64,000 bases of DNA from Bacillota bacterium (GTDB lineage: Bacteria > Bacillota > Sulfobacillia > Sulfobacillales > JAIMBI01), in the NCBI GenBank assembly GCA_021846565.1, contig JAJZWS010000006.1:16476-80475 (forward strand). Reading direction: 5' to 3'. The position numbers and the translations under genes were made by a program. How positions within the stretch are numbered: position 1 is the stretch's first letter; the number at the start of each line of letters is the position of its first letter. This document shows positions 1 to 64,000 of the stretch, one piece after another. The notes below the pieces were generated by a model, which saw nothing but the letters and a program-made list of their open reading frames with translations, did no database searches and was not told the DNA's origin.

Positions 1-574
1 CACGGGTGCGGGCCCGAATCGGCGCCAGGGGCGTGATGGATCCTGTCGCATTCGATGCGCCCACCACCGCCACCACCTTGGTATGCGGGCCAATCAGGGC
101 CAAGAGGGCGTCTAGGTCCAGCGTGCCGCCTTCGGGCAGCATGGGGGCCCACCGCACGATGAGGCCCAGGCGTTGCGCCACCCGAAGCCACGGCGCGACG
201 TTGCCGTCGTGGTCCAGGTCCGTGAGCACGATTTCGTCCCCCGGCGTGAGAACGCCGCTCATTGCTTCGGCCAGTGCAAACGACAAAGTGGTCATGTTGG
301 CGCCAAACGAAATCGTGGCGCCGGGCTGCGCATGGAGAAAATCCGCCGCCGCCGCGCGAGCGTCGGCGATGAGGCGGTCGGTCAGCTCGCTGGTGATAAA
401 GGCGCCGTGGGTGTTGGCGCTGCCCTGTCGCCAGTAGTTGGCCAAGGCGTCTATCACCGGTTCGGGCATCTGCGAGCCGCCGGGACCATCCAGGTACACC
501 ACCGGTTGCCCGGCCACCGTTCGGGCCAGCGCCGGAAACTGCCGGCGCACGTCGTCAATCGGCCATGAAGTCAT
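1..574 (-). CDS. Cysteine desulfurase-like / class V aminotransferase (N-terminal part, runs off left edge)
   Basis: Reverse-strand reading from ATG at 574: MTSWPIDDVRRQFPALARTVAGQPVVYLDGPGGSQMPEPVIDALANYWRQGSANTHGAF..., a class V aminotransferase N-terminus; open to the window edge. Confidence 0.8.
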   Translation of the reverse strand, partial: MTSWPIDDVRRQFPALARTVAGQPVVYLDGPGGSQMPEPVIDALANYWRQGSANTHGAFITSELTDRLIADARAAAADFLHAQPGATISFGANMTTLSFALAEAMSGVLTPGDEIVLTDLDHDGNVAPWLRVAQRLGLIVRWAPMLPEGGTLDLDALLALIGPHTKVVAVVGASNATGSITPLAPIRARTR

Positions 575-759
575 GCTTGTCCTCCGTTCTCGGGGCGGCC
601 CAAGGCATCCCGCGGGTGTCGCCCCATTGCAGCCCGTATGTTCAGAAACCTTCCGCAAACATCCGGCCGCCCGTGCTACAGTAGCACCACCGCCACGCCT
701 AGGCGACGCCTTGAGGCATTGCGGGACGCGGTGTAAGTCGATTTGCCCAGGAGGTGCCC

Positions 760-1368
760 ATGCCCCACACAGCCCTGGTGGTGGTGGATGTCCAGAACGA
801 TTTTTGTCCCGGAGGCGCGCTGGGCGTCCCCGAGGGCGACCAAGTGGTGCCGGTGATCAACGGGTGGATCGCCCGGGCCCTTCGGGAGGGATGGGCTCTC
901 GCCTTCACCCAAGACTGGCATCCGCCCCACCACGTGTCGTTCCAGCAGCGCGGGGGACCGTGGCCGCCGCACTGCGTGCAGAACACGTGGGGGGCGGCCC
1001 TGCGCGACGATTTGGAGGTCCCTCCCCGTGCCTCCCGCTTTGTGAAAGGTTATGAGCCGGACGTCGATGCGTACAGTGGCTTCGGCAGCCGCCAGGCCGA
1101 TGGAGGCGCGGCGGTGGGCCCGCGCCTCTTGGAGTGGCTGGTGGCCGAGGGCGTCCACCGCCTCGTGGTGTTGGGCCTGGCCACGGACTACTGCGTCGCG
1201 GCCACGGTGCAAGACGCGCTGGCCGCCGGCTTTCCCGTAGTGGTGGACCCCCGTGGCTGCCGCGCCGTGAACGTCGCGCCGTCGGATGGCGCGGCGGCCC
1301 TCGCCCGGTTGGCGGAGGCCGGCGCCACGGTCTTGACGGACCTCCAGATGTCTGACCCCCAGCGGTGA
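760..1368 (+). CDS. pncA: Nicotinamidase / isochorismatase family
   Basis: TALVVVDVQNDFCPGGALGVPEGDQVVPVIN ... TQDWHPPHHVSF ... GLATDYCVAATVQDAL; AGGAGG-like RBS before ATG 760. Confidence 0.88.
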   Translation: MPHTALVVVDVQNDFCPGGALGVPEGDQVVPVINGWIARALREGWALAFTQDWHPPHHVSFQQRGGPWPPHCVQNTWGAALRDDLEVPPRASRFVKGYEPDVDAYSGFGSRQADGGAAVGPRLLEWLVAEGVHRLVVLGLATDYCVAATVQDALAAGFPVVVDPRGCRAVNVAPSDGAAALARLAEAGATVLTDLQMSDPQR

Positions 1369-2198
1369 CGGCCGTGGCGGCGGTGCTGGCCCTCTCGTCG
1401 GCGGTGCTGCATGTGACGTGGAACGCGCTGGTGCGAACAGCCCAGGGGTCGCTCGCGTTCGTCGCCGCCCAGCTCGCGGCCGGCGCCCTGGCGGCGGGCC
1501 TGTTTGCGGAACTCACCGGGCCCTGGCGCATCCCCGCCCCCGTGTGGCCCCTGGTACTCACCACCGTGGCCGTTCATGGCGTATATTTCCGCGCCTTGGC
1601 CGCCGCGTACCGGCAGGGGACGCTCAGCACCGTCTATCCGGCCGCCCGCGGTCTCGGCCTCATGGTCACGGCGCCCCTGGCCGCCTGGCTCTTGGGCCAA
1701 CACCTGCCGATCCTGGGCTGGCTAGGTGTGGGGCTGGTGACGTTGGGCGTCGCCGCGCCGGCCGCCAGCGGCGCCCTGGCTCCGCGCGCCCGGGCGAGCG
1801 TAGTGGCGGTGGGCTTAGCCGTCGGCGTGTACTCTCTGGTGGACAGTCATGCCGTGAGCCTCATCTCCCCGGCCGTGTACATCAGTCTGCAGTTTGCCGG
1901 CGCCGCCGTCGTGCTGCTCCCAGGGTCCGGCATCGTCGCGTGGACCCGCAGGACCAGCATCCGATCCGTGGGTCGGGCGGCCGCGGCTGGCGTTGCCAGC
2001 TGGGGCTCTTATCTCCTGCTTCTTTATGCCTTTCGCCTGGCGCCAGCCGGCCCCGTCCTGGCGCTGAGACAAACCGCGCCCGCGCTGGCGCCTCTCCTAG
2101 GCGGCCGATGGCTCGGTGAGGCGCGCGGCGCCCACCGCTGGGTCTGGGCCGGGGCGCTCGTCGTCGCCGCCGGTGGGGCGGTGGCCGCATGGCACTGA
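1365..2198 (+). CDS. EamA-family (DMT) transporter
   Basis: About 10 hydrophobic segments, EamA-like repeats; GTG start overlaps the pncA stop. Confidence 0.75.
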   Translation: MTAVAAVLALSSAVLHVTWNALVRTAQGSLAFVAAQLAAGALAAGLFAELTGPWRIPAPVWPLVLTTVAVHGVYFRALAAAYRQGTLSTVYPAARGLGLMVTAPLAAWLLGQHLPILGWLGVGLVTLGVAAPAASGALAPRARASVVAVGLAVGVYSLVDSHAVSLISPAVYISLQFAGAAVVLLPGSGIVAWTRRTSIRSVGRAAAAGVASWGSYLLLLYAFRLAPAGPVLALRQTAPALAPLLGGRWLGEARGAHRWVWAGALVVAAGGAVAAWH

Positions 2199-3088
2199 CG
2201 CCACGCTGGGTGGGCCTCGTGTACCTGGCAGCGGCCGCCGCCCTCTTTGGCGGCATGTACGTGGTGAGCCGCTGGGCCCTCACCCAGGTGCCGCTCCTGG
2301 CCCTGATGTGGCTCCGCTACGCCACCGCGCTCGGGGTGCTGGGGGCTTATGGCCTCGCCACCCACCGCCGGTTCACCCTCACCCGGTCGCAACTGGGGCG
2401 GGTCGCGGGCATTGGGCTCGTGGGCATGGGGCTGGCTGGCGCTGGGCAGCTCTGGGGCACCGCGCTCACGAGCGCGGGTTGGGCCAGCGTCGCCACCGCC
2501 AGCACGCCCGTATTCATGATTCTCTGGGCGCGCGGCGCATCGCCAGCCGGCCAGCGGCGCGGCTGGCTCGGTCTCGGGTGCGCTGGCGTGGGCACGGCGG
2601 CGCTGGTGCTTGGGGCCCCGGCGGTGCCGGCCTTTCGCTGGGGGGTCGTCGTCCTCGTGGCCGCGGCGCTCGGGTGGGCCCTGTCATCGATCTGGGCCAG
2701 CCACATCCCGCGCCGCGATCAGGTTTTTGGCATCACGTGGGGCGCGCTGGTGTTGGCCACGCTGGTGCTGGCGCCCGTAGCGGCCATCACGTGGCATCCC
2801 CGCGACACGACGTGGTCTTGGGGATTGGTGTGGGCCGTGCTGTACCTGGGCGGCGCCAGCACGGCCGCGGCGCTTTTGCTGTGGCACCGGGGCGTCATGC
2901 TGGCCGGCCCGGCCGCCGGGGCCGCCGTCTTCTTTGCCCAGCCGCTGGTGGGCGTGGTCCTGGGCGGCTGGTTCCTGGGGGAAGCCGCACCCGTCGCACT
3001 GCTGCTGGGTGCCGCGCTGCTGCTCCTGGGGGCCCGGTGGCTGACCGACCCGGGCGGACCCCCGCTGCGGGTCACGGTCCCCCGCTGA
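2189..3088 (+). CDS. EamA-family (DMT) transporter
   Basis: Multi-TM; LVYLAAAAALFGGMYVVSRWALTQVPLLALMWLRYATAL typical EamA N-repeat; overlaps upstream EamA gene by 10 nt. Confidence 0.82.
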   Translation: MALTPRWVGLVYLAAAAALFGGMYVVSRWALTQVPLLALMWLRYATALGVLGAYGLATHRRFTLTRSQLGRVAGIGLVGMGLAGAGQLWGTALTSAGWASVATASTPVFMILWARGASPAGQRRGWLGLGCAGVGTAALVLGAPAVPAFRWGVVVLVAAALGWALSSIWASHIPRRDQVFGITWGALVLATLVLAPVAAITWHPRDTTWSWGLVWAVLYLGGASTAAALLLWHRGVMLAGPAAGAAVFFAQPLVGVVLGGWFLGEAAPVALLLGAALLLLGARWLTDPGGPPLRVTVPR

Positions 3089-3128
3089 TGCCTGCCCCAA
3101 GCCCCATCCGTCCACCGGGAGGCCTGCC

Positions 3129-3842
3129 ATGACCCCAAAGGTGTCCCAACGGTGGTCCGCGCACGACGCCGCGCTCACCGCCTGCCGACGCTGCCCGCGT
3201 CTGGTGGACCACCGGGAACACGCCGCCGGCACCCGCGCCCGGTTTCGCGGCGAGATGTACTGGGCCCGGCCGGTGCCCGGGCTGGGCGACCGCGAGGCGC
3301 GAATCCTGGTGGTTGGCCTGGCTCCTGCCGCGCACGGGGCCAATCGCACCGGACGCCTGTTCACCGGCGACCGGTCAGGCGACTTTCTGTTTGCCTCCCT
3401 CGCGCGGGCCGGGTTCGCGAGCCAGCCCACCAGTGTGGCCGCCGACGACGGACTCACCCTCCGGGATGTGTTCATCACGGCCGCGGTGCGCTGCGCCCCG
3501 CCCGACAACCGCCCCACGCCGGAGGAGCTGCACGCCTGCGCGCCCTATCTCGCGGAGGAAGCGCGACTGCTGGCCCAGGCGCGGGTATACGTCTGCCTGG
3601 GGGGACTGGCCTGGGCCAGCGTACGCCGGCTGCTGGCAGCCGCCGGGGCGCCGCGACCGTCTCCCCAGGTGTCGTTTGGCCACCTCGCGGAATGGCAGCC
3701 GCGCGGCCCCTGGCCCACCGTGCTGGGCAGCTACCACCCGAGCCAGCAAAACACGTTCACGGGCCGGCTCACCCCCGCCATGATGGACCGCGTGTGGGCG
3801 CGGGCGCTCACGCTGGCGCTGGGGCCCAGCGATGAGGGCTGA
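3129..3842 (+). CDS. Uracil-DNA glycosylase, family 5 (UDGb-type)
   Basis: GLAPAAHGANRTGRLFTGDRSGDFLFASLARAGF ... FITAAVRCAPPDNRPTPEEL ... LGSYHPSQQNTFTGRLT. Confidence 0.88.
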   Translation: MTPKVSQRWSAHDAALTACRRCPRLVDHREHAAGTRARFRGEMYWARPVPGLGDREARILVVGLAPAAHGANRTGRLFTGDRSGDFLFASLARAGFASQPTSVAADDGLTLRDVFITAAVRCAPPDNRPTPEELHACAPYLAEEARLLAQARVYVCLGGLAWASVRRLLAAAGAPRPSPQVSFGHLAEWQPRGPWPTVLGSYHPSQQNTFTGRLTPAMMDRVWARALTLALGPSDEG

Positions 3843-3906
3843 CGGTCTCTCGCCTGAAAGGGTCGGCGAGCGTATGCTCACCGCGACGGACGTCGGATCG
3901 GCCCCC

Positions 3907-4344
3907 TCACTCGGGGTCCGAGAGCTCTGTCGGTCCCATCCATTCGACGCGGAGGCTCCGGTCACGCTCAAGCAGCCGAAACTCGGAATCCCCCGTGAGC
4001 AGCACCGCATCCAGTTCCAACGCCAGCGCTGCCGCGAACGCATCTGCCAGCGACAGCCTCCCCAGCGCCTTGATGTCGCCGGCCGCGCGCACGCGATCAC
4101 GTCCGGCCTCCGCGATTCGGACTCGAGGGTGGTCATAAAGAACGCCTTCCACCTCACGGGCCTGATCCCGTCCTCGCCGGCGGCACAACAGGTAGTACAC
4201 CTCACCGACATTGATCGCACTCATATACAGGGAAGCGGACGGCGTGGTCAACAAACGCGCCACCTGATCGGAGCCGGGTTCGTTCGCCAGCCAGGCCATG
4301 ATGGCGTACGAGTCCAAGACCCAACGGCCGCCGCCCTCATTCAT
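3907..4344 (-). CDS. vapC: PIN-domain ribonuclease toxin (VapC family)
   Basis: VLDSYAIMAWLANEPG ... NVGEVYYLLCRR ... LSLADAFAAALALELDAVLLTGDSEF; overlaps AbrB-type antitoxin gene. Confidence 0.85.
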   Translation of the reverse strand: MNEGGGRWVLDSYAIMAWLANEPGSDQVARLLTTPSASLYMSAINVGEVYYLLCRRRGRDQAREVEGVLYDHPRVRIAEAGRDRVRAAGDIKALGRLSLADAFAAALALELDAVLLTGDSEFRLLERDRSLRVEWMGPTELSDPE

Positions 4345-4571
4345 GCAAACTCTCGTCGCCTCTCCGCCAGCAACGCGGCCGTCAGGGACTCTTCACCCTG
4401 GTAGGCGCCCCGAAGCGCCATCAGAGGATCGGGAGGTAACCGTTGCAAGAGAATGCGCCCGTCCGCCAGCGACTGAACGGAAAACCGGTCTCCCGGGTGC
4501 AGACCCGCTTCCGTGCGCACACTCACCGGCAACACCAACTGGCCCTTGGACGACAGCACCGTCGTAGCCAC
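4341..4571 (-). CDS. vapB: AbrB/MazE-fold antitoxin (VapB type)
   Basis: TTVLSSKGQLVLPVSVRTEAGLHPGDRFSVQSLADGRILLQRL; ATGA overlap with the PIN gene. Confidence 0.82.
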   Translation of the reverse strand: MATTVLSSKGQLVLPVSVRTEAGLHPGDRFSVQSLADGRILLQRLPPDPLMALRGAYQGEESLTAALLAERRREFA

Positions 4572-4792
4572 TCGCGTCTTACCCCCCCCTGTGTGGTGTA
4601 ATTGTAAGACACCGACGAAGCCTCGTCAACCGAACCAAACAGGGCTTACCACGACTTCGTCGTCTTACGAGAAGGTCTGTCCGGTGTCAGCCCCAGACGG
4701 CGCTTGCCACGATAGGGACGGGCGACCATCGGGGCACCTGCTGGAGCCTGGTTCGTCGGCTGGGTCGCATACGGACCTTCGTGGATCGCGGG

Positions 4793-4821
4793 GCGTCCTG
4801 CCCCCTCGACGGGCAGGACGC
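4793..4821 (-). terminator. Strong hairpin downstream of rho (11-bp perfect stem, 7-nt loop, no U-tract)
   Basis: GCGTCCTGCCC-cctcgac-GGGCAGGACGC, 17 nt beyond the rho stop codon. Confidence 0.5.
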
Positions 4822-4837
4822 GTGGGGCTCAGGGTTA

Positions 4838-6817
4838 TCAGCCCCCGCCGTTTTCCACCATGGCGGCGAAGCCGCGGAAGAAGTCGGCGTTGGACCGCGT
4901 GCGCTTTAAGTTTTTCATCAGGAGTTCGGTAGCTTCGTTGGTCTCCAGCTTGTGAACGGCTTTGCGAATCACCCACATGGACTCAAGCTCTTCGGACGAC
5001 AGCAGCAATTCTTCCTTGCGGGTTCCTGAACGCTTGATGTCGATCGCCGGGAACAGCCGCCGTTCCGCGAGCTTGCGGTCCAGATGCAGCTCCATGTTGC
5101 CAGTGCCCTTGAATTCCTCGTAGATGAGGTCGTCCATTCGGGAACCGGTCTCGATCAGCGCCGTGGCCAGAATCGTCAGGCTGCCGCCCCCCTCGATGTT
5201 GCGGGCCGCCCCAAAAAACCGTTTGGGCTTGTGCAGCGCGGCGGGATCCATGCCACCAGAGAGTGTGCGGCCCGACGGCGGGATGGTGAGGTTGTAGGCG
5301 CGAGCCAACCGCGTGATGGAGTCCAGCATGATCACCACGTCGGTTCCGGTTTCCACCAGCCGCTTGGCGCGCTCCAACACCATCTCTGCCACTCGGATGT
5401 GGTCTTCCGGGGTTTCGTCAAACGTCGAGGACGCCACCTCGCCCCGTACCGAGCGCTGCATGTCTGTAACCTCTTCCGGCCGCTCATCCACCAGCAGCAC
5501 GATAAGGTGCACGTCGGGGTGGTTCGCCACGATGGCATTGGCCAGCTTCTTCAAGAGCACCGTCTTCCCGGCCTTCGGGGGAGACACCAAAAGTCCCCGC
5601 TGCCCCATCCCGATCGGAGCCACCACATCCACCAGCCGCGTGGCGAGTTCGTCGCGGCCCGTCTCCAACCGAAAACGCCGGTTGGGGAAAATCGGGGTCA
5701 GCGCATCAAAGTCCACCCGCTCACTGGCCTTCTCTGGCAGCTGCCCGTTGACCGCTTCCACGCGCAAGAGCGCAAAGTAGCGCTCGCCCTCTTTGGGCGG
5801 CCGGGCCTGGCCCGAGACCAAGTCGCCGGGTCGCAGGTCGAACCGTCGAATCTGCGAGCCGGACACGTACACGTCCTCCCGGCTGCGCGCAAAGTCGGCC
5901 GGTCGGAGAAAGCCAAACTCCCCCACCACGTCCAACAGGCCCTGAGCAAAAATCAGCCCGTCGCGCTTGGTGCGGGCGCGCAGGATCTCCCAAATCAACT
6001 CGGCCTTGTTGAGGGCGCGGTAGTTTTCCAGCTCAAACGACTTGGCCAGCGTGTGCAGGTCCATGAGCGTCATGGATTCCAGTTCCTTGAGGGTGAGCTG
6101 CGGTTCCTTCGGCGGCGGCGGTGTGGGGCGGCGGTCTTCCACCGGTGGCCGGCGCTCTTCACCGGACGCGGCGCTGGCGGGAGTGGGCGCTGGAACGGAG
6201 TGCGGCCGCCGCTCATCGGGACTGCCCAGCCGGCGATTGTCAAAGCGGCTCGGGGCGGCGGGCCGGCCACCGCGACGATTGTCGAAGCGGTTGTCGGGCC
6301 GGCCGGGCCCCCGGCCGTCGGGACGGCCGCGCCCGGGTCGGACGGCGGGCGCCGGCGTCCGGAGCGGCTGCGGTGCCGGTGGCGCCCGAAAGGCGGTTTC
6401 CACGACGTGCGACGACGGAGCCAGCGCGGCCACCTGCGGAGCGGGAGCCTCGGCGGCGGGCTCGGAGGCCGCCTCCTCCTTGGCCGCCGGCGGTGCCGGG
6501 ACATAGAGCCGCTCCACCTCGGGCGGCTCGACCGGAGCCGGAACGGTGGGGCGTGGACTGCGGCGCTTCTTGGCCGGTGGGACTGCCGGTTCCGCTGAAC
6601 CCTGGACCCCCGCGTCGGCCGCGGCCGTCGCTTTGGAACGCGCAGACCGGCGCGCCGGCGCCTTGGCTTCTGGGGTGGCGGCGTCGCCGGAATCTGCGCT
6701 GTCGGCCTTCTTGGCCCGGGGCCGGCGCTTTTTGGGTGCGTCTTTCGTGGCGGGGGTGGACCCCGCTGCCCCTTCGGGGCTTGCCAGGTTGGTCAGCGGC
6801 TCTTGGTCATTGGTCAT
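4838..6817 (-). CDS. rho: Transcription termination factor Rho with long basic/proline-rich N-terminal extension
   Basis: [128 protein letters not shown]. Confidence 0.98.
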
Positions 6818-6973
6818 GATGCGTCATGGGGCCTCCTCGATGATTGTGATGGCGGGGCTGGATGCCAGCTTCGCCGGATGCCTTTGGTCAAGTGCGAAAA
6901 CTTTGTCGCCACCGGTTACGCAGACCGGGCGGTATGGATGCCACAACCGCCGGCAATGCCCAAGGGACGAGGC

Positions 6974-7954
6974 TCACCGGTCGGCGGCCGCCCGTTTGCC
7001 ATATTGCGCTTTGCGCTCCAGCCGATGCTCGGCTTCGACAAACCGCACGGTGCCGGTGAGCGAGCGCATCACCACCGAATGCGTGGTCACCGCGTCGGCC
7101 CCGTAGCGCACGCCCTTCAAAATCTCGCCGTCGGTAATGCCGGTGGCCACGAACAGCGCATCGTTGCCGCGCACCAGGTCGTCCAAGGTCAACAGGCGAT
7201 CCACCGGATCAATGCCCATCGAACGCGCTCGGTCCACTTCGGCAGCTTCCTCGGGGTACAGGCGGGCCACCATGCTGCCCCCCAGGCAGCGCACCGCGGC
7301 TGCCGCCAGCACGCCCTCGGGTGCACCGCCGATGCCCGCCAAGAGGTCCACCCCGGCCCCGGGCAGGCACGCCGCCACCGCGGGCGACACGTCACCATCC
7401 GAAATGAGTTGAATCCGGGCCCCGACCTTCCGCACGCCTGCAATCAGCTCGGCGTGGCGCGGGCGATCCAGCACCACCACCGTGATGTCCTCCACGGGCC
7501 GGTCCTGCGCCTTGGCGAGAGCCGCCACATTCTCCCCGATCGGGGCGTCCAAGTCCAGCACCCCTCGGCCGGCTGGCCCCGCCACCAATTTATCCATGTA
7601 CATGTCGGGCGCGTGCAAAAGATGCCCCGACGGCGCCAGTGCCATGACGGCAATGGCACCGGGGCGTCCTTGCGCCACCAGATTGGTTCCCTCCAGCGGG
7701 TCCACCGCCACGTCGACGGGGTCCCCCTGGCCGCTTCCCACCCGCTCGCCAATGTACAGCATGGGTGCCTCGTCCATCTCGCCCTCGCCAATCACGACGG
7801 TGCCGGCGATGGCCACCGTGTCCAACATGCGCCGCATGGCATCGACGGCAGCCTGGTCGGCCGCGATTTTGTCGCCGCGTCCCATCCAGCGACCCGCCAA
7901 AATTGCGGCCGCCTCAGTGACGCGCACCATTTCTAGCGCAAGCTCTCGATCCAC
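6974..7954 (-). CDS. glpX: Class II fructose-1,6-bisphosphatase
   Basis: VTEAAAILAGRWMGRGDKIAADQAAVDAMRRMLDTVAIAGTVVIGEGEMDEAPMLYIGERVG ... VDPLEGTNLVAQG; GTG start. Confidence 0.96.
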   Translation of the reverse strand: MDRELALEMVRVTEAAAILAGRWMGRGDKIAADQAAVDAMRRMLDTVAIAGTVVIGEGEMDEAPMLYIGERVGSGQGDPVDVAVDPLEGTNLVAQGRPGAIAVMALAPSGHLLHAPDMYMDKLVAGPAGRGVLDLDAPIGENVAALAKAQDRPVEDITVVVLDRPRHAELIAGVRKVGARIQLISDGDVSPAVAACLPGAGVDLLAGIGGAPEGVLAAAAVRCLGGSMVARLYPEEAAEVDRARSMGIDPVDRLLTLDDLVRGNDALFVATGITDGEILKGVRYGADAVTTHSVVMRSLTGTVRFVEAEHRLERKAQYGKRAAADR

Positions 7955-8339
7955 ATGTCACGCTCCCTCGGCAAGGAGAAAGTTGCTGGTCGCGGTGGGC
8001 GTTAGCAAGCTGTGTGCGCGGACAACCCTCTGCTCTGGGCTCATGTCTCCGGTAGCTCCCGGCGGCGCCCTTGGTCCTATTCTACACCTTTTTCCCAGCC
8101 GCCGCCGAATCATGCGGGTTGGGGCGCGAGGGCGGTCGGCCGGAGCACGGCCACATGCAGTATGCCACCCGAACGGCGTCCCCGTCCACCCCCCGGCGCC
8201 ATGCCTGCGCGCGATGCCTGATAGTATGGATTCCGAACCGACCGACTGCATCCTCGGCGCACCTGAGGCTCCTGCACGCTCGTCCGAAGGCGGCCGCTCG
8301 AGGAGGAGAGCCCTGCCGAGGTTAAAAGGCCGTCGCACC

Positions 8340-9105
8340 TGGGTCCACAGTACGCCGCGCAGTTTCAGGATCCCTCCGTGGTCTCGGTCTGCCACCACCA
8401 CCCGCCCGCGCCTGACGAGGTGCTGACATGTCCAACGGCTCTGCTGGCGAATGCCCCGAGCGCCCGCGTGCGGGATATTGGATGCGGGCAGGGGGAACTG
8501 GATCCCTTGGCCGCGCAGGTGCAGTCCGTCGATGCGGTGGACTGGTCGTGAGTCATGGTCGCGGCGGGCATGCGCCGGCCCGGCAGCCGCCACTCCAATC
8601 TTCGGTGGATCCCCGCCAAGGCGGAAGAGGCGCCACTCTACCCGCCATATGACTGGGTCACCGCGGAGCAAAGCCTCCACGGGATGGACTGCCCCACCTG
8701 GCGTCGTGCTCTCCCCCGGCGGCCTGCCGGCCCTCGTGGACTGGGATGCCGCCCTGCCGCCGTGGGCCGACTCGCTCTACGCGGTGATACGGCGCCTGTC
8801 CACCAATCAGCAGTTCCGGCGCTACGACCTCGTAAACGAATTGGTGGGGGCGCGGCCTGTTCGCGCCCATCGACTAACGCCAGACGCAGCCGGTGCTGTT
8901 TCGCCAAGCGACGGCCGACGACATCGAGTCGCTCCATGCTCGCAACGGCCTCTCGCGAGACCGCATGAGCCGCCAAGCGGCGCAGGTCTTTGACGGCGAG
9001 GTCGCCCAAATGACGGCGCCTTTCGAAGACGACGGCCATCTGCACCTCGCCACAGTGGGCGTGATGGTGCGGAGGCTCCCGCTGGCTCCAGAAGGCACCT
9101 GGTGA
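8340..9105 (+). pseudogene. Decayed class I SAM-dependent methyltransferase
   Basis: Pieces in successive frames: AQFQDPSVVSVCHHHPPAPDEVL..RVRDIGCGQGELDPLAAQVQSVDAVDWS*(TGA 8549)VMVAAG..LRWIPAKAEEAPLYPPYDWVTAEQSLH / LSPGGLPALVDWDAALPPWADSLY / VLFRQATADDIESLHARNGLSRDRMSRQAAQVFD. Confidence 0.8.
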
Positions 9106-9187
9106 CCCGGAGGCGGCGCCCCCAGGCACCGCAGGGAGCGACGACGCCCGCCGACCGGCGCGTCGTGGCCCAGGGTCTCCTGCTCCC

Positions 9188-9985
9188 TCAGGCGCGACGA
9201 AACAGGTAGAGGGCCCACCCCAGGACATCGCGGCCGTCCCGCAGGTAGGCATCACGGCTCCGGCGCGTTCGTTTCAGCAGCTCCGGCACATCCGGATCGT
9301 CAGGATGGTCCACCGCATACCGCTCGGCGGCGCGCCACTGCAGCCCCTCGTACCGGTCCCAGTCGTTCGGGCTCGACACCAGCGTGTAAAGCGGCACTAG
9401 GCCAACATCCTCGCCCGCGGCGACATTGCCTGCGTGGGTGAGGAACGCGCCCGGCGCAAGCTGCATGGCGGCCAGGTACTCCTTGGGCGGGTCCGCTCGC
9501 CAGTAGGGCTCCCCCACCAGAACCTGGCCGCCCGCCCGCGTCCGGTCGCGGAGGGCCGCGAGTGTGCCGCGGTGGCCCCCGAACACCCAGCTGGCCCCGA
9601 TGCACAGGGTGAGGTCAAAGGGATCCGGGCCGGGATCGAAGGTGGCCCCGTCCGCCAGCACGAACGCGAGGCTGGCCTCTACCCCCCGACGGCTCGCCTT
9701 CGTCCGGGCGTCCCGGATGCAGTACGGTGAGAGGTCCACGCCAACGCCGCGCACCCTGGTGCGCTCAGCCAGACGGACCAACAGCTCGGCCTTGCCGGTC
9801 GCCATGTCAAGCACGCGCGCATCCGCGGGAAGGCCCAAGAGGCCAATTAGCTCATCAAGGTTCGTGAGGTCGAGCGGGTTGCAAAGCATGTGGTCACGGT
9901 GCGTGATGTCAAAATACTTCCAGCGCTCCAATATGGCTACCGCCTTTCGCCGTCCAGATAGGGACCCCGTGGCGTCCAGCTGCAA
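9188..9985 (-). CDS. Class I SAM-dependent methyltransferase
   Basis: LGLPADARVLDMATGKAELLVRLAERTRVRGVGVDLSPYCIRDAR ... DLTLCIGASWVFGGHRGTLAALRDRTRAGGQVLVGEPYW. Confidence 0.85.
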   Translation of the reverse strand: MQLDATGSLSGRRKAVAILERWKYFDITHRDHMLCNPLDLTNLDELIGLLGLPADARVLDMATGKAELLVRLAERTRVRGVGVDLSPYCIRDARTKASRRGVEASLAFVLADGATFDPGPDPFDLTLCIGASWVFGGHRGTLAALRDRTRAGGQVLVGEPYWRADPPKEYLAAMQLAPGAFLTHAGNVAAGEDVGLVPLYTLVSSPNDWDRYEGLQWRAAERYAVDHPDDPDVPELLKRTRRSRDAYLRDGRDVLGWALYLFRRA

Positions 9986-10113
9986 CCGTCATCAAAACAC
10001 CTCCATCCATGCCAGGTGGTAAGTTTATCATGGAGCACACGGCGGATTAAGGGAGACGCCCACGCGGCCCCGCGCGATAAGGCGCCAGACCCTCTGAGAT
10101 AGGAGCCCGGCCG

Positions 10114-10680
10114 ATGCTGATGTGCTCCGGCGACCGCTTCGTATTCTTCGGTGACAGCATCACTGAAGCGGATCCCGGCTACACGCGCCTATTGGCCGCC
10201 ATGGTGGGGGTACGCCACCCCGATCTCGCGATTGACTGGGTTTATCGCGGTGCTGGCAGCCGAGCCCACATGGGTTGCCGTGAGCGTCGGCATGAACGAT
10301 GTATGGCACCGGCGCGAGGGGAGAGGTGGCGTGCCGCTCGGCACGTTTCGCACCGCGTACCGGGAGTTGCTCCGCCGATTGCGCTCCAGAGATATTCACA
10401 TCGCGTGCCTCACGCCCACGGTGCTGGGAGAGGACCGGAACTCGGATGCCAACCGAGAGCTTGGCCGCGCCGCCGCAGTCATTGGGGCGGAAGCACTGGC
10501 CGCGGGAGCACGTGTGGCCGACATGCACCGAGCCTTTCTGCCCATCTTGGGCCATCGCCGCCTCACCCTGGACGGGGTCCGCATGAACCTCCTCGGCAAC
10601 GTCCTGATGGCCGACACCCTGTACGACGTATTGCGGGAACCTCGCGCTGTAGACTCGGCCCTCGGTCCCTGGAGGGCTCT
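10114..10680 (+). pseudogene. SGNH/GDSL-family hydrolase remnant (frameshift, probable internal deletion)
   Basis: DRFVFFGDSITEADPGYTRLLAAMVG (block I) then, in another frame, VLAAEPTWVAVSVGMNDVWHR ... DGVRMNLLGNVLMADTLYDVL; the usual block-II region between them is missing. Confidence 0.75.
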
Positions 10681-11479
10681 CGCCGCCAGGCTCGGGCGTT
10701 GCTGCCAGGCCTGCCCGCACGATGGAGCCTGGGACCACCGCGCCTCGGTGCGCTGCTGCACGTCGGAGCGGGGTGGCCCGCGCTTGTCACGCACCGTTCC
10801 GGACGCCGTGCCGTTCCATGGCGACCGCCCGCGTTCACGGCGACACCAGGCTCGGGTGTGCGCCGTATCGCCCGATGCCTGGCGGCGAAAGCCGGCGGTG
10901 TCGCCCCAATAGGCGAACCCGGCGGGCGCCGAGACGGGGCCGAGACGAGGGCCGGGTCCACAAAGGTCTCCCACGCCCACACCGGGTGCCCATGCACCGC
11001 CGCCCCGTCGGGGCTGGGCCGGCACCGTGTGAGCCTAGCCCGGGCGAGCCCCGGTTCGCGCCCGGGAAGGCCGAAACAATGCCGAACCCTGCGTTGTGGA
11101 CCACAGAGCGGAGGCGCCGGGCCTGTGGGTCCGGCGAGCAGCAGCGGCGCGGGCACACCCGAGCTGGGCCACCGGCTCGCCGTCCACGACCGCCATGTAC
11201 CGCAACGCTCGCCCGCCAGCCGGGAGCGGCCTAAATCATGGTGGCGGGCCAACCGCACGTCCTGCGCCCGCGCCGCGGCGCCCCTCCACGCGGTGACTTT
11301 GCACGCCGCGCACCGTTCCATACGCTGCGCGCGCGAGGCCGCGTGGCTTCGTTGGGGATCATGTCCCCGGCCCATCACCGCTGCGGCGAAAAAGTCAGCC
11401 CCCGACCCCAACGGACCCGCTCTCGCAGCCTCGCCCGACTTTGGGTTAGTCCTGCGTTGGCGCCCCAGTCTTCCCCGTA

Positions 11480-11741
11480 ATCCCCGCCCCATCAGCAGCG
11501 CAGGGTCAGTCACCCGGCGGGCATCGTCCACTTGGTACAAGCCTCGCTGCGTGAGCAAATTCAGGAGGAGGGCCAGGATCCGTTCCCCCGGAGAGAGCCG
11601 GCAGCGCGTCGCGCCCCGGGGCCCCATCTGGTCGATCGGGGCCACCAGCCCGATGTGGCGGGCCACAGCCGCGCGAATCGGGCCAGCGCCGACCACGGCA
11701 CCAGCCCGCGGCGACGTGTTCATGGGCGCAGCCTTCGCCAC
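11480..11741 (-). pseudogene. Possible IS1634/IS4-like transposase N-terminal remnant
   Basis: GPIRAAVARHIGLVAPIDQMGPRGATRCRLSPGERILALLLNLLTQRGLYQVDDA resembles the N-terminal region of IS1634-type DDE transposases; downstream reading frame is not recognisable. Confidence 0.4.
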
Positions 11742-11896
11742 CGGGCCTGCGATTCCTTTGCGACACGATGGCGCCTATAGACCCGCACAAATTGCTCCGG
11801 CTTCCACAGCTTGTGTGCGGACACGTGGCCATACTGGCGTGAGTCCCGAACCCGAGCTACGTCCGCCTCGTCCCGTCTTACAACCCACAAAGTCCG

Positions 11897-12184
11897 CTAG
11901 ACGTCCGTGCTGCCCGTGATTATCTCCCGAGCCGCTTCCCCGGACAGCATGCAGCGAACGAGCTGGACGAATTCAGAGGTGTTCAAGCAGAGTTGTCGGG
12001 CCATAGCCGCGACTCGCGGGGCCGCCAAATCATGCTTGCCGCCGTGCGATAACCGTGTATAGCACAGCGTGCGGCCAGCAGCGTCGTAGACCACGTAGCG
12101 GATGTCCGCGTGATCCGCCTCTTCTTCGCGCCCCAGTTTGCGCATCAATGCGGCGCGTACCTTGTCCGATCCCAAGGAGGGCAC
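11897..12184 (-). CDS. Small HicA/YcfA-like protein (uncharacterised)
   Basis: DHADIRYVVYDAAGRTLCYTRLSHGGKHDLAAPRVAAMARQLCLNTSEFVQLVRCMLSGEAAREII resembles the small HicA-like 'SHG...MARQL...C.LS' family; GTG start shares 1 nt with upstream stop. Confidence 0.55.
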   Translation of the reverse strand: MPSLGSDKVRAALMRKLGREEEADHADIRYVVYDAAGRTLCYTRLSHGGKHDLAAPRVAAMARQLCLNTSEFVQLVRCMLSGEAAREIITGSTDV

Positions 12185-12594
12185 TATCGGTCCGCCTCAA
12201 TGGACTGGCTCAGCCACGCCAACATACGCTGAAGGCGAGCACTGAGGGAGTCTTCCCGGCGCTTCAGCCACTGCATCTCGCGGATCAGACGAGTGCCAAA
12301 GGCACGCCGGGCCTCGTCCAAGGTCTGACCCGCCTCATACAGACCAAAGACCGGGTCACTGACGCCGATCCCTGCGTCTTCAACGCATGCCACGGCCCGG
12401 ATGGGGGTCGCCATGTGAAAACCGTCCGGGAGGTCCGCGTCAGTGACGGAGAACACCTGCATCGGAGGATTTCGGCTATCACGGGCCCCGTTCGTCGCCA
12501 CCGGAGGATGCCCCCCACGGGCGCGCAGTGCCCCGCTCGCGCTGGGGGCGCGGTTGCGCGCGGAAGGCCTGTTCGTAGCCGTCGGGCTAGCCAT
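12184..12594 (-). CDS. Hypothetical protein, middle gene of overlapping three-gene operon
   Basis: 136-aa ORF overlapping both neighbours (8 nt and 1 nt); no family recognised. Confidence 0.55.
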   Translation of the reverse strand: MASPTATNRPSARNRAPSASGALRARGGHPPVATNGARDSRNPPMQVFSVTDADLPDGFHMATPIRAVACVEDAGIGVSDPVFGLYEAGQTLDEARRAFGTRLIREMQWLKRREDSLSARLQRMLAWLSQSIEADR

Positions 12595-13290
12595 GATGGA
12601 GTCCTCTCTGGGAGCGCGAGCGCTGCAGGGCCATGGCCGTTGACTCTAGGACACTGTAGCCCCGAGACGTCAAGGCGTCGACCTCCGTTGCCACGTCGTC
12701 GACCACCGTCACTTGTGGAAGAGCCACCGTCAGTTCCAGATACAGCGCGGTTGGGTCCATGAACAGTGGCTCGATCTTCAGATCCGTCAGGCCAACCTGG
12801 TCGTCTCGCTCGACAATTCGCAGGCCGATGCCCGGACGCGTGAACCCCTCCAAATTCAGTCGATCCAACAACTGCGTGGTCGAGGCCAAGAATTCGTAGG
12901 CATCCGTGTCCACTGAGGGCCACCCGGCGGTAAGCAAGAACTGCGGCGTCCACACCGACCCCACATCCATCAGTCGGAGCACCACCTGGACGACCGCCGC
13001 AATTTCGCGGCTTACCGCCTCTTGGCTCGCGAGGGTACTTCCGCTGTTCCGCTCGATGGTCAACTGCTGGGACAGCTGCAGCCCGACGCGGACGTCGGTC
13101 CCCTGCCACTGAACGCTGTTTACGAACGCCCCATTAGGCGACACGTCCAACCGTGTTAGGCCTAACGGCGTTCCCAACTCCGCGAAAACGTTCGCTGCGC
13201 CACTTACCGATACCGTCGTTGGTCCCGGCGGCAACCCAAACGTGCAGCGGTAGGAGAAAAGGGACGGACTGCCCCCGGCAGCACCGCCAA
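12587..13290 (-). CDS. Hypothetical protein, first gene of overlapping operon (start uncertain)
   Basis: ORF open to 13465, but protein-like composition begins near LFSYRCTFGLPPGPTTVSVSGAANVFAELG; ends TAG 12587-12589 inside the start of the next gene. Confidence 0.55.
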
Positions 13291-13574
13291 CCCCCTTGCT
13301 GGGCCATCCAGTTTGTTTGCCCTTGCATCGCATTCCTCGCGGCCGCGCTCCCCGGAACAGCGAGTCGCGAGCCGGCATTCGTGGCACGCCAGGGTGTATG
13401 TGACCGGGACGCCGTGGAAACGGCGCGGCCGTCCACTCGCTGCTTCCCTGTCCGCGGACCCCCACCGCATGCCGATCACGCTCGTCCCCTGTGCCACCGG
13501 TTGGCGGGCGACGCGGCAGCCAGGCCCCACGAGGAAATGTGGAATAATGGGGCGGATTCAGCGGGGGGTGGCGG

Positions 13575-15171
13575 GATGGCGGCGGAGTCGGGCGACTGGC
13601 GTGCCCGCGACCTGATGTGGGCCGCCACCCTGATCAGCACCGCCACCATCGTGTCGCGGCTGTTGGGTTTCTTTCGCAATTCTCTTATTGCCGCCTTCTA
13701 CGGCCAGACGGCCATCGTCGACCAGTACAATGCGGCGTACGTGGTGCCCGACACGATTTACCTGCTGCTCATCGGCGGGGCCATTAGTTCGGCCTTTGTT
13801 CCCGTGCTGTCGGCGTATCTGACGCGCCACCAGCACGAGGAAGCGGCGCGCATTGTCAACAGCGCGCTGTCGCTGGTGCTGGTCGTCTTTGTGCCGCTGC
13901 TGCTCGTGGGCGAGCTGTTGGCGCCCCTGTTGGTGCGCATCGTGGCGGTGGGCTTTGCCGGCCATCCCGCCGCCATCGCCGCCACCGCGTATCTGACCCG
14001 GATCATGCTGGCAGCCGTGCTGTTCCACGCCTTAAACGGCGTGCTGGTGGGCCAGCAGTATGCCAAGAAGACGTTTTGGGCCACCGCCATCGGCCCGTTG
14101 GGGTACAACGTGGCCATCATTGCCTGCGGATGGCTGTGGGGCCACCAGATTGGGATTGCCGCCTTTGCCTGGGGAGTGCTCGCCGGGGCTTTCCTGAACT
14201 TCGTCATCCAAGTGGTGGGGGTTGCGGCGTACGGCCATCCGTTCCAGTGGGTCCACGACTGGGCCCACCCGGGCTTAAAGCGCGTGGGCAAGCTCATGAT
14301 CCCGGTCGCCGTGGGGGTGGGACTGGGGCAAATCAACCTGGTAATGAACCAGACGGTCCTGGCATCGCTGCTGCCGGTGGGCAGCATCAACGCGCTGCAG
14401 CTGGCGAGCCGCATCATGATGACCCCCGAAAGCCTGGCCGCGTCGCTCGCCATCGCCCTCTTGCCCAGCTTGTCCGAAGTGGTGCAGCAGCGAGACTTTC
14501 AGAGCTTTCGCCGGTATCTGTCGCGGGGCTTTCGGGTGGTGATGGCGCTCACGGTGCCGGCGTCGGTGCTGCTCATGCTGCTCGCCTACCCCCTCGTCGC
14601 GCTCCTGTTTCTGCACGGCCGGTTCGATTTGCACAACGCGGCGGTCACGGCTGGCGCCCTGGTGTTCTACGCCATCGGGATCGTGGCGTGGGGCGGCATC
14701 GAGGTCGTGTCGCGGGGCTTTTATGCCTTGCACGACACCAAAAGTCCCGTCCTGGTGTCGGCGGTCACGATTGTGGTGGGCTTCGTCCTGGACCTGTGGC
14801 TGCTTCATACCATGAAGCAAGATGGCCTAGCGCTGGCGTATTCGCTGACCGGGTTCATCAACCTGGGATTGCTGTTCTGGGTGCTGCACTTCAAAGTGCA
14901 CTATCTTGATGGGCGACAGATGGCGCGCACCGCCGTGCGCACGGGAATCATCACGGTTCTCATGGCAGGCGGAGTGTTGCTGGCCCGCGCGCCCCTGGGC
15001 GCCTGGCTCGAGGCGCCGCGCGTGCCGTTCGCGGAGCGGGCGGTCGCCCTCCTTTTGGTTACGGCGGTCGCCGCGGCCGTCTACCTGTGGGCGGCCGAAC
15101 GTTTTCACCTAGAAGAGTGGCACTGGATCGCCAACCGCTTGTGGCGGCGGCGGGCCGCCTCCTCGGGCTAA
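13575..15171 (+). CDS. murJ: Lipid II flippase MurJ (MviN family)
   Basis: ATLISTATIVSRLLGFFRNSLIAAFYGQTAIVDQYNAAYVVPDTIYLLLIGGAISSAFVPVLSAYL; 14-TM pattern. Confidence 0.93.
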
Positions 15172-15641
15172 ACCGAGCGCTCCATCTCGTACCGCACCGT
15201 GCGATAGCCCAACTGCTCATACAGCGCCACCGCCTGCCGGTTGGCGACTGTCACATACAGGCGCGCGTAGGGCACCGAGGCTTCGTCAAGATAGTCGTGC
15301 GCGGCCCGCATCAAGAGGGCGCCCACGCCCTGGCCCCGATACGGGGCGGCCACGTATACCTGATCCACCGACCCAAACAAGCCCTGCAGGTCCATGCGCA
15401 AAGCCACCCAAATGAACCCCACCGCCCCCTGGCCGTTGTCGGCCACCAGCAGATGGTGTTCGTAGGGCCGCCGGGCGGCTTGCCGAATGCGCACCGCCTG
15501 CTCTGCCCGAAACTCCGCCGTGGCTTTGAACCGCGGAAAGTTGAGCTCGTACAGGTCTCCCTGGCTGTCCAGTACCATGCGAAAGTCTGTGCTGGCGCGA
15601 TACGGGCGCACCACCACACCCGGCTCCACCGCTTCCGCCAC
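15168..15641 (-). CDS. GNAT-family N-acetyltransferase
   Basis: QVYVAAPYRGQGVGALLMRAAHDYLDEASVPYARLYVTVANRQAVALYEQLGYRTVRYEM. Confidence 0.9.
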   Translation of the reverse strand: MAEAVEPGVVVRPYRASTDFRMVLDSQGDLYELNFPRFKATAEFRAEQAVRIRQAARRPYEHHLLVADNGQGAVGFIWVALRMDLQGLFGSVDQVYVAAPYRGQGVGALLMRAAHDYLDEASVPYARLYVTVANRQAVALYEQLGYRTVRYEMERSV

Positions 15642-15660
15642 ATCCCCACCTCCACGATGC

Positions 15661-15688
15661 GAAGAGCCGAGACCGATCTCGGCTCTTC
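15661..15688. terminator. Perfect 12-bp inverted repeat hairpin between permease and GNAT genes
   Basis: GAAGAGCCGAGA-ccga-TCTCGGCTCTTC; downstream of the minus-strand permease stop; no poly-U. Confidence 0.5.
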
Positions 15689-15730
15689 CATTGTGCTACA
15701 GTCGGCGCGGCCGCTCTACCCCCCGGCACC

Positions 15731-17119
15731 TTATCCGACGGCCGGCGTCTCTGCGGCCGCCGCGCGTCGTCCCAGCATCCAGTACAGGGCACCAGCCACC
15801 ACGAAGCTCACGTAATACGACAAGTCGCCCAACTGCGGGTTGTGCAGGGCAATGACGCCCGTGTACAGGCTCTGGTTGAAGAACGGCACCGAGGCTGCCA
15901 CCCCTACCAGCCAGACCCACAAGCCCGGCCGCAGCACTCGCCGCGGATCGTACAGCCGGTCGGTGTCATACCGCCCGCGATGCAGCACAAAGTAGTCCAC
16001 CAGCACGATGGCCACCCAGGGCGCAATCCAGTAGCCCAGCAGAAACAGGAAGTTCTCGTAGTTGAGATAGTATGCCGTGTGGCCGAGCCACGCCACCACC
16101 GCGCCGAGGAGGCCCACCAGCACCGCTGCCGTCCAGCGCTTCAGCGGCACCTTGACCACCAGCGCGGACAGCGAGCTGGAGTAGATGTTCAGCACGTTCG
16201 CCGTAATGGTGCCCAGGGCCACCGCCACCAGCGCCACGATCACCAGCCAGTGCGGCGACATGCCGTTTAAGACGCCCACCGGATTGGCGCCCGCGGCGGC
16301 CTTCGGAAACTCGGAGGCGAGCGCCACCCCCACCAGCTCCAGCCACAGCGACGCGACGAAGTTGGCGCCCCCGGCGAGGCCCGCCACCCGACGGGGCGAG
16401 GTGCCCGGCGGCAGGTACCGGGTGTAGTCGGACGCAAACGCGGTCCAGCCCAGGATGTAGGAAAACGCCAAGCCTACCGCCTCGATCATGCCGCCACTCA
16501 CGCCCTCGAAGCCCAGAAACGCCTTGGGGTTGAACGCCGCCGCATAAGGCGCGTGAGCGAAGGCGTACAGGGACACCCCGAAAAACACCAGGGTCAGCAC
16601 GCCCACCAGCCAGCGCTCCAGCGCATGAATCATGTTGTGACCGTAGACCGCCACGGCCACCTGAATGGCGGCCATAATCACCAGCCCTACGATGAACGGC
16701 ATGCCCGTCAGCTCCACCAGGGCGAATACGCCCAACACCGTGTTGACGGCGAACCACATCACGCCCGCAATGGTATTGAGCCCTCCCGGTACGAAGTTGC
16801 CGAAAAAGCCAAACGCCGACCGAGACTGGACCATCTGCGGCACCCCCAGGCGGGGCCCGTACGTGGAAAGCGCGCCAATCACCAGCGCTCCCAGCAGATT
16901 GCCGATCACCAAGCCGATGGCGGCTTCGGTGAAGTTCAGGCCGAACAACACGACGGCGGCCACCCCGGTGGACAGCGTGGCCAGCTCCACATTGGCGCCA
17001 AACCACAAACTAAAGACCGATCCGGGCCGGCCATGCCGCTCCGCATCCTGCACCCGCTCAATGCCCTTGGGTTCAATCTTGACCACTTCGTCGCGGTATT
17101 CCATCCGCTCCGTTGCCAC
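15731..17119 (-). CDS. NCS1-family cytosine/purine/allantoin-type permease
   Basis: FSLWFGANVELATLSTGVAAVVLFGLNFTEAAIGLVIGNLLGALVIGALSTYGPRLGVPQMVQSRSAFGFFGNFVPG. Confidence 0.92.
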   Translation of the reverse strand: MATERMEYRDEVVKIEPKGIERVQDAERHGRPGSVFSLWFGANVELATLSTGVAAVVLFGLNFTEAAIGLVIGNLLGALVIGALSTYGPRLGVPQMVQSRSAFGFFGNFVPGGLNTIAGVMWFAVNTVLGVFALVELTGMPFIVGLVIMAAIQVAVAVYGHNMIHALERWLVGVLTLVFFGVSLYAFAHAPYAAAFNPKAFLGFEGVSGGMIEAVGLAFSYILGWTAFASDYTRYLPPGTSPRRVAGLAGGANFVASLWLELVGVALASEFPKAAAGANPVGVLNGMSPHWLVIVALVAVALGTITANVLNIYSSSLSALVVKVPLKRWTAAVLVGLLGAVVAWLGHTAYYLNYENFLFLLGYWIAPWVAIVLVDYFVLHRGRYDTDRLYDPRRVLRPGLWVWLVGVAASVPFFNQSLYTGVIALHNPQLGDLSYYVSFVVAGALYWMLGRRAAAAETPAVG

Positions 17120-17379
17120 GGCACGCCTCCTTGCGTCTTGTGCGCCACTCTGCGTCAGCTATGGGCGTCAGACGAATTTGATTTCGGGCCATTCTGCTCG
17201 TCTCGTCGGAGGGGTCATCGTCGGCCGGGTGCCATGCGCCGTTTTTCTAAGATACGAACAATCCGCTATCATGATCGCCTGCTTGTTCGGGTCGTGTCAA
17301 GCGGGTGCGGCCATCTCGGCGCGGCATTTTCCAAAAATCTAGTACACTGACTCAATCATGACCGAGAGGGTGGCCGGCG

Positions 17380-18762
17380 ATGAATCCCAGCGTGTTTCGC
17401 GAATATGACATCCGTGGAGTGGCAGGCACCGACATCACCGCGGCGGACGCCCGGCGCTTGGCGCAGGCGTTCGCCACGTATGTGCATCGGCAGCATCCCG
17501 AGCAAAAAGAGTGTGTGCTCGGGTACGACACCCGGGCGTCGTCCCCCGAGTTCCGGGACGCAGTCGCCGAGGGCCTCATGGCCAGCGGGTTCAACGTGAT
17601 TGACATTGGCCAGGTGGTGACGCCCATCTTTTACTGGGCCCGGCTGCACTATTCGTGCGACGCAGGCATCATGATCACCGCCAGCCACAATCCCGCGGAG
17701 TACAACGGGTTCAAGCTGGCTCTGGGTCATGCGACGCTGTACGGCGAAGACATTCAGCGCGTGCGCCGCTTGATGGACCAGGGCCAGTTCACAGCGGGCT
17801 CGGGCCGGCTGGTGAAGCAGGACCCGGTGCCGGCCTACCTGGCCATGCTGCGCGAGAAAATCAAGCTGGGCCCCCGGCCCTTGAAAGTGGTGGTGGACGC
17901 CGGCAACGGGACGGCGGCACTGTTTGCCGAAGATGTGATGCGCGGGCTTGGCGTGGAGACGGTCCCGCTGTTTTGCACCCCCGACCCCACGTTTCCGAAC
18001 CACCACCCCGACCCGGTGGTGGCCAAGAACCTGCAAGACCTCATCCGCGCCGTAAAGCAGGAACACGCGGACATTGGCATTGCTTTTGACGGTGACGGCG
18101 ACCGCATCGGCGTGGTGGACGAGTCCGGCGGCATCGTTTGGGGCGACCGCCTCATGATCCTGTACTGGCGCGAAATCCTAAAGCGCCATCCCGGGGCCCG
18201 CGCCATCGTCGAGGTGAAGTGCTCCGAAAGCCTGGTGGACGAATTAAAGCGCCTGGGCGCGCGGCCCGAGTTTTACAAAACCGGCCACTCATTGATCAAA
18301 GCGCGCATGCGCGAGGTGGGAGCCGTGTTCACCGGCGAAATGTCGGGGCACATGTTTTTCGCGGACGAGTACTACGGCTTTGACGATGCCTTTTATGCCG
18401 CGGGTCGCATTCTGCGCATCCTCTCCCACGCCGAAGGGCCGCTGTCCGGCCTGTGGGACGGCGTCCCCGAACGGCCCAGCACCCCCGAAGTGCGCATCGA
18501 CTGCCCCGATGACAAGAAATTTCAGGTGGTTCAGGATCTGACCGCACACTTCCGCCAGCACTACGACGTCATCGACGTCGACGGGGTGCGCATCCAACAT
18601 CCCCATGGCTGGGGGCTGGTGCGGGCCTCCAACACTCAGCCGGCGCTGGTCGTCCGCGCGGAGGCCGACACCGCGGACCACCTCACCGCGCTCACCGAGG
18701 AGATGGACCAGGCGCTGGCCCGCTTTCCCTATCTGCCCCCGGCGGTGTGGAGCGGGGAGTAG
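17380..18762 (+). CDS. manB: Phosphomannomutase/phosphoglucomutase
   Basis: FREYDIRGVAGTDI, MITASHNPAEYNGFKL, GIAFDGDGDRIGVVDESG, GEMSGHMFFADEYYGFDDAFYAA. Confidence 0.95.
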   Translation: MNPSVFREYDIRGVAGTDITAADARRLAQAFATYVHRQHPEQKECVLGYDTRASSPEFRDAVAEGLMASGFNVIDIGQVVTPIFYWARLHYSCDAGIMITASHNPAEYNGFKLALGHATLYGEDIQRVRRLMDQGQFTAGSGRLVKQDPVPAYLAMLREKIKLGPRPLKVVVDAGNGTAALFAEDVMRGLGVETVPLFCTPDPTFPNHHPDPVVAKNLQDLIRAVKQEHADIGIAFDGDGDRIGVVDESGGIVWGDRLMILYWREILKRHPGARAIVEVKCSESLVDELKRLGARPEFYKTGHSLIKARMREVGAVFTGEMSGHMFFADEYYGFDDAFYAAGRILRILSHAEGPLSGLWDGVPERPSTPEVRIDCPDDKKFQVVQDLTAHFRQHYDVIDVDGVRIQHPHGWGLVRASNTQPALVVRAEADTADHLTALTEEMDQALARFPYLPPAVWSGE

Positions 18763-18799
18763 CGCCACCCTCCCGCCCTCCGGCCCGCGCTTGCGGCTA

Positions 18800-19840
18800 A
18801 CCAGGGAGCCGGGTTTCTGGCATCTGTTCGGACTGTCGGGCGGGTTGGAGACTACGAAGCTGCTGTGGTTCGTCCTCACGCCGCTCTGGATGTACCGGGT
18901 GTCCCACTCGGCGACGGACGTGGCGCTGGTCCCGTTGGCGAACATGCTGGCGATGGGCATCGCGGGACTGGTGGGGGGGCGCCTGGCCGACCGGGATCCC
19001 GCCAGGTTGCTCGTGGGCAGCCTGAGCGGTGTCGCGGTGCTTGCGCTGGTGGGTGCCCTGGTGGCTACCCAATTCGCGATGGCGGTGGGCTCCATCTTGG
19101 GGTGGACGTTTGGTCTAGATGGCGGATTCCACCTGGCGTCTCTGGGCCGAACCGTCCTTACCAACCAAGCTTTTCGGCACCGCTTGGTGGATATCAACAG
19201 TGCGGTCGGCCTGGTGCATTCGCTGGTCAAGGCGCTGGGGCCCTTGCTGGCTGGCGTATTGGCGCTGTGGCTGTCCGTACCGGCCGGCATGCTGCTGACG
19301 CTGGCCGTGGCCGCTGGGCTGTCGGGGACGGCCTGGGGCATACCCTCCGTGCGCACCGTCCGGTCAGGACGGCGGGACGCCTCCGAACCCCAGCCCGCCA
19401 ATCCCACGGTGGGGCGATACGTGCAGCCGCACCGGGGACTCGCCGCCGGCATAGGGTACTTCATCCTGTGGAGGCTGTCGGCCGGCGTATACAGCAGCCT
19501 CTTTTGTGTTCTCTTGCTGCGGGTCGCCCACGGCACCCCCGCGACCTATCCCTTGGCGATGGCGCTGCAAGGTGCGGGCAACCTCGCGGTCGCGAGCACC
19601 GTTCCGGCGCTCCACCGCCGGTGGCGAGGCTCCGTGCTGGTGGGAGCCGCCACGCTCCTCATTGTGGGGGCGGAGGAGCCTATCGGGCATCGCCATCGAT
19701 CCCACTGATTCCCCGATTGTGGGCGCGGCCACGCAGGTGGCCATGGGCGGCGTTTCAGCGGGCCACCGACACCGCCTGGGTCGGGCGCACGGCTTGGCGT
19801 CAGAGCGTCGCTGGCCAGCCAAGTGCTGCTATTGCTCGGC
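18800..19840 (+). pseudogene. MFS transporter, truncated/frameshifted
   Basis: FGLSGGLETTKLLWFVLTPLWMYRVSHSATDVALVPLANMLAMGIAGLVGGRLADRDPARLL ... frame ends GAEEPIGHRHRSH; downstream residues continue in another frame (SGIAIDPTDSPIVGAATQVAMGGVSAG). Confidence 0.65.
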
Positions 19841-20011
19841 TTAATCCCGCGGACCGCGGCCACCGTGCTCAGCCGCGTGGACAGCGCCCCCACCTCCGGC
19901 CCACCACACAACCGGGCCCTTGCACCCGCCCGCTCCGCCGCGCTCGGGGCGCGGGTCATTCCTGACTGTCGCAAAACAGGAATAAGGGCCCGGTCCCGCG
20001 AATAGCGCCGC

Positions 20012-21532
20012 ATGAACATCGTGCGGCGCGATCCCAGGTCGGCTCCGTCGGCGGGGCGACGTCCGCCTGGCCGCTGGTGGTGGCTGGCGCACCCGGCATG
20101 GCGTCCCATCGGGGTGGGCGTGGCGCTATTTGTCGCCTTCGTCTCGCTGGCGGCCGGGGCGTGGCAGGTCCTGCACCCGCTGACGCCCGCGCCATGGCAC
20201 TGGGGGACCGCGTTGGCCGTGACCCTGCTGGTGGCGGCCTTGGCCCGCGGCTCGCCCTATGCCCTGCCGGTGCTGCTGGTGTGGTGGCCGGTGTGGTTGC
20301 CGTCGGGCCTTTTCCTGGCGCTGGCGGCGGCCGGGGTGCTCGGGCGAAGGTTCTGGCCCCCGCGCGGCGGACGCCAGATCCTGCTGGGGCGGACCGTCTG
20401 GGGCCGTCCGCTCACCGTGGCGGAGACCGACCGCCTGATGCACTTGCACGTCCTCGGGCCGACCGGAAGCGGCAAGTCCACCACGGTGCTGGCCCCCTTG
20501 ATGCGCCAGGACATTTCGGCGGGGGTGCCGTTCACGCTCATCGAACCCAAGGGGGACTTGGCCAACGCCGTACGACGCGACCTGATTTGGGCCCGCCGGG
20601 CCGTGATTCCTTTCAACCCCACCGACCCCGCGGTGCCCCACCTGAATCCCCTGTCCGGCCCGCCAGCGGCGGCCGCCGAGGGCCTGGCGCTGGCGCTGGA
20701 CCAATTGGAGCCCGGTACACCCTCGTTCTATCGGACGGTGTCGCGGGTGCTTCTGGTACAGGCCGTGCAGGCGGTCACCACGGCGCTGGGCGCCGAGGCC
20801 GACTTGCCCGCGGTGCTGCGATTTCTCCGCAGCGACGGCTTTCGCACCGAGGTGTTGGCTCAGCACCAAGACCCAGAGGTAGCCGCCTACTTTCGTCAGG
20901 AGTGGGGCGGCGTCGGCCGGGGCCGCCAGCAGGAATGGCAGATGGGACTGGTCAATCGACTCCGCAGCTTTCTCCTGCATCCCGGCCTGCGCCGCGCGCT
21001 CACCCCGCCCTATGACTTCACCATCGACGACGTGTGGGCCGGCCCCTCGCTGGTGGCCACGCTGCCCGCGGGGGAACTGGGGCTCGGCGCGCGCGCTACG
21101 GGGGCATTGTTGTGGCACCTCCTGGTCCAGACGGCCTTTCGCCATGGACCGCAGGAGCGGCTTGGCCACGCCCTGTACCTGGACGAGTTCCACCAGTATG
21201 TGGCGCCGGACCTGTCGGACGTGCTGGCCATGGTGCGCGGGTTCGGATTGAGTGTGGTGCTGGCGCATCAGGACATGAGCCAACTGTCGGTCCCCTTGCA
21301 GCAAGCCGTCGAGGCCAACGCCCGCACGCACATTCTGTTGGCGGGCACCGCCGCCGACGACGTGGCGCGGTTCAGCCGTTCAGCGGCGCCCCATCTCCTG
21401 GTCAACCCCCGTTATGCGATGCGCGGCCGCGCGACCATCCTGCTCACCCGCTATGGCCGGCTGATGCCACCGGTCGCCGCGCGGCTGCCGCATCCCCGCC
21501 CAAGCCCCCCGCTGGCGCTGTGGACGCCATGA
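20012..21532 (+). CDS. Type IV coupling protein-like ATPase (TraG/TraD/HerA-FtsK fold), four predicted N-terminal TM helices
   Basis: Walker A HVLGPTGSGKSTTVLAPLM, IEPKGDLANAVRRDL, Walker B ALYLDEFHQYVAPDLSDVLAMVRGFGLSVVLAHQDMSQL. Confidence 0.85.
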   Translation: MNIVRRDPRSAPSAGRRPPGRWWWLAHPAWRPIGVGVALFVAFVSLAAGAWQVLHPLTPAPWHWGTALAVTLLVAALARGSPYALPVLLVWWPVWLPSGLFLALAAAGVLGRRFWPPRGGRQILLGRTVWGRPLTVAETDRLMHLHVLGPTGSGKSTTVLAPLMRQDISAGVPFTLIEPKGDLANAVRRDLIWARRAVIPFNPTDPAVPHLNPLSGPPAAAAEGLALALDQLEPGTPSFYRTVSRVLLVQAVQAVTTALGAEADLPAVLRFLRSDGFRTEVLAQHQDPEVAAYFRQEWGGVGRGRQQEWQMGLVNRLRSFLLHPGLRRALTPPYDFTIDDVWAGPSLVATLPAGELGLGARATGALLWHLLVQTAFRHGPQERLGHALYLDEFHQYVAPDLSDVLAMVRGFGLSVVLAHQDMSQLSVPLQQAVEANARTHILLAGTAADDVARFSRSAAPHLLVNPRYAMRGRATILLTRYGRLMPPVAARLPHPRPSPPLALWTP

Positions 21533-22632
21533 TCCCGCGTCACGTCGGCGTCCGCCCGGGTGCTCTCGCCGCCCTGTTGGCCGTCGTGGGCCGGCTCACC
21601 GTAGATCAGGCCGCACGGTACCAGTCGGCGACGGCCACGCGCGCGACACGGGAGTTGGAGGCGGCCGTCCAGGAAGGCGCCGCCGTGAAGTTTCAGGGCG
21701 CCTACTGGCATCCCGCGTGCCCGCGGCGTCAGGCGCGCCACCGGGAACTCACGGCAGATGCTTATCTGGCGATTCTGGCGTGGCCAGACCCCGTCGCGGT
21801 GGTGCCCAACCCGCCGGGTCCAGCCGAACCCGACCTCACGCTCCGCATCGGCGCCAACGGCCGGGTCATGGCACTGGAAGCCGACACCGGCACGGAGTCG
21901 GGACGGCAGTGGCGCGAGAAGGCGGCCCGCTACAGCGGGGGTGACCAGGGTTTTGACGTGGTGGTGGCGGTCACCACCAGCGCCAAGCGCGCGCAACACA
22001 TCCTCGCGTGGTGGCGGACGGAGCCCTTGGCGCCCCCCGCCGTCGCCTGGGCGCTGGCCGACTTCCCCAAAACGCCGCCCGAGTGGCCGGGCGCCGCACT
22101 GGTCGCGGAAAGCCGCCCGGGGCTCCCCCTCAGCCCCACGGCCGCCGACTGGGCGCGCTGGGGAGATCACCGGCCATGGTTTCACGCGATTGACGGCACC
22201 CTGTACCTCCCCTCGGTGGGCGACCGGCTGGTCCGGCAGCTGCATCTGTTGCCGCTTGGCCACGAGCGCCGGCAGGGATTTGACATTCGGTATTGGGCGC
22301 GGCTGCGGCGAGCCACGCTCATGACCACGAGCCGTGCCGATCCGCCAATGGGTCTGACAACCGCAGGGGGCCCGAGGTGCAACTGGAGCCTATTTGTGAG
22401 CGCGTGGAGGCTGCGAACTGTAGGTTCCCTCGGGTTCAGCAGGTGGTGCGGCCCGAGGCCGAATCAGTTCGCCTTGCCCGCCGCCGCCACCGTGTCTCAC
22501 GCGACCAACCGGCTTACCGGGGCACGCTCCCCGGGGGCCAGCTCCACCGATAGGGGGTGGTGGTCGACACCTTCAGGAGGCCCGACCGCTCCAAGATGGG
22601 ACGCGAGTATTCCGTGGAATCGCTCTGGATGA
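21529..22632 (+). CDS. Replication-relaxation-like family protein (C-terminus possibly altered)
   Basis: N-terminal HTH-like LTVDQAARYQSATATRATRELEAAVQEG; core LTLRIGANGRVMALEADTGTESGRQWREKAARYSG...VVVAVTTSAKRAQHIL; ATGA overlap with the T4CP-like gene; tail overlaps the antisense GNAT gene. Confidence 0.65.
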   Translation: MIPRHVGVRPGALAALLAVVGRLTVDQAARYQSATATRATRELEAAVQEGAAVKFQGAYWHPACPRRQARHRELTADAYLAILAWPDPVAVVPNPPGPAEPDLTLRIGANGRVMALEADTGTESGRQWREKAARYSGGDQGFDVVVAVTTSAKRAQHILAWWRTEPLAPPAVAWALADFPKTPPEWPGAALVAESRPGLPLSPTAADWARWGDHRPWFHAIDGTLYLPSVGDRLVRQLHLLPLGHERRQGFDIRYWARLRRATLMTTSRADPPMGLTTAGGPRCNWSLFVSAWRLRTVGSLGFSRWCGPRPNQFALPAAATVSHATNRLTGARSPGASSTDRGWWSTPSGGPTAPRWDASIPWNRSG

Positions 22633-23374
22633 GCGTCTTGCCCATCGCCAAGGCTGCCCGGGCCCGCGCGGCGGTCAGGGCCCGGTAGAGGCCTCGGCGA
22701 CGCCATGCCGGTAGGCTGGCCCCTCCCCAGAGCCCGGCAAAGTCCGTTCCCGCCACGGGTTCGATGCGACCGGCACTGACGATCTGTCCATCCACCTCGG
22801 CCACCCACACCTCCATCCCGTCTTGGTGCCCCAGCCGCGCGAGAATGTGCTGGGCCATGTCGCCGTCATCGATCCGGGGACCGAACACCTGGCTCTGCAT
22901 AGCGACCATGGCCCATACGTCCGCTTCTCCCGTGATGCGGCGCAGGGCGACTCCTGGGGGCAGAGGGACGTCCACCGCCAGCATCTGGGCCTCGCCCACC
23001 ATGATCGACTCCGGTTCCTCGCGCTCAAACCCGTGGGCCACCAGCGCTTCATGAAGTCCGGCGATTTCGTCATGGTCGCGGGTTTTCCACTCCACCTGCG
23101 TGATGGCCGGGTCCGCGCGATAAAGGGCGAGAACACGCGGGATTAGGGCGGGGATATGCTCCGCCACCGTGCGGTCAGGGCGCGCATAGGTCACGAACCC
23201 ACGCCCCCCGGCAAATGTGGCAAGGTTGAGCGGGCCCAGGCGGGAGACCCCCGCGGCGCCCAACATCTCGGCGTCGGTTCTGAGCTGTTGGTCATAGGCC
23301 GCCAACAATTCGCACGCGCCCATCACCACCGGCCGCCGCCCAGCCGCGACGCGAAAAAGGAGCAACGTCCGCAC
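22514..23374 (-). CDS. GNAT-family acetyltransferase
   Basis: EVWVAEVDGQIVSAGRIEPVAGTDFAGLWGGASLPAWRRRGLYRALTAARARAALAMG. Confidence 0.82.
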   Translation of the reverse strand: MRTLLLFRVAAGRRPVVMGACELLAAYDQQLRTDAEMLGAAGVSRLGPLNLATFAGGRGFVTYARPDRTVAEHIPALIPRVLALYRADPAITQVEWKTRDHDEIAGLHEALVAHGFEREEPESIMVGEAQMLAVDVPLPPGVALRRITGEADVWAMVAMQSQVFGPRIDDGDMAQHILARLGHQDGMEVWVAEVDGQIVSAGRIEPVAGTDFAGLWGGASLPAWRRRGLYRALTAARARAALAMGKTLIQSDSTEYSRPILERSGLLKVSTTTPYRWSWPPGSVPR

Positions 23375-23579
23375 AGGCTACTCGGCACCGCCCATGCGAC
23401 CACTTCGGTGTCGAGAGTTCGAATCGCCACCAATGTCCTCCTCTGCCATCTCCCATGTGGCCGCAGACACGGTCCCCCGAGTCAGGACCCAATCATAGAG
23501 GGACCGGAGCACGCGGCGCAAACCGGTTGTGCCGGCTGCTGCTCTCGACGTGTACAATCGTCACAGGGAGGGTTCCGTT

Positions 23580-23764
23580 CTGGCCATTCCCCAGGAGCAC
23601 TTGCATCGACTGATCGAGGCGCTTTCGGATTCCGCTGCCGAACCAGCCCAACGGTTCCTTCAATAGACCTTGGACGAAGAGGCCGAGATGGACTTAGTCG
23701 CACTCACGGCCGAGGATTGGGATGCGGTGCGCCAAGGCGAGGAGGAATTGGCCCGCGGTGACTA
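23580..23764 (+). pseudogene. Small antitoxin-like gene with in-frame stop
   Basis: LAIPQEHLHRLIEALSDSAAEPAQRFLQ*(TAG 23664)TLDEEAEMDLVALTAEDWDAVRQGEEELARGD*; directly upstream of a RelE-like remnant. Confidence 0.55.
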
Positions 23765-23769
23765 GGTGC

Positions 23770-24038
23770 GCTTAGCCGATTTAGATCCCGGTGTATGATG
23801 TGCGGTTGTCGCACGCGGCGGTTGCATATTTTCGGCGCCAGGATCAGTCCGCCCAGCGCCGCTTGCTGGTCAAGCTTCATGCCTTGGCCGATGACCCGTT
23901 GGCCGCCTCGAAGACCCTCCGGGATGGCCGGGGTCGCCGCAGCGCCCGTGTTGGCGCTTGATCCTGACGGTCGACGTCGAGGCTCACATCGCAGTCAGCC
24001 ACATCGGCCCCCGAGGTCAAGTTTATCAGCGGATGTAG
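23770..24038 (+). pseudogene. RelE/ParE-type toxin remnant (frameshift)
   Basis: YDVRLSHAAVAYFRRQDQSAQRRLLVKLHALADDPLAASKTLRDGRGRRSARVGA then, shifted frame, LILTVDVEAHIAVSHIGPRGQVYQRM*. Confidence 0.7.
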
Positions 24039-24159
24039 CAGATCATGGTGGCTAGCATGGCATCCCCCGGGGGCTTCACCTCGCCTTCTCGATCCTCACA
24101 GCTCGTCGCGGTCGCTCGCATTGACGCCAGGTAGCCGCGCCGGCCGCCCAAAATGGGGG

Positions 24160-24309
24160 CGTGGGTGCGCAGTCACGGACGCATCGAAATTCCGTGCATG
24201 GGGAACGCGACGGGAGCGACCACGAGGCCTGGTCGCAAATCCTGACGGGGCACGGCCTGCGGGTCATGGCCACCTTGCGCAATACGGCGCTGAGCCTCCT
24301 CCATCGCTA
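24160..24309 (+). pseudogene. ISAs1/IS4-like transposase C-terminal remnant
   Basis: RSHGRIEIPCMG then, shifted frame, ERDGSDHEAWSQILTGHGLRVMATLRNTALSLLHR*, resembling the 'HW.IEN.LHW..D......TGH.P.VMATLRN.ALSLL' end of ISAs1-type transposases. Confidence 0.55.
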
Positions 24310-24487
24310 GGCCGTCCCCAATCTCCAACGGCCGTGCGGACGTACTTCTCGGCGCCTGACGGCGTCGAGTGCCCATGCCGGGCTCGTTCGCGCGGCGCGG
24401 CCCACCTTCGACGGCTTTCCCTCGCGGCGCCACCCGCAAATCGCCGGCCACTTTGACGTTATCGTGGCGCCCGCGCGCTGCCATTGA

Positions 24488-27658
<3,171 letters not shown>

Positions 27659-27679
27659 GCCGGGATGATCTGGGGTGGA

Positions 27680-28168
27680 TTAGCCAACCGGGACGCTGGG
27701 ATCGTACACCACCAGATTCGCGAAGTACGCGCCGTAGAAGCCGCGGTCACGCGTCAGCAAGCGGTCGGCTTGGTGCAGCGCGTGGCCGCCGATCAGAAAG
27801 TCGGACAGGATGTGCTGGCGGATCCGCAGCGACGCGCCGCACTGGGGGCACGAGACGAGGGTGTTCGTTCCACAACGCGGACATGTCAGCGATGCGCGTC
27901 GGTTCTTCGTGTACGTCTGCCAGACGCGCGCCGATTCCATGAGACAGGGCCAGCCCAGGGCATCCTCGGTCACGCCGACGTCATAGAAGAACCCCCGAGC
28001 GTCTTCGGCCGAGGAAAACCAGCCCAACGTTTCCGCGACGACCACGGGGCAGGCCACGACTGGGCCTGCCGCGACCGATTCCCTGAGGGCCACCTCTGAT
28101 GCGTCACCATGTTCCCGGTCGTCGGTGAGGATGTCCAACAAGATATTGGTGTCAACGGCGGTCTTCAT
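27680..28168 (-). CDS. PIN-domain toxin (VapC family) with internal double CPxCG zinc ribbon
   Basis: [22 protein letters not shown] ... RASLTCPRCGTNTLVSCPQCGASLRIRQHILSDFLIGGHALHQADRLLTRDRGFYGAYFANLVVYDP; overlaps AbrB-type antitoxin. Confidence 0.87.
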   Translation of the reverse strand: MKTAVDTNILLDILTDDREHGDASEVALRESVAAGPVVACPVVVAETLGWFSSAEDARGFFYDVGVTEDALGWPCLMESARVWQTYTKNRRASLTCPRCGTNTLVSCPQCGASLRIRQHILSDFLIGGHALHQADRLLTRDRGFYGAYFANLVVYDPSVPVG

Positions 28169-28391
28169 CAACGTCTCCCCGCAGCTCGGCGAGCATGTCA
28201 TCGGTCGAAGGACCGCCCTCTGTCTTAAGATAGCCTCGCCATCGGCGGATGGCGTCGGTGGGCGGCACCTTTTCCAGAACAACCCGGTCCTCTTGGATCG
28301 TGAAGGTGACCTGGGACCCCGCTTGGAGCCCCAAAGCCGTTCGGACCGCCTTGGGCAAGGTCACCTGCCCCTTCCGCGTCACCGTGGCCAT
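28152..28391 (-). CDS. AbrB-fold antitoxin (VapB type)
   Basis: [44 protein letters not shown]. Confidence 0.87.
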
Positions 28392-28401
28392 GCTCCGCCC
28401 C

Positions 28402-28440
28402 CTTGACATAATGGTATGCCGCACGTGGTACGACGTCAAG
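28402..28440 (-). promoter_or_regulatory. Candidate sigma70-type promoter within an inverted repeat upstream of the antitoxin gene
   Basis: Minus strand TTGACG-17 nt-TACCAT; flanking CTTGAC...GTCAAG arms at 28402-28407 and 28435-28440. Confidence 0.45.
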
Positions 28441-28608
28441 CGCCTTGCTCTCATCGCATTACCACGCTCTTGCCTTCGACCGCCGGCCGGCCCCCGCAGG
28501 ATTCTGGCGCTGGGGACCAAACTGCGGTACGTTGTCGGGAAACCGATGTGTCGACCCAGGCACCCGACGCGGGTGGCCGTGCGCACGGGCCGATGGGGAG
28601 GGTCAAGG

Positions 28609-29478
28609 ATGCCGGCAAAGAAACCCGGGCGGCCGAAAGCGCCGCCAGACCCACGGGCATGGCTCCTGTGGGGCATTTTAGGACTCGTGGGCGCCGCGCT
28701 GGTTGCGGTGGTCCTGGTGGCGCTGGTTTTTCCCAGCAGCTCCAAGCCCACGCCGAAGCTGTTGGGCCACGTGGGCGAAAAGGCCCCGGCCAGCATCATG
28801 AAGAATCTCACCCAGATTCCCTATACGGTGTGGGGCCCGGTGGGCACGGCGGCCGCGTCGCCGCCCCAAATTGTGAAGACGGTGGCCCATCTGCCCAAGG
28901 CGCCGGAGTTTTTGTACATCGGGGCGGAGTGGTGCCCCTTCTGCGCCGCGGAACGGTGGGCGATGACCATTGCGCTGTCCCGATTTGGCACGCTCTCCAA
29001 CATGCACCTCATGCAGTCCAGCAGCAGCGACGTGTACCCCGGCACCAAGACGCTCACGTTTTATGGCAGCCACTATCAGAGTGCGTTCATTCACATCGCC
29101 ATGGTGGAGATGGCCACCAACACCCCGAATGCGTCCGGAACCTATCCGACCCTCGAGACGCCGACTGCGTCCGAAAGTGCCATTCAGGCCGCGTACGACC
29201 AACCCCCCTATGTGCCGACGGGCAGCAATGGGTCCATTCCGTTCGTGCTGGTGGGAGGCAAGTACCTCTGGATCGGCGCCCAGTATCAGCCGACGGTCTT
29301 GGCGGGGCTCTCCTGGAGCCAGATTGCGTCCGATGCCCGGCACCCCACCAACACGGTGGGCCAGTCGATTCTCTCGGCGGCCAATGAGCTCACCGCGGCG
29401 ATATGCGCCACGGATGGCAACCAGCCGGCATCGGTGTGTCAGACGCCCATCATTCGGGGCGCGGAAACACGCCTGTGA
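28609..29478 (+). CDS. DUF929-family membrane-anchored thioredoxin-like protein
   Basis: N-terminal [34 protein letters not shown] (CPFC motif); DUF929-like ending. Confidence 0.85.
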
Positions 29479-29921
29479 TGACTGCCCAGGGATCCGCCCT
29501 GCGCCGAGTAGCGCTCGTGCTGGGCACTATTGGCCTCCTGATCGCCCTGTATCTCACGGTCCTGCACTATTCGACCGTCGTGCCGCTGGTGTGCAGCCAG
29601 AGTGGCTTGGTGAACTGCGAGCGGGTCATCACGTCGCCGCAGTCGGTGTGGTTTGGCGCGCCGGTAGCTGGGGTGGGATTTGCCTGGTTTGTCGTGACGC
29701 TCGTGTGGTGGCTCCGCAGTGGGCCCGCGGCGCCGCCCTGGCTGGCCGGGGTCCGGCTGGGCTGGGCGGTGCTGGGGGCCGTGACGGTCGTGTATCTGGT
29801 TTACGTCGAACTGGTCGAACTTCGGCACCTGTGCCTCTGGTGCAGTGGGCTTCATGTCATCATCCTGACGCTATTGGTCCTGTCCATCCTGGCTCACCCC
29901 ACCCGGCGTCCGGCGTCTTAG
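29478..29921 (+). CDS. Vitamin K epoxide reductase (VKOR) family protein
   Basis: LIALYLTVLHYSTVVPLVCSQSGLVNCERVITSPQS ... GAPVAGVGFAWFV ... LRHLCLWCSGLHVI; immediately follows DUF929 gene. Confidence 0.88.
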   Translation: MTAQGSALRRVALVLGTIGLLIALYLTVLHYSTVVPLVCSQSGLVNCERVITSPQSVWFGAPVAGVGFAWFVVTLVWWLRSGPAAPPWLAGVRLGWAVLGAVTVVYLVYVELVELRHLCLWCSGLHVIILTLLVLSILAHPTRRPAS

Positions 29922-29949
29922 AGAAGGCGCCCCACCTTGGGGAAACCCG

Positions 29950-31803
29950 TCACCGGTGGGCATCCAGGAACTGAATCACCCGGGAGTACGCTTCGATCTC
30001 GTTGGCCTTGTGCATAAAGCCATGACCCTCGTCGGGAAACACCACATAGTCAACCGGAACGCCGCGCTCGCGAAGGGCGGCCACGACTTGGTCCGACTCC
30101 GCCTGCACGACGCGCGGGTCGTTCGCCCCCTGAATCACGAGCATGGGCTTGGTCATCCGATCCACGTACGTGATGGGCGACTCCGCCAACAGGCGCTGGG
30201 CATCCGCCGGATCCTCGGGGTCTCCGAGCCACTCCCGCATCATGGGCTTCCAAAACTCGGGCGCGCTGTTCGCAAACGTGATGAGATTGGAGGGACCAAA
30301 CAGGTCCACAAACGCCCTAAAGCGCTCCCCGTCCCGACCATGCAGCAGCAGCGTCATGTAGCCGCCGTAGCTCCCGCCGACGCAATAGAGCCGGTTGGGA
30401 TCGGCCCGGCCGGTTTCCACCAACCAATCGATGCCCGTCAGCATGTCGCGCCGCGGCGCCCCGCCCCAGTCCCGGTTGACGCGTTGCATGAAGTCCGCGC
30501 CGTAGCCCGTCGACCCCCGATAATTGGGCGCCCACACGTTGTAGCCACGGGCCAGGGCGAACTGGAAAAATGCCCGAAACATCTTGCGCTCGGCCGCCTG
30601 CGGTCCCCCGTGGGGCCAGACAATGGTGAATCCGTTGGCGACGTCCGCGCGAGCGGCAAACCACAGCGCCTCGATGGGCGTGCCGTCGTCGGCTGGGTAG
30701 GTGACCACCTCCGCCGGCACCAGGTCCTCGGGCGTCATGCCCATCACCCGATTGTTCGTGAGCCGCTCCCAGGCGCCTCCCGACGGGCGGCGCCAGAGAT
30801 TCAGCGGTTCCACGTCGCTGCGCCCCAAGAGATAGAGGCTTCCGCTCGGCTTCACCACCAAGCCCTCCACAATCCCCACCGGCAGCGGCTCGGCAGACAG
30901 CGCCCCGGTGGCCAGCTCGCACCGGTGCAGCACGTCCCGCACCCCCTCCTGGGTGATGACGTACGCCGTCCCTGTGGCGCGGTGGACCGCCAGGTGACTG
31001 GCATCGTGGGCGAAGTGCGCCACGGCGCGAAACTGGCCGGTGCGCCGGGAATACTGCGCGAGATACGCCACGTCCGCCCCGTAGTTGGTGGTGAACACAA
31101 TCTCGTCAGGGTTCACGTACGCCCCGTCCAAGAGCCGGTATGGCACCGAGGGGTCGGGCACCAGGGGGGTCAGCTGTCCATCGGCGCTCATGAGAAATGC
31201 CGGCTGGTTGGTGTTGACGTACGACTTCACCACCACAAACGAGGACTCGTCGGGCGACACCACGGCCACCACGGTGGGTGCGTCTTCCCCGCGCATGAGC
31301 TGGCGCTCTTCGCCGGTGGCCAGCTCGCGGCAGTGCACCGACAGATGCTGCGGATCCACCCGATCCGTCGAGTAGTACACCCGATTGCCGTCCTCGGACA
31401 GCAGGGGCAGCAGCATGCGGTGTCCATCCGGCGCCAGCAATGGCGTGAGCGCGCCGCCGCCTGGCGGCAGCAGATACAGCTGCGTCAGCTCGTCCCCGTC
31501 ATGGTCAAACGACGCAAGAATATAGCGGCCCTGCGGGTCCAGCCGCACGTCGTGCGCCACCTGGTTTTGGTGGGACAGCGGATACGGGTACGCGCTGCCC
31601 CTGAGACTCATGCCCCAGAGATTATAATGTTCGCTGCCCAGATTGCTGGTGAACACGATGCGGCTTTCGGCATCGTCCACATCGAAGTTCAGGATCACAT
31701 GGGTGCGAAAGAATTCGGCCAGGTCGGGGCGGGGAAACTTCCAAGCCGGTGCGGACGCGGTCCCCGGTTCTTTCATTGGCGTTGGTGCGGCGGCGTTGTT
31801 CAT
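29950..31803 (-). CDS. S9-family prolyl oligopeptidase / acylaminoacyl peptidase
   Basis: VWPHGGPQAAERKMFRAFFQFALARGYNVWAPNYRGSTGYGADFMQ ... RLYCVGGSYGGYMTLLLHG ... PMLVIQGANDPRVVQAESDQVV ... VVFPDEGHGF. Confidence 0.95.
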   Translation of the reverse strand: MNNAAAPTPMKEPGTASAPAWKFPRPDLAEFFRTHVILNFDVDDAESRIVFTSNLGSEHYNLWGMSLRGSAYPYPLSHQNQVAHDVRLDPQGRYILASFDHDGDELTQLYLLPPGGGALTPLLAPDGHRMLLPLLSEDGNRVYYSTDRVDPQHLSVHCRELATGEERQLMRGEDAPTVVAVVSPDESSFVVVKSYVNTNQPAFLMSADGQLTPLVPDPSVPYRLLDGAYVNPDEIVFTTNYGADVAYLAQYSRRTGQFRAVAHFAHDASHLAVHRATGTAYVITQEGVRDVLHRCELATGALSAEPLPVGIVEGLVVKPSGSLYLLGRSDVEPLNLWRRPSGGAWERLTNNRVMGMTPEDLVPAEVVTYPADDGTPIEALWFAARADVANGFTIVWPHGGPQAAERKMFRAFFQFALARGYNVWAPNYRGSTGYGADFMQRVNRDWGGAPRRDMLTGIDWLVETGRADPNRLYCVGGSYGGYMTLLLHGRDGERFRAFVDLFGPSNLITFANSAPEFWKPMMREWLGDPEDPADAQRLLAESPITYVDRMTKPMLVIQGANDPRVVQAESDQVVAALRERGVPVDYVVFPDEGHGFMHKANEIEAYSRVIQFLDAHR

Positions 31804-32059
31804 GGCCTTGCGGCCTCCCTCACTGAGATTGGATGGCGCGGGCTCTCTCCAAACGTTACCACAATCGGAGTGGGGCGACCGGGGCAGCGCGGGCCAAATC
31901 AGCGGAACCCGGTGCGAACATGCCAACGTACGCCTGACACACCGCGCAGATGCCGCACCAATGAAAACGGATAATAAAGGGGGTAACTCGTAGTTTTCCA
32001 GGCGTCACCGCGCACCAGGTGGAAGCGATCCGGAGGGATGCTGGTCTGGCACCAGAGGT

Positions 32060-32720
32060 GGCCTGGCCGTGTTTCCACGCCGGGCCGGCCATGCGGTCGG
32101 GGCAGTTCCTCATCTTGGTCCTCTTACTGTTGGCGCTCCTACTGGGGAGGGCGGCGGCCAGGCTCACGGTAGGCGCCGTCTACTTGGCCCAGGCGACGCT
32201 TCAAAACGGCGTCGATGCGCCCGCTGCCGGGGGACAGGCACGGGCCACGGGCACACCCAGGCACCGGCCGACCAGGCATGCGTTATCCAGACCAACGATC
32301 CAACAACGCAGGGCGCAATGGGGGCAACCAAACCCCAAGCCAGCAGGTTCCTCCCTTTTTGCCGCGCTGTCTCGGTATAAATCTTTCATGGTGACCACCA
32401 TGACCGCGACCGGCTCCGGGCTCCGTCTTCGCCGACAGGGTCAACGTGGTCCTCCACCGGGGTGCTCCAGCAAGCAGGGGCCCTGCCGCCCCCCTCTCCC
32501 GGCGTTTCCAGGCGCCAGCGTGGGGGGCGAGGGCAGCGCCCTCTCTACGGTGTCATCTACGCGCCCATGGCCAGAACTACCTCCGCGGCAGCTGTGATGT
32601 CATCCAGGGGTCGGCCGTGAGCCGGTGGACCCACAGACCCGGCGGCAGCGACTCGGTCACCTGGAATCAGAAGATCGTGGACTCGGTCGCGGGCGAAAAG
32701 GTGCTCGCCCCTACCCCCAA
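32060..32720 (+). pseudogene. Decayed TadG-like / polymer-forming pilus protein, paralog of the gene at 55449-56636
   Basis: MRSGQFLILVLLLLALLLGRAAARLTVGAVYLAQATLQNGVDAPAAGGQA vs RRGQSIILLVGFLVALMGGVAASITVGTVYFAQTRLQNAVDAAALAGAQ. Confidence 0.6.
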
Positions 32721-32860
32721 AAATTTTTCACATCGCTTGGCATCCGTCATGGTCCGGTCACACTCACCGGATACGCTGGCATGGGCTTGCACCCTCGGTG
32801 CCCATTGACAGCGGGAAACCGATCGAACCATCAAATCATCCAACGAACGGAGGATTCCGA

Positions 32861-33727
32861 TTGAAGCACCTATGGAGCATCATGGCGGCAGTCGCGATGA
32901 CTGCCACACCCGTGGCGATGGCAGCGGCACACGTGTCGCTGAGCGCCACGCGGGCCGTGCATCTCACCAGCGCCAGCGGCATCTCCGCCACTGCGGCCGG
33001 CCAAGACGCCGCAGCGGCGGTGGGCGGCGGTGCGGTCATAGACACGTCGGCCGACACCTATCAGGGACAATCCGTGTGGGATGTGCACGTGCTGGAGCAG
33101 GGACAGGTGTGGGACGTAAAAGTAGGGATGACCGGCAGCATCTTGCTGAAGAAGCTGTCGTCCGAGCAGCCCAAGCACCCGTCGTCCTCGCCGCCGAGTG
33201 GCTCGACGCCCGCCATGTCGGCCCCCCAGGCGGATGCTCTGGCCATCAAGGCAGTGGGGGGAGGGACGGCCACCCACACGTCGACGGACCAAGCGGGCGG
33301 CGTCGCGGTGTACGATATCCATGTGCTGTACCAGAACCAGGTGTGGGATGTGAAGGTCAATCAGACGTCTGGCGCCATCGTGCAGAAGACGCTCTCGTCT
33401 GAGCAGCCGGGATCCGGTTCCTCGGGATCCTCCACAGACAAGACAGCAGAGCACCAGTCCGAGAGCGGCGGTCAGAGCATCTCCACACCGCCGGCCGGCG
33501 TGGTGTTCGGTCAAAAGATGTCGGCGGCGCCCAGTGCCTTTCAGTCGTGGGTGACCCAGGCCATCTCCCAGGTGCACGGTGTGTCCCTCAAGTGGGTCAA
33601 GTTCCAGGCCAAAAGCCAGGGCGGATACCAAATGAACATCAAGATCCACCTGGCCCAGGGTACCACCAAGGTGATCGATGTGTTCAACGCGCAGGGTCAG
33701 CTGGTGAGCCAGCACGTCAGCAGCTGA
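32861..33727 (+). CDS. Secreted PepSY-repeat protein
   Basis: TTG start after GGAGG; signal peptide; repeats DAAAAVGGGAVIDTS..VWDVHVLEQGQVWDVKV and DALAIKAVGGGTATHTS..VYDIHVLYQNQVWDVKVNQTSGAIV; C-terminal third unit. Confidence 0.75.
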   Translation: MKHLWSIMAAVAMTATPVAMAAAHVSLSATRAVHLTSASGISATAAGQDAAAAVGGGAVIDTSADTYQGQSVWDVHVLEQGQVWDVKVGMTGSILLKKLSSEQPKHPSSSPPSGSTPAMSAPQADALAIKAVGGGTATHTSTDQAGGVAVYDIHVLYQNQVWDVKVNQTSGAIVQKTLSSEQPGSGSSGSSTDKTAEHQSESGGQSISTPPAGVVFGQKMSAAPSAFQSWVTQAISQVHGVSLKWVKFQAKSQGGYQMNIKIHLAQGTTKVIDVFNAQGQLVSQHVSS

Positions 33728-33761
33728 CGCAGATTGGACTCGGGAATAGGGGGCGGCACAC

Positions 33762-34475
33762 ATGGCCGGCCGACAGTGGCGATACGGTGCGTTCGCGGCG
33801 GTGGTGCTGGGTCTGGGTGCGATGGGCTACGTGCTGGCGCAGGCGGAGCCGGCCCCCGTGCCGACGTCCCGCCACGGATTGGCCGCCGCGGTTCAGCTGG
33901 CGCGCCTCCATGTGCCCGGCCAAGTGCTGGCCGTCGGCCCCACCACGGTCGACGGCCAGCCTGCATGGATGGTGCGCCTGCGCGGCCACGGCGGACTGTG
34001 GGTGGTCACGGTGGCCACCACCTCCGGTCAGGTTCGTGTCGCTCCGATCTCACCGTCTTCCCCCACGCCCGTCAGCATCGCGGCGGCGGACCAGGCGGCG
34101 ACCGGAGCGGTGCCGCACAGCGTGGTGTCCCGCACCACGGCGGCGGTTGTGAACGGACACGCCGTCTACGACGTGGTGGTCACGGTGTCGGACGGCGCCG
34201 ACTGGATGGTGGCGGTCTCGCGCACGTCGGGCGCCATTGTGAGCGTGCAGACGCTCAGCACGCCGGGCCCGGGGATTTCCGCCACGCGTGCGGACCAGCT
34301 GGCGGTGGCCGCCGTGGGCGGCGGGCAAGCCATCCGCACGCAACGCTCAGAACCCACCGACGCCGGTGGGTGGCACTACGATGTGACGGTGCTGCTGCCC
34401 ACCTCGACCCACATGGTGGTCACCGTGTCTCAGTCCGGCACGGTGACCGCAGTGCACCCGGCCTCGGGGTCGTGA
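33762..34475 (+). CDS. Secreted/membrane-anchored PepSY-like repeat protein
   Basis: N-terminal TM; AADQAATGAVPHSVVSRTTAAVVNGHAVYDVVVTVSDGADWMVAVSRTSGAIVSV; RADQLAVAAVGGGQAIRTQ. Confidence 0.65.
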   Translation: MAGRQWRYGAFAAVVLGLGAMGYVLAQAEPAPVPTSRHGLAAAVQLARLHVPGQVLAVGPTTVDGQPAWMVRLRGHGGLWVVTVATTSGQVRVAPISPSSPTPVSIAAADQAATGAVPHSVVSRTTAAVVNGHAVYDVVVTVSDGADWMVAVSRTSGAIVSVQTLSTPGPGISATRADQLAVAAVGGGQAIRTQRSEPTDAGGWHYDVTVLLPTSTHMVVTVSQSGTVTAVHPASGS

Positions 34476-34482
34476 GCTCGCA

Positions 34483-35151
34483 ATGACCGTGCTGTTGGTC
34501 GAAGATCACCGCGCCCTGGCCCAGTGGCTCACGGGCGAACTCCAGCACGCGGGGTGGACCGTGGTCAGAGCCGGCACGGCGGCCGAGGCGCAGCAGCTGG
34601 TGCGGCGACGCACCTATGATGTGCTCTTGGTGGACATCGGCCTGCCCGATGCTGACGGGGTGGATTTGTGCCAAGAACTGCGCACCATCACGCCGGCTCC
34701 GATTCTCATGATCACCGCCCGCCACGACATCCCTGAGCGGGTGCGGGCGTTGGACCACGGCGCAGACGACTACCTGCCCAAACCGTTCGCGATTGAAGAG
34801 CTGGTGGCGCGCATGCGGGCCATTCTGCGCCGCACGCGGGGCGAGCCAGGTCCCGTTCTGGAGTGCGGCCCGGCGCGAATCTTTGTGGAAGAGCGCCGAG
34901 TCGAAGTGGAGGGACAAACGCTGACGCTGACCCGCCGAGAGTTTGACCTGCTGGTGGTGCTGGCGCGTCACCCCGGCCGCGTCTTTGCACGCGACGCACT
35001 CCTGGAGTCGGCCTGGGGCTACGATTTCTATGGCGAATCCAACGTGGTGGACGTGACCATCCGTCGGCTTAGAAGCCGCCTCGAGCCTTTCCCGGCGCTG
35101 GACGTCCAGGCGGTGCGCGGAGTGGGCTACCGGCTGATGGTGGTCGCGTGA
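34483..35151 (+). CDS. OmpR-family response regulator
   Basis: MTVLLVEDHRALAQWL ... YDVLLVDIGLPDADGVDLC ... LTLTRREFDLLVVLARHPGRVFARDALLESAWGYDFYGESNVVDVTIRRLRSRLE. Confidence 0.95.
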   Translation: MTVLLVEDHRALAQWLTGELQHAGWTVVRAGTAAEAQQLVRRRTYDVLLVDIGLPDADGVDLCQELRTITPAPILMITARHDIPERVRALDHGADDYLPKPFAIEELVARMRAILRRTRGEPGPVLECGPARIFVEERRVEVEGQTLTLTRREFDLLVVLARHPGRVFARDALLESAWGYDFYGESNVVDVTIRRLRSRLEPFPALDVQAVRGVGYRLMVVA

Positions 35152-36551
35152 AGTCGACCGGGTCCTGGCCTCTGGCCGCCACCCTGATCGTGGCGCTGGG
35201 TGTCCTGTTGCTCGTGGGGTTCGTGGCGGCGGGCGCCGGGGTGTCAAGCCTCGTGCAGTCGGGATTGGTAAACCGTGCTTTGTCCGCCGCCAGCGCCACG
35301 GCAGCGGCGGCGCGCTCCGATCTTCTGCGGGAACAGCGGGTCCGCCATACCCGCCCCTTGTCGGAGGACCTCGCGGATCTGGCCAGCGGCGGCACCTATA
35401 TCCTGGTGCAAAACCCTCATGGAGCGTTTCAGGTGTCTGTCGGCCCCATTCCCCCCGTGATGCCGGCTGCCGGGTTTCTCCGCGCGCCGACCCAGGGTTG
35501 GTACACGGCTGACCGATCGGTCTACGCCTACGCCCGAACGAGCCTCCCGGCAGCGGGTGGCGGATTCCTGTGGCTGGTGGTGGTCCAGCCTCACGGTCGC
35601 CTCCTCGGCTTCATGGGCGCCCTCAACCGCATTCTCTGGATCGTGGGCGGCATCCTGCTCCTTGCCCTGCTGTTGGCTCTGGCAGCGGTGGTCCGGGAGG
35701 TGACCGGACCGCTGGCCGACTTGCGTCGCCTCGCCGACCGGGTCTCCGAAACCCCCATGCTGGCCGACCGCGTGCCCGCCCGCGTCAGCGTTCAGGAGGT
35801 GGAGGCGCTGGCGCGAGCCTTCAACCGTATGCTCGACCGCCTCGACCAAGCCCAGCAGCGCGAGCGCCGCTTTGCCAGCGACGCGGCCCACGCGCTCAGA
35901 ACCCCGGTCCAGGTCATTCAGGGGTACGCCGCCACCCTGGGCCGCTGGGGCAGGCTGGATCCCGCCGTCCGAGCCGAGGCACTCTCCGCCATCAGTCAAA
36001 CCGCCGCCGGCCTGGAGCGATTGATTCAACGGCTGCTGGAACTGGCGCGGCTGGAGATCCACACGCCGGCCACAGAATTCCAACGCGTGGAGCTGGGTCC
36101 TTGGATGGAGCGCCTCCGCCCCACATGGGAAGACGTCGTGGCCCACCACCCTTTGGAGGTGGCGCCGCTCTCAGCGATCTGGACGTGGACGGACCCCGAA
36201 CTTTTGGGTGTAGTCCTAGCCATTCTCTTGGAGAATGCCGACGTGTACGCCACTGCCAACAGTCCGGTGCGGGTCGAAGTGCAATCCACCGCGGCTGGTC
36301 CGCTGCTGGCGGTCGTCAACAGCGCCCCCCCGATCCCAGAGTCCGTGCGACAGCATCTGTTTGAGCGCTTTTATCGAGGGCAACCGGACGATGCCAGCCA
36401 CTTTGGGCTCGGTTTGGCGCTGGCCGACCGGATGGTGGAGGCCCTCCAGGCCCAGTGGAAGATCGCGAGCCCACCGGGTCGGGTGCAGTTCGGCATCCTG
36501 CTCCCCGCAGCCCCCCGGACGCCTCTCCCGTCGCCCCCGCTCAGGGACTAA
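35148..36551 (+). CDS. Sensor histidine kinase (HAMP + HisKA + HATPase)
   Basis: Two TM; HAMP; RRFASDAAHALRTPVQVIQGYAATLGRWG; VVNSAPPIPESVRQHLFERFYRGQPDDASHFGLGLALADRMVEAL. Confidence 0.92.
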   Translation: MKSTGSWPLAATLIVALGVLLLVGFVAAGAGVSSLVQSGLVNRALSAASATAAAARSDLLREQRVRHTRPLSEDLADLASGGTYILVQNPHGAFQVSVGPIPPVMPAAGFLRAPTQGWYTADRSVYAYARTSLPAAGGGFLWLVVVQPHGRLLGFMGALNRILWIVGGILLLALLLALAAVVREVTGPLADLRRLADRVSETPMLADRVPARVSVQEVEALARAFNRMLDRLDQAQQRERRFASDAAHALRTPVQVIQGYAATLGRWGRLDPAVRAEALSAISQTAAGLERLIQRLLELARLEIHTPATEFQRVELGPWMERLRPTWEDVVAHHPLEVAPLSAIWTWTDPELLGVVLAILLENADVYATANSPVRVEVQSTAAGPLLAVVNSAPPIPESVRQHLFERFYRGQPDDASHFGLGLALADRMVEALQAQWKIASPPGRVQFGILLPAAPRTPLPSPPLRD

Positions 36552-37668
36552 TGAGACGCGCCGCGCGGTCAACGGCGGCCAGCGCGCGCACGTCGCCGGT
36601 GCGGCCAAACACCTCGATGGCGGTGTCGGCAAACTTGATCACGTGCTCGTCGCCGTGCTCCACCGCCCGTGCGAAGGCGGTATCAGCGCCGGCCACCCAC
36701 GGGGTGCCCAGCAAAGAATCCTCCGCGGGCATTGGGGGCGCGTAAATGGCGGTGAGCGCCGCGACCGCCACCCAGGCCGCGACGACGCTCTCGCGCCACC
36801 AGCGCCGGTCCAGCGCGGGCAGGGTCCGCCACACCGCGTTCGGCGCCGTCACCGAATGCACCAGCATGATGGGCTCTCCGTGCCCGTGCGTCAGATAGCG
36901 CGCGACCGACCCCTGCACCAGGTCGGCGAGCCAGTCCCGAGCCGCATCCGGCCCTTGAGGAATGTGAACGGTCGCCACCGCCGCCTCCCACCCGGGGACC
37001 GCGTTCATGCGCCCGACCCATTCACGGATCCCCCCGGTTGGTGATGCCACCAGGGGAATGTCCGTCAGAGCCTCGCCCAGCGCGCGCGAGCCCGCGCCGA
37101 TATCCCACCCACGGCTGGGCGCGGAAACCGGCAGCCAGCGCGCCGCCCAATACGCGAGACCGTGGCCCAGCTCCTCAATGCGTGCCGGCGTCTCTCCGTC
37201 GACCAGCAGCGTGCGCACCGCATGTCCCACGCGGATCACGCCATGGGTCGCCCCCGCCGCGATGCCCGGCAGCAGCCGCGGCCACCACTCATTCAGCACC
37301 ACCCGCCACGTCCGCTCCTGGAGATCCGTCGTAAACTGCACGGTCCAGTCGGCCACCCGGCGCACGTCCCCCAGCGCGTGCTGCCAGTCGGCCCCTATCG
37401 GCGACACCGGCCGCGGAAACGGCTCGAGGCGCCGCACATAGTCGTCGAGCCAGTGCTGCACCTGGTCCCCGTGGCCGTGGCGCACCATGGCCTCGGCCGC
37501 CATGGGCCCGTGGTTGGACAGATACCCCTGGAACTCGGGGCCAGTCCGATGCAGCCGCTGATAAACCTCATCGATGAGCGACGCGTCGCTATCCACGCCT
37601 CTCCCCCCTTTGTGAGTCGGACCCCTTTGCCGCGTGGTGGGGTCGACGCCCATGGCGTCTGGATCCAA
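36541..37668 (-). CDS. Questin oxidase-like (DUF4243) protein
   Basis: LIDEVYQRLHRTGPEFQGYLSNHGPMAAEAMVRHG ... WWPRLLPGIAAGATHGVIRVGHAVRTL ... LVHSVTAPNAVWRTLPALD. Confidence 0.78.
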   Translation of the reverse strand: MDPDAMGVDPTTRQRGPTHKGGRGVDSDASLIDEVYQRLHRTGPEFQGYLSNHGPMAAEAMVRHGHGDQVQHWLDDYVRRLEPFPRPVSPIGADWQHALGDVRRVADWTVQFTTDLQERTWRVVLNEWWPRLLPGIAAGATHGVIRVGHAVRTLLVDGETPARIEELGHGLAYWAARWLPVSAPSRGWDIGAGSRALGEALTDIPLVASPTGGIREWVGRMNAVPGWEAAVATVHIPQGPDAARDWLADLVQGSVARYLTHGHGEPIMLVHSVTAPNAVWRTLPALDRRWWRESVVAAWVAVAALTAIYAPPMPAEDSLLGTPWVAGADTAFARAVEHGDEHVIKFADTAIEVFGRTGDVRALAAVDRAARLISP

Positions 37669-37831
37669 GGGTAGGACCGCGCCATCGCAGGGTCATCGTG
37701 CGGGGGTCCGAAGGGTGATGCGACTTTCGCCCGAGGCCGGGGCCCGGGCTCGGATGGGCCGACTATGCGCCTCGCCCGTCAGCCGCCGCTCGTGGCCCGG
37801 CGGATCGTGCTGTTACACGGTGGTCCGTGCG

Positions 37832-38200
37832 TCACTCCCCAGCGAATATCGCTTGAAGCGCCGTCCTCACACGGTCAGATCCGTCTCGGTCCAGTTTCCC
37901 GATCCGCGCTCGAATCCGACTGAGGTCGCAAGCCCGAATCTGGTCCATCAGGACGATGGACGGCTTGCGCAAACCCAAGCTGTCCGCGCCGACGGATGGG
38001 TAAAGCTCGGGATGGGCTTCTGCCCATGGCCCCCGCTGACTGGTGAGTGGTGCCAGGAGAAGGAGAGGGAAGCGGAGCGGCTGAGGCGGGATCCCAACCA
38101 CCACGGCGGGCCGTAGTCCCTCCTGCTCTCGCCCTCGAGGATGCTGTCCCGGCAGCACCACCAGCACAATGTCTCCCCACCGCAAGGGCGCTGACGTCAT
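37832..38200 (-). CDS. mazF: MazF/PemK-type endoribonuclease toxin
   Basis: LRWGDIVLVVLPGQHPRGREQEGLRPAVVVGIPPQPLRFPLLLLAPLTSQ ... LRKPSIVLMDQIRACDLSRIRARIGKL. Confidence 0.88.
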   Translation of the reverse strand: MTSAPLRWGDIVLVVLPGQHPRGREQEGLRPAVVVGIPPQPLRFPLLLLAPLTSQRGPWAEAHPELYPSVGADSLGLRKPSIVLMDQIRACDLSRIRARIGKLDRDGSDRVRTALQAIFAGE

Positions 38201-38511
38201 GGTCGCTTCCCGACCGTGACGAAGCCCACACCTGGCTCAAAGGAGACGGGGTCACCGTCGGGCGGGCCCTCCGAGCCCCAGTCGAACGGTTCAAGGTCTG
38301 CCAGGCCGCTCAGATCCTCGCCCAACCACTGGGCGTCCGGGTCCTCACGGGGAGTGGGGGGCTCTAGGTGTCGCTCGGACTCCACGGCGCGCCGCAACGC
38401 ATCGCTGGCGTACGCTTGAACAGACATCCCGCGCCGCCTGGCCGCTGTCTGCACCTTCTCGAACAAGGCGGGATCCAATCTCCACGTGACGGGAACCACT
38501 GCCCGAGCCAT
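38197..38511 (-). CDS. Ribbon-helix-helix-like antitoxin for MazF
   Basis: MARAVVPVTWRLDPALFEKVQTAARRRGMSVQAYASDALRRAVESERHLE; overlaps mazF by 4 nt. Confidence 0.75.
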   Translation of the reverse strand: MARAVVPVTWRLDPALFEKVQTAARRRGMSVQAYASDALRRAVESERHLEPPTPREDPDAQWLGEDLSGLADLEPFDWGSEGPPDGDPVSFEPGVGFVTVGKRP

Positions 38512-38540
38512 GCGCCCACCTCCCATACGACGAACGTAAC

Positions 38541-38570
38541 GCAAAGCAAGCAAGCACGCAAGCACGCAAG
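38541..38570. repeat. Short tandem repeat upstream of the mazEF-like module
   Basis: gcaaagcaagcaagcacgcaagcacgcaag: overlapping AGCA and GCACGCAA units. Confidence 0.7.
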
Positions 38571-38680
38571 TCAGCCCACCAGCCGACTTTCTCCTGGGAG
38601 CCTCTACGGCAGGCGCTGTGGCCTCGCGTCCGCATGAGGAGCGATCGCCGCCAAGCCCCGCCACCACCCCGCGGATCACG

Positions 38681-39571
38681 CTATCGGCAACGAAACCGGC
38701 TGTCCCCCAGCCACGCCGTGATGGCGGCGCCCACAATGGCCTGGGCTTCCGGCAGCACCTCGTGGCTCACGCCGGGCAGCATCACCAATCGGGCCTCAGG
38801 GCCCCGGCGAAACCGCTCCAGCATCCGCTGCTGCTGGGCGTGGAAGTCCTCGTCCCGACCAGGCACCCCGTCCATCCCCACCGCGGCGAACAGCAGGGTC
38901 GGGCCGGCGGTGTCCAGATAGTTCTCCACGGGCACCTCCGCCAGCGACTGCATGGCCGCCTCGAATGCGGCCGGGTGCACGGCCAGCCGAAACCGCCCAT
39001 CGTCTTGGCGCACGTAGCCGGACCTCAGCGCCGCGACCACCGCCAGGCTCACGTCCACGCCGGTTGCCTCCAGGCGTGCCTGTTCGATGGCCACGGCCTC
39101 GTCGGCGTCCTCGGTCACCGCCTGTGCCATAAACTCGCGCCCTTGGGCAATCTCTTCGGCCAGCGGCCGTTTCGGGTCCACCCAGGGGAAGTAGCCCCCG
39201 TCGAGCAAGACCGCACCCGCCACGGGAAGCTCGGGCTGACCAAGCGCCAAGCGGGCCAAGTAGCCGCCCCAGGAGTGTCCGACGGCCACCACCCACCCGC
39301 TGTGTTCCGCCCCGAAGCGAAGCGCGTCCGGCCACACCCGATCCACCGTGACCCGGTCAGGAAGCCCCGTGCTGACCCGGCCGACCCCGGGGGGATCCAG
39401 CGCCACCAGGCGAAACGGGATGCTGTCCGCCAACATCCCGAAATACTCGGCAGTGCCCCCCAGCCCAGGCCACGCGACGAGCGTGGGCGCCTCCCCCGGC
39501 CACTCCAACACGCGCACCTGTTCGCCGCCCAGTGCGAGGATGTGCGTCAGCGGCATGGTTCCTCGCGACAT
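38681..39571 (-). CDS. Alpha/beta hydrolase
   Basis: FRLVALDPPGVGRVSTG ... GWVVAVGHSWGGYLARLALGQPELPVAGAVLLDGGYF ... MLPGVSHEVLPE. Confidence 0.88.
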   Translation of the reverse strand: MSRGTMPLTHILALGGEQVRVLEWPGEAPTLVAWPGLGGTAEYFGMLADSIPFRLVALDPPGVGRVSTGLPDRVTVDRVWPDALRFGAEHSGWVVAVGHSWGGYLARLALGQPELPVAGAVLLDGGYFPWVDPKRPLAEEIAQGREFMAQAVTEDADEAVAIEQARLEATGVDVSLAVVAALRSGYVRQDDGRFRLAVHPAAFEAAMQSLAEVPVENYLDTAGPTLLFAAVGMDGVPGRDEDFHAQQQRMLERFRRGPEARLVMLPGVSHEVLPEAQAIVGAAITAWLGDSRFRCR

Positions 39572-39736
39572 GACGTCCCTCCCTTCTCCTCGGAGTCCCC
39601 AGAGCGCCAAGCACTTGTCCCACCACTCTACCCGACCAGGTGATGGCGGGAATCCGGGGGGCGAGCGCCGTCCAGCAGGGATTTCCCCGGGTCTCGTGGA
39701 ATTACTCCATGAATCGACACGACAGGAGTGGGCCGG

Positions 39737-40402
39737 ATGGAACTGAAGGGAGATCGGCGGGGACTGCGCCTTTTGGCGAAGGGGTACCCCGACGAGGCCG
39801 CACTGCTCGAGGATTTGGAGCGCACGCTCGCGCGGCAGCGCAGGTTTTTGGGTCAGTCGCCGCTGGAACTGGAGGTGCTGGACCGGGCACTGACGCCCTC
39901 CCTGCTGGCGGGCGCGGCAGAGGTTTTTGAGCGGTTTCCCGAGTTGGACCTGGTGTCCGTCGGCCGGGGAGGCGCACGCCGACCCACCGCGGTTGCGGCC
40001 GCGCCGTCGGCGAGCCCGCTTTTAATCCGCACGCCGCTACGCAGCGGCCAAGTCATTGAGCATGCCGGAGACGTCGTCATTTTGGGCGACGTCAACCCCG
40101 GGGCGCGGGTGGTGGCGGGCGGGGACTTGTTTGTCCTGGGTCGGTTGCGCGGCCAGGCCCTGGTAGGTCAGCCGGATCACGAGGATCGGAGCATCTACGC
40201 GGTCGCGTTCGAACCGAGCCAGGTGCGCATCGCCACCGTGTGGGCGGTGCCGGCCGCCGCCGAACCGGTGCGGGGGCCCGAACGCGCCGACCTTGAGGAC
40301 GGGGCCATCGTCGTGGGGCCGTGGGCGACAGCCCCCGGCAGCATCCCCGCCGACCGGCCGCGCCGGATACGGAGCCGCATTCGCGCGGCTAGTCCGGACT
40401 GA
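39737..40402 (+). CDS. minC: Septum site-determining protein MinC
   Basis: LLIRTPLRSGQVIEHAGDVVILGDVNPGARVVAGGDLFVLGRLRGQALVGQPDHEDRSIYAVAFEPSQVRIA (MinC C-terminal beta-helix signature). Confidence 0.88.
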   Translation: MELKGDRRGLRLLAKGYPDEAALLEDLERTLARQRRFLGQSPLELEVLDRALTPSLLAGAAEVFERFPELDLVSVGRGGARRPTAVAAAPSASPLLIRTPLRSGQVIEHAGDVVILGDVNPGARVVAGGDLFVLGRLRGQALVGQPDHEDRSIYAVAFEPSQVRIATVWAVPAAAEPVRGPERADLEDGAIVVGPWATAPGSIPADRPRRIRSRIRAASPD

Positions 40403-40889
40403 CGGGCGCAAAAAAGTCCCGCAGCGCGTCGCGGGTGCTGTCGAAGGCCAAGTCGTCCCACGGCACCTCCCCTTGGTGAAATCCCCGTGCTTCAAAGCTT
40501 TCGCCATCCTGAGGGGCCGGCGCATCCGGTCCCTCCGGGATGGCATGGTACACCACCACCGCCACGCGGGACCGCGGGTAAGAATACACGCCCACCAGCC
40601 GCACGAGGCGCACCCGGATCCCCACCTCTTCGGCGGTTTCGCGGATGGCCGCCGTCGCCACGGTCTCCCCGGCTTCGACAAAGCCGCCGGGAATGACCCA
40701 CAAGCCATACCCGGGTCGGATCGCTCGGCGCGCCAACACCACCTGGCCGGCGGCCACCTCGGTCACGGTGGCCGCCGCCACGGCCAGATCCCGATACTCC
40801 ACGTGCCCGCAACGTGAACAACGCCCCCGGGGTTTGGCCAAGATCTGCACGGTATCCAGCGGGCCACCGCAGCGCCGACAGTATTCCAT
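40389..40889 (-). CDS. NUDIX hydrolase with N-terminal zinc ribbon
   Basis: MEYCRRCGGPLDTVQILAKPRGRCSRCGHVEYRDL; Nudix box GGFVEAGETVATAAIRETAEEVGI. Confidence 0.92.
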   Translation of the reverse strand: MEYCRRCGGPLDTVQILAKPRGRCSRCGHVEYRDLAVAAATVTEVAAGQVVLARRAIRPGYGLWVIPGGFVEAGETVATAAIRETAEEVGIRVRLVRLVGVYSYPRSRVAVVVYHAIPEGPDAPAPQDGESFEARGFHQGEVPWDDLAFDSTRDALRDFFAPVSPD

Positions 40890-40936
40890 AACGCGCCTCC
40901 CTCCGCCCAGCGTACAATGGCGCGGGAGGGAGCGCC

Positions 40937-41233
40937 ATGCCGCGGAAGTTTCGCCACCACAAGGTGAAGCGGGAACACCACGTGCTCGAAGCCCTGGAGG
41001 TGGGTCTGGCGCTCTTGGCCGACCAAGCGGCCGTCGACGCCATCATTCCTGGGCCCATCACGCGCAAGCGCGGGCCCTCCACCGGGTTCAGCGTGCAATA
41101 CGCGACGCCCACCGGCTTGAAGCTCTTGGGCCGGTCACCGGGCGCGGTCCAGGAAGTGTTCGTGGTCACCAAGGACCCCGACGGCATCCGGGCTCTGCTG
41201 GCGAGCCAGGGGCTTTTAACCGCTAGCCGCTGA
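40937..41233 (+). CDS. DUF2103-like protein
   Basis: KFRHHKVKREHHVLEALEVGLALLADQAAVDAIIPGPITRKRG; overlaps convergent gene by 11 nt. Confidence 0.6.
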   Translation: MPRKFRHHKVKREHHVLEALEVGLALLADQAAVDAIIPGPITRKRGPSTGFSVQYATPTGLKLLGRSPGAVQEVFVVTKDPDGIRALLASQGLLTASR

Positions 41234-41453
41234 CCGTCTCGCCGTCGCCGTCGGCGGCGCCCACCGGTTCCACGGCCAAACCGAAGTTGGCGGCCACTTC
41301 TTTAAACGGGTCCAGATAGTCGGCCGTCACCTGGTAGTGCTCCACCGACTCCGGCTGCACCCATCCCTCGCGGCGTGCGGGGCTGTCTCCCATGTAGCGG
41401 TGAAATCGCTCCGATGTAGCCGGATCCACCGCGCCCTTCACTTTAACCCGCAT
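41223..41453 (-). CDS. Small conserved hypothetical protein
   Basis: MRVKVKGAVDPATSERFHRYMGDSPARREGWVQPESVEHYQVTADYLDPFKEVAANFGLAVEP; codon usage consistent with coding. Confidence 0.6.
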   Translation of the reverse strand: MRVKVKGAVDPATSERFHRYMGDSPARREGWVQPESVEHYQVTADYLDPFKEVAANFGLAVEPVGAADGDGETVSG

Positions 41454-41624
41454 CACGCAGCTCCTTCCCTTCGTCGCGCGTTGCCGCCGCCATCTGTTGA
41501 GGTTGTCAGCCAAGAATCCATTATATCCCGTTACAGGCGGCAGGGCACGCGGCGTGTCTTCAGCATGCCCGACTTTTTACCCTGCAATTCCTTCCAGGGG
41601 CCGTACGCCGCGTGCCCTAGCCCA

Positions 41625-42080
41625 TCAGCGGCCCCCGACGGGACCCGGCAGTCGGCGCCGGTGAACCAAGGGACGCACGACCGCGGTGGCCAGCGCCAGC
41701 CCCACCGCCAGGCTGCCGGCAATCACAATGGCCGACAACCCCAGGCCCAAGCCACTGACGAGGTGCCCCTGAATCAGGGTCAGCATGCTTTGATACGCCG
41801 TGTAGCCGGGCACGAACGGAATGATCGCCGGCACGACGAACAGCGATACGGGCTGACGGCGCCACACTGCGGCCACTTCGGCCAGCGCTCCCACGGCCAG
41901 CGCGCCGGCGAAGTCCGGCAGGATCATGAGGTGAGCCACCTTGGCCAGCGCCGCATACACACCCCAGCCGACGGCGGCCATGAGGCCGGCCAACAGGACC
42001 GCGCGCCACGGACACTGATAGACCACGCCAAACAGCAACGCGGACCCGGCCGCCAGCGCGACGGCGGTCACACCGGCCAC
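41625..42080 (-). CDS. Threonine/serine exporter family, small C-terminal-type subunit
   Basis: ILPDFAGALAVGALAEVAAVWRRQPVSLFVVPAIIPFVPGYTAYQSMLTLIQG; GTG start overlapping upstream subunit. Confidence 0.8.
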   Translation of the reverse strand: MAGVTAVALAAGSALLFGVVYQCPWRAVLLAGLMAAVGWGVYAALAKVAHLMILPDFAGALAVGALAEVAAVWRRQPVSLFVVPAIIPFVPGYTAYQSMLTLIQGHLVSGLGLGLSAIVIAGSLAVGLALATAVVRPLVHRRRLPGPVGGR

Positions 42081-42877
42081 CGCCCGTGGCCCAAGAGGTA
42101 CAGGTACAGCGGCAGCGCGGCCCCGGCTGCTACGGCGGCCGCCACCACGGCGGCCTCCAACAGCCGCGACACCGACGCCAAGAGGTCCCCGGCGATGCCG
42201 TCGCGCACACCCGTGGTCATCATGACGCCCGGGACCAGCACCATGAGGCCCCCGGCCAACACCGCTCCGCCATGCCCCAGCCCCAGCCCTGCATCCAACA
42301 GCGCCGGCAGGGCAGCCAGCATGGCGCCCACAAAATCCGTCACGCCTGGCGACACCGCGTGGGCACGCAAGACGGCGCGCAGCCCTTGCGCGACAGCCCC
42401 GGCCAGCAAGGCAAACGGCATATTGAGCCACCCGGCCCCAAACAGCACGGCCAAGAGTGCGGCGGCCACCCCGGCCGCGGCCACCTCCAGCACCGGGGGG
42501 TAGCGCCGGTACCCGGACACCCCCGACAACCGCTCGGCAAAGTCCCCGAGCGTAAGACGCCCCGCAGCCACGTCGCGCGACCACGCATTGACGAGCTCAA
42601 CCACGGCAAGATTGGTGCCACGCCGCCGCACCCGCTGCATCACCGTGGAGCCGCCCGCCTGGTGCAGGAACAGCGCGGTGGGCATCACCATGGTCTGCGC
42701 CGGCACGCCAAACGCGTCCGCCAGCCGCCCCATGGTGTCTTCGACACGCGACGTTTCCGCGCCGGAGGTGAGAAGCAGGACGCCTGCCTCAGCGACGACG
42801 GTCAGCGGATCCGACCAGAGGTTCGGGGTCCGGTCGCTCATCGTCATCGTCCCGCCCTTCTCGCCCTCCCCGATCAC
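42068..42877 (-). CDS. Threonine/serine exporter family, ThrE-like large subunit
   Basis: AEAGVLLLTSGAETSRVEDTMGRLADAFGVPAQTMVMPTALFL ... MVLVPGVMMTTGVRDGIAGDLLASVSRLLEA. Confidence 0.88.
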   Translation of the reverse strand: MIGEGEKGGTMTMSDRTPNLWSDPLTVVAEAGVLLLTSGAETSRVEDTMGRLADAFGVPAQTMVMPTALFLHQAGGSTVMQRVRRRGTNLAVVELVNAWSRDVAAGRLTLGDFAERLSGVSGYRRYPPVLEVAAAGVAAALLAVLFGAGWLNMPFALLAGAVAQGLRAVLRAHAVSPGVTDFVGAMLAALPALLDAGLGLGHGGAVLAGGLMVLVPGVMMTTGVRDGIAGDLLASVSRLLEAAVVAAAVAAGAALPLYLYLLGHGRWPV

Positions 42878-43340
42878 CCCGCGAGCTCGACCGGCGGACC
42901 GCCGGGACCGGCACTCCCTTGCCCGCCGGTTCCGGGCGGAACACCCACCACTGGGATAGGACGAAGCCCACGATGGTGTTGAACGGGATGGCCAACAGGT
43001 TCGCCAGCAGATAGTAAAGACCCAAATCCACCAATAGCGTGAATACGCCCACCTGCAACAGCGAACCGCCTGCCAGCACCAAATTGTACTGAAGCAACGT
43101 ACGCCAGCTGGGGCGCGATCTAAACGTGAACCAGGTGTTCAGCCCGTAGTTGGTCAGGATGGCCACCTCGCTGGCGACGCCATCCGCCAGCGACGGGGTG
43201 CCATGCAACACCGGCCACACAGCCTTCAGGACGGCAAAGTTGACCAGTGTGCCCGTGGCCCCCACCAGCAGGTAGCGCCACAACCGGTCACCGTGGCGGG
43301 CCCACAGCGACCGGGCGCCTTCGGGGACGCGGCTCAGCAT
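42789..43340 (-). CDS. GtrA-family membrane protein
   Basis: LWRYLLVGATGTLVNFAVLKAVWPVL ... ILTNYGLNTWFTFRSRPSWRTLLQYNLV ... NTIVGFVLSQWWVFRPE. Confidence 0.9.
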   Translation of the reverse strand: MLSRVPEGARSLWARHGDRLWRYLLVGATGTLVNFAVLKAVWPVLHGTPSLADGVASEVAILTNYGLNTWFTFRSRPSWRTLLQYNLVLAGGSLLQVGVFTLLVDLGLYYLLANLLAIPFNTIVGFVLSQWWVFRPEPAGKGVPVPAVRRSSSRGDRGGREGRDDDDERPDPEPLVGSADRRR

Positions 43341-43348
43341 GCGGCTCC

Positions 43349-44098
43349 TTAGGAACCTGCCCGCTCTTGCGAGGGTTCCGTCGCGGGGGTCTTGGAACTT
43401 ACGCGCAGGCTGGCTACCATGACGAGGGCCTCCACAAAAATGCCCGGGGACATTTTGCTCTGCCCCGCGCGGCGGTCCCGGAACACGATGGGGTGCTCCA
43501 CAATCTTGGCACCGGCTTGGTGCAATCGGTAGGTCATCTCGATCTGGAACCCGTAGCCTGTGGCTTTGATGAGGCTCAGATCCATCGCCGCCAGTGCGTC
43601 CCGCCGAAACAGCTTGAACCCGCCCGTCAGGTCGCGATAGGGCAACGACAGCATGCGGCTCGCGTAAAGCGAGCCGCCGCGCGACATAACTCGTCGCGAC
43701 CAGGACCAGTTGTCCACGCCCCCGCCGGGGGCATACCGGGACCCGAGCACCACGTCCGCCCCCTCGCGACGCGCGGTCTCGATGAACGCCGGCAGGTACG
43801 ATGGCTCATGGGAGAAATCCGCGTCCATCTCGCATATGTAGTCGTAGCCCTTCATAATCCCATATCGAAAACCCGTCAGATACGCCGTGGCCAAGCCCAG
43901 CTTGCCCTGTCGGTGAATCACTTCCACCCGTCCGGGATACACGGTTGCCAAATGCTCGGCCACCAGCCCGGTGCCGTCGGGCGACCCGTCGTCCACCACC
44001 AGCACATCGAACTCGTCACCCAGGCTCAAAATCTGCTCCACGATCGGGGTCAGGTTCTCCAACTCATTGTACGTGGGCAACGTTACCAAAACCGTCAC
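43349..44098 (-). CDS. Polyprenol-phosphate mannose synthase-like GT2 glycosyltransferase
   Basis: VTLPTYNELENLTPIVEQIL ... DVLVVDDGSPDGTG ... YICEMDADFSHEPSYLPAF ... VVLGSRYAPGGGVDNWSWSRRVMSRGG ... DLTGGFKLFRRDAL. Confidence 0.95.
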   Translation of the reverse strand: MTVLVTLPTYNELENLTPIVEQILSLGDEFDVLVVDDGSPDGTGLVAEHLATVYPGRVEVIHRQGKLGLATAYLTGFRYGIMKGYDYICEMDADFSHEPSYLPAFIETARREGADVVLGSRYAPGGGVDNWSWSRRVMSRGGSLYASRMLSLPYRDLTGGFKLFRRDALAAMDLSLIKATGYGFQIEMTYRLHQAGAKIVEHPIVFRDRRAGQSKMSPGIFVEALVMVASLRVSSKTPATEPSQERAGS

Positions 44099-44144
44099 GC
44101 CGGATCCTCCCCTGCCTCAACGATTCTTACTCGTTCGCCCGTCC

Positions 44145-45365
44145 CTACGCGACCCAACGCCACGTGGCGAAAATAGCGAAAAACATCGCTTGCATCATCG
44201 GTAGGACCCACGGCCACATGGTGCCCACGGTGCCGGCGCGCCACGCACTGGCATTTGGTTGGCTGGCGCTCTCCGTAACCAGCGCCAAGCTCACAAAGCC
44301 CGGAAACAGCACCAGCACCAATCGCGTCATGCTCAGCAGCGGACTTTCGCCGCCCAGCGCTGGTGCGCTCACATCCATCAGCCACGCGGCCCCGGCAAAT
44401 GCCAGCCAAGTCCACGGCAACCGTTGCCGAACGCCCACGACCAGCAAGCCAAGAAACCCCAGCGCGGCCAGCAGGTCCATCATACTCAGGATGGTAGGCG
44501 CTTGCAATGGTCCACCGGCCAGAACATTGCCAATGGCTGCCACCATGCCGACCCACGGCGGCTCCACCGCCCGCCCCCAGGCGGCCTGTACCGCCAAAAA
44601 CGCATCGGCCCGATGGAACACCAGCGCCTGCCACCCCGCGAACGCCAACAACCCCGCCACCGGCATGGCCAGCGCCAGCAACTCCACGCGCACCCACCGC
44701 CAGAAACGCGGTGCCGTCGTGTCGGCGTGAACCACCCGCCAATACGCACCCAAGAGTGGAACGACCAATAGCACGCCTTGGTTTCGGGTCAGAGCGGCCA
44801 AGAATCCCGTAAGGCCAGCCCACCAGATTTTCTGGCGCGGTCCCGCCAGCCAGAACGTCAGCACCACGCCCAAGAGAAACAAGGACTCGGTGTAGGCCGC
44901 CGAAAGAAAGAACGCCGTGGGAAACAGCAGCAGCCACCGTGTCGTGCGGCTTGCCACCGGGGCGCCATAGTACTCGCGCACCAGTCGCCAAAAGACGGCC
45001 ACGGTGCCCACCAGGGCTAGGTTGGACAGAATGAGGGCGCTCCACGCGGCGCTGGCCCCGGTCAGCCACCGGACGCCCGCGATGGCCGCGGGATACAGGG
45101 GAAAAAACGCCAACGCTTTGAACCAGTAGCCCCGCCGGGCGATGTCGATGTACCACATGGCGTCCCAGCGCGTGAACATCAGGACCACCGGGTCGCGGCT
45201 CACGTTGTAGGTGGGGGAGACGTACACCCACGGGAAAAACGCCAAGGCGATGAAGCCTACCGCCACCAGCGCCACCCGCGACCACAACAGATCAGGCCAC
45301 AGGGCCCGCCAAGCGGTGAGCCACGCCTGCCACTCACGCCGCCGCCGTGCCGGTCGCCGGGTCAC
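44145..45365 (-). CDS. Mannosyltransferase family (multi-TM, PIG-V/ArnT-like)
   Basis: RWDAMWYIDIARRGYWFKALAFFPLYPAAIAGVRWLTG ... TRWLLLFPTAFFLSAAYTESLFLLGVVLTFWLAG. Confidence 0.82.
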   Translation of the reverse strand: MTRRPARRRREWQAWLTAWRALWPDLLWSRVALVAVGFIALAFFPWVYVSPTYNVSRDPVVLMFTRWDAMWYIDIARRGYWFKALAFFPLYPAAIAGVRWLTGASAAWSALILSNLALVGTVAVFWRLVREYYGAPVASRTTRWLLLFPTAFFLSAAYTESLFLLGVVLTFWLAGPRQKIWWAGLTGFLAALTRNQGVLLVVPLLGAYWRVVHADTTAPRFWRWVRVELLALAMPVAGLLAFAGWQALVFHRADAFLAVQAAWGRAVEPPWVGMVAAIGNVLAGGPLQAPTILSMMDLLAALGFLGLLVVGVRQRLPWTWLAFAGAAWLMDVSAPALGGESPLLSMTRLVLVLFPGFVSLALVTESASQPNASAWRAGTVGTMWPWVLPMMQAMFFAIFATWRWVA

Positions 45366-45372
45366 CGACTGG

Positions 45373-46290
45373 TCAACCTTCGGAGGGATTCAAGGGCAGC
45401 CGGCGCTCCAAGACCGACCCTCTCCATGTGATTTCGGTATTGGGCACGATCGAGCGGAGCCGCTCCGCCATCCCCAGCGAGACCCCGAACCGGCAGCGGC
45501 TGGCGCCCCACGCCCGGGCCTCACTCCACAGATGATCCAACAGCGTGGACAAGCGATGCCCCAAATCTTTCAGGTACTCGATGTGCAGCACCTCGCGGGT
45601 TTGCACCCGCGTCAACGCCAACGCCTCGATGGCCCCCTCATTGGGCGACAGCGCGACGCCGCCCGCTTCCACGCGCTTTAACAACTCCGACAGCGCGAGC
45701 GATTTGACCTCGGTTTCGCGACCGCCACTCCATAAGCCCACGCCTCCCTGGGCCCTCAGAAACGCGGTCAGCCGTTCGCGGTCTACGGCCCAGGCGGGCC
45801 CGGCGTCATGGGTTGTGCCATCCGGGGCGGGGATGGGGTTGATCTCCCCCACGGCCCACTGGTCGACCACCTCGAACCCAAGTTTGTCCTGCAGCAATTG
45901 GTGCGCGGCGGCATTGTCCACATGCACCAGTACGCGCACCACGTCCGCGCCCAGTCGCCCCGCCTCCTCGAGCTGGAATCGACCGAACTCCTCGGTGACA
46001 TCCTGGTCCTGCCGCTCTGGCAGCACGCGGATACCCGACAGATACGCCTCGTGCGCCTGGACCACCGTGATGACGCAGGTTGCAAGAATTGTACCGTCCT
46101 CGGTGGCCAGATACAGCCCACCGATGGACCGACCATCCAAGTGCTCCGCAAACCCGTCTACCAACTCGTCGCTGATGTCCGCGACGGACGACGCTCCCTC
46201 AAGAAACGCGCGGATTCGCGCGCTGTCCTCTCGGGTCGCCCTGACAAAAGTCAACAACCAGGAACCTCCCCTAACTCGGCGCAAGCTCAT
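45373..46290 (-). CDS. GNAT-domain protein with unusual C-terminal extension
   Basis: FVRATREDSARIRAFLEGASSVADIS ... EEAGRLGADVVRVLVHVDNAAAHQLLQDKLGFEVVDQW. Confidence 0.72.
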   Translation of the reverse strand: MSLRRVRGGSWLLTFVRATREDSARIRAFLEGASSVADISDELVDGFAEHLDGRSIGGLYLATEDGTILATCVITVVQAHEAYLSGIRVLPERQDQDVTEEFGRFQLEEAGRLGADVVRVLVHVDNAAAHQLLQDKLGFEVVDQWAVGEINPIPAPDGTTHDAGPAWAVDRERLTAFLRAQGGVGLWSGGRETEVKSLALSELLKRVEAGGVALSPNEGAIEALALTRVQTREVLHIEYLKDLGHRLSTLLDHLWSEARAWGASRCRFGVSLGMAERLRSIVPNTEITWRGSVLERRLPLNPSEG

Positions 46291-46620
46291 TGTAGTCCGC
46301 CGGATTGGGCGATTCAACTGCGGACACCGCGCCTCGGCACTCGCGGACCGGTGGGGCAACTCGGGCCGGGGGATGCCCATACTCTGGGGAAACCCGCGGT
46401 CGCAACCGCGTCGGGCGCGCACGTCAGCACGACAACCTTTCACACCCAACGCCCTGCCAACCCACCACCGGGTTGTGCATGAGCGGGTCGTTGGATCCAC
46501 ACTGGCCATGGGCATCCTCGATTCCGGCGGTGGGTGATGCGTACTTGTCACGAGCGACCGTACGCCGGGCCACGTTGGTCGTGTGAGGCTGATGTAGGAT
46601 ACAGGTCCGACAAAGGTGGA

Positions 46621-46665
46621 AGGAATGAAATAAATGAAAGGAACGAAAGGAATGAAGAGAAAGGA
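46621..46665 (+). repeat. Degenerate 9-nt purine-rich tandem repeat in 5' leader
   Basis: aggaatgaa|ataaatgaa|aggaacgaa|aggaatgaa|gagaaagga, exact 9-nt period just upstream of ATG 46675. Confidence 0.8.
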
Positions 46666-46674
46666 GACACACCG

Positions 46675-47166
46675 ATGCGTCGTTCGTATTGGGCAGGCGT
46701 CCCGGGTTTGACCCTATTGGCCATGCTGGCCGTGGGTGCCAGCAAGACTCCCGCCTCGGTCACACCGCACCCCATTCGCGAGACGGTGGCGCGCAGCACC
46801 ACGTGTCCGCATGGGGGACTTCCGTTTTCGGAGGCGGCCCAGAAGGTGCCGGTGCTCAACACCCTACCGGATGGTGGCACCATCACGTTCACTGGAACTG
46901 GCTTTCACAGTTGGTACGACCCGTGTACTTGGTCCCTGAGCTTCACGGCGCCACCCCCGATGAGCCTCGTGTCCAAGGTGCTGGCCGTGGCCCCCGGGAG
47001 GCTTCGGCTACAGTCAGGGGCCACAAACGCCGACTCGGCCGACCCGATTGGTGTTTTCTGCCGTGGTCGGGTCCTTCAGTGGCACATTGCCGACAGCGCG
47101 CTTTCCGTTTCCGCGCCTGAGCGCTGGGAAGTTGTCGGACGGAGGGTAAGCCGTGCGCCATTATGA
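46675..47166 (+). CDS. Secreted hypothetical protein
   Basis: Signal peptide MRRSYWAGVPGLTLLAMLAVGASKTPA; TLPDGGTITFTGTGFHSWYDPCTWSLSFTAPPPMSLVSKVLA, similar to the N-terminal region of the next gene. Confidence 0.6.
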   Translation: MRRSYWAGVPGLTLLAMLAVGASKTPASVTPHPIRETVARSTTCPHGGLPFSEAAQKVPVLNTLPDGGTITFTGTGFHSWYDPCTWSLSFTAPPPMSLVSKVLAVAPGRLRLQSGATNADSADPIGVFCRGRVLQWHIADSALSVSAPERWEVVGRRVSRAPL

Positions 47167-48442
47167 TTGGTCTAAAGCAGGCTTGGCGCTGTTGGCCAGC
47201 GGGGCCCTGGTCGCCCTGCAACCCGCCGCACACGGGGGGGGTAACTAGACATTATCCAGCGACTGCTCCCGCGACTGTGTCGGGATTCTCTGCTGCCACC
47301 TCCCCCGGGTTACCCCGCTCCACCGCTGTTCCCTTGACCCAGGCTCTCCAGCAGTACCCCGCGTTACACTCGCTGCCCGCCGGAGGCACCGTCGTGTCGA
47401 ACGCATCCCACACCAGCTGGTGGGTCAAGTTCACAGCGCCCCCACCGTTCAGCGCCATGACCCTGTTGGCACGGATCGGCGTGGGCTGGGGATACTCGGC
47501 GACGCGCTCCTTCCCCGCCGGGTCAGAGAGCGCGCTTCACCCTTCCACCATGACCGGCGCTGAGCTCGTGTGCGCGGGTCTTCCGTTGCCGCCCACCGCT
47601 AAAGGCACGCCCCAGTATGCCACGTGGCTCGCGGGCGTGCACGGCCTGTTGCCACGCCTGCATTACCAGAACACCCGGCCGACCAGTGTGGTGGCGCCCG
47701 GGACCGCCTGGTACACATCCACGGCGACAAGCCCCAACTGGGCCGGTTCCGTCGACACGCAGGCCACCTACAACGGCATCCAAGCTCAGTTTCACATGGC
47801 CAACACGGCGTATACGCTGCCTTATGGCCAGGGCATCGCTCAGTGGGTGGGCCTCGGCGGGGACACGTCGGTCGGAGGCAACATCGGTCTGACGCAGGCC
47901 GGGGGAGACGCCGGAACGTCAAGAGTAGCCCGAGCAACGGCTACTACCAAAGCAGCTTGTTCATCGAAGCGCTGTCCAGTTCCAACGGAGGCTGTTACAA
48001 ATACACGACGCCTGGCTTCGCGCCGGGTGACGACATCTGGAGTCAGGTCAACTACCTCGGGTCTCTCACGCTCAACGGGACCTCGTACGCCAAGTACAAA
48101 GCCATTGCGCTTGACGGGGGCAACGGCGCCAGCACGGGCTGGCAGTACTTTGACTGCCCGGGTACGTACCTGAACAATTCGGCGGATGCTATCACGGAAA
48201 CGCCGCTGGCCATCACCGGCACTGGCGCTGCCTACTACACCACCCTCCCGCCCTATTCCCCGGCCGCCCCGTTTTTCAACGTGTACACGTACACGGGAGG
48301 CAACGAGGTGAATGGCGAAGTTGCGCCGTATCAGATGCTGGAACTGCGCAACAACGGAGACCTGTATGGACCTTCCCACGCCACCCCAACTGGGTGGACG
48401 TCCGAGACCGCATTTGCCGTCAACTACGGCACGTCACCGTAG
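47163..48442 (+). pseudogene. Secreted G1 (eqolisin)-like peptidase homolog, split by a single frameshift near 47918
   Basis: ATSPNWAGSVDTQATYNGIQAQFHMANTAYTLPYGQGIAQWVGLGGDTSVGGNIGLTQAGGDAG continues in the next frame as NVKSSPSNGYYQSSLFIEALSSSNGG...TPLAITGTGAAYYTT...FAVNYGTSP. Confidence 0.6.
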
Positions 48443-48508
48443 TCCCATGGACGCCCCGGCTTCCACCCTGAGTGGCGGAAGTCGGGGCGGTTTCGCGTCG
48501 GCCGACAA

Positions 48509-48862
48509 TCACCCGGGCCGCCAGGCCAGCACTTGGCCAGGCACGATGGCGAGGGCAGCCGCCTGGCCCTCTGCCAGCTCCACGACGGCACGGGCCCGGA
48601 GCCGCCACGGCAGAATGCGTCCCCGGGGTACCCGATGGTGGACGCCGAGGACCCGGCCGCGGCCATCCAGGTACACCACGTCAATGGCAAAGCGCATCCG
48701 AAACGTGTGCACGGACTGGGTGGGAATCACCAGCGCCTCGTCCGGGTCAAGGCTGTTGCGGGGCAAAAGCCCACGCGTACGCTCTCGCGCCGTCTCGCAG
48801 AGGGCCCCCCGCGGCGCGAGCATTTGGCCGTCGTCCACGCGGACGACCACCACGGATCTCAC
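48509..48862 (-). CDS. DUF192-family protein
   Basis: ARERTRGLLPRNSLDPDEALVIPTQSVHTFRMRFAIDVVYLDGRGRVLGVHHRVPRGRILPWRLRARAVVELAEG; overlaps tadC-like gene by 4 nt. Confidence 0.85.
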   Translation of the reverse strand: MRSVVVVRVDDGQMLAPRGALCETARERTRGLLPRNSLDPDEALVIPTQSVHTFRMRFAIDVVYLDGRGRVLGVHHRVPRGRILPWRLRARAVVELAEGQAAALAIVPGQVLAWRPG

Positions 48863-49782
48863 AGCCCGGCGTGGATGATGCTCAGCATCCCCGGGCCCAG
48901 GATCGCCACGAACAGGGCGGGAAAGATAAACATGACCATCGGGAACAGAATCTTGACGGGAACCGCCGCCGCCTGCTCCCGGGCCCGAAACACCCGCCGC
49001 TCCTTCACCCGCTCCGCCTGCGCGTGCAACACCCCCGATATGGACGCTCCGGTGCGGTCCGCCTGGCCCATGAGCACGGCAAAGCGCATCAGATCCTCAA
49101 GGCGGGTGCGGTCCGCGAGTGCTCGGAGGGCTTCCAGTCGGGTCATCCCCACCTGCAGGTCGGCCACCGCCCGTTGAAATTCCTGGCCGGTGGCGTCGGG
49201 CAGGTGCACGGCCGATCGCCGCAAGGCCGCCTCAAACGACAAACCCGCCTCAACACACACCGACAGCAGGTCAAACGCCTCGGGCAAGTTGCGCTCGATG
49301 GCTTCCTGGCGTTTCCGATAAGCCGTATTGAGGCGCACGCCGAAAATCAGATAGCCCAGCGCGCCCAGCGCCACGGGCACCAGGATCGAGTCGGCCGCTG
49401 GGAGGATGCCCAGCGCCGCCAGCATAAAGCCCGCTGCCATCAGCACCACACCGGTGACGATCCGGAGCAAACCAAACTCCACGGGAGACCGGTCAACCCC
49501 CGCCATTCTGAGGCGCCGGCCCAGTTCTTCCTGAGCCTTCGCCGGTACCAGGCGGCTCCCCAGCGACCGCACCAAGCGCTCACGGACCGGGTCTAGGATG
49601 CGCTGGGAAAACGGCAACTCCAGTTCGTCTTCGATGGTCCGCGCCCGCAGCGTGCCGCCCAGGCGCCGCACCAGCCGCGTCTGCCGGCGCATGGTACTGA
49701 GGTCTGCCGCGAACTGGCGGAACCCCAGGACACCCAGCGCCACCCCAATCCCCGCAACAATGGCCCATGCTTCCCCGTTCAC
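48859..49782 (-). CDS. tadC: Tad pilus inner-membrane protein (T2SS F family)
   Basis: ERNLPEAFDLLSVCVEAGLSFEAALRRSA ... GASISGVLHAQAERVKERRVFRAREQAAAVPVKILFPMVMFIFPALFVAILGPGM. Confidence 0.92.
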   Translation of the reverse strand: MNGEAWAIVAGIGVALGVLGFRQFAADLSTMRRQTRLVRRLGGTLRARTIEDELELPFSQRILDPVRERLVRSLGSRLVPAKAQEELGRRLRMAGVDRSPVEFGLLRIVTGVVLMAAGFMLAALGILPAADSILVPVALGALGYLIFGVRLNTAYRKRQEAIERNLPEAFDLLSVCVEAGLSFEAALRRSAVHLPDATGQEFQRAVADLQVGMTRLEALRALADRTRLEDLMRFAVLMGQADRTGASISGVLHAQAERVKERRVFRAREQAAAVPVKILFPMVMFIFPALFVAILGPGMLSIIHAGL

Positions 49783-50729
49783 AGGTCTGGTCCTTTCACC
49801 ATGCGATTGATGACCACCGAGCCCACGGCGATTGAGGCTACGGCGTAGGCGATCATGATGTTCCCAATGGTTTCGGAAAACAGCAACGACATGTAGCTGG
49901 GGTCCATGAACCAAATGACAAAGCCCAACGCCACCGGCAGGCCGGTCAGGATCCACCCGCTCATGCGGCCCGCCGCCGTCAGCGTGCGAATTTCCGCCTT
50001 CAGACGCTGGCGCGACTCAATCGTATCCACGATGCTGTTCAACAGCGGCGACAGGGCCCCGCCGACGTCGCGCTGCACCTGAATCGCCACAATGGCTAGA
50101 TTCAGGTCTTTGCTGGGCACGCGCTGCGCCAGTTCGTTCAGCGCCTGCTCCATCGTGAAGCCCAGCGCCTCCCTCCGCGCGAGCCGCCGAATCTCGGGCC
50201 CCAGCGGCTCGGGGGTGTCCCGCCCCACCACCGCCAGAGCCTGCCCAAACGACGAACCGGCCCGCATCGACGACGAGATATTGCGAAAAAAGTCGGGCAG
50301 CTGTTCCTCGGCCTTGATGAGCCAGCGCTCCCGGCGCATTCGGAGCCAGTACAGCGTGACGATGACGCCTACCAGGCCTAGCCCGATGGCCCCGGCCACG
50401 CCGCGCACGGCTCCACCGATAAGCGCCCCGACGACGCCTCCCGCGATGGCCAGCCCCCAATACTCTTCCAGCCGCAGTCGCAACGCGGCCGCCGTCTGGG
50501 ACATGCGCCACTGGGTCACTCTGAGCGCCCACCGGTCCTGGAAGGTTTGGCGGGCATTGACCCGGGGCTCGGCCACCACCTTTTTGAGACGCGTCTGACT
50601 GGTGCTGTGCAGATTCAGGCTCTTCACCCAGGTCATGACCGACAGAAACGCCAGGACAAACGCCAGGGCCGCAACCACCATCGCGGTGAGCGCCGGCCCG
50701 GTGGGCAAGGTTAGGGTCACGGTGGGCAT
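49779..50729 (-). CDS. tadB: Tad pilus inner-membrane protein (T2SS F family)
   Basis: LPDFFRNISSSMRAGSSFGQALAVVGRDTPEPLGPEIRRLAREALGFTMEQALNELAQRVPSKDLNLAIVAIQVQRDVGGALSPLLNSIVDTIESR. Confidence 0.92.
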   Translation of the reverse strand: MPTVTLTLPTGPALTAMVVAALAFVLAFLSVMTWVKSLNLHSTSQTRLKKVVAEPRVNARQTFQDRWALRVTQWRMSQTAAALRLRLEEYWGLAIAGGVVGALIGGAVRGVAGAIGLGLVGVIVTLYWLRMRRERWLIKAEEQLPDFFRNISSSMRAGSSFGQALAVVGRDTPEPLGPEIRRLARREALGFTMEQALNELAQRVPSKDLNLAIVAIQVQRDVGGALSPLLNSIVDTIESRQRLKAEIRTLTAAGRMSGWILTGLPVALGFVIWFMDPSYMSLLFSETIGNIMIAYAVASIAVGSVVINRMVKGPDL

Positions 50730-50733
50730 GGCC

Positions 50734-52086
50734 TTACCTCACCTCGCCGAAGACGTCGGATGGCAGGCTGATGCCGCGGCGCGCCAGCTGCTCCATAAAG
50801 CGCGGCCGAATCCCGGTAGCGGTGAAATAGCCCTGTACCCGACCCCCTTCGTCGATGCCCGTCTGTTCATACACATACAGGTCCTGCGTCGTGATGATGC
50901 CCTGCTCCAAGCCGACAACTTCGGTAACCTGCACAATGCGGCGGCTGCCGTCCTGGAGCCGCGCCTGCTGCACGATCACATCAATGGCCGAGGCGATCTG
51001 CTGTCGAATGGCGGTCAACGGCAGGTCGGCGCCGGCCATCAGCACCATGGTCTCCATACGTGCCAAACAGTCGCGCGGCGAGTTGGCGTGGGCGGTCGTC
51101 AGGCTGCCCTCATGCCCGGTGTTCATGGCCTGCAACATGTCGAGCGCCTCGCCGCCCCGCACCTCGCCGACGATAATCCGGTCGGGCCGCATTCGCAGCG
51201 CATTGCGCACCAGCGACCGGATCGACACCTCGCCCTGCCCCTCGACGTTGGCTGGCCGGGCCTCGAGCGTCACGCGGTGGTCCTGCTGGAGCTGCAACTC
51301 GGCCGCGTCCTCGATGGTCACGATGCGCTCGTCCGCAGGGATGTTGGCCGACAGGGCATTCAGCGTGGTGGTTTTCCCAGAACCCGTGCCGCCGGACACC
51401 ACGATGGACACGCGGCCACGGACCGCCGCCTCTAACACGACGGCCATGGCCTCCGAGATGCTGTTCATGTGCGCCAGCTGCTCCAAGGTAAACGGGTCTT
51501 TGGAAAATTTTCGAATGGTAATGGTGTCCCCCGCCACCGCGATCGGGCGAATCACGGCGTTGAGACGCGATCCGTCCGGAAGGCGGGCATCCACCATGGG
51601 ACTGGCCTCATCCAGCCGTCGACCCGTGGGTGCCAGCATCTTTTCCACGATGCTCTTCAGGTGCGCGTCATCGCGGAAGTGAATGCGGGTCGCTTCCAGG
51701 CGGCCGGCCCGCTCGATGTACACCCGATGCGGTCCGTTGATCATCACCTCGGAGATGTCCGGATCATCCAGCAGGGGCTGCACCGGGCCGAATCCCTTGA
51801 TCTCGTTGACCAAATTGTTGACGATGCTGTCGCGCTCCAGCGGGGAAATCGACCGGTCATCCGCCACAATGGCGGCGATGCGGGTTCTAAGCTGCTCGGC
51901 GTCCAACGCCTCGGGATTCGCTTCTTGGTTTAACAGCTGTTCCTGCACCCGGGTCTTCAATGTGATGTAAGACGCAGACATGTACTCGGGCGGCGGCTTC
52001 ACGGCCCGGGTCTGGCTCTCCCGCACCACAGAGCGAAATGCTGATCCGACCCCGTTGGGGTCGCCCAAGCGCTTCTTCAACGACAT
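50734..52086 (-). CDS. tadA: Tad pilus ATPase (CpaF/TadA)
   Basis: ISEVMINGPHRVYIERAGRLE ... RVSIVVSGGTGSGKTTTLNALSANIPADERIVTIEDAAELQL ... RIIVGEVRGGEALDMLQAMNTGHEGSLTTAHANSPRDCLARME. Confidence 0.97.
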   Translation of the reverse strand: MSLKKRLGDPNGVGSAFRSVVRESQTRAVKPPPEYMSASYITLKTRVQEQLLNQEANPEALDAEQLRTRIAAIVADDRSISPLERDSIVNNLVNEIKGFGPVQPLLDDPDISEVMINGPHRVYIERAGRLEATRIHFRDDAHLKSIVEKMLAPTGRRLDEASPMVDARLPDGSRLNAVIRPIAVAGDTITIRKFSKDPFTLEQLAHMNSISEAMAVVLEAAVRGRVSIVVSGGTGSGKTTTLNALSANIPADERIVTIEDAAELQLQQDHRVTLEARPANVEGQGEVSIRSLVRNALRMRPDRIIVGEVRGGEALDMLQAMNTGHEGSLTTAHANSPRDCLARMETMVLMAGADLPLTAIRQQIASAIDVIVQQARLQDGSRRIVQVTEVVGLEQGIITTQDLYVYEQTGIDEGGRVQGYFTATGIRPRFMEQLARRGISLPSDVFGEVR

Positions 52087-53273
52087 TAATTACGCCCCCT
52101 TGCCAGGCCCAGTCGGCTGAAAAATGACGGCCGCCGAGCCTTCGCCTCTTTCACCACGCGCCGCTGGCCCTCGTGCTCATCGATAAGGGACCTGGCCATG
52201 TCCCGAATGCTCTGTGCCAAGAGGCTGGTGGGCTGAAACACCATGAGCGCCCGTCCCTGGTTGGCCGCCTTGACCGGCCAGCTCCCGTCGGATGGGAGCT
52301 CCCAATATACGTTGGAACCCAGCGCGGCCGAAATGTCCTGCGACTCGATGCCCGATCGGCTGCCAGCCCGATTCATCACGAGCCGCACTTTGCCAGCCGA
52401 ATAGTGAAAGCCGGTCCAGAACAGGTCCAGCGCCTGCTTGATGGTGCGAATCGTCACCACGTCCGGCGTCAGTACAGTGAGGACGTAATCCGCGTAATCC
52501 AGCGCCGCCACGTTGACATCCGAAAAGCCGGGCGCGGTGTCCACCACGACGTAGGGATGGGTCTCTTTGAGCATCTGCAGCACGCGGACCACCAGTTCAG
52601 GCCGAATGTCCTCGGATTCCTGCGGCATGGCGGGTGCCGCCAACATGTTCACGTCGGTGTTGCCGATTTTGGCCAGCACGCGCTCAACCGACAGACGGTC
52701 AAGCGTGGGCGCGACTGCCAAGTCGTGGATGTTCCCCGGCGGGAGGTCGCCCAAGAGCGCCGCCACATCGCCAAACTGCAAGTCCAGGTCCGCCAACGCA
52801 ACGGGGTGGTGCGACAAGAGATTCAGCGCCATGGCCAGGTTCACGGCCAGCGTGGTTTTGCCCACCCCACCCTTGGACGAAAACACCACGATGACCTTGC
52901 CCGCCTGCGGCTGCGCAATGCTGGCCTCCGCGTGGCGCGTCAGCGCGCCCGGCAGATCTACTTCGACGGCGGTCGCGGCCACCATGTCCCGCGCCCGAAT
53001 GGCCAACGCCCGGCGTGCCGCGGCCGGGTCGTCCTGACGAATCAGCAACAGCACGGGGTACCCCACGCTCTCCATGGACGCCAAGGAGCCTGGGTTCTGC
53101 TCCAACAGCTGGTCATCCACCACGAACGCGCCGGGCCGCTCCGCAGCGCAGTCCGACAGCGCCTGCCGCAGGTCAGAGACTACCCCCAGCAGCACGGCAT
53201 CCTGTGTGTCTTTGATGGCACGCACCACCGGCTCATAAACATCCGGGGCGACGGCCGCGTATACGGTAAACAT
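52086..53273 (-). CDS. tadZ: CpaE/TadZ-type ATPase with receiver-like N-terminus
   Basis: VIVVFSSKGGVGKTTLAVNLAMALNLLSHHPVALADLDLQFGDVAALLGDLPPGNIHDLA. Confidence 0.92.
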   Translation of the reverse strand: MFTVYAAVAPDVYEPVVRAIKDTQDAVLLGVVSDLRQALSDCAAERPGAFVVDDQLLEQNPGSLASMESVGYPVLLLIRQDDPAAARRALAIRARDMVAATAVEVDLPGALTRHAEASIAQPQAGKVIVVFSSKGGVGKTTLAVNLAMALNLLSHHPVALADLDLQFGDVAALLGDLPPGNIHDLAVAPTLDRLSVERVLAKIGNTDVNMLAAPAMPQESEDIRPELVVRVLQMLKETHPYVVVDTAPGFSDVNVAALDYADYVLTVLTPDVVTIRTIKQALDLFWTGFHYSAGKVRLVMNRAGSRSGIESQDISAALGSNVYWELPSDGSWPVKAANQGRALMVFQPTSLLAQSIRDMARSLIDEHEGQRRVVKEAKARRPSFFSRLGLARGRN

Positions 53274-53291
53274 CAGAGTCTCTGTTCCCCC

Positions 53292-54029
53292 TTACGGCTT
53301 CGGCCACTGGGTGCCGTAGGGTGCCACGGTGCCCAACTTCTGATGGGGCGCTTCGAGCACCACCGTGAAGGTGGTGTGCGCCTCGGCGTAAACCAGCGCC
53401 TCGGCCTGTGCGGGGGTCACCGCCAGGATGAGTTGCTCACCGCTTCCGGGGGTGACCGCTCCCGTGAGCGCCCCATTCACCGCCAGCACATTCAACCCCT
53501 GCATGAAGACGACCGACTGATTCAATGCCGTCGCACTGGTCGTTCCCGACGATGTCGCGCCCGCCTTGCCGGGCGGCGGCACCAGCGCCAGCAGCGCTAT
53601 TCGGTCCCCGGGGGCAATCACGCCGTCCACGGCCGAGTTCGGGCTGGTGGAAAAGTCAAAGGCGACGTCGCCCTTGGGCAATCGGTTCGGAATCAGGTCG
53701 GAGGTGGTCGGGTTGAACAGATCCGTCGTCACCAGAGGCACCCCCTGGGGCAGCGCCTCCGTGGTATACAGGCCCGCCAGGGAACCCTGGTAGGCGTTTA
53801 GCGGCAGCAACTTCACCGGCCATGTCTCGGTTTTGACCGAGGACGGCGGAATCGGCGCATCCGCAGCTATCGGCTGCGTCACCACCCAAACCGTCGCCGT
53901 CGCCGTGGTCACCGGGGCTACCTTGGTGGACGCCAAAAACCGGAGCCCCGCGTAGACACCCGCCACCACCAGCAGAATCCCTATGACCAGCCACCGGCTG
54001 ACTTTCCACCACGAACCCACCTGGGTCAT
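53292..54029 (-). CDS. cpaB: CpaB/RcpC-type Flp pilus assembly protein
   Basis: N-terminal TM; TQPIAADAPIPPSSVKTETWP ... GVPLVTTDLFNP ... VAFDFSTSPNSAVDGVIAPGDRIALLAL. Confidence 0.85.
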   Translation of the reverse strand: MTQVGSWWKVSRWLVIGILLVVAGVYAGLRFLASTKVAPVTTATATVWVVTQPIAADAPIPPSSVKTETWPVKLLPLNAYQGSLAGLYTTEALPQGVPLVTTDLFNPTTSDLIPNRLPKGDVAFDFSTSPNSAVDGVIAPGDRIALLALVPPPGKAGATSSGTTSATALNQSVVFMQGLNVLAVNGALTGAVTPGSGEQLILAVTPAQAEALVYAEAHTTFTVVLEAPHQKLGTVAPYGTQWPKP

Positions 54030-54280
54030 CAGACTGCCTCCTCGCCCACTTGCCGGGGCGTCACCCCGCCGCTCTGCCCCGTGCCACCACCGTGAATGCG
54101 TCATGCTGTGACTCATTGATTCCCATGCATATCCTTGCGCAGATTCTACCCTCACTCACTACAACAAAGGCCCCCGCCGCAGAGGCTATGCCCACAACGG
54201 GAGCCAGAGCCCAATACTCCGATATCGGCCGCTCCCCGGCGGCTAGCCGCCGGGGTCGACCGTCGACTGCGGGACAGACT

Positions 54281-54469
54281 CTAAGCGCCGTTGATGTTGC
54301 CGGCGATGTTGTTCAGCTGCGTGTTCACGGCGCCCCCCAAGAAGTGCAGGGCCACGATTACCACGATGGCAATCAACGCCAGGATCAGTGCGTACTCCAC
54401 CATGGCCTGCCCATCGCGCTTTTGAAGCAGCGCGGAGACCATGTCCAGCATCTTCGCATACAGGTACAA
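54281..54469 (-). CDS. flp: Flp-type pilin (TTG start)
   Basis: KRDGQAMVEYALILALIAIVVIVALHFLGGAVNTQLNNIAGNINGA; GAGGAGG 7 nt before TTG. Confidence 0.88.
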   Translation of the reverse strand: MYLYAKMLDMVSALLQKRDGQAMVEYALILALIAIVVIVALHFLGGAVNTQLNNIAGNINGA

Positions 54470-54558
54470 AGACGAACCTCCTCGTAATGTGAACCACTGG
54501 AAACCCCAGGGAACTCGGCCATCATAGCAGGTGTTGGAGCCAGCACCACTATTGTCAG

Positions 54559-54738
54559 CTAACTCTTCTTCACGCGCAGGGCGGTGTTGTTCAGGGAGTG
54601 CTGTACGCCTAGGCCGAAGTACTTGACCGCGAAGAACAGCACCAGCGCGATGAGCACGATGATGAGCGCGTATTCCACCACGGCTTGGCCTTGGCGTGCC
54701 CCCCGCCACACGCGCACCGTCTTCTCCATCGCCGCCAC
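54559..54738 (-). CDS. Second Flp-type pilin-like protein
   Basis: RQGQAVVEYALIIVLIALVLFFAVKYFGLGVQHSLNNTALRVKKS; start uncertain (GTG 54738 or ATG 54729). Confidence 0.82.
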   Translation of the reverse strand: MAAMEKTVRVWRGARQGQAVVEYALIIVLIALVLFFAVKYFGLGVQHSLNNTALRVKKS

Positions 54739-54874
54739 GCGGACACCACCTGATCTGATTAGTCGAGTCCCCTCAACTGAGCACCGGGGCAGAGCATTCG
54801 ACACGCGTCCTGGATTTCCTGCTTTCATCTCCCGCGGTTTGCGTGGAGCTCCCAAGTGTGGGTGCCCCGGGGCG

Positions 54875-55423
54875 CTAGCTGGCCGTCTGCGACGCCCCCG
54901 GGCCGTTGGGACAGCCGCTGGGGGAAAGCGACCCGGCTGGGTCCTGCATCATCATGGTGTACGACTGGGCCAGGTACATCGTGGAGGGCAGAAGCCCGGG
55001 GATGGCAATGAGCGGCTGGTACTTGTAGTAAACGTTCACCGTCACGTAAGACAGGCTACTGTCCGTGGGGCTAGGCTGCGTCTCCACCGGATACTGCGGT
55101 CCCAAAAGCGCTCGGTAGGTGCCTGGCTGACCCGGCACCTGGTCGCTCAAGCCAAACCCCTGGCCAATCTGTTGATCCACCACCGCGTACAGCGTGGGCG
55201 TCGTGGCTCCGCTCAACGTGTCGCCCGGGCAACCGATGTTTTGGCCAATCGCGGCGTCGCGCGCCCCAATCCGCGCCGCCTGCTGGAGCGTGACCTGGGC
55301 ATTGATGTAAAGCCCCAGTGAAATAATCGCGAACAGCAGGAGCAACAACAGCGGCGCCACCAATGCAAATTCGACCAGTGCTTGGCCCCGACGCGAGCCC
55401 CTTCCGCCAATTGTCCTGGACAT
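54875..55423 (-). CDS. tadE: TadE-like pseudopilin
   Basis: RRGQALVEFALVAPLLLLLLFAIISLGLYINAQVTLQQAARIGARDAAI. Confidence 0.88.
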   Translation of the reverse strand: MSRTIGGRGSRRGQALVEFALVAPLLLLLLFAIISLGLYINAQVTLQQAARIGARDAAIGQNIGCPGDTLSGATTPTLYAVVDQQIGQGFGLSDQVPGQPGTYRALLGPQYPVETQPSPTDSSLSYVTVNVYYKYQPLIAIPGLLPSTMYLAQSYTMMMQDPAGSLSPSGCPNGPGASQTAS

Positions 55424-55448
55424 GGGTCCTCCCTCTAAGCCAATGTCT

Positions 55449-56636
55449 TCACTGGATCAGCGACACTTGCTGGACCGGCACCTGCTGAACATCCTCGGCG
55501 TTATACGTCACCTTTATATCCCCCGAGACATCGACATAGTTGCCGATGACCGCCCCGGTTACGGTGGGGTTTCCGGAGATATTGATGGGCCCGTCGGGGC
55601 AGTACACCACCCCGTTGACGGAGATGTTTCCGCTCATGGAACAAGAGCTGTCGGGCCCCACGGCGGCAAACGCCGCTCCTTTTCCCGTCACCGCTTCCGA
55701 CACGTTGCCGGAAAGGTTCATGCTGCCACCGTACACGGTGATGGAGCCAGAGATAGCCGCGTTGCCGGAAATACTGACCGAGCTCCCACCTTCAACCAGG
55801 ATATTGCCGTTTATGACATTGCTCCCAGTGAGGTTGAGTGGGCCGTTTTGGCTGTATGGGCAATCAATGATGTAGTTCCCGGTCAGGTTCTGGGGGATGC
55901 TGTTGCATCCGGCGCCGGAAATCACGGTGGCGTTTTGGGGGGTCACCTGCGCCAGCGTCCAGTTGGGCATGGACACGAAGGGAACCTGGACGAAAGTCTG
56001 GGGACACGCGCCTTGGCCAGTCACCGCGGATCCCGAGACTCCCACGGTCGTGGACCCCGTGATGCAGTCATTCCCGGAAAGCGCCATGTTCCCGTTGGAG
56101 TGGGCGCTGCCGTTCACGTGGGTATTCCCTGACAGGGCGAGCGTAGATGTCGCCCCCTGGAACAGCGCGTAGTCAAAAACGGCCCCCGCGCCATACTGGG
56201 CAACACCTCGGGCCCGTACCGTGAACTGTTTAATACCAAACAGCGAGGCGAACGAGCCAGGCACGGTCACCTTCCCGAGCGCCTGGACGGAGTTGGGCGG
56301 GTTGGCAAGGTTGCTGACGGTGACCTCAGCTTGCGGCATGTTTTGCTGCGTCAGGTACGTCTGGTTGGCGTTCGCCGAGCCCCCGTCCATCTCCGACTGC
56401 GCCCCGGCGAGTGCGGCCGCATCCACCGCATTCTGCAGGCGCGTCTGGGCAAAGTACACCGTGCCCACAGTGATGGACGCAGCCACGCCGCCCATGAGCG
56501 CCACCAGGAACCCCACCAGCAAAATGATGCTCTGGCCCCGGCGCCCCAGAATGCGTCTGCCACTGGGAGCCCGCCGCCTGTACACTGGGTACCCCTCCTC
56601 TGGACGCCGTGGTCGGGGTCGAATCCCTACCGTCAT
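55449..56636 (-). CDS. TadG-like pilus protein with SGN-rich repeat (bactofilin-like/polymer-forming) domain
   Basis: RRGQSIILLVGFLVALMGGVAASITVGTVYFAQTRLQNAVDAAALAGAQ; repeats ALSGNTHVNGSAHSNGN, NLTGSNVINGNILVEGG, SISGNAAISGSITVYGG, SMSGNISVNGVVYC, NISGNPTVTGAVIG. Confidence 0.8.
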   Translation of the reverse strand: MTVGIRPRPRRPEEGYPVYRRRAPSGRRILGRRGQSIILLVGFLVALMGGVAASITVGTVYFAQTRLQNAVDAAALAGAQSEMDGGSANANQTYLTQQNMPQAEVTVSNLANPPNSVQALGKVTVPGSFASLFGIKQFTVRARGVAQYGAGAVFDYALFQGATSTLALSGNTHVNGSAHSNGNMALSGNDCITGSTTVGVSGSAVTGQGACPQTFVQVPFVSMPNWTLAQVTPQNATVISGAGCNSIPQNLTGNYIIDCPYSQNGPLNLTGSNVINGNILVEGGSSVSISGNAAISGSITVYGGSMNLSGNVSEAVTGKGAAFAAVGPDSSCSMSGNISVNGVVYCPDGPINISGNPTVTGAVIGNYVDVSGDIKVTYNAEDVQQVPVQQVSLIQ

Positions 56637-56811
56637 CTGGATCAGAAATTATAGCATCATTGTCCACAGATATCCTGGGGCAGGCAAGCTTGCCCGTGAA
56701 TTTATTTGGCCACCCCACCGCGCTCACAAATTTTTATTCTGTGTCCGGCAGGAGATCCACTAGGGAATGTGGTATACCGAGTCCTCGACACGCTAGATCT
56801 GGGGAGGCGCC

Positions 56812-57309
56812 ATGAACTGTCCATTCTGCCGTCATGACGACACGCGCGTGCTGGATTCGCGGCCCACCGAAGAAGGCATGGCCATCCGCCGCCGTCGGGA
56901 GTGCACCATGTGCGAACGTCGCTTCACAAGCTACGAGCGGGTCGAAGAGCCGCCGCTGCTGGTGGTCAAGAAAGATGGCCGCCGCGAGGCGTTCGACCGG
57001 CAAAAAATCTTGCGCGGCATGATCACCGCCTGCGAGAAGCGGCCGATCGCGCTGGCGCAGCTGGAAAGCTTGGCGGCGAGCGTCGAGCGGCGAATCCGCG
57101 ATCAGGGGATCGACGAAGTGCCGAGCCACTGGGTGGGCGAGCAGGTGATGGACCTCTTGGCCGCCTTAGACACCGTGGCGTATGTGCGGTTCGCCTCGGT
57201 TTATCGTGACTTCACGGATCTGAGGGGATTTAAAGAACTTTTGGAACGGATGGACCCGCGGGCCAGTGGTGGGGAGTCGGACCCTGGCACGGCCACGGAC
57301 GGAGACTGA
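56812..57309 (+). CDS. nrdR: Transcriptional repressor NrdR
   Basis: MNCPFCRHDDTRVLDSRPTEEGMAIRRRRECTMCERRFTSYERVEEPPLLVVKKDGRREAFDRQKILRGM. Confidence 0.98.
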   Translation: MNCPFCRHDDTRVLDSRPTEEGMAIRRRRECTMCERRFTSYERVEEPPLLVVKKDGRREAFDRQKILRGMITACEKRPIALAQLESLAASVERRIRDQGIDEVPSHWVGEQVMDLLAALDTVAYVRFASVYRDFTDLRGFKELLERMDPRASGGESDPGTATDGD

Positions 57310-57320
57310 GGGGGAGCCAG

Positions 57321-59819
57321 ATGAATTCCACGAGCGAGTTTGCGTCCGAGTTGAGCTGGAAGATTTTCTTGGACCGGTACACGCAGAAAGATTTGGACCG
57401 CCGCTTTCAGGTGGATGACGTGGCGGTGGTGCTGGTGGAGCCCCACCCCAAGTGGCCCAAGAAAGAGGTGGGCGTCATCCGCGAGGTGCTGCCCGAGCAA
57501 CGACTGCGGGTGGAGCTGTTGACCGGGCCGCAGCAGGGGCAAATCGTCGAGCGCGCCGTGCTGGACTGCGACCGGCCTACGGAAACCACGCTGGCCGCCG
57601 TCGCCCGGCGCATTGCCAATGGGGTGGCCCACGTGGAATCGCCCAAGGTGCGGGCCGACGTGGCCGATGCGTTTGCCGACGAGATTGGCTCGCTGCGGTT
57701 TGTGCCCGGTGGCCGCATCTGGGCCGGGGCGGGCACCGGTCAGCAGCTCACCTACTTCAACTGCTACGTGGTGCCGAACCCCAAAGACAGCCGGGAGGGC
57801 ATCGTAGAGACGCTGGGCCGCATGATCGAAATCATGAGCCGCGGGGGCGGCGTGGGCATCAACGTGTCGAGCCTGCGGCCGTCGCGCGCCACGGTGCGCG
57901 GGGTGAACGGGCGCTCGTCCGGCGCCGTGTCCTGGATGGATTTGTACTCGCGCGCCACCGGCTTGGTGGAGCAGGGGGGATCCCGGCGCGGCGCCCTCAT
58001 GCTCCAGATCGAGGACTGGCACCCGGACGTCTGGCGCTTCATTGAGGTCAAGAAGACGCCCGGCATGGTCGAGAATGCCAACATCTCCGTCAGGATCTCC
58101 GATGCCTTCATGGCCGCCCTGAAAGCCGACGCCGATTGGGAGCTGGTGTTTCCCGACACCGCCGACCCCGATTACGACGAATGGTGGGACGGCGACCTGG
58201 AGGCATGGCGCGCGCGGGGCAAGCCCGTGCGCGTGTACGAAACCCCCAAGGCGCGCGCCATCTGGTCCGCCCTCATCCAAGGGGCCTGGGAGGCCGCGGA
58301 ACCGGGCGTCGTGTTTGATGAGCGCCACGAAAAAGAATCCAACAGTTGGTATTTCAACAAACTTGTATGTACAAATCCGTGTGCCGAACAGCCGTTGCCG
58401 GCCTGGGGGGTCTGCACGCTGGGGCACCTGAATCTGGCCGCGTTTTACGACGCCGAGGCGAAGGACGTCAACTGGACGGCGCTCCGGCGCACCGTGCGCA
58501 TGGGAGTGCGCTTTTTGGACGACATCGTCGACGCCACCCCGTATTTCTTTGACGAGAACCGCGACAACCAGGCCCGTGAGCGGCGCATCGGGATGGGAAC
58601 GCTGGGCTTAGGCGAACTGCTGATTCGCCTCGGGCTCCGCTACGGCGCGCCCGACGCCGTGCAGTTCATCGACAAGCTGTACCAGTTCATCGCCGTGGAG
58701 TCGTATCTGTACGACGCCGAGCTGGCCCGCGACAAAGGGGCCTTTCCCGCCTTCGAGGCGGACAAGTACCTGGCCAGCGGCTTCATGAAGCGTCTCCCCG
58801 ACCATGTTCGGGACGCCATCCGCCAGCACGGCGCCCGCAACGTGACCATTTTGACCCAGGCGCCCACCGGCACCACGGGCACGCTGGTGGGCACCAGCAC
58901 CGGCATCGAGCCGTTCTATGCCTTCACCTACTTCCGCCAGTCGCGGCTCGGGTTCGACGAGCAGTACGTACCCATTGCACAGGAGTGGCTGGAGGCCCAT
59001 CCCGGCGACCCGCTGCCATCCTATTTCGTAGGAGCGATGGACCTCACCCCCGAGGAGCACATCTACGTCCAGGCGGCCATCCAGAAGTGGATTGACTCGT
59101 CCATCTCCAAGACGGCCAATGCGCCCGCGAGCTACTCCGTGGAGGACACCGCCCGGCTGTATGAGCTGGCCTATGACTTGGGCTGCAAGGGCGTGACCAT
59201 CTACCGGGATCAGAGCCGCCAGGAGCAGGTGCTGCACGTCAAGAGCGAGACGCCGGCGGCGCCACCGGCCTCCGAGGCGATCGCGCCGCCGCGCGGCCAC
59301 ACGCTGGAGGTGTACCCCGTCCCCAGCCAGGTGCAGGGCCGGACGTACCGGCGGCAAACCCCGGCCGGTACGGCCCGCGTGGTCATCAATGAGGTGGACC
59401 GCGATCCCTTTGAGGTGTTCATGCTGCTGGGCCGCGCCGGATCCGAGGTGCAGTCGTTCATGGAGGCGCTGGGCCGCATCATCAGTCTATACCTCCGGTC
59501 CGACGGCAATCTTTCCCCCCGCCGCCGGCTCCAATTGGCCGCCGACCAGCTCAAGGGGATCGGGGGCGCGCACCAAATGGGGTTTGGCACGGATCGGGTG
59601 CTGTCCGTGGTGGATGCCATTGGCCTCATTCTGGACCGCCATCTCAATCCCGACGGGTTGCCCGAGCCGACCCCCATGGCTCCGGACGGCGCAACGACTG
59701 GGACGCCGGCACGCCCCCAGGCGACCGCGATGGACCTTTGCCCCGAGTGCAACGCCCCCACGTTGGTTTACGAAGAAGGCTGCACCCACTGCCAATCGTG
59801 TGGCTACTCGCGCTGTTAG
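57321..59819 (+). CDS. nrdJ: Adenosylcobalamin-dependent (class II) ribonucleotide reductase
   Basis: FVPGGRIWAGAGTGQQLTYFNCYVVPNPKDSREGI ... EIMSRGGGVGINVSSLRP ... LVCTNPCAEQPLPAWGVCTLGHLNLA ... C-terminal CPECN..CQSCGYSRC. Confidence 0.97.
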   Translation: MNSTSEFASELSWKIFLDRYTQKDLDRRFQVDDVAVVLVEPHPKWPKKEVGVIREVLPEQRLRVELLTGPQQGQIVERAVLDCDRPTETTLAAVARRIANGVAHVESPKVRADVADAFADEIGSLRFVPGGRIWAGAGTGQQLTYFNCYVVPNPKDSREGIVETLGRMIEIMSRGGGVGINVSSLRPSRATVRGVNGRSSGAVSWMDLYSRATGLVEQGGSRRGALMLQIEDWHPDVWRFIEVKKTPGMVENANISVRISDAFMAALKADADWELVFPDTADPDYDEWWDGDLEAWRARGKPVRVYETPKARAIWSALIQGAWEAAEPGVVFDERHEKESNSWYFNKLVCTNPCAEQPLPAWGVCTLGHLNLAAFYDAEAKDVNWTALRRTVRMGVRFLDDIVDATPYFFDENRDNQARERRIGMGTLGLGELLIRLGLRYGAPDAVQFIDKLYQFIAVESYLYDAELARDKGAFPAFEADKYLASGFMKRLPDHVRDAIRQHGARNVTILTQAPTGTTGTLVGTSTGIEPFYAFTYFRQSRLGFDEQYVPIAQEWLEAHPGDPLPSYFVGAMDLTPEEHIYVQAAIQKWIDSSISKTANAPASYSVEDTARLYELAYDLGCKGVTIYRDQSRQEQVLHVKSETPAAPPASEAIAPPRGHTLEVYPVPSQVQGRTYRRQTPAGTARVVINEVDRDPFEVFMLLGRAGSEVQSFMEALGRIISLYLRSDGNLSPRRRLQLAADQLKGIGGAHQMGFGTDRVLSVVDAIGLILDRHLNPDGLPEPTPMAPDGATTGTPARPQATAMDLCPECNAPTLVYEEGCTHCQSCGYSRC

Positions 59820-59847
59820 GCGGCATCGCGGTCGGACGGCAAGGGTG

Positions 59848-60737
59848 ATGGACAGGAGCCCCGCCGCATCCCCTCAGTGTCTGGTCCTTGGGGGATCCGG
59901 GTACCCGGCGGGGCACGTCCTGCAGCGCCTCCGTCACACCCTGGGCCAAAACGTCGCGGGCACCGGGCGGCACCCCGACCGGGATGGGCTCATCGCCGTG
60001 GACGTGATGAACCTCCCCAGGCTGGAAGCGCTGGTGCGGTCGCTGCAACCCTCCGTGGTGCTGTGGTGCTCAAGGCGGACCACGACGAGGCTACGCTCAT
60101 CGACCGCGGACTGGCCAACGTGCTGGCTGTGCTCCCGCCGACGACCCACTTCGTGTTCGTGTCGAGTGATGCCGTGTTTGGGCGGGGGTCTGGCCCCTAT
60201 TTCGAGATCGAGGCGCCCACGGCTCCACCGGCCGGGAGTGCTACGGCAGCGTACGCAACGGCCCAAATACGGGGCGAAGCAACGGTCCCGGCATCGCGCC
60301 GCCCAGCCACCATCGCACGGGTGGGTCGGCTGTACGGGCTGGACGTCCACGGGCAGTGGGATGGCCGAACGACCATCATGGTGCAGGCCTTCGCGGCGGG
60401 CCGGACGGCGGCCCGCGCTCCCAACCCCCTGAAGTCGTTCGTGCGCGTCAAGGCTGCGGCCACCGTCCTGGCGCGGCTGATGCTGGCCCCAGCGCCAGGC
60501 ATCGTGCATGTCGCCACACCGCCCAAGAGCTACGACGACGTGGCCCGAGCGGTGGCGGCGGCCACCGGCTACTCGATGGTACGCTCCGTGCCAGTTCCCG
60601 CCGATTCCCCGCTGCCATGCAACATCGCGCTCGCGATCCGGCACCCCGAGCACCTGGCGGGCTTTTCGGGCGCGTTGGACTTTAGCGGCGGCGCATGGGG
60701 CGGCCTTGGCCCCGTGGAGTCCGGCCGTCGGCTATAA
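59848..60737 (+). pseudogene. RmlD/NAD-dependent epimerase-like protein, frameshift near 60065
   Basis: QCLVLGGSGYPAGHVLQRLRHTLGQNVAGTGRHPDRDGLIAVDVMNLPRLEALVRSLQPSVVLWC then, shifted, LKADHDEATLIDRGLANVLAVLPPTTHFVFVSSDAVFGRGSGPYFEIEAPTAPP. Confidence 0.75.
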
Positions 60738-60744
60738 TCGGACC

Positions 60745-61440
60745 ATGACCACGTCTCATTCGTTGCGGACGAGTCCCTCCCAGGCCCCGTCAATCGGGTT
60801 GGGCCGAACCGCCGACCGGCCGTGGCAGGTTCTCCTGCTGGGCGGTGCCAGCGGTGTGGGCAAAACCCAGGTGAGCTATCGCCTAGCGCACCACTACGCC
60901 GTAGGGCTCACCGAGGTGGATGACGTTCAGATTGTGCTGGAGCAGATGACGACGCCCGAATCTCTCCCGGCCGTGCACTGGTGGCGCACGCATCCGGACG
61001 AAGCCCGCGCCCTGGACGACGCGGGCCACCTGCGCCACACCCTCGCCTACGGCGCCGTCATGGAGCGGGTGCTGGAGCCGGTCATCGCCAATCACCTGGA
61101 TACCGCGGCGCCCATGCTGTTCGAAGGAGACTTCATCCTACCCAGCCTGGCTGGTCGGCAGCGATTTGGCGACGTCACCGCGGGCGGCCGCGTGGCCGCG
61201 GTCTTTCTCTATGAAGAGAATGAGCACCAGATCCGCGACAACTTTCGCGCGCGCGAAGAAACGGACCAGATCCGCCGAGCGCACATCAGTTGGCGCTACC
61301 GCGAGTGGCTGCGCACCGAATGCGACCGCTGGGGCATCTCGACGGTGCCGCCCGACCGTGGGATACGGTCCTGGTGCGGGTCACCGCGGCGGTGGACCGC
61401 TCTGGTCCCCCACATCCCCCGTCAGAAGGCGCACGCGTGT
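60745..61440 (+). CDS. P-loop kinase (2-phosphoglycerate kinase-like), C-terminus frameshifted near 61350
   Basis: WQVLLLGGASGVGKTQVSYRLAHHYAVGLTEVDDVQIVLEQM; alternative frame gives ARPWDTVLVRVTAAVDRSGPPHPPSEGARV*, a plausible native C-terminus. Confidence 0.68.
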
Positions 61441-61484
61441 GACCATGCGTCCCGTCGCTCTCCCACGATTTCAGGAGGTGGATC

Positions 61485-62336
61485 ATGGCGGCACTTGGCC
61501 CCACCAACGACCCCCACTGGCTCGCCCATTTGTTGGAGGAGCCCGGCCGGCTTGACCATGTGCCGGCCGGGCCGCTGTCCCTAGCCCTTCTGGAAAACCT
61601 GGCGAGCCCAGATCCGCATCTCCGGGACGAACTGTCGCTCACGCTATTGGACCGCGTTATCGAGAGCGATCGGCTGTCGGCGGTCGACCGGGAGCGCTTG
61701 GCGGCCGCCGCGATCGATGAGCCGCATCTCGGGGCGGGACTCGGCCACGCGGGCGACGACAGCGTCTTTGCCCGCACGTTTGCCGTCTTGGTGGTGGCGG
61801 CGCTGGTGGACCACGACCGGGACCGCCAGGAGCTCGCGGCTCCCACCGTCGGCCGCCTGGCCGACGCGGTGCTCACCTATGCAGCACGCGAGCGGGACTT
61901 CCGGGGATACATCCCAGGCCAGGGATGGGCGCATGCCGCCGCCCACACGGCCGATGCGCTGGGTTGCCTGGCCGCCCATCCAGCCGTACCCGCCTCCATG
62001 GTCCCCGCGATCCTCCAGCGCATCGGCGAGCTCGCGTCGGTACCGGTGCCGCTCGGCTTCCTGGAAGACGACCGACTGGCGCTCGCGGCGTATCGCATCA
62101 TGCGCCTGGCCAAAGTCCCCGATGAGGCCGTGAACAGCTGGCTGGATGGGTTTAACCTGCCGCCCGATGAGACGGACGCAGGTTCGGGCACCGTCATGGG
62201 CTCGAACCAGGAGCACTTCCTGCGGAGCCTTTATTTTCGCTGGCTCCGAGCGGACGCGCTGAGCCCCTGGCTCAGCCGAATCCAAACCGCAGTGGCTCGA
62301 GTTGACCGCTATGGAACCGCCGCGCAGGACGGTTGA
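61485..62336 (+). CDS. DUF2785-like protein
   Basis: TYAARERDFRGYIPGQGWAHAAAHTADALGCLAAHPAVP ... PVPLGFLEDDRLALAAYRIM. Confidence 0.75.
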   Translation: MAALGPTNDPHWLAHLLEEPGRLDHVPAGPLSLALLENLASPDPHLRDELSLTLLDRVIESDRLSAVDRERLAAAAIDEPHLGAGLGHAGDDSVFARTFAVLVVAALVDHDRDRQELAAPTVGRLADAVLTYAARERDFRGYIPGQGWAHAAAHTADALGCLAAHPAVPASMVPAILQRIGELASVPVPLGFLEDDRLALAAYRIMRLAKVPDEAVNSWLDGFNLPPDETDAGSGTVMGSNQEHFLRSLYFRWLRADALSPWLSRIQTAVARVDRYGTAAQDG

Positions 62337-62362
62337 ACCAAGTCGCCAGGCGGTGGCCGGGC

Positions 62363-62945
62363 TTAGAGGCTCGCACCGGACCTCCTCCCAGCCTGAATGA
62401 GTGCCATGAGATCGCGGCTCGTGGCCGAGTCCAGGTTCCCGGTGGGCTCATCGGCCAGCAGCAGCCTGGGCTGGACCCACCGGTGCGCGGGCCACGGCTA
62501 CGCGCTGCTGCTGGCCGCCGGACAGCTGCTGCGGGTATCGACGGGCGTGGTCGCCCAGTCCCGGACGGTCCAACAGAGCGACCGCCCGCTGCCGCCGAGC
62601 CCCGGGCGCCATACCCCGGTACCCCAACGGTAGCTCTACATTTTCCAGGATGGTCGCCGTCGGAATGAGATTGAACGACTGGAATACAAACCCGATGTCG
62701 CGGCTGCGGGTCCGCCCCCACTCCCGGACGGTGAGCCGACTTACATCCCTTCCACCCAACAACTGGCCAGTACTGGGGCGGTCGAGTCCCCCCAGAATGT
62801 TCATGAGAGTGCTTTTGCCGGATCCGGAATCCCCCACCAGAGCCACCATCTCGCCCGTCGCCACGTCCAGGTCGACGCCGCGCAGCACCGGCACCGCCTT
62901 ACCCGCCACCAAAAACGACTTGTCGAGACGCACAACATGTATCAT
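62363..62945 (-). pseudogene. MacB/LolD-type ABC ATPase, frameshifted and truncated after Walker B
   Basis: GEMVALVGDSGSGKSTLMNILGGLDRPSTGQLLGGRDVSRL ... PQQLSGGQQQRVAVAR | shifted frame QPRLLLADEPTGNLDSATSRDLMALIQAGRRSGASL*. Confidence 0.8.
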
Positions 62946-64000
62946 GGCTTGCCGTGAGGCCCGTGCCCGGGATGCGCGGGCTTGCCCTTGACGGGGAGCG
63001 TCGTGGTTCCTCCACTGCCGGTGACCGCGATGATGACCCGCATCCCGGGCCGAAGCTGGGAAGAGACCACCGACGCGTCGAGCGCGTCGTCACCAGCACA
63101 TGGACACCAATCGCCACGTGTCCCGTTGTGTCCGCACCCAGATCGTGGCATGGGGTCCCTGTTGGTGCAGCGCTTCCAGAGGCACCACATAGCCGCGGGT
63201 CACCTGCTTGACATTGATCGTTGCCTGGACGGCCATACCGGGACGCAGGCCAGAGACAGCCGGCAACGAAACCACCACCGGGAAGGTGGCCAGCCCACCT
63301 GAGTACGACGCGGCATAGCCAATGCTCGAAATCCGCCCGACCGCCGATATGGGAGTTGCAGTGACCTGGGCCGACTGCCCAACGCGCATCAGCCTCCTCT
63401 GGGCTTGACTCACGCGAAACCTAACGTTCAACTGCCGCGACTCCACGGTCGCGAGGGTCGTGCCGGTGGACACGTTCGTACCGGCCGACACCGGAACCGC
63501 CGTGACCACGCCACTCGTCGTCGCGCGCACGACCAGAGCCTCTGCGGCGGCCTGCAACTGCTTCACGTGATTGGCCGCCGACGTCTCGGCCGCCTGATCC
63601 TGGGACAGCTGCGCCGCCAGCCTGCATGGGCTGTACTGCGGTTGGGCTTGCTGGGCGTCGACCAGTGCCAGGCGGTCACTGTCCACCGTGCCATTGAGCG
63701 CCGCATTGGTCGTGAGGACCAGCACGGCGCCCGCGCGGACCGAGGTGTCGGCGGGCGCGACCACTTGGGCGACGGTGCCAGACAGCGCACTCGTGACCGG
63801 GGTTCCGCCCACCGTGTCCAAGACCTGTCCTGTCGTCACGGCATCGCCCACCGCGAACCTGGGTTGCCAGACTCCAGCACCCGTGCTGTCGACGGCGCCT
63901 TTAGCAACATCCGTCTGCAGTTGGGTCTGGGCGGTGGTAACCGCGCTTCGGCGATGGTAATTTTCAGCGCCGCGTGCTCCGCGGTCATGGGGGACGCCAG
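62942..64000 (-). pseudogene. RND/MacA-type periplasmic adaptor-like protein with frameshifts, runs off right edge
   Basis: GGTPVTSALSGTVAQVVAPADTSVRAGAVLVLTTNAALNG ... VVRATTSGVVTAVPVSAGTNVSTGTTLATVESRQLNVRFRVSQAQRRLMRVGQSAQV; last segment ALDASVVSSQLRPGMRVIIAVTGSGGTTTLPVKGKPAHPGHGPHGKP* in another frame. Confidence 0.72.

Follow-up and report, generated by a model that had tools for sequence, protein, structure and literature searches.

Three successive minus-strand open reading frames, g1, g2 and g3, lie beside murJ in the 64,000-nucleotide stretch of a Bacillota genome that we analysed (the whole stretch is called the window here). An earlier interpretation of the letters alone, the sequence-only reading, had proposed them as a candidate undescribed toxin-antitoxin or defence module ending in a small HicA-like protein. 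The locus raises the question of whether the three genes form a real unit, how they relate to known HicA and HicB proteins, and what the first gene contributes. The open reading frame list contains all three genes, and the sequence confirms the coupled arrangement that had been claimed, with overlaps of 8 nt and 1 nt:

12587–13333, minus strand: g1, the first gene; an open reading frame with homologues in three further genomes (G129, G135 and G137) and a broken one in a congener (G001).
12587–12594, minus strand: overlap of the g1 stop and the g2 start, 8 nt, ATGGCTAG; seen in the sequence, with the same geometry in G129.
12184–12594, minus strand: g2, presumed antitoxin, 136 aa; hhalign match to the C-terminal domain of long HicB proteins.
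12184–12186, minus strand: g2 stop codon TAG; seen in the sequence, sharing 1 nt with the g3 start codon GTG (TAGTG, at 12184).
11897–12184, minus strand: g3, presumed toxin, 95 aa; hhalign matches to the Class 8-type HicA family described below and to canonical HicA.

The upper limit first given for the operon, 13290, does not hold as the start of g1, there being no start codon at that position. The candidates are an ATG at 13333, which gives a protein of 248 aa, and a TTG at 13234, and we favour the ATG because homology to G001, G135 and G137 begins near 13276. The GC contents of the three codon positions have a coding-like pattern in three regions, namely g1 below 13255 (0.64/0.46/0.75), the g2 core at about 12184–12462 (0.68/0.46/0.74) and g3 (0.65/0.48/0.74); the pattern is absent upstream of g1 and from the first 44 codons of g2. 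Despite these first codons, g2 likely starts within the overlap, because G129 shares the 8-nt geometry (ATGGGTGA) and the two genes have 4 nt in common in G135 and 20 nt in G137. A promoter scan found no promoter.

The trio is a real, conserved and rare operon. Searches with g3 and g2 recovered a complete copy in G129, a Bacillota MAG of another family (JAJZYS010000091.1), with identities to the window of 37% for g3, 29% for g2 and 28% for g1. A g1 profile run over 154 genomes of the class revealed two more intact copies, in G135 (L113) and G137 (L114). Intact g1-g2-g3 in the same order is present in four genomes of four families, the window's own included, and such a joint recurrence is more than chance. 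The neighbourhood search that the sequence-only reading had called for thus found the trio conserved in G129, G135 and G137. Between G135 and G137, dN is 0.36 for g1, 0.47 for g2 and 0.31 for g3, with dS at about 3 or saturated, and these low dN values relative to dS indicate purifying selection on all three genes. The congener G001 carries recognisable remains of g1, g2 and g3, ordered as in the window but disrupted by frameshifts and a stop (L039, about 9340–10578, G001:C92), on a contig other than its murJ contig. A further g3 is found in G047, where the upstream side is unreadable because the gene lies near a contig end.

Within the samples searched, g1 was found only in this class. Its profile matched only the window's own genome among 383 phylum genomes, gave one short and unconvincing match with stops in a second sample of 399 phylum genomes, and a scan of genome contigs with g1 returned only the G129 locus. 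Neither plasmids, searched with g3 and g1, nor phages, searched with the G129 g3, nor scans of viral contigs yielded a trio member; the sole relative was of Class 8 type, on a Geminocystis plasmid. Most weak g2 and g3 matches (E 0.005–0.05) were taken as chance frames, while those in G047 and G136 are real.

To place the trio among known systems, we turned to the survey of Gerdes 2024, which sorts HicA domains into 14 contexts (PMC10865869). In Class 8 of that survey, HicA is about 95 aa long with two extra C-terminal helices, and HicB, at 342–356 aa, comprises three domains and ends in one of HicB fold (PMC10865869). A profile of g3 relatives, run over a phylum sample of 300 genomes, detected 9 in addition to the window's genome and G047 (E 3e-14 to 8e-23). 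Each of the nine has, immediately upstream, a gene whose product ends in a g2-like domain. This long gene is whole in seven (about 350–370 aa); of the other two, one is truncated by a contig end and one is broken. An overlap of 4–11 nt with the HicA-like gene is seen in most of the nine genomes. We take this two-gene, long-HicB family to be Class 8 because its size, order and layout agree with the description in PMC10865869, the match being to that description rather than by direct sequence comparison. The loci of this type are:

L060–L068, in genomes G209, G327, G284, G201, G298, G274, G265, G239 and G429: Class 8-type hicBA pairs; no Pfam family above the cut-off for either protein tested, and the hicB of L068 broken.
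L057, Geminocystis plasmid pGM3709_06 (NZ_AP014827.1), 9814–10101 and across the record start: Class 8-type hicBA pair; the hicA-like gene is annotated as hypothetical, and the gene list omits the hicB, of roughly 356 aa, since its frame crosses the origin of the circular record.
L014, about 1480–2480 (G136:C93): Class 8-type hicBA module broken by frameshifts and stops.

The HicA likeness of the last product had been proposed from the pattern SHG...MARQL...C.LS, and g3 does carry the motif SHGG...MARQL...C.LS. Profile comparison bears out the likeness as a remote one, while the HicA fold is unproven, the model being of low confidence. In hhalign comparisons, g3 from the window and G129 matches the Class 8-type HicA family with P = 2.4e-11 (2.4e-11 to 1.4e-8 across profile-profile comparisons with extended HicA-like proteins), with homology that spans the C-terminal extension, and matches 13 canonical HicAs from relatives with P = 3.5e-5; as a control, column shuffling of the wider family reached P = 0.0017 at best in 20 rounds. 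The link to canonical HicA weakens to P = 0.0011 once the divergent G135 and G137 rows are added. At the curated cut-off the window g3 does not match the HicA toxin family (PF07927 / COG1724), for which G129 and Class 8-type members give sub-threshold matches (E 0.004–0.08). No NCBIfam, PHROGs or PADLOC family matched g3 above the cut-off, and PDB sequence searches with the trio proteins returned nothing. The g3 model (pLDDT 61.5, low confidence) shows the order helix-strand-strand-strand-helix followed by two C-terminal helices, and no HicA is found among its PDB fold matches. In a tree, the trio proteins stand apart from Class 8, but on very long branches. Judged by these profile similarities, g3 is HicA-like but divergent, and it is extended at its C-terminus.

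The sequence-only reading had found no family for the first two genes. For g2 this needs revision, since it resembles the HicB-like (partial RNase H) domain that ends the long HicBs (hhalign, P = 3.9e-6). On its own, the G129 g2 scores z = 6–7 against three of four long HicBs and the window g2 at best 3.9, and the profile link falls to P = 0.0033 once the divergent G135 and G137 rows are added. Pfam gave no HicB match for g2, and PHROGs, NCBIfam and PADLOC gave no family above the cut-off. We regard g2 as a remotely related, stand-alone version of that domain.

For g1, the earlier statement stands: no Pfam, NCBIfam, PHROGs or PADLOC family is reached above the cut-off, and PDB sequence searches gave no match to any solved structure. 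The protein measures about 220–273 aa across the trios and carries a conserved motif, D-L/V-K/R-I/V-E-P. The AlphaFold2 model of the G129 g1 is poor (pLDDT 59.7); its better N-terminal half has a low-score likeness to alpha/beta folds such as AdoMetDC and TBP, and a viral fold search with the model gave nothing useful. Three identities were considered and rejected. As a split-off front part of a Class 8 HicB, g1 gave P = 0.13 and 0.47 with pairwise z below 2; as TIGR04255, it had no NCBIfam match, and hhalign against five members from relatives gave P = 0.6–0.7; as SecB, none of three g1 proteins matched the family. SecB is also absent among the listed PDB fold matches of the g1 model, itself a poor one.

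The comparison with Class 8 is close at one end of the operon. In both systems the HicA-like protein, here g3, is about 95 aa long and extended at the C-terminus, and a HicB-like domain is encoded just upstream, usually in an overlapping frame, with no known DNA-binding domain. Where Class 8 has a single HicB of 342–356 aa, the trio has a small stand-alone g2 of 136 aa and a separate g1; g2 matches only the last domain of the Class 8 HicB, and g1 is unlike its N-terminal or middle domain. From these relationships the trio is best described as a relative of the Class 8 module whose HicB-like domain is a small protein of its own, with another protein preceding it.

On balance, we lean towards reading the trio as a three-gene toxin-antitoxin operon related to Class 8 hicBA, with g1 as a separate partner subunit. 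The g3 protein would be, or would once have been, an RNA-cutting toxin of the HicA type, as its homology suggests, and g2 would bind and block it. Translated first and coupled to g2 through the overlapping frames, g1 may stand in, as a subunit of its own, for the N-terminal two thirds of the long HicB. Least certain is the role of g1, which might stabilise g2 or make the toxin's release conditional. This reading is favoured by the occurrence of intact trios in four families together with the broken one, by the purifying selection on all three genes and the overlaps between them, by the profile links of g3 and g2, by the g2-like domain encoded upstream in all nine phylum genomes, and by the low-confidence g3 model, whose order of helices and strands, additional C-terminal helices included, agrees with the account of Class 8 HicA. 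Against it stand the failure of any trio member to reach a curated family cut-off, the weakening of the profile links with the G135 and G137 rows, the poor g3 model with no HicA in its PDB matches, and an orphan g1 in G129:C81. A stronger version appears doubtful to us: g1 could be a third component of a new kind, neither a SecB chaperone nor a known DNA-binding domain, which, acting in trans, completes a HicB-like antitoxin, so that the HicA-like toxin would be freed only under certain conditions, such as phage infection. A defence role of the trio is possible.

Three genes as such are not new, because HicAB-SecB toxin-antitoxin-chaperone modules also have three (PMC5105189), and the earlier remark that known HicAB pairs have two genes was too strict. 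Like the trio, these are three-gene operons built around a HicA/HicB type pair; their third gene encodes a SecB-like chaperone, whereas g1 has no SecB match by family search. The trio also resembles Class 2 hicBA (PMC10865869) in having a small HicB without a DNA-binding domain encoded before HicA, but its HicA exceeds the Class 2 one in length, having the additional C-terminal helices of Class 8, and the pair follows a third gene. The proposal of an undescribed module is accordingly narrowed: an extended HicA with a HicB-fold partner is already known as Class 8 (PMC10865869), and the split, three-gene form with g1 appears undescribed within the literature searched. With it, the present catalogue of 14 HicA contexts gains a three-gene arrangement. 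The two N-terminal domains of the Class 8 HicB are of unexplained role, and the trio, whose HicB-like domain is a protein by itself preceded by a separate and unrelated one, offers a natural experiment on that extra part. Its main interest lies in the unexplained third gene.

The preferred reading concerns the family and is compatible with the window operon being a decaying, non-functional remnant, which we judge a serious possibility, somewhat short of an even chance. HicA toxins studied so far depend on a histidine (review PMC11594946). We located the presumed catalytic residue relative to the conserved Asp at the start of the next loop, placing it at position -7. This position is His in G129, G135, G137 and G047 and Asp27 in the window g3, where His25 lies two residues earlier; the G001 relic, from a frameshifted copy, has Asp as well. 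The substitution is suggestive only, because a gapped alignment can bring His25 into register. The surroundings point the same way as the substitution. Conserved synteny ends near 8126 and resumes near 13531, beside murJ, and the genome-specific interval between them measures about 5.4 kb in the window against about 1.0 kb in G003 and 1.8 kb in G001. By reading of its open reading frames, it holds GDSL-like and transposase-like remnants; an intact methyltransferase-like open reading frame (9188–9985) lies there too. With Asp in place of the presumed catalytic His, and decayed genes next to the operon in a stretch specific to this genome, the window copy may be inactive; its toxin activity is probably lost or weakened. 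Set against decay, all three frames are intact with coding-like composition, and His25 is only two residues off.

The main rival to the partner-subunit reading, which we consider unlikely but substantial, keeps g2 and g3 as a two-gene HicBA-like module and makes g1 a coupled passenger with an unrelated job of its own. Class 8-type modules work as two genes, g1 has no antitoxin-domain match, and a g1 relative occurs in G129 with neither g2 nor g3 beside it, as the last part of a long open frame (L112, 3735–5909, minus strand, G129:C81; matched by the same profile over the 154 class genomes). A passenger is harder to reconcile with the first place that g1 keeps, overlapping g2, in all four families, and with its presence in every trio whose upstream side is readable. 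It is more improbable still that g3 is an RNA-binding regulator with a HicA-like fold, modulated by g2, rather than a toxin. Remote similarity does not fix activity, and the presumed catalytic residue varies within the trio group; yet the pairing with a HicB-like domain throughout the wider family and the scattered distribution fit a toxin-antitoxin module. That the genes are chance frames, long ones being common at 67% GC, is an idea with practically nothing left to it, given homologues of all three in the same order elsewhere and purifying selection.

The G135 and G137 operons, which keep the histidine, are good subjects for assays of the family. Elsewhere in the window's genome, two canonical HicA matches lie above the Pfam cut-off, at G000:C24:19223-19393 and G000:C25:439-609.
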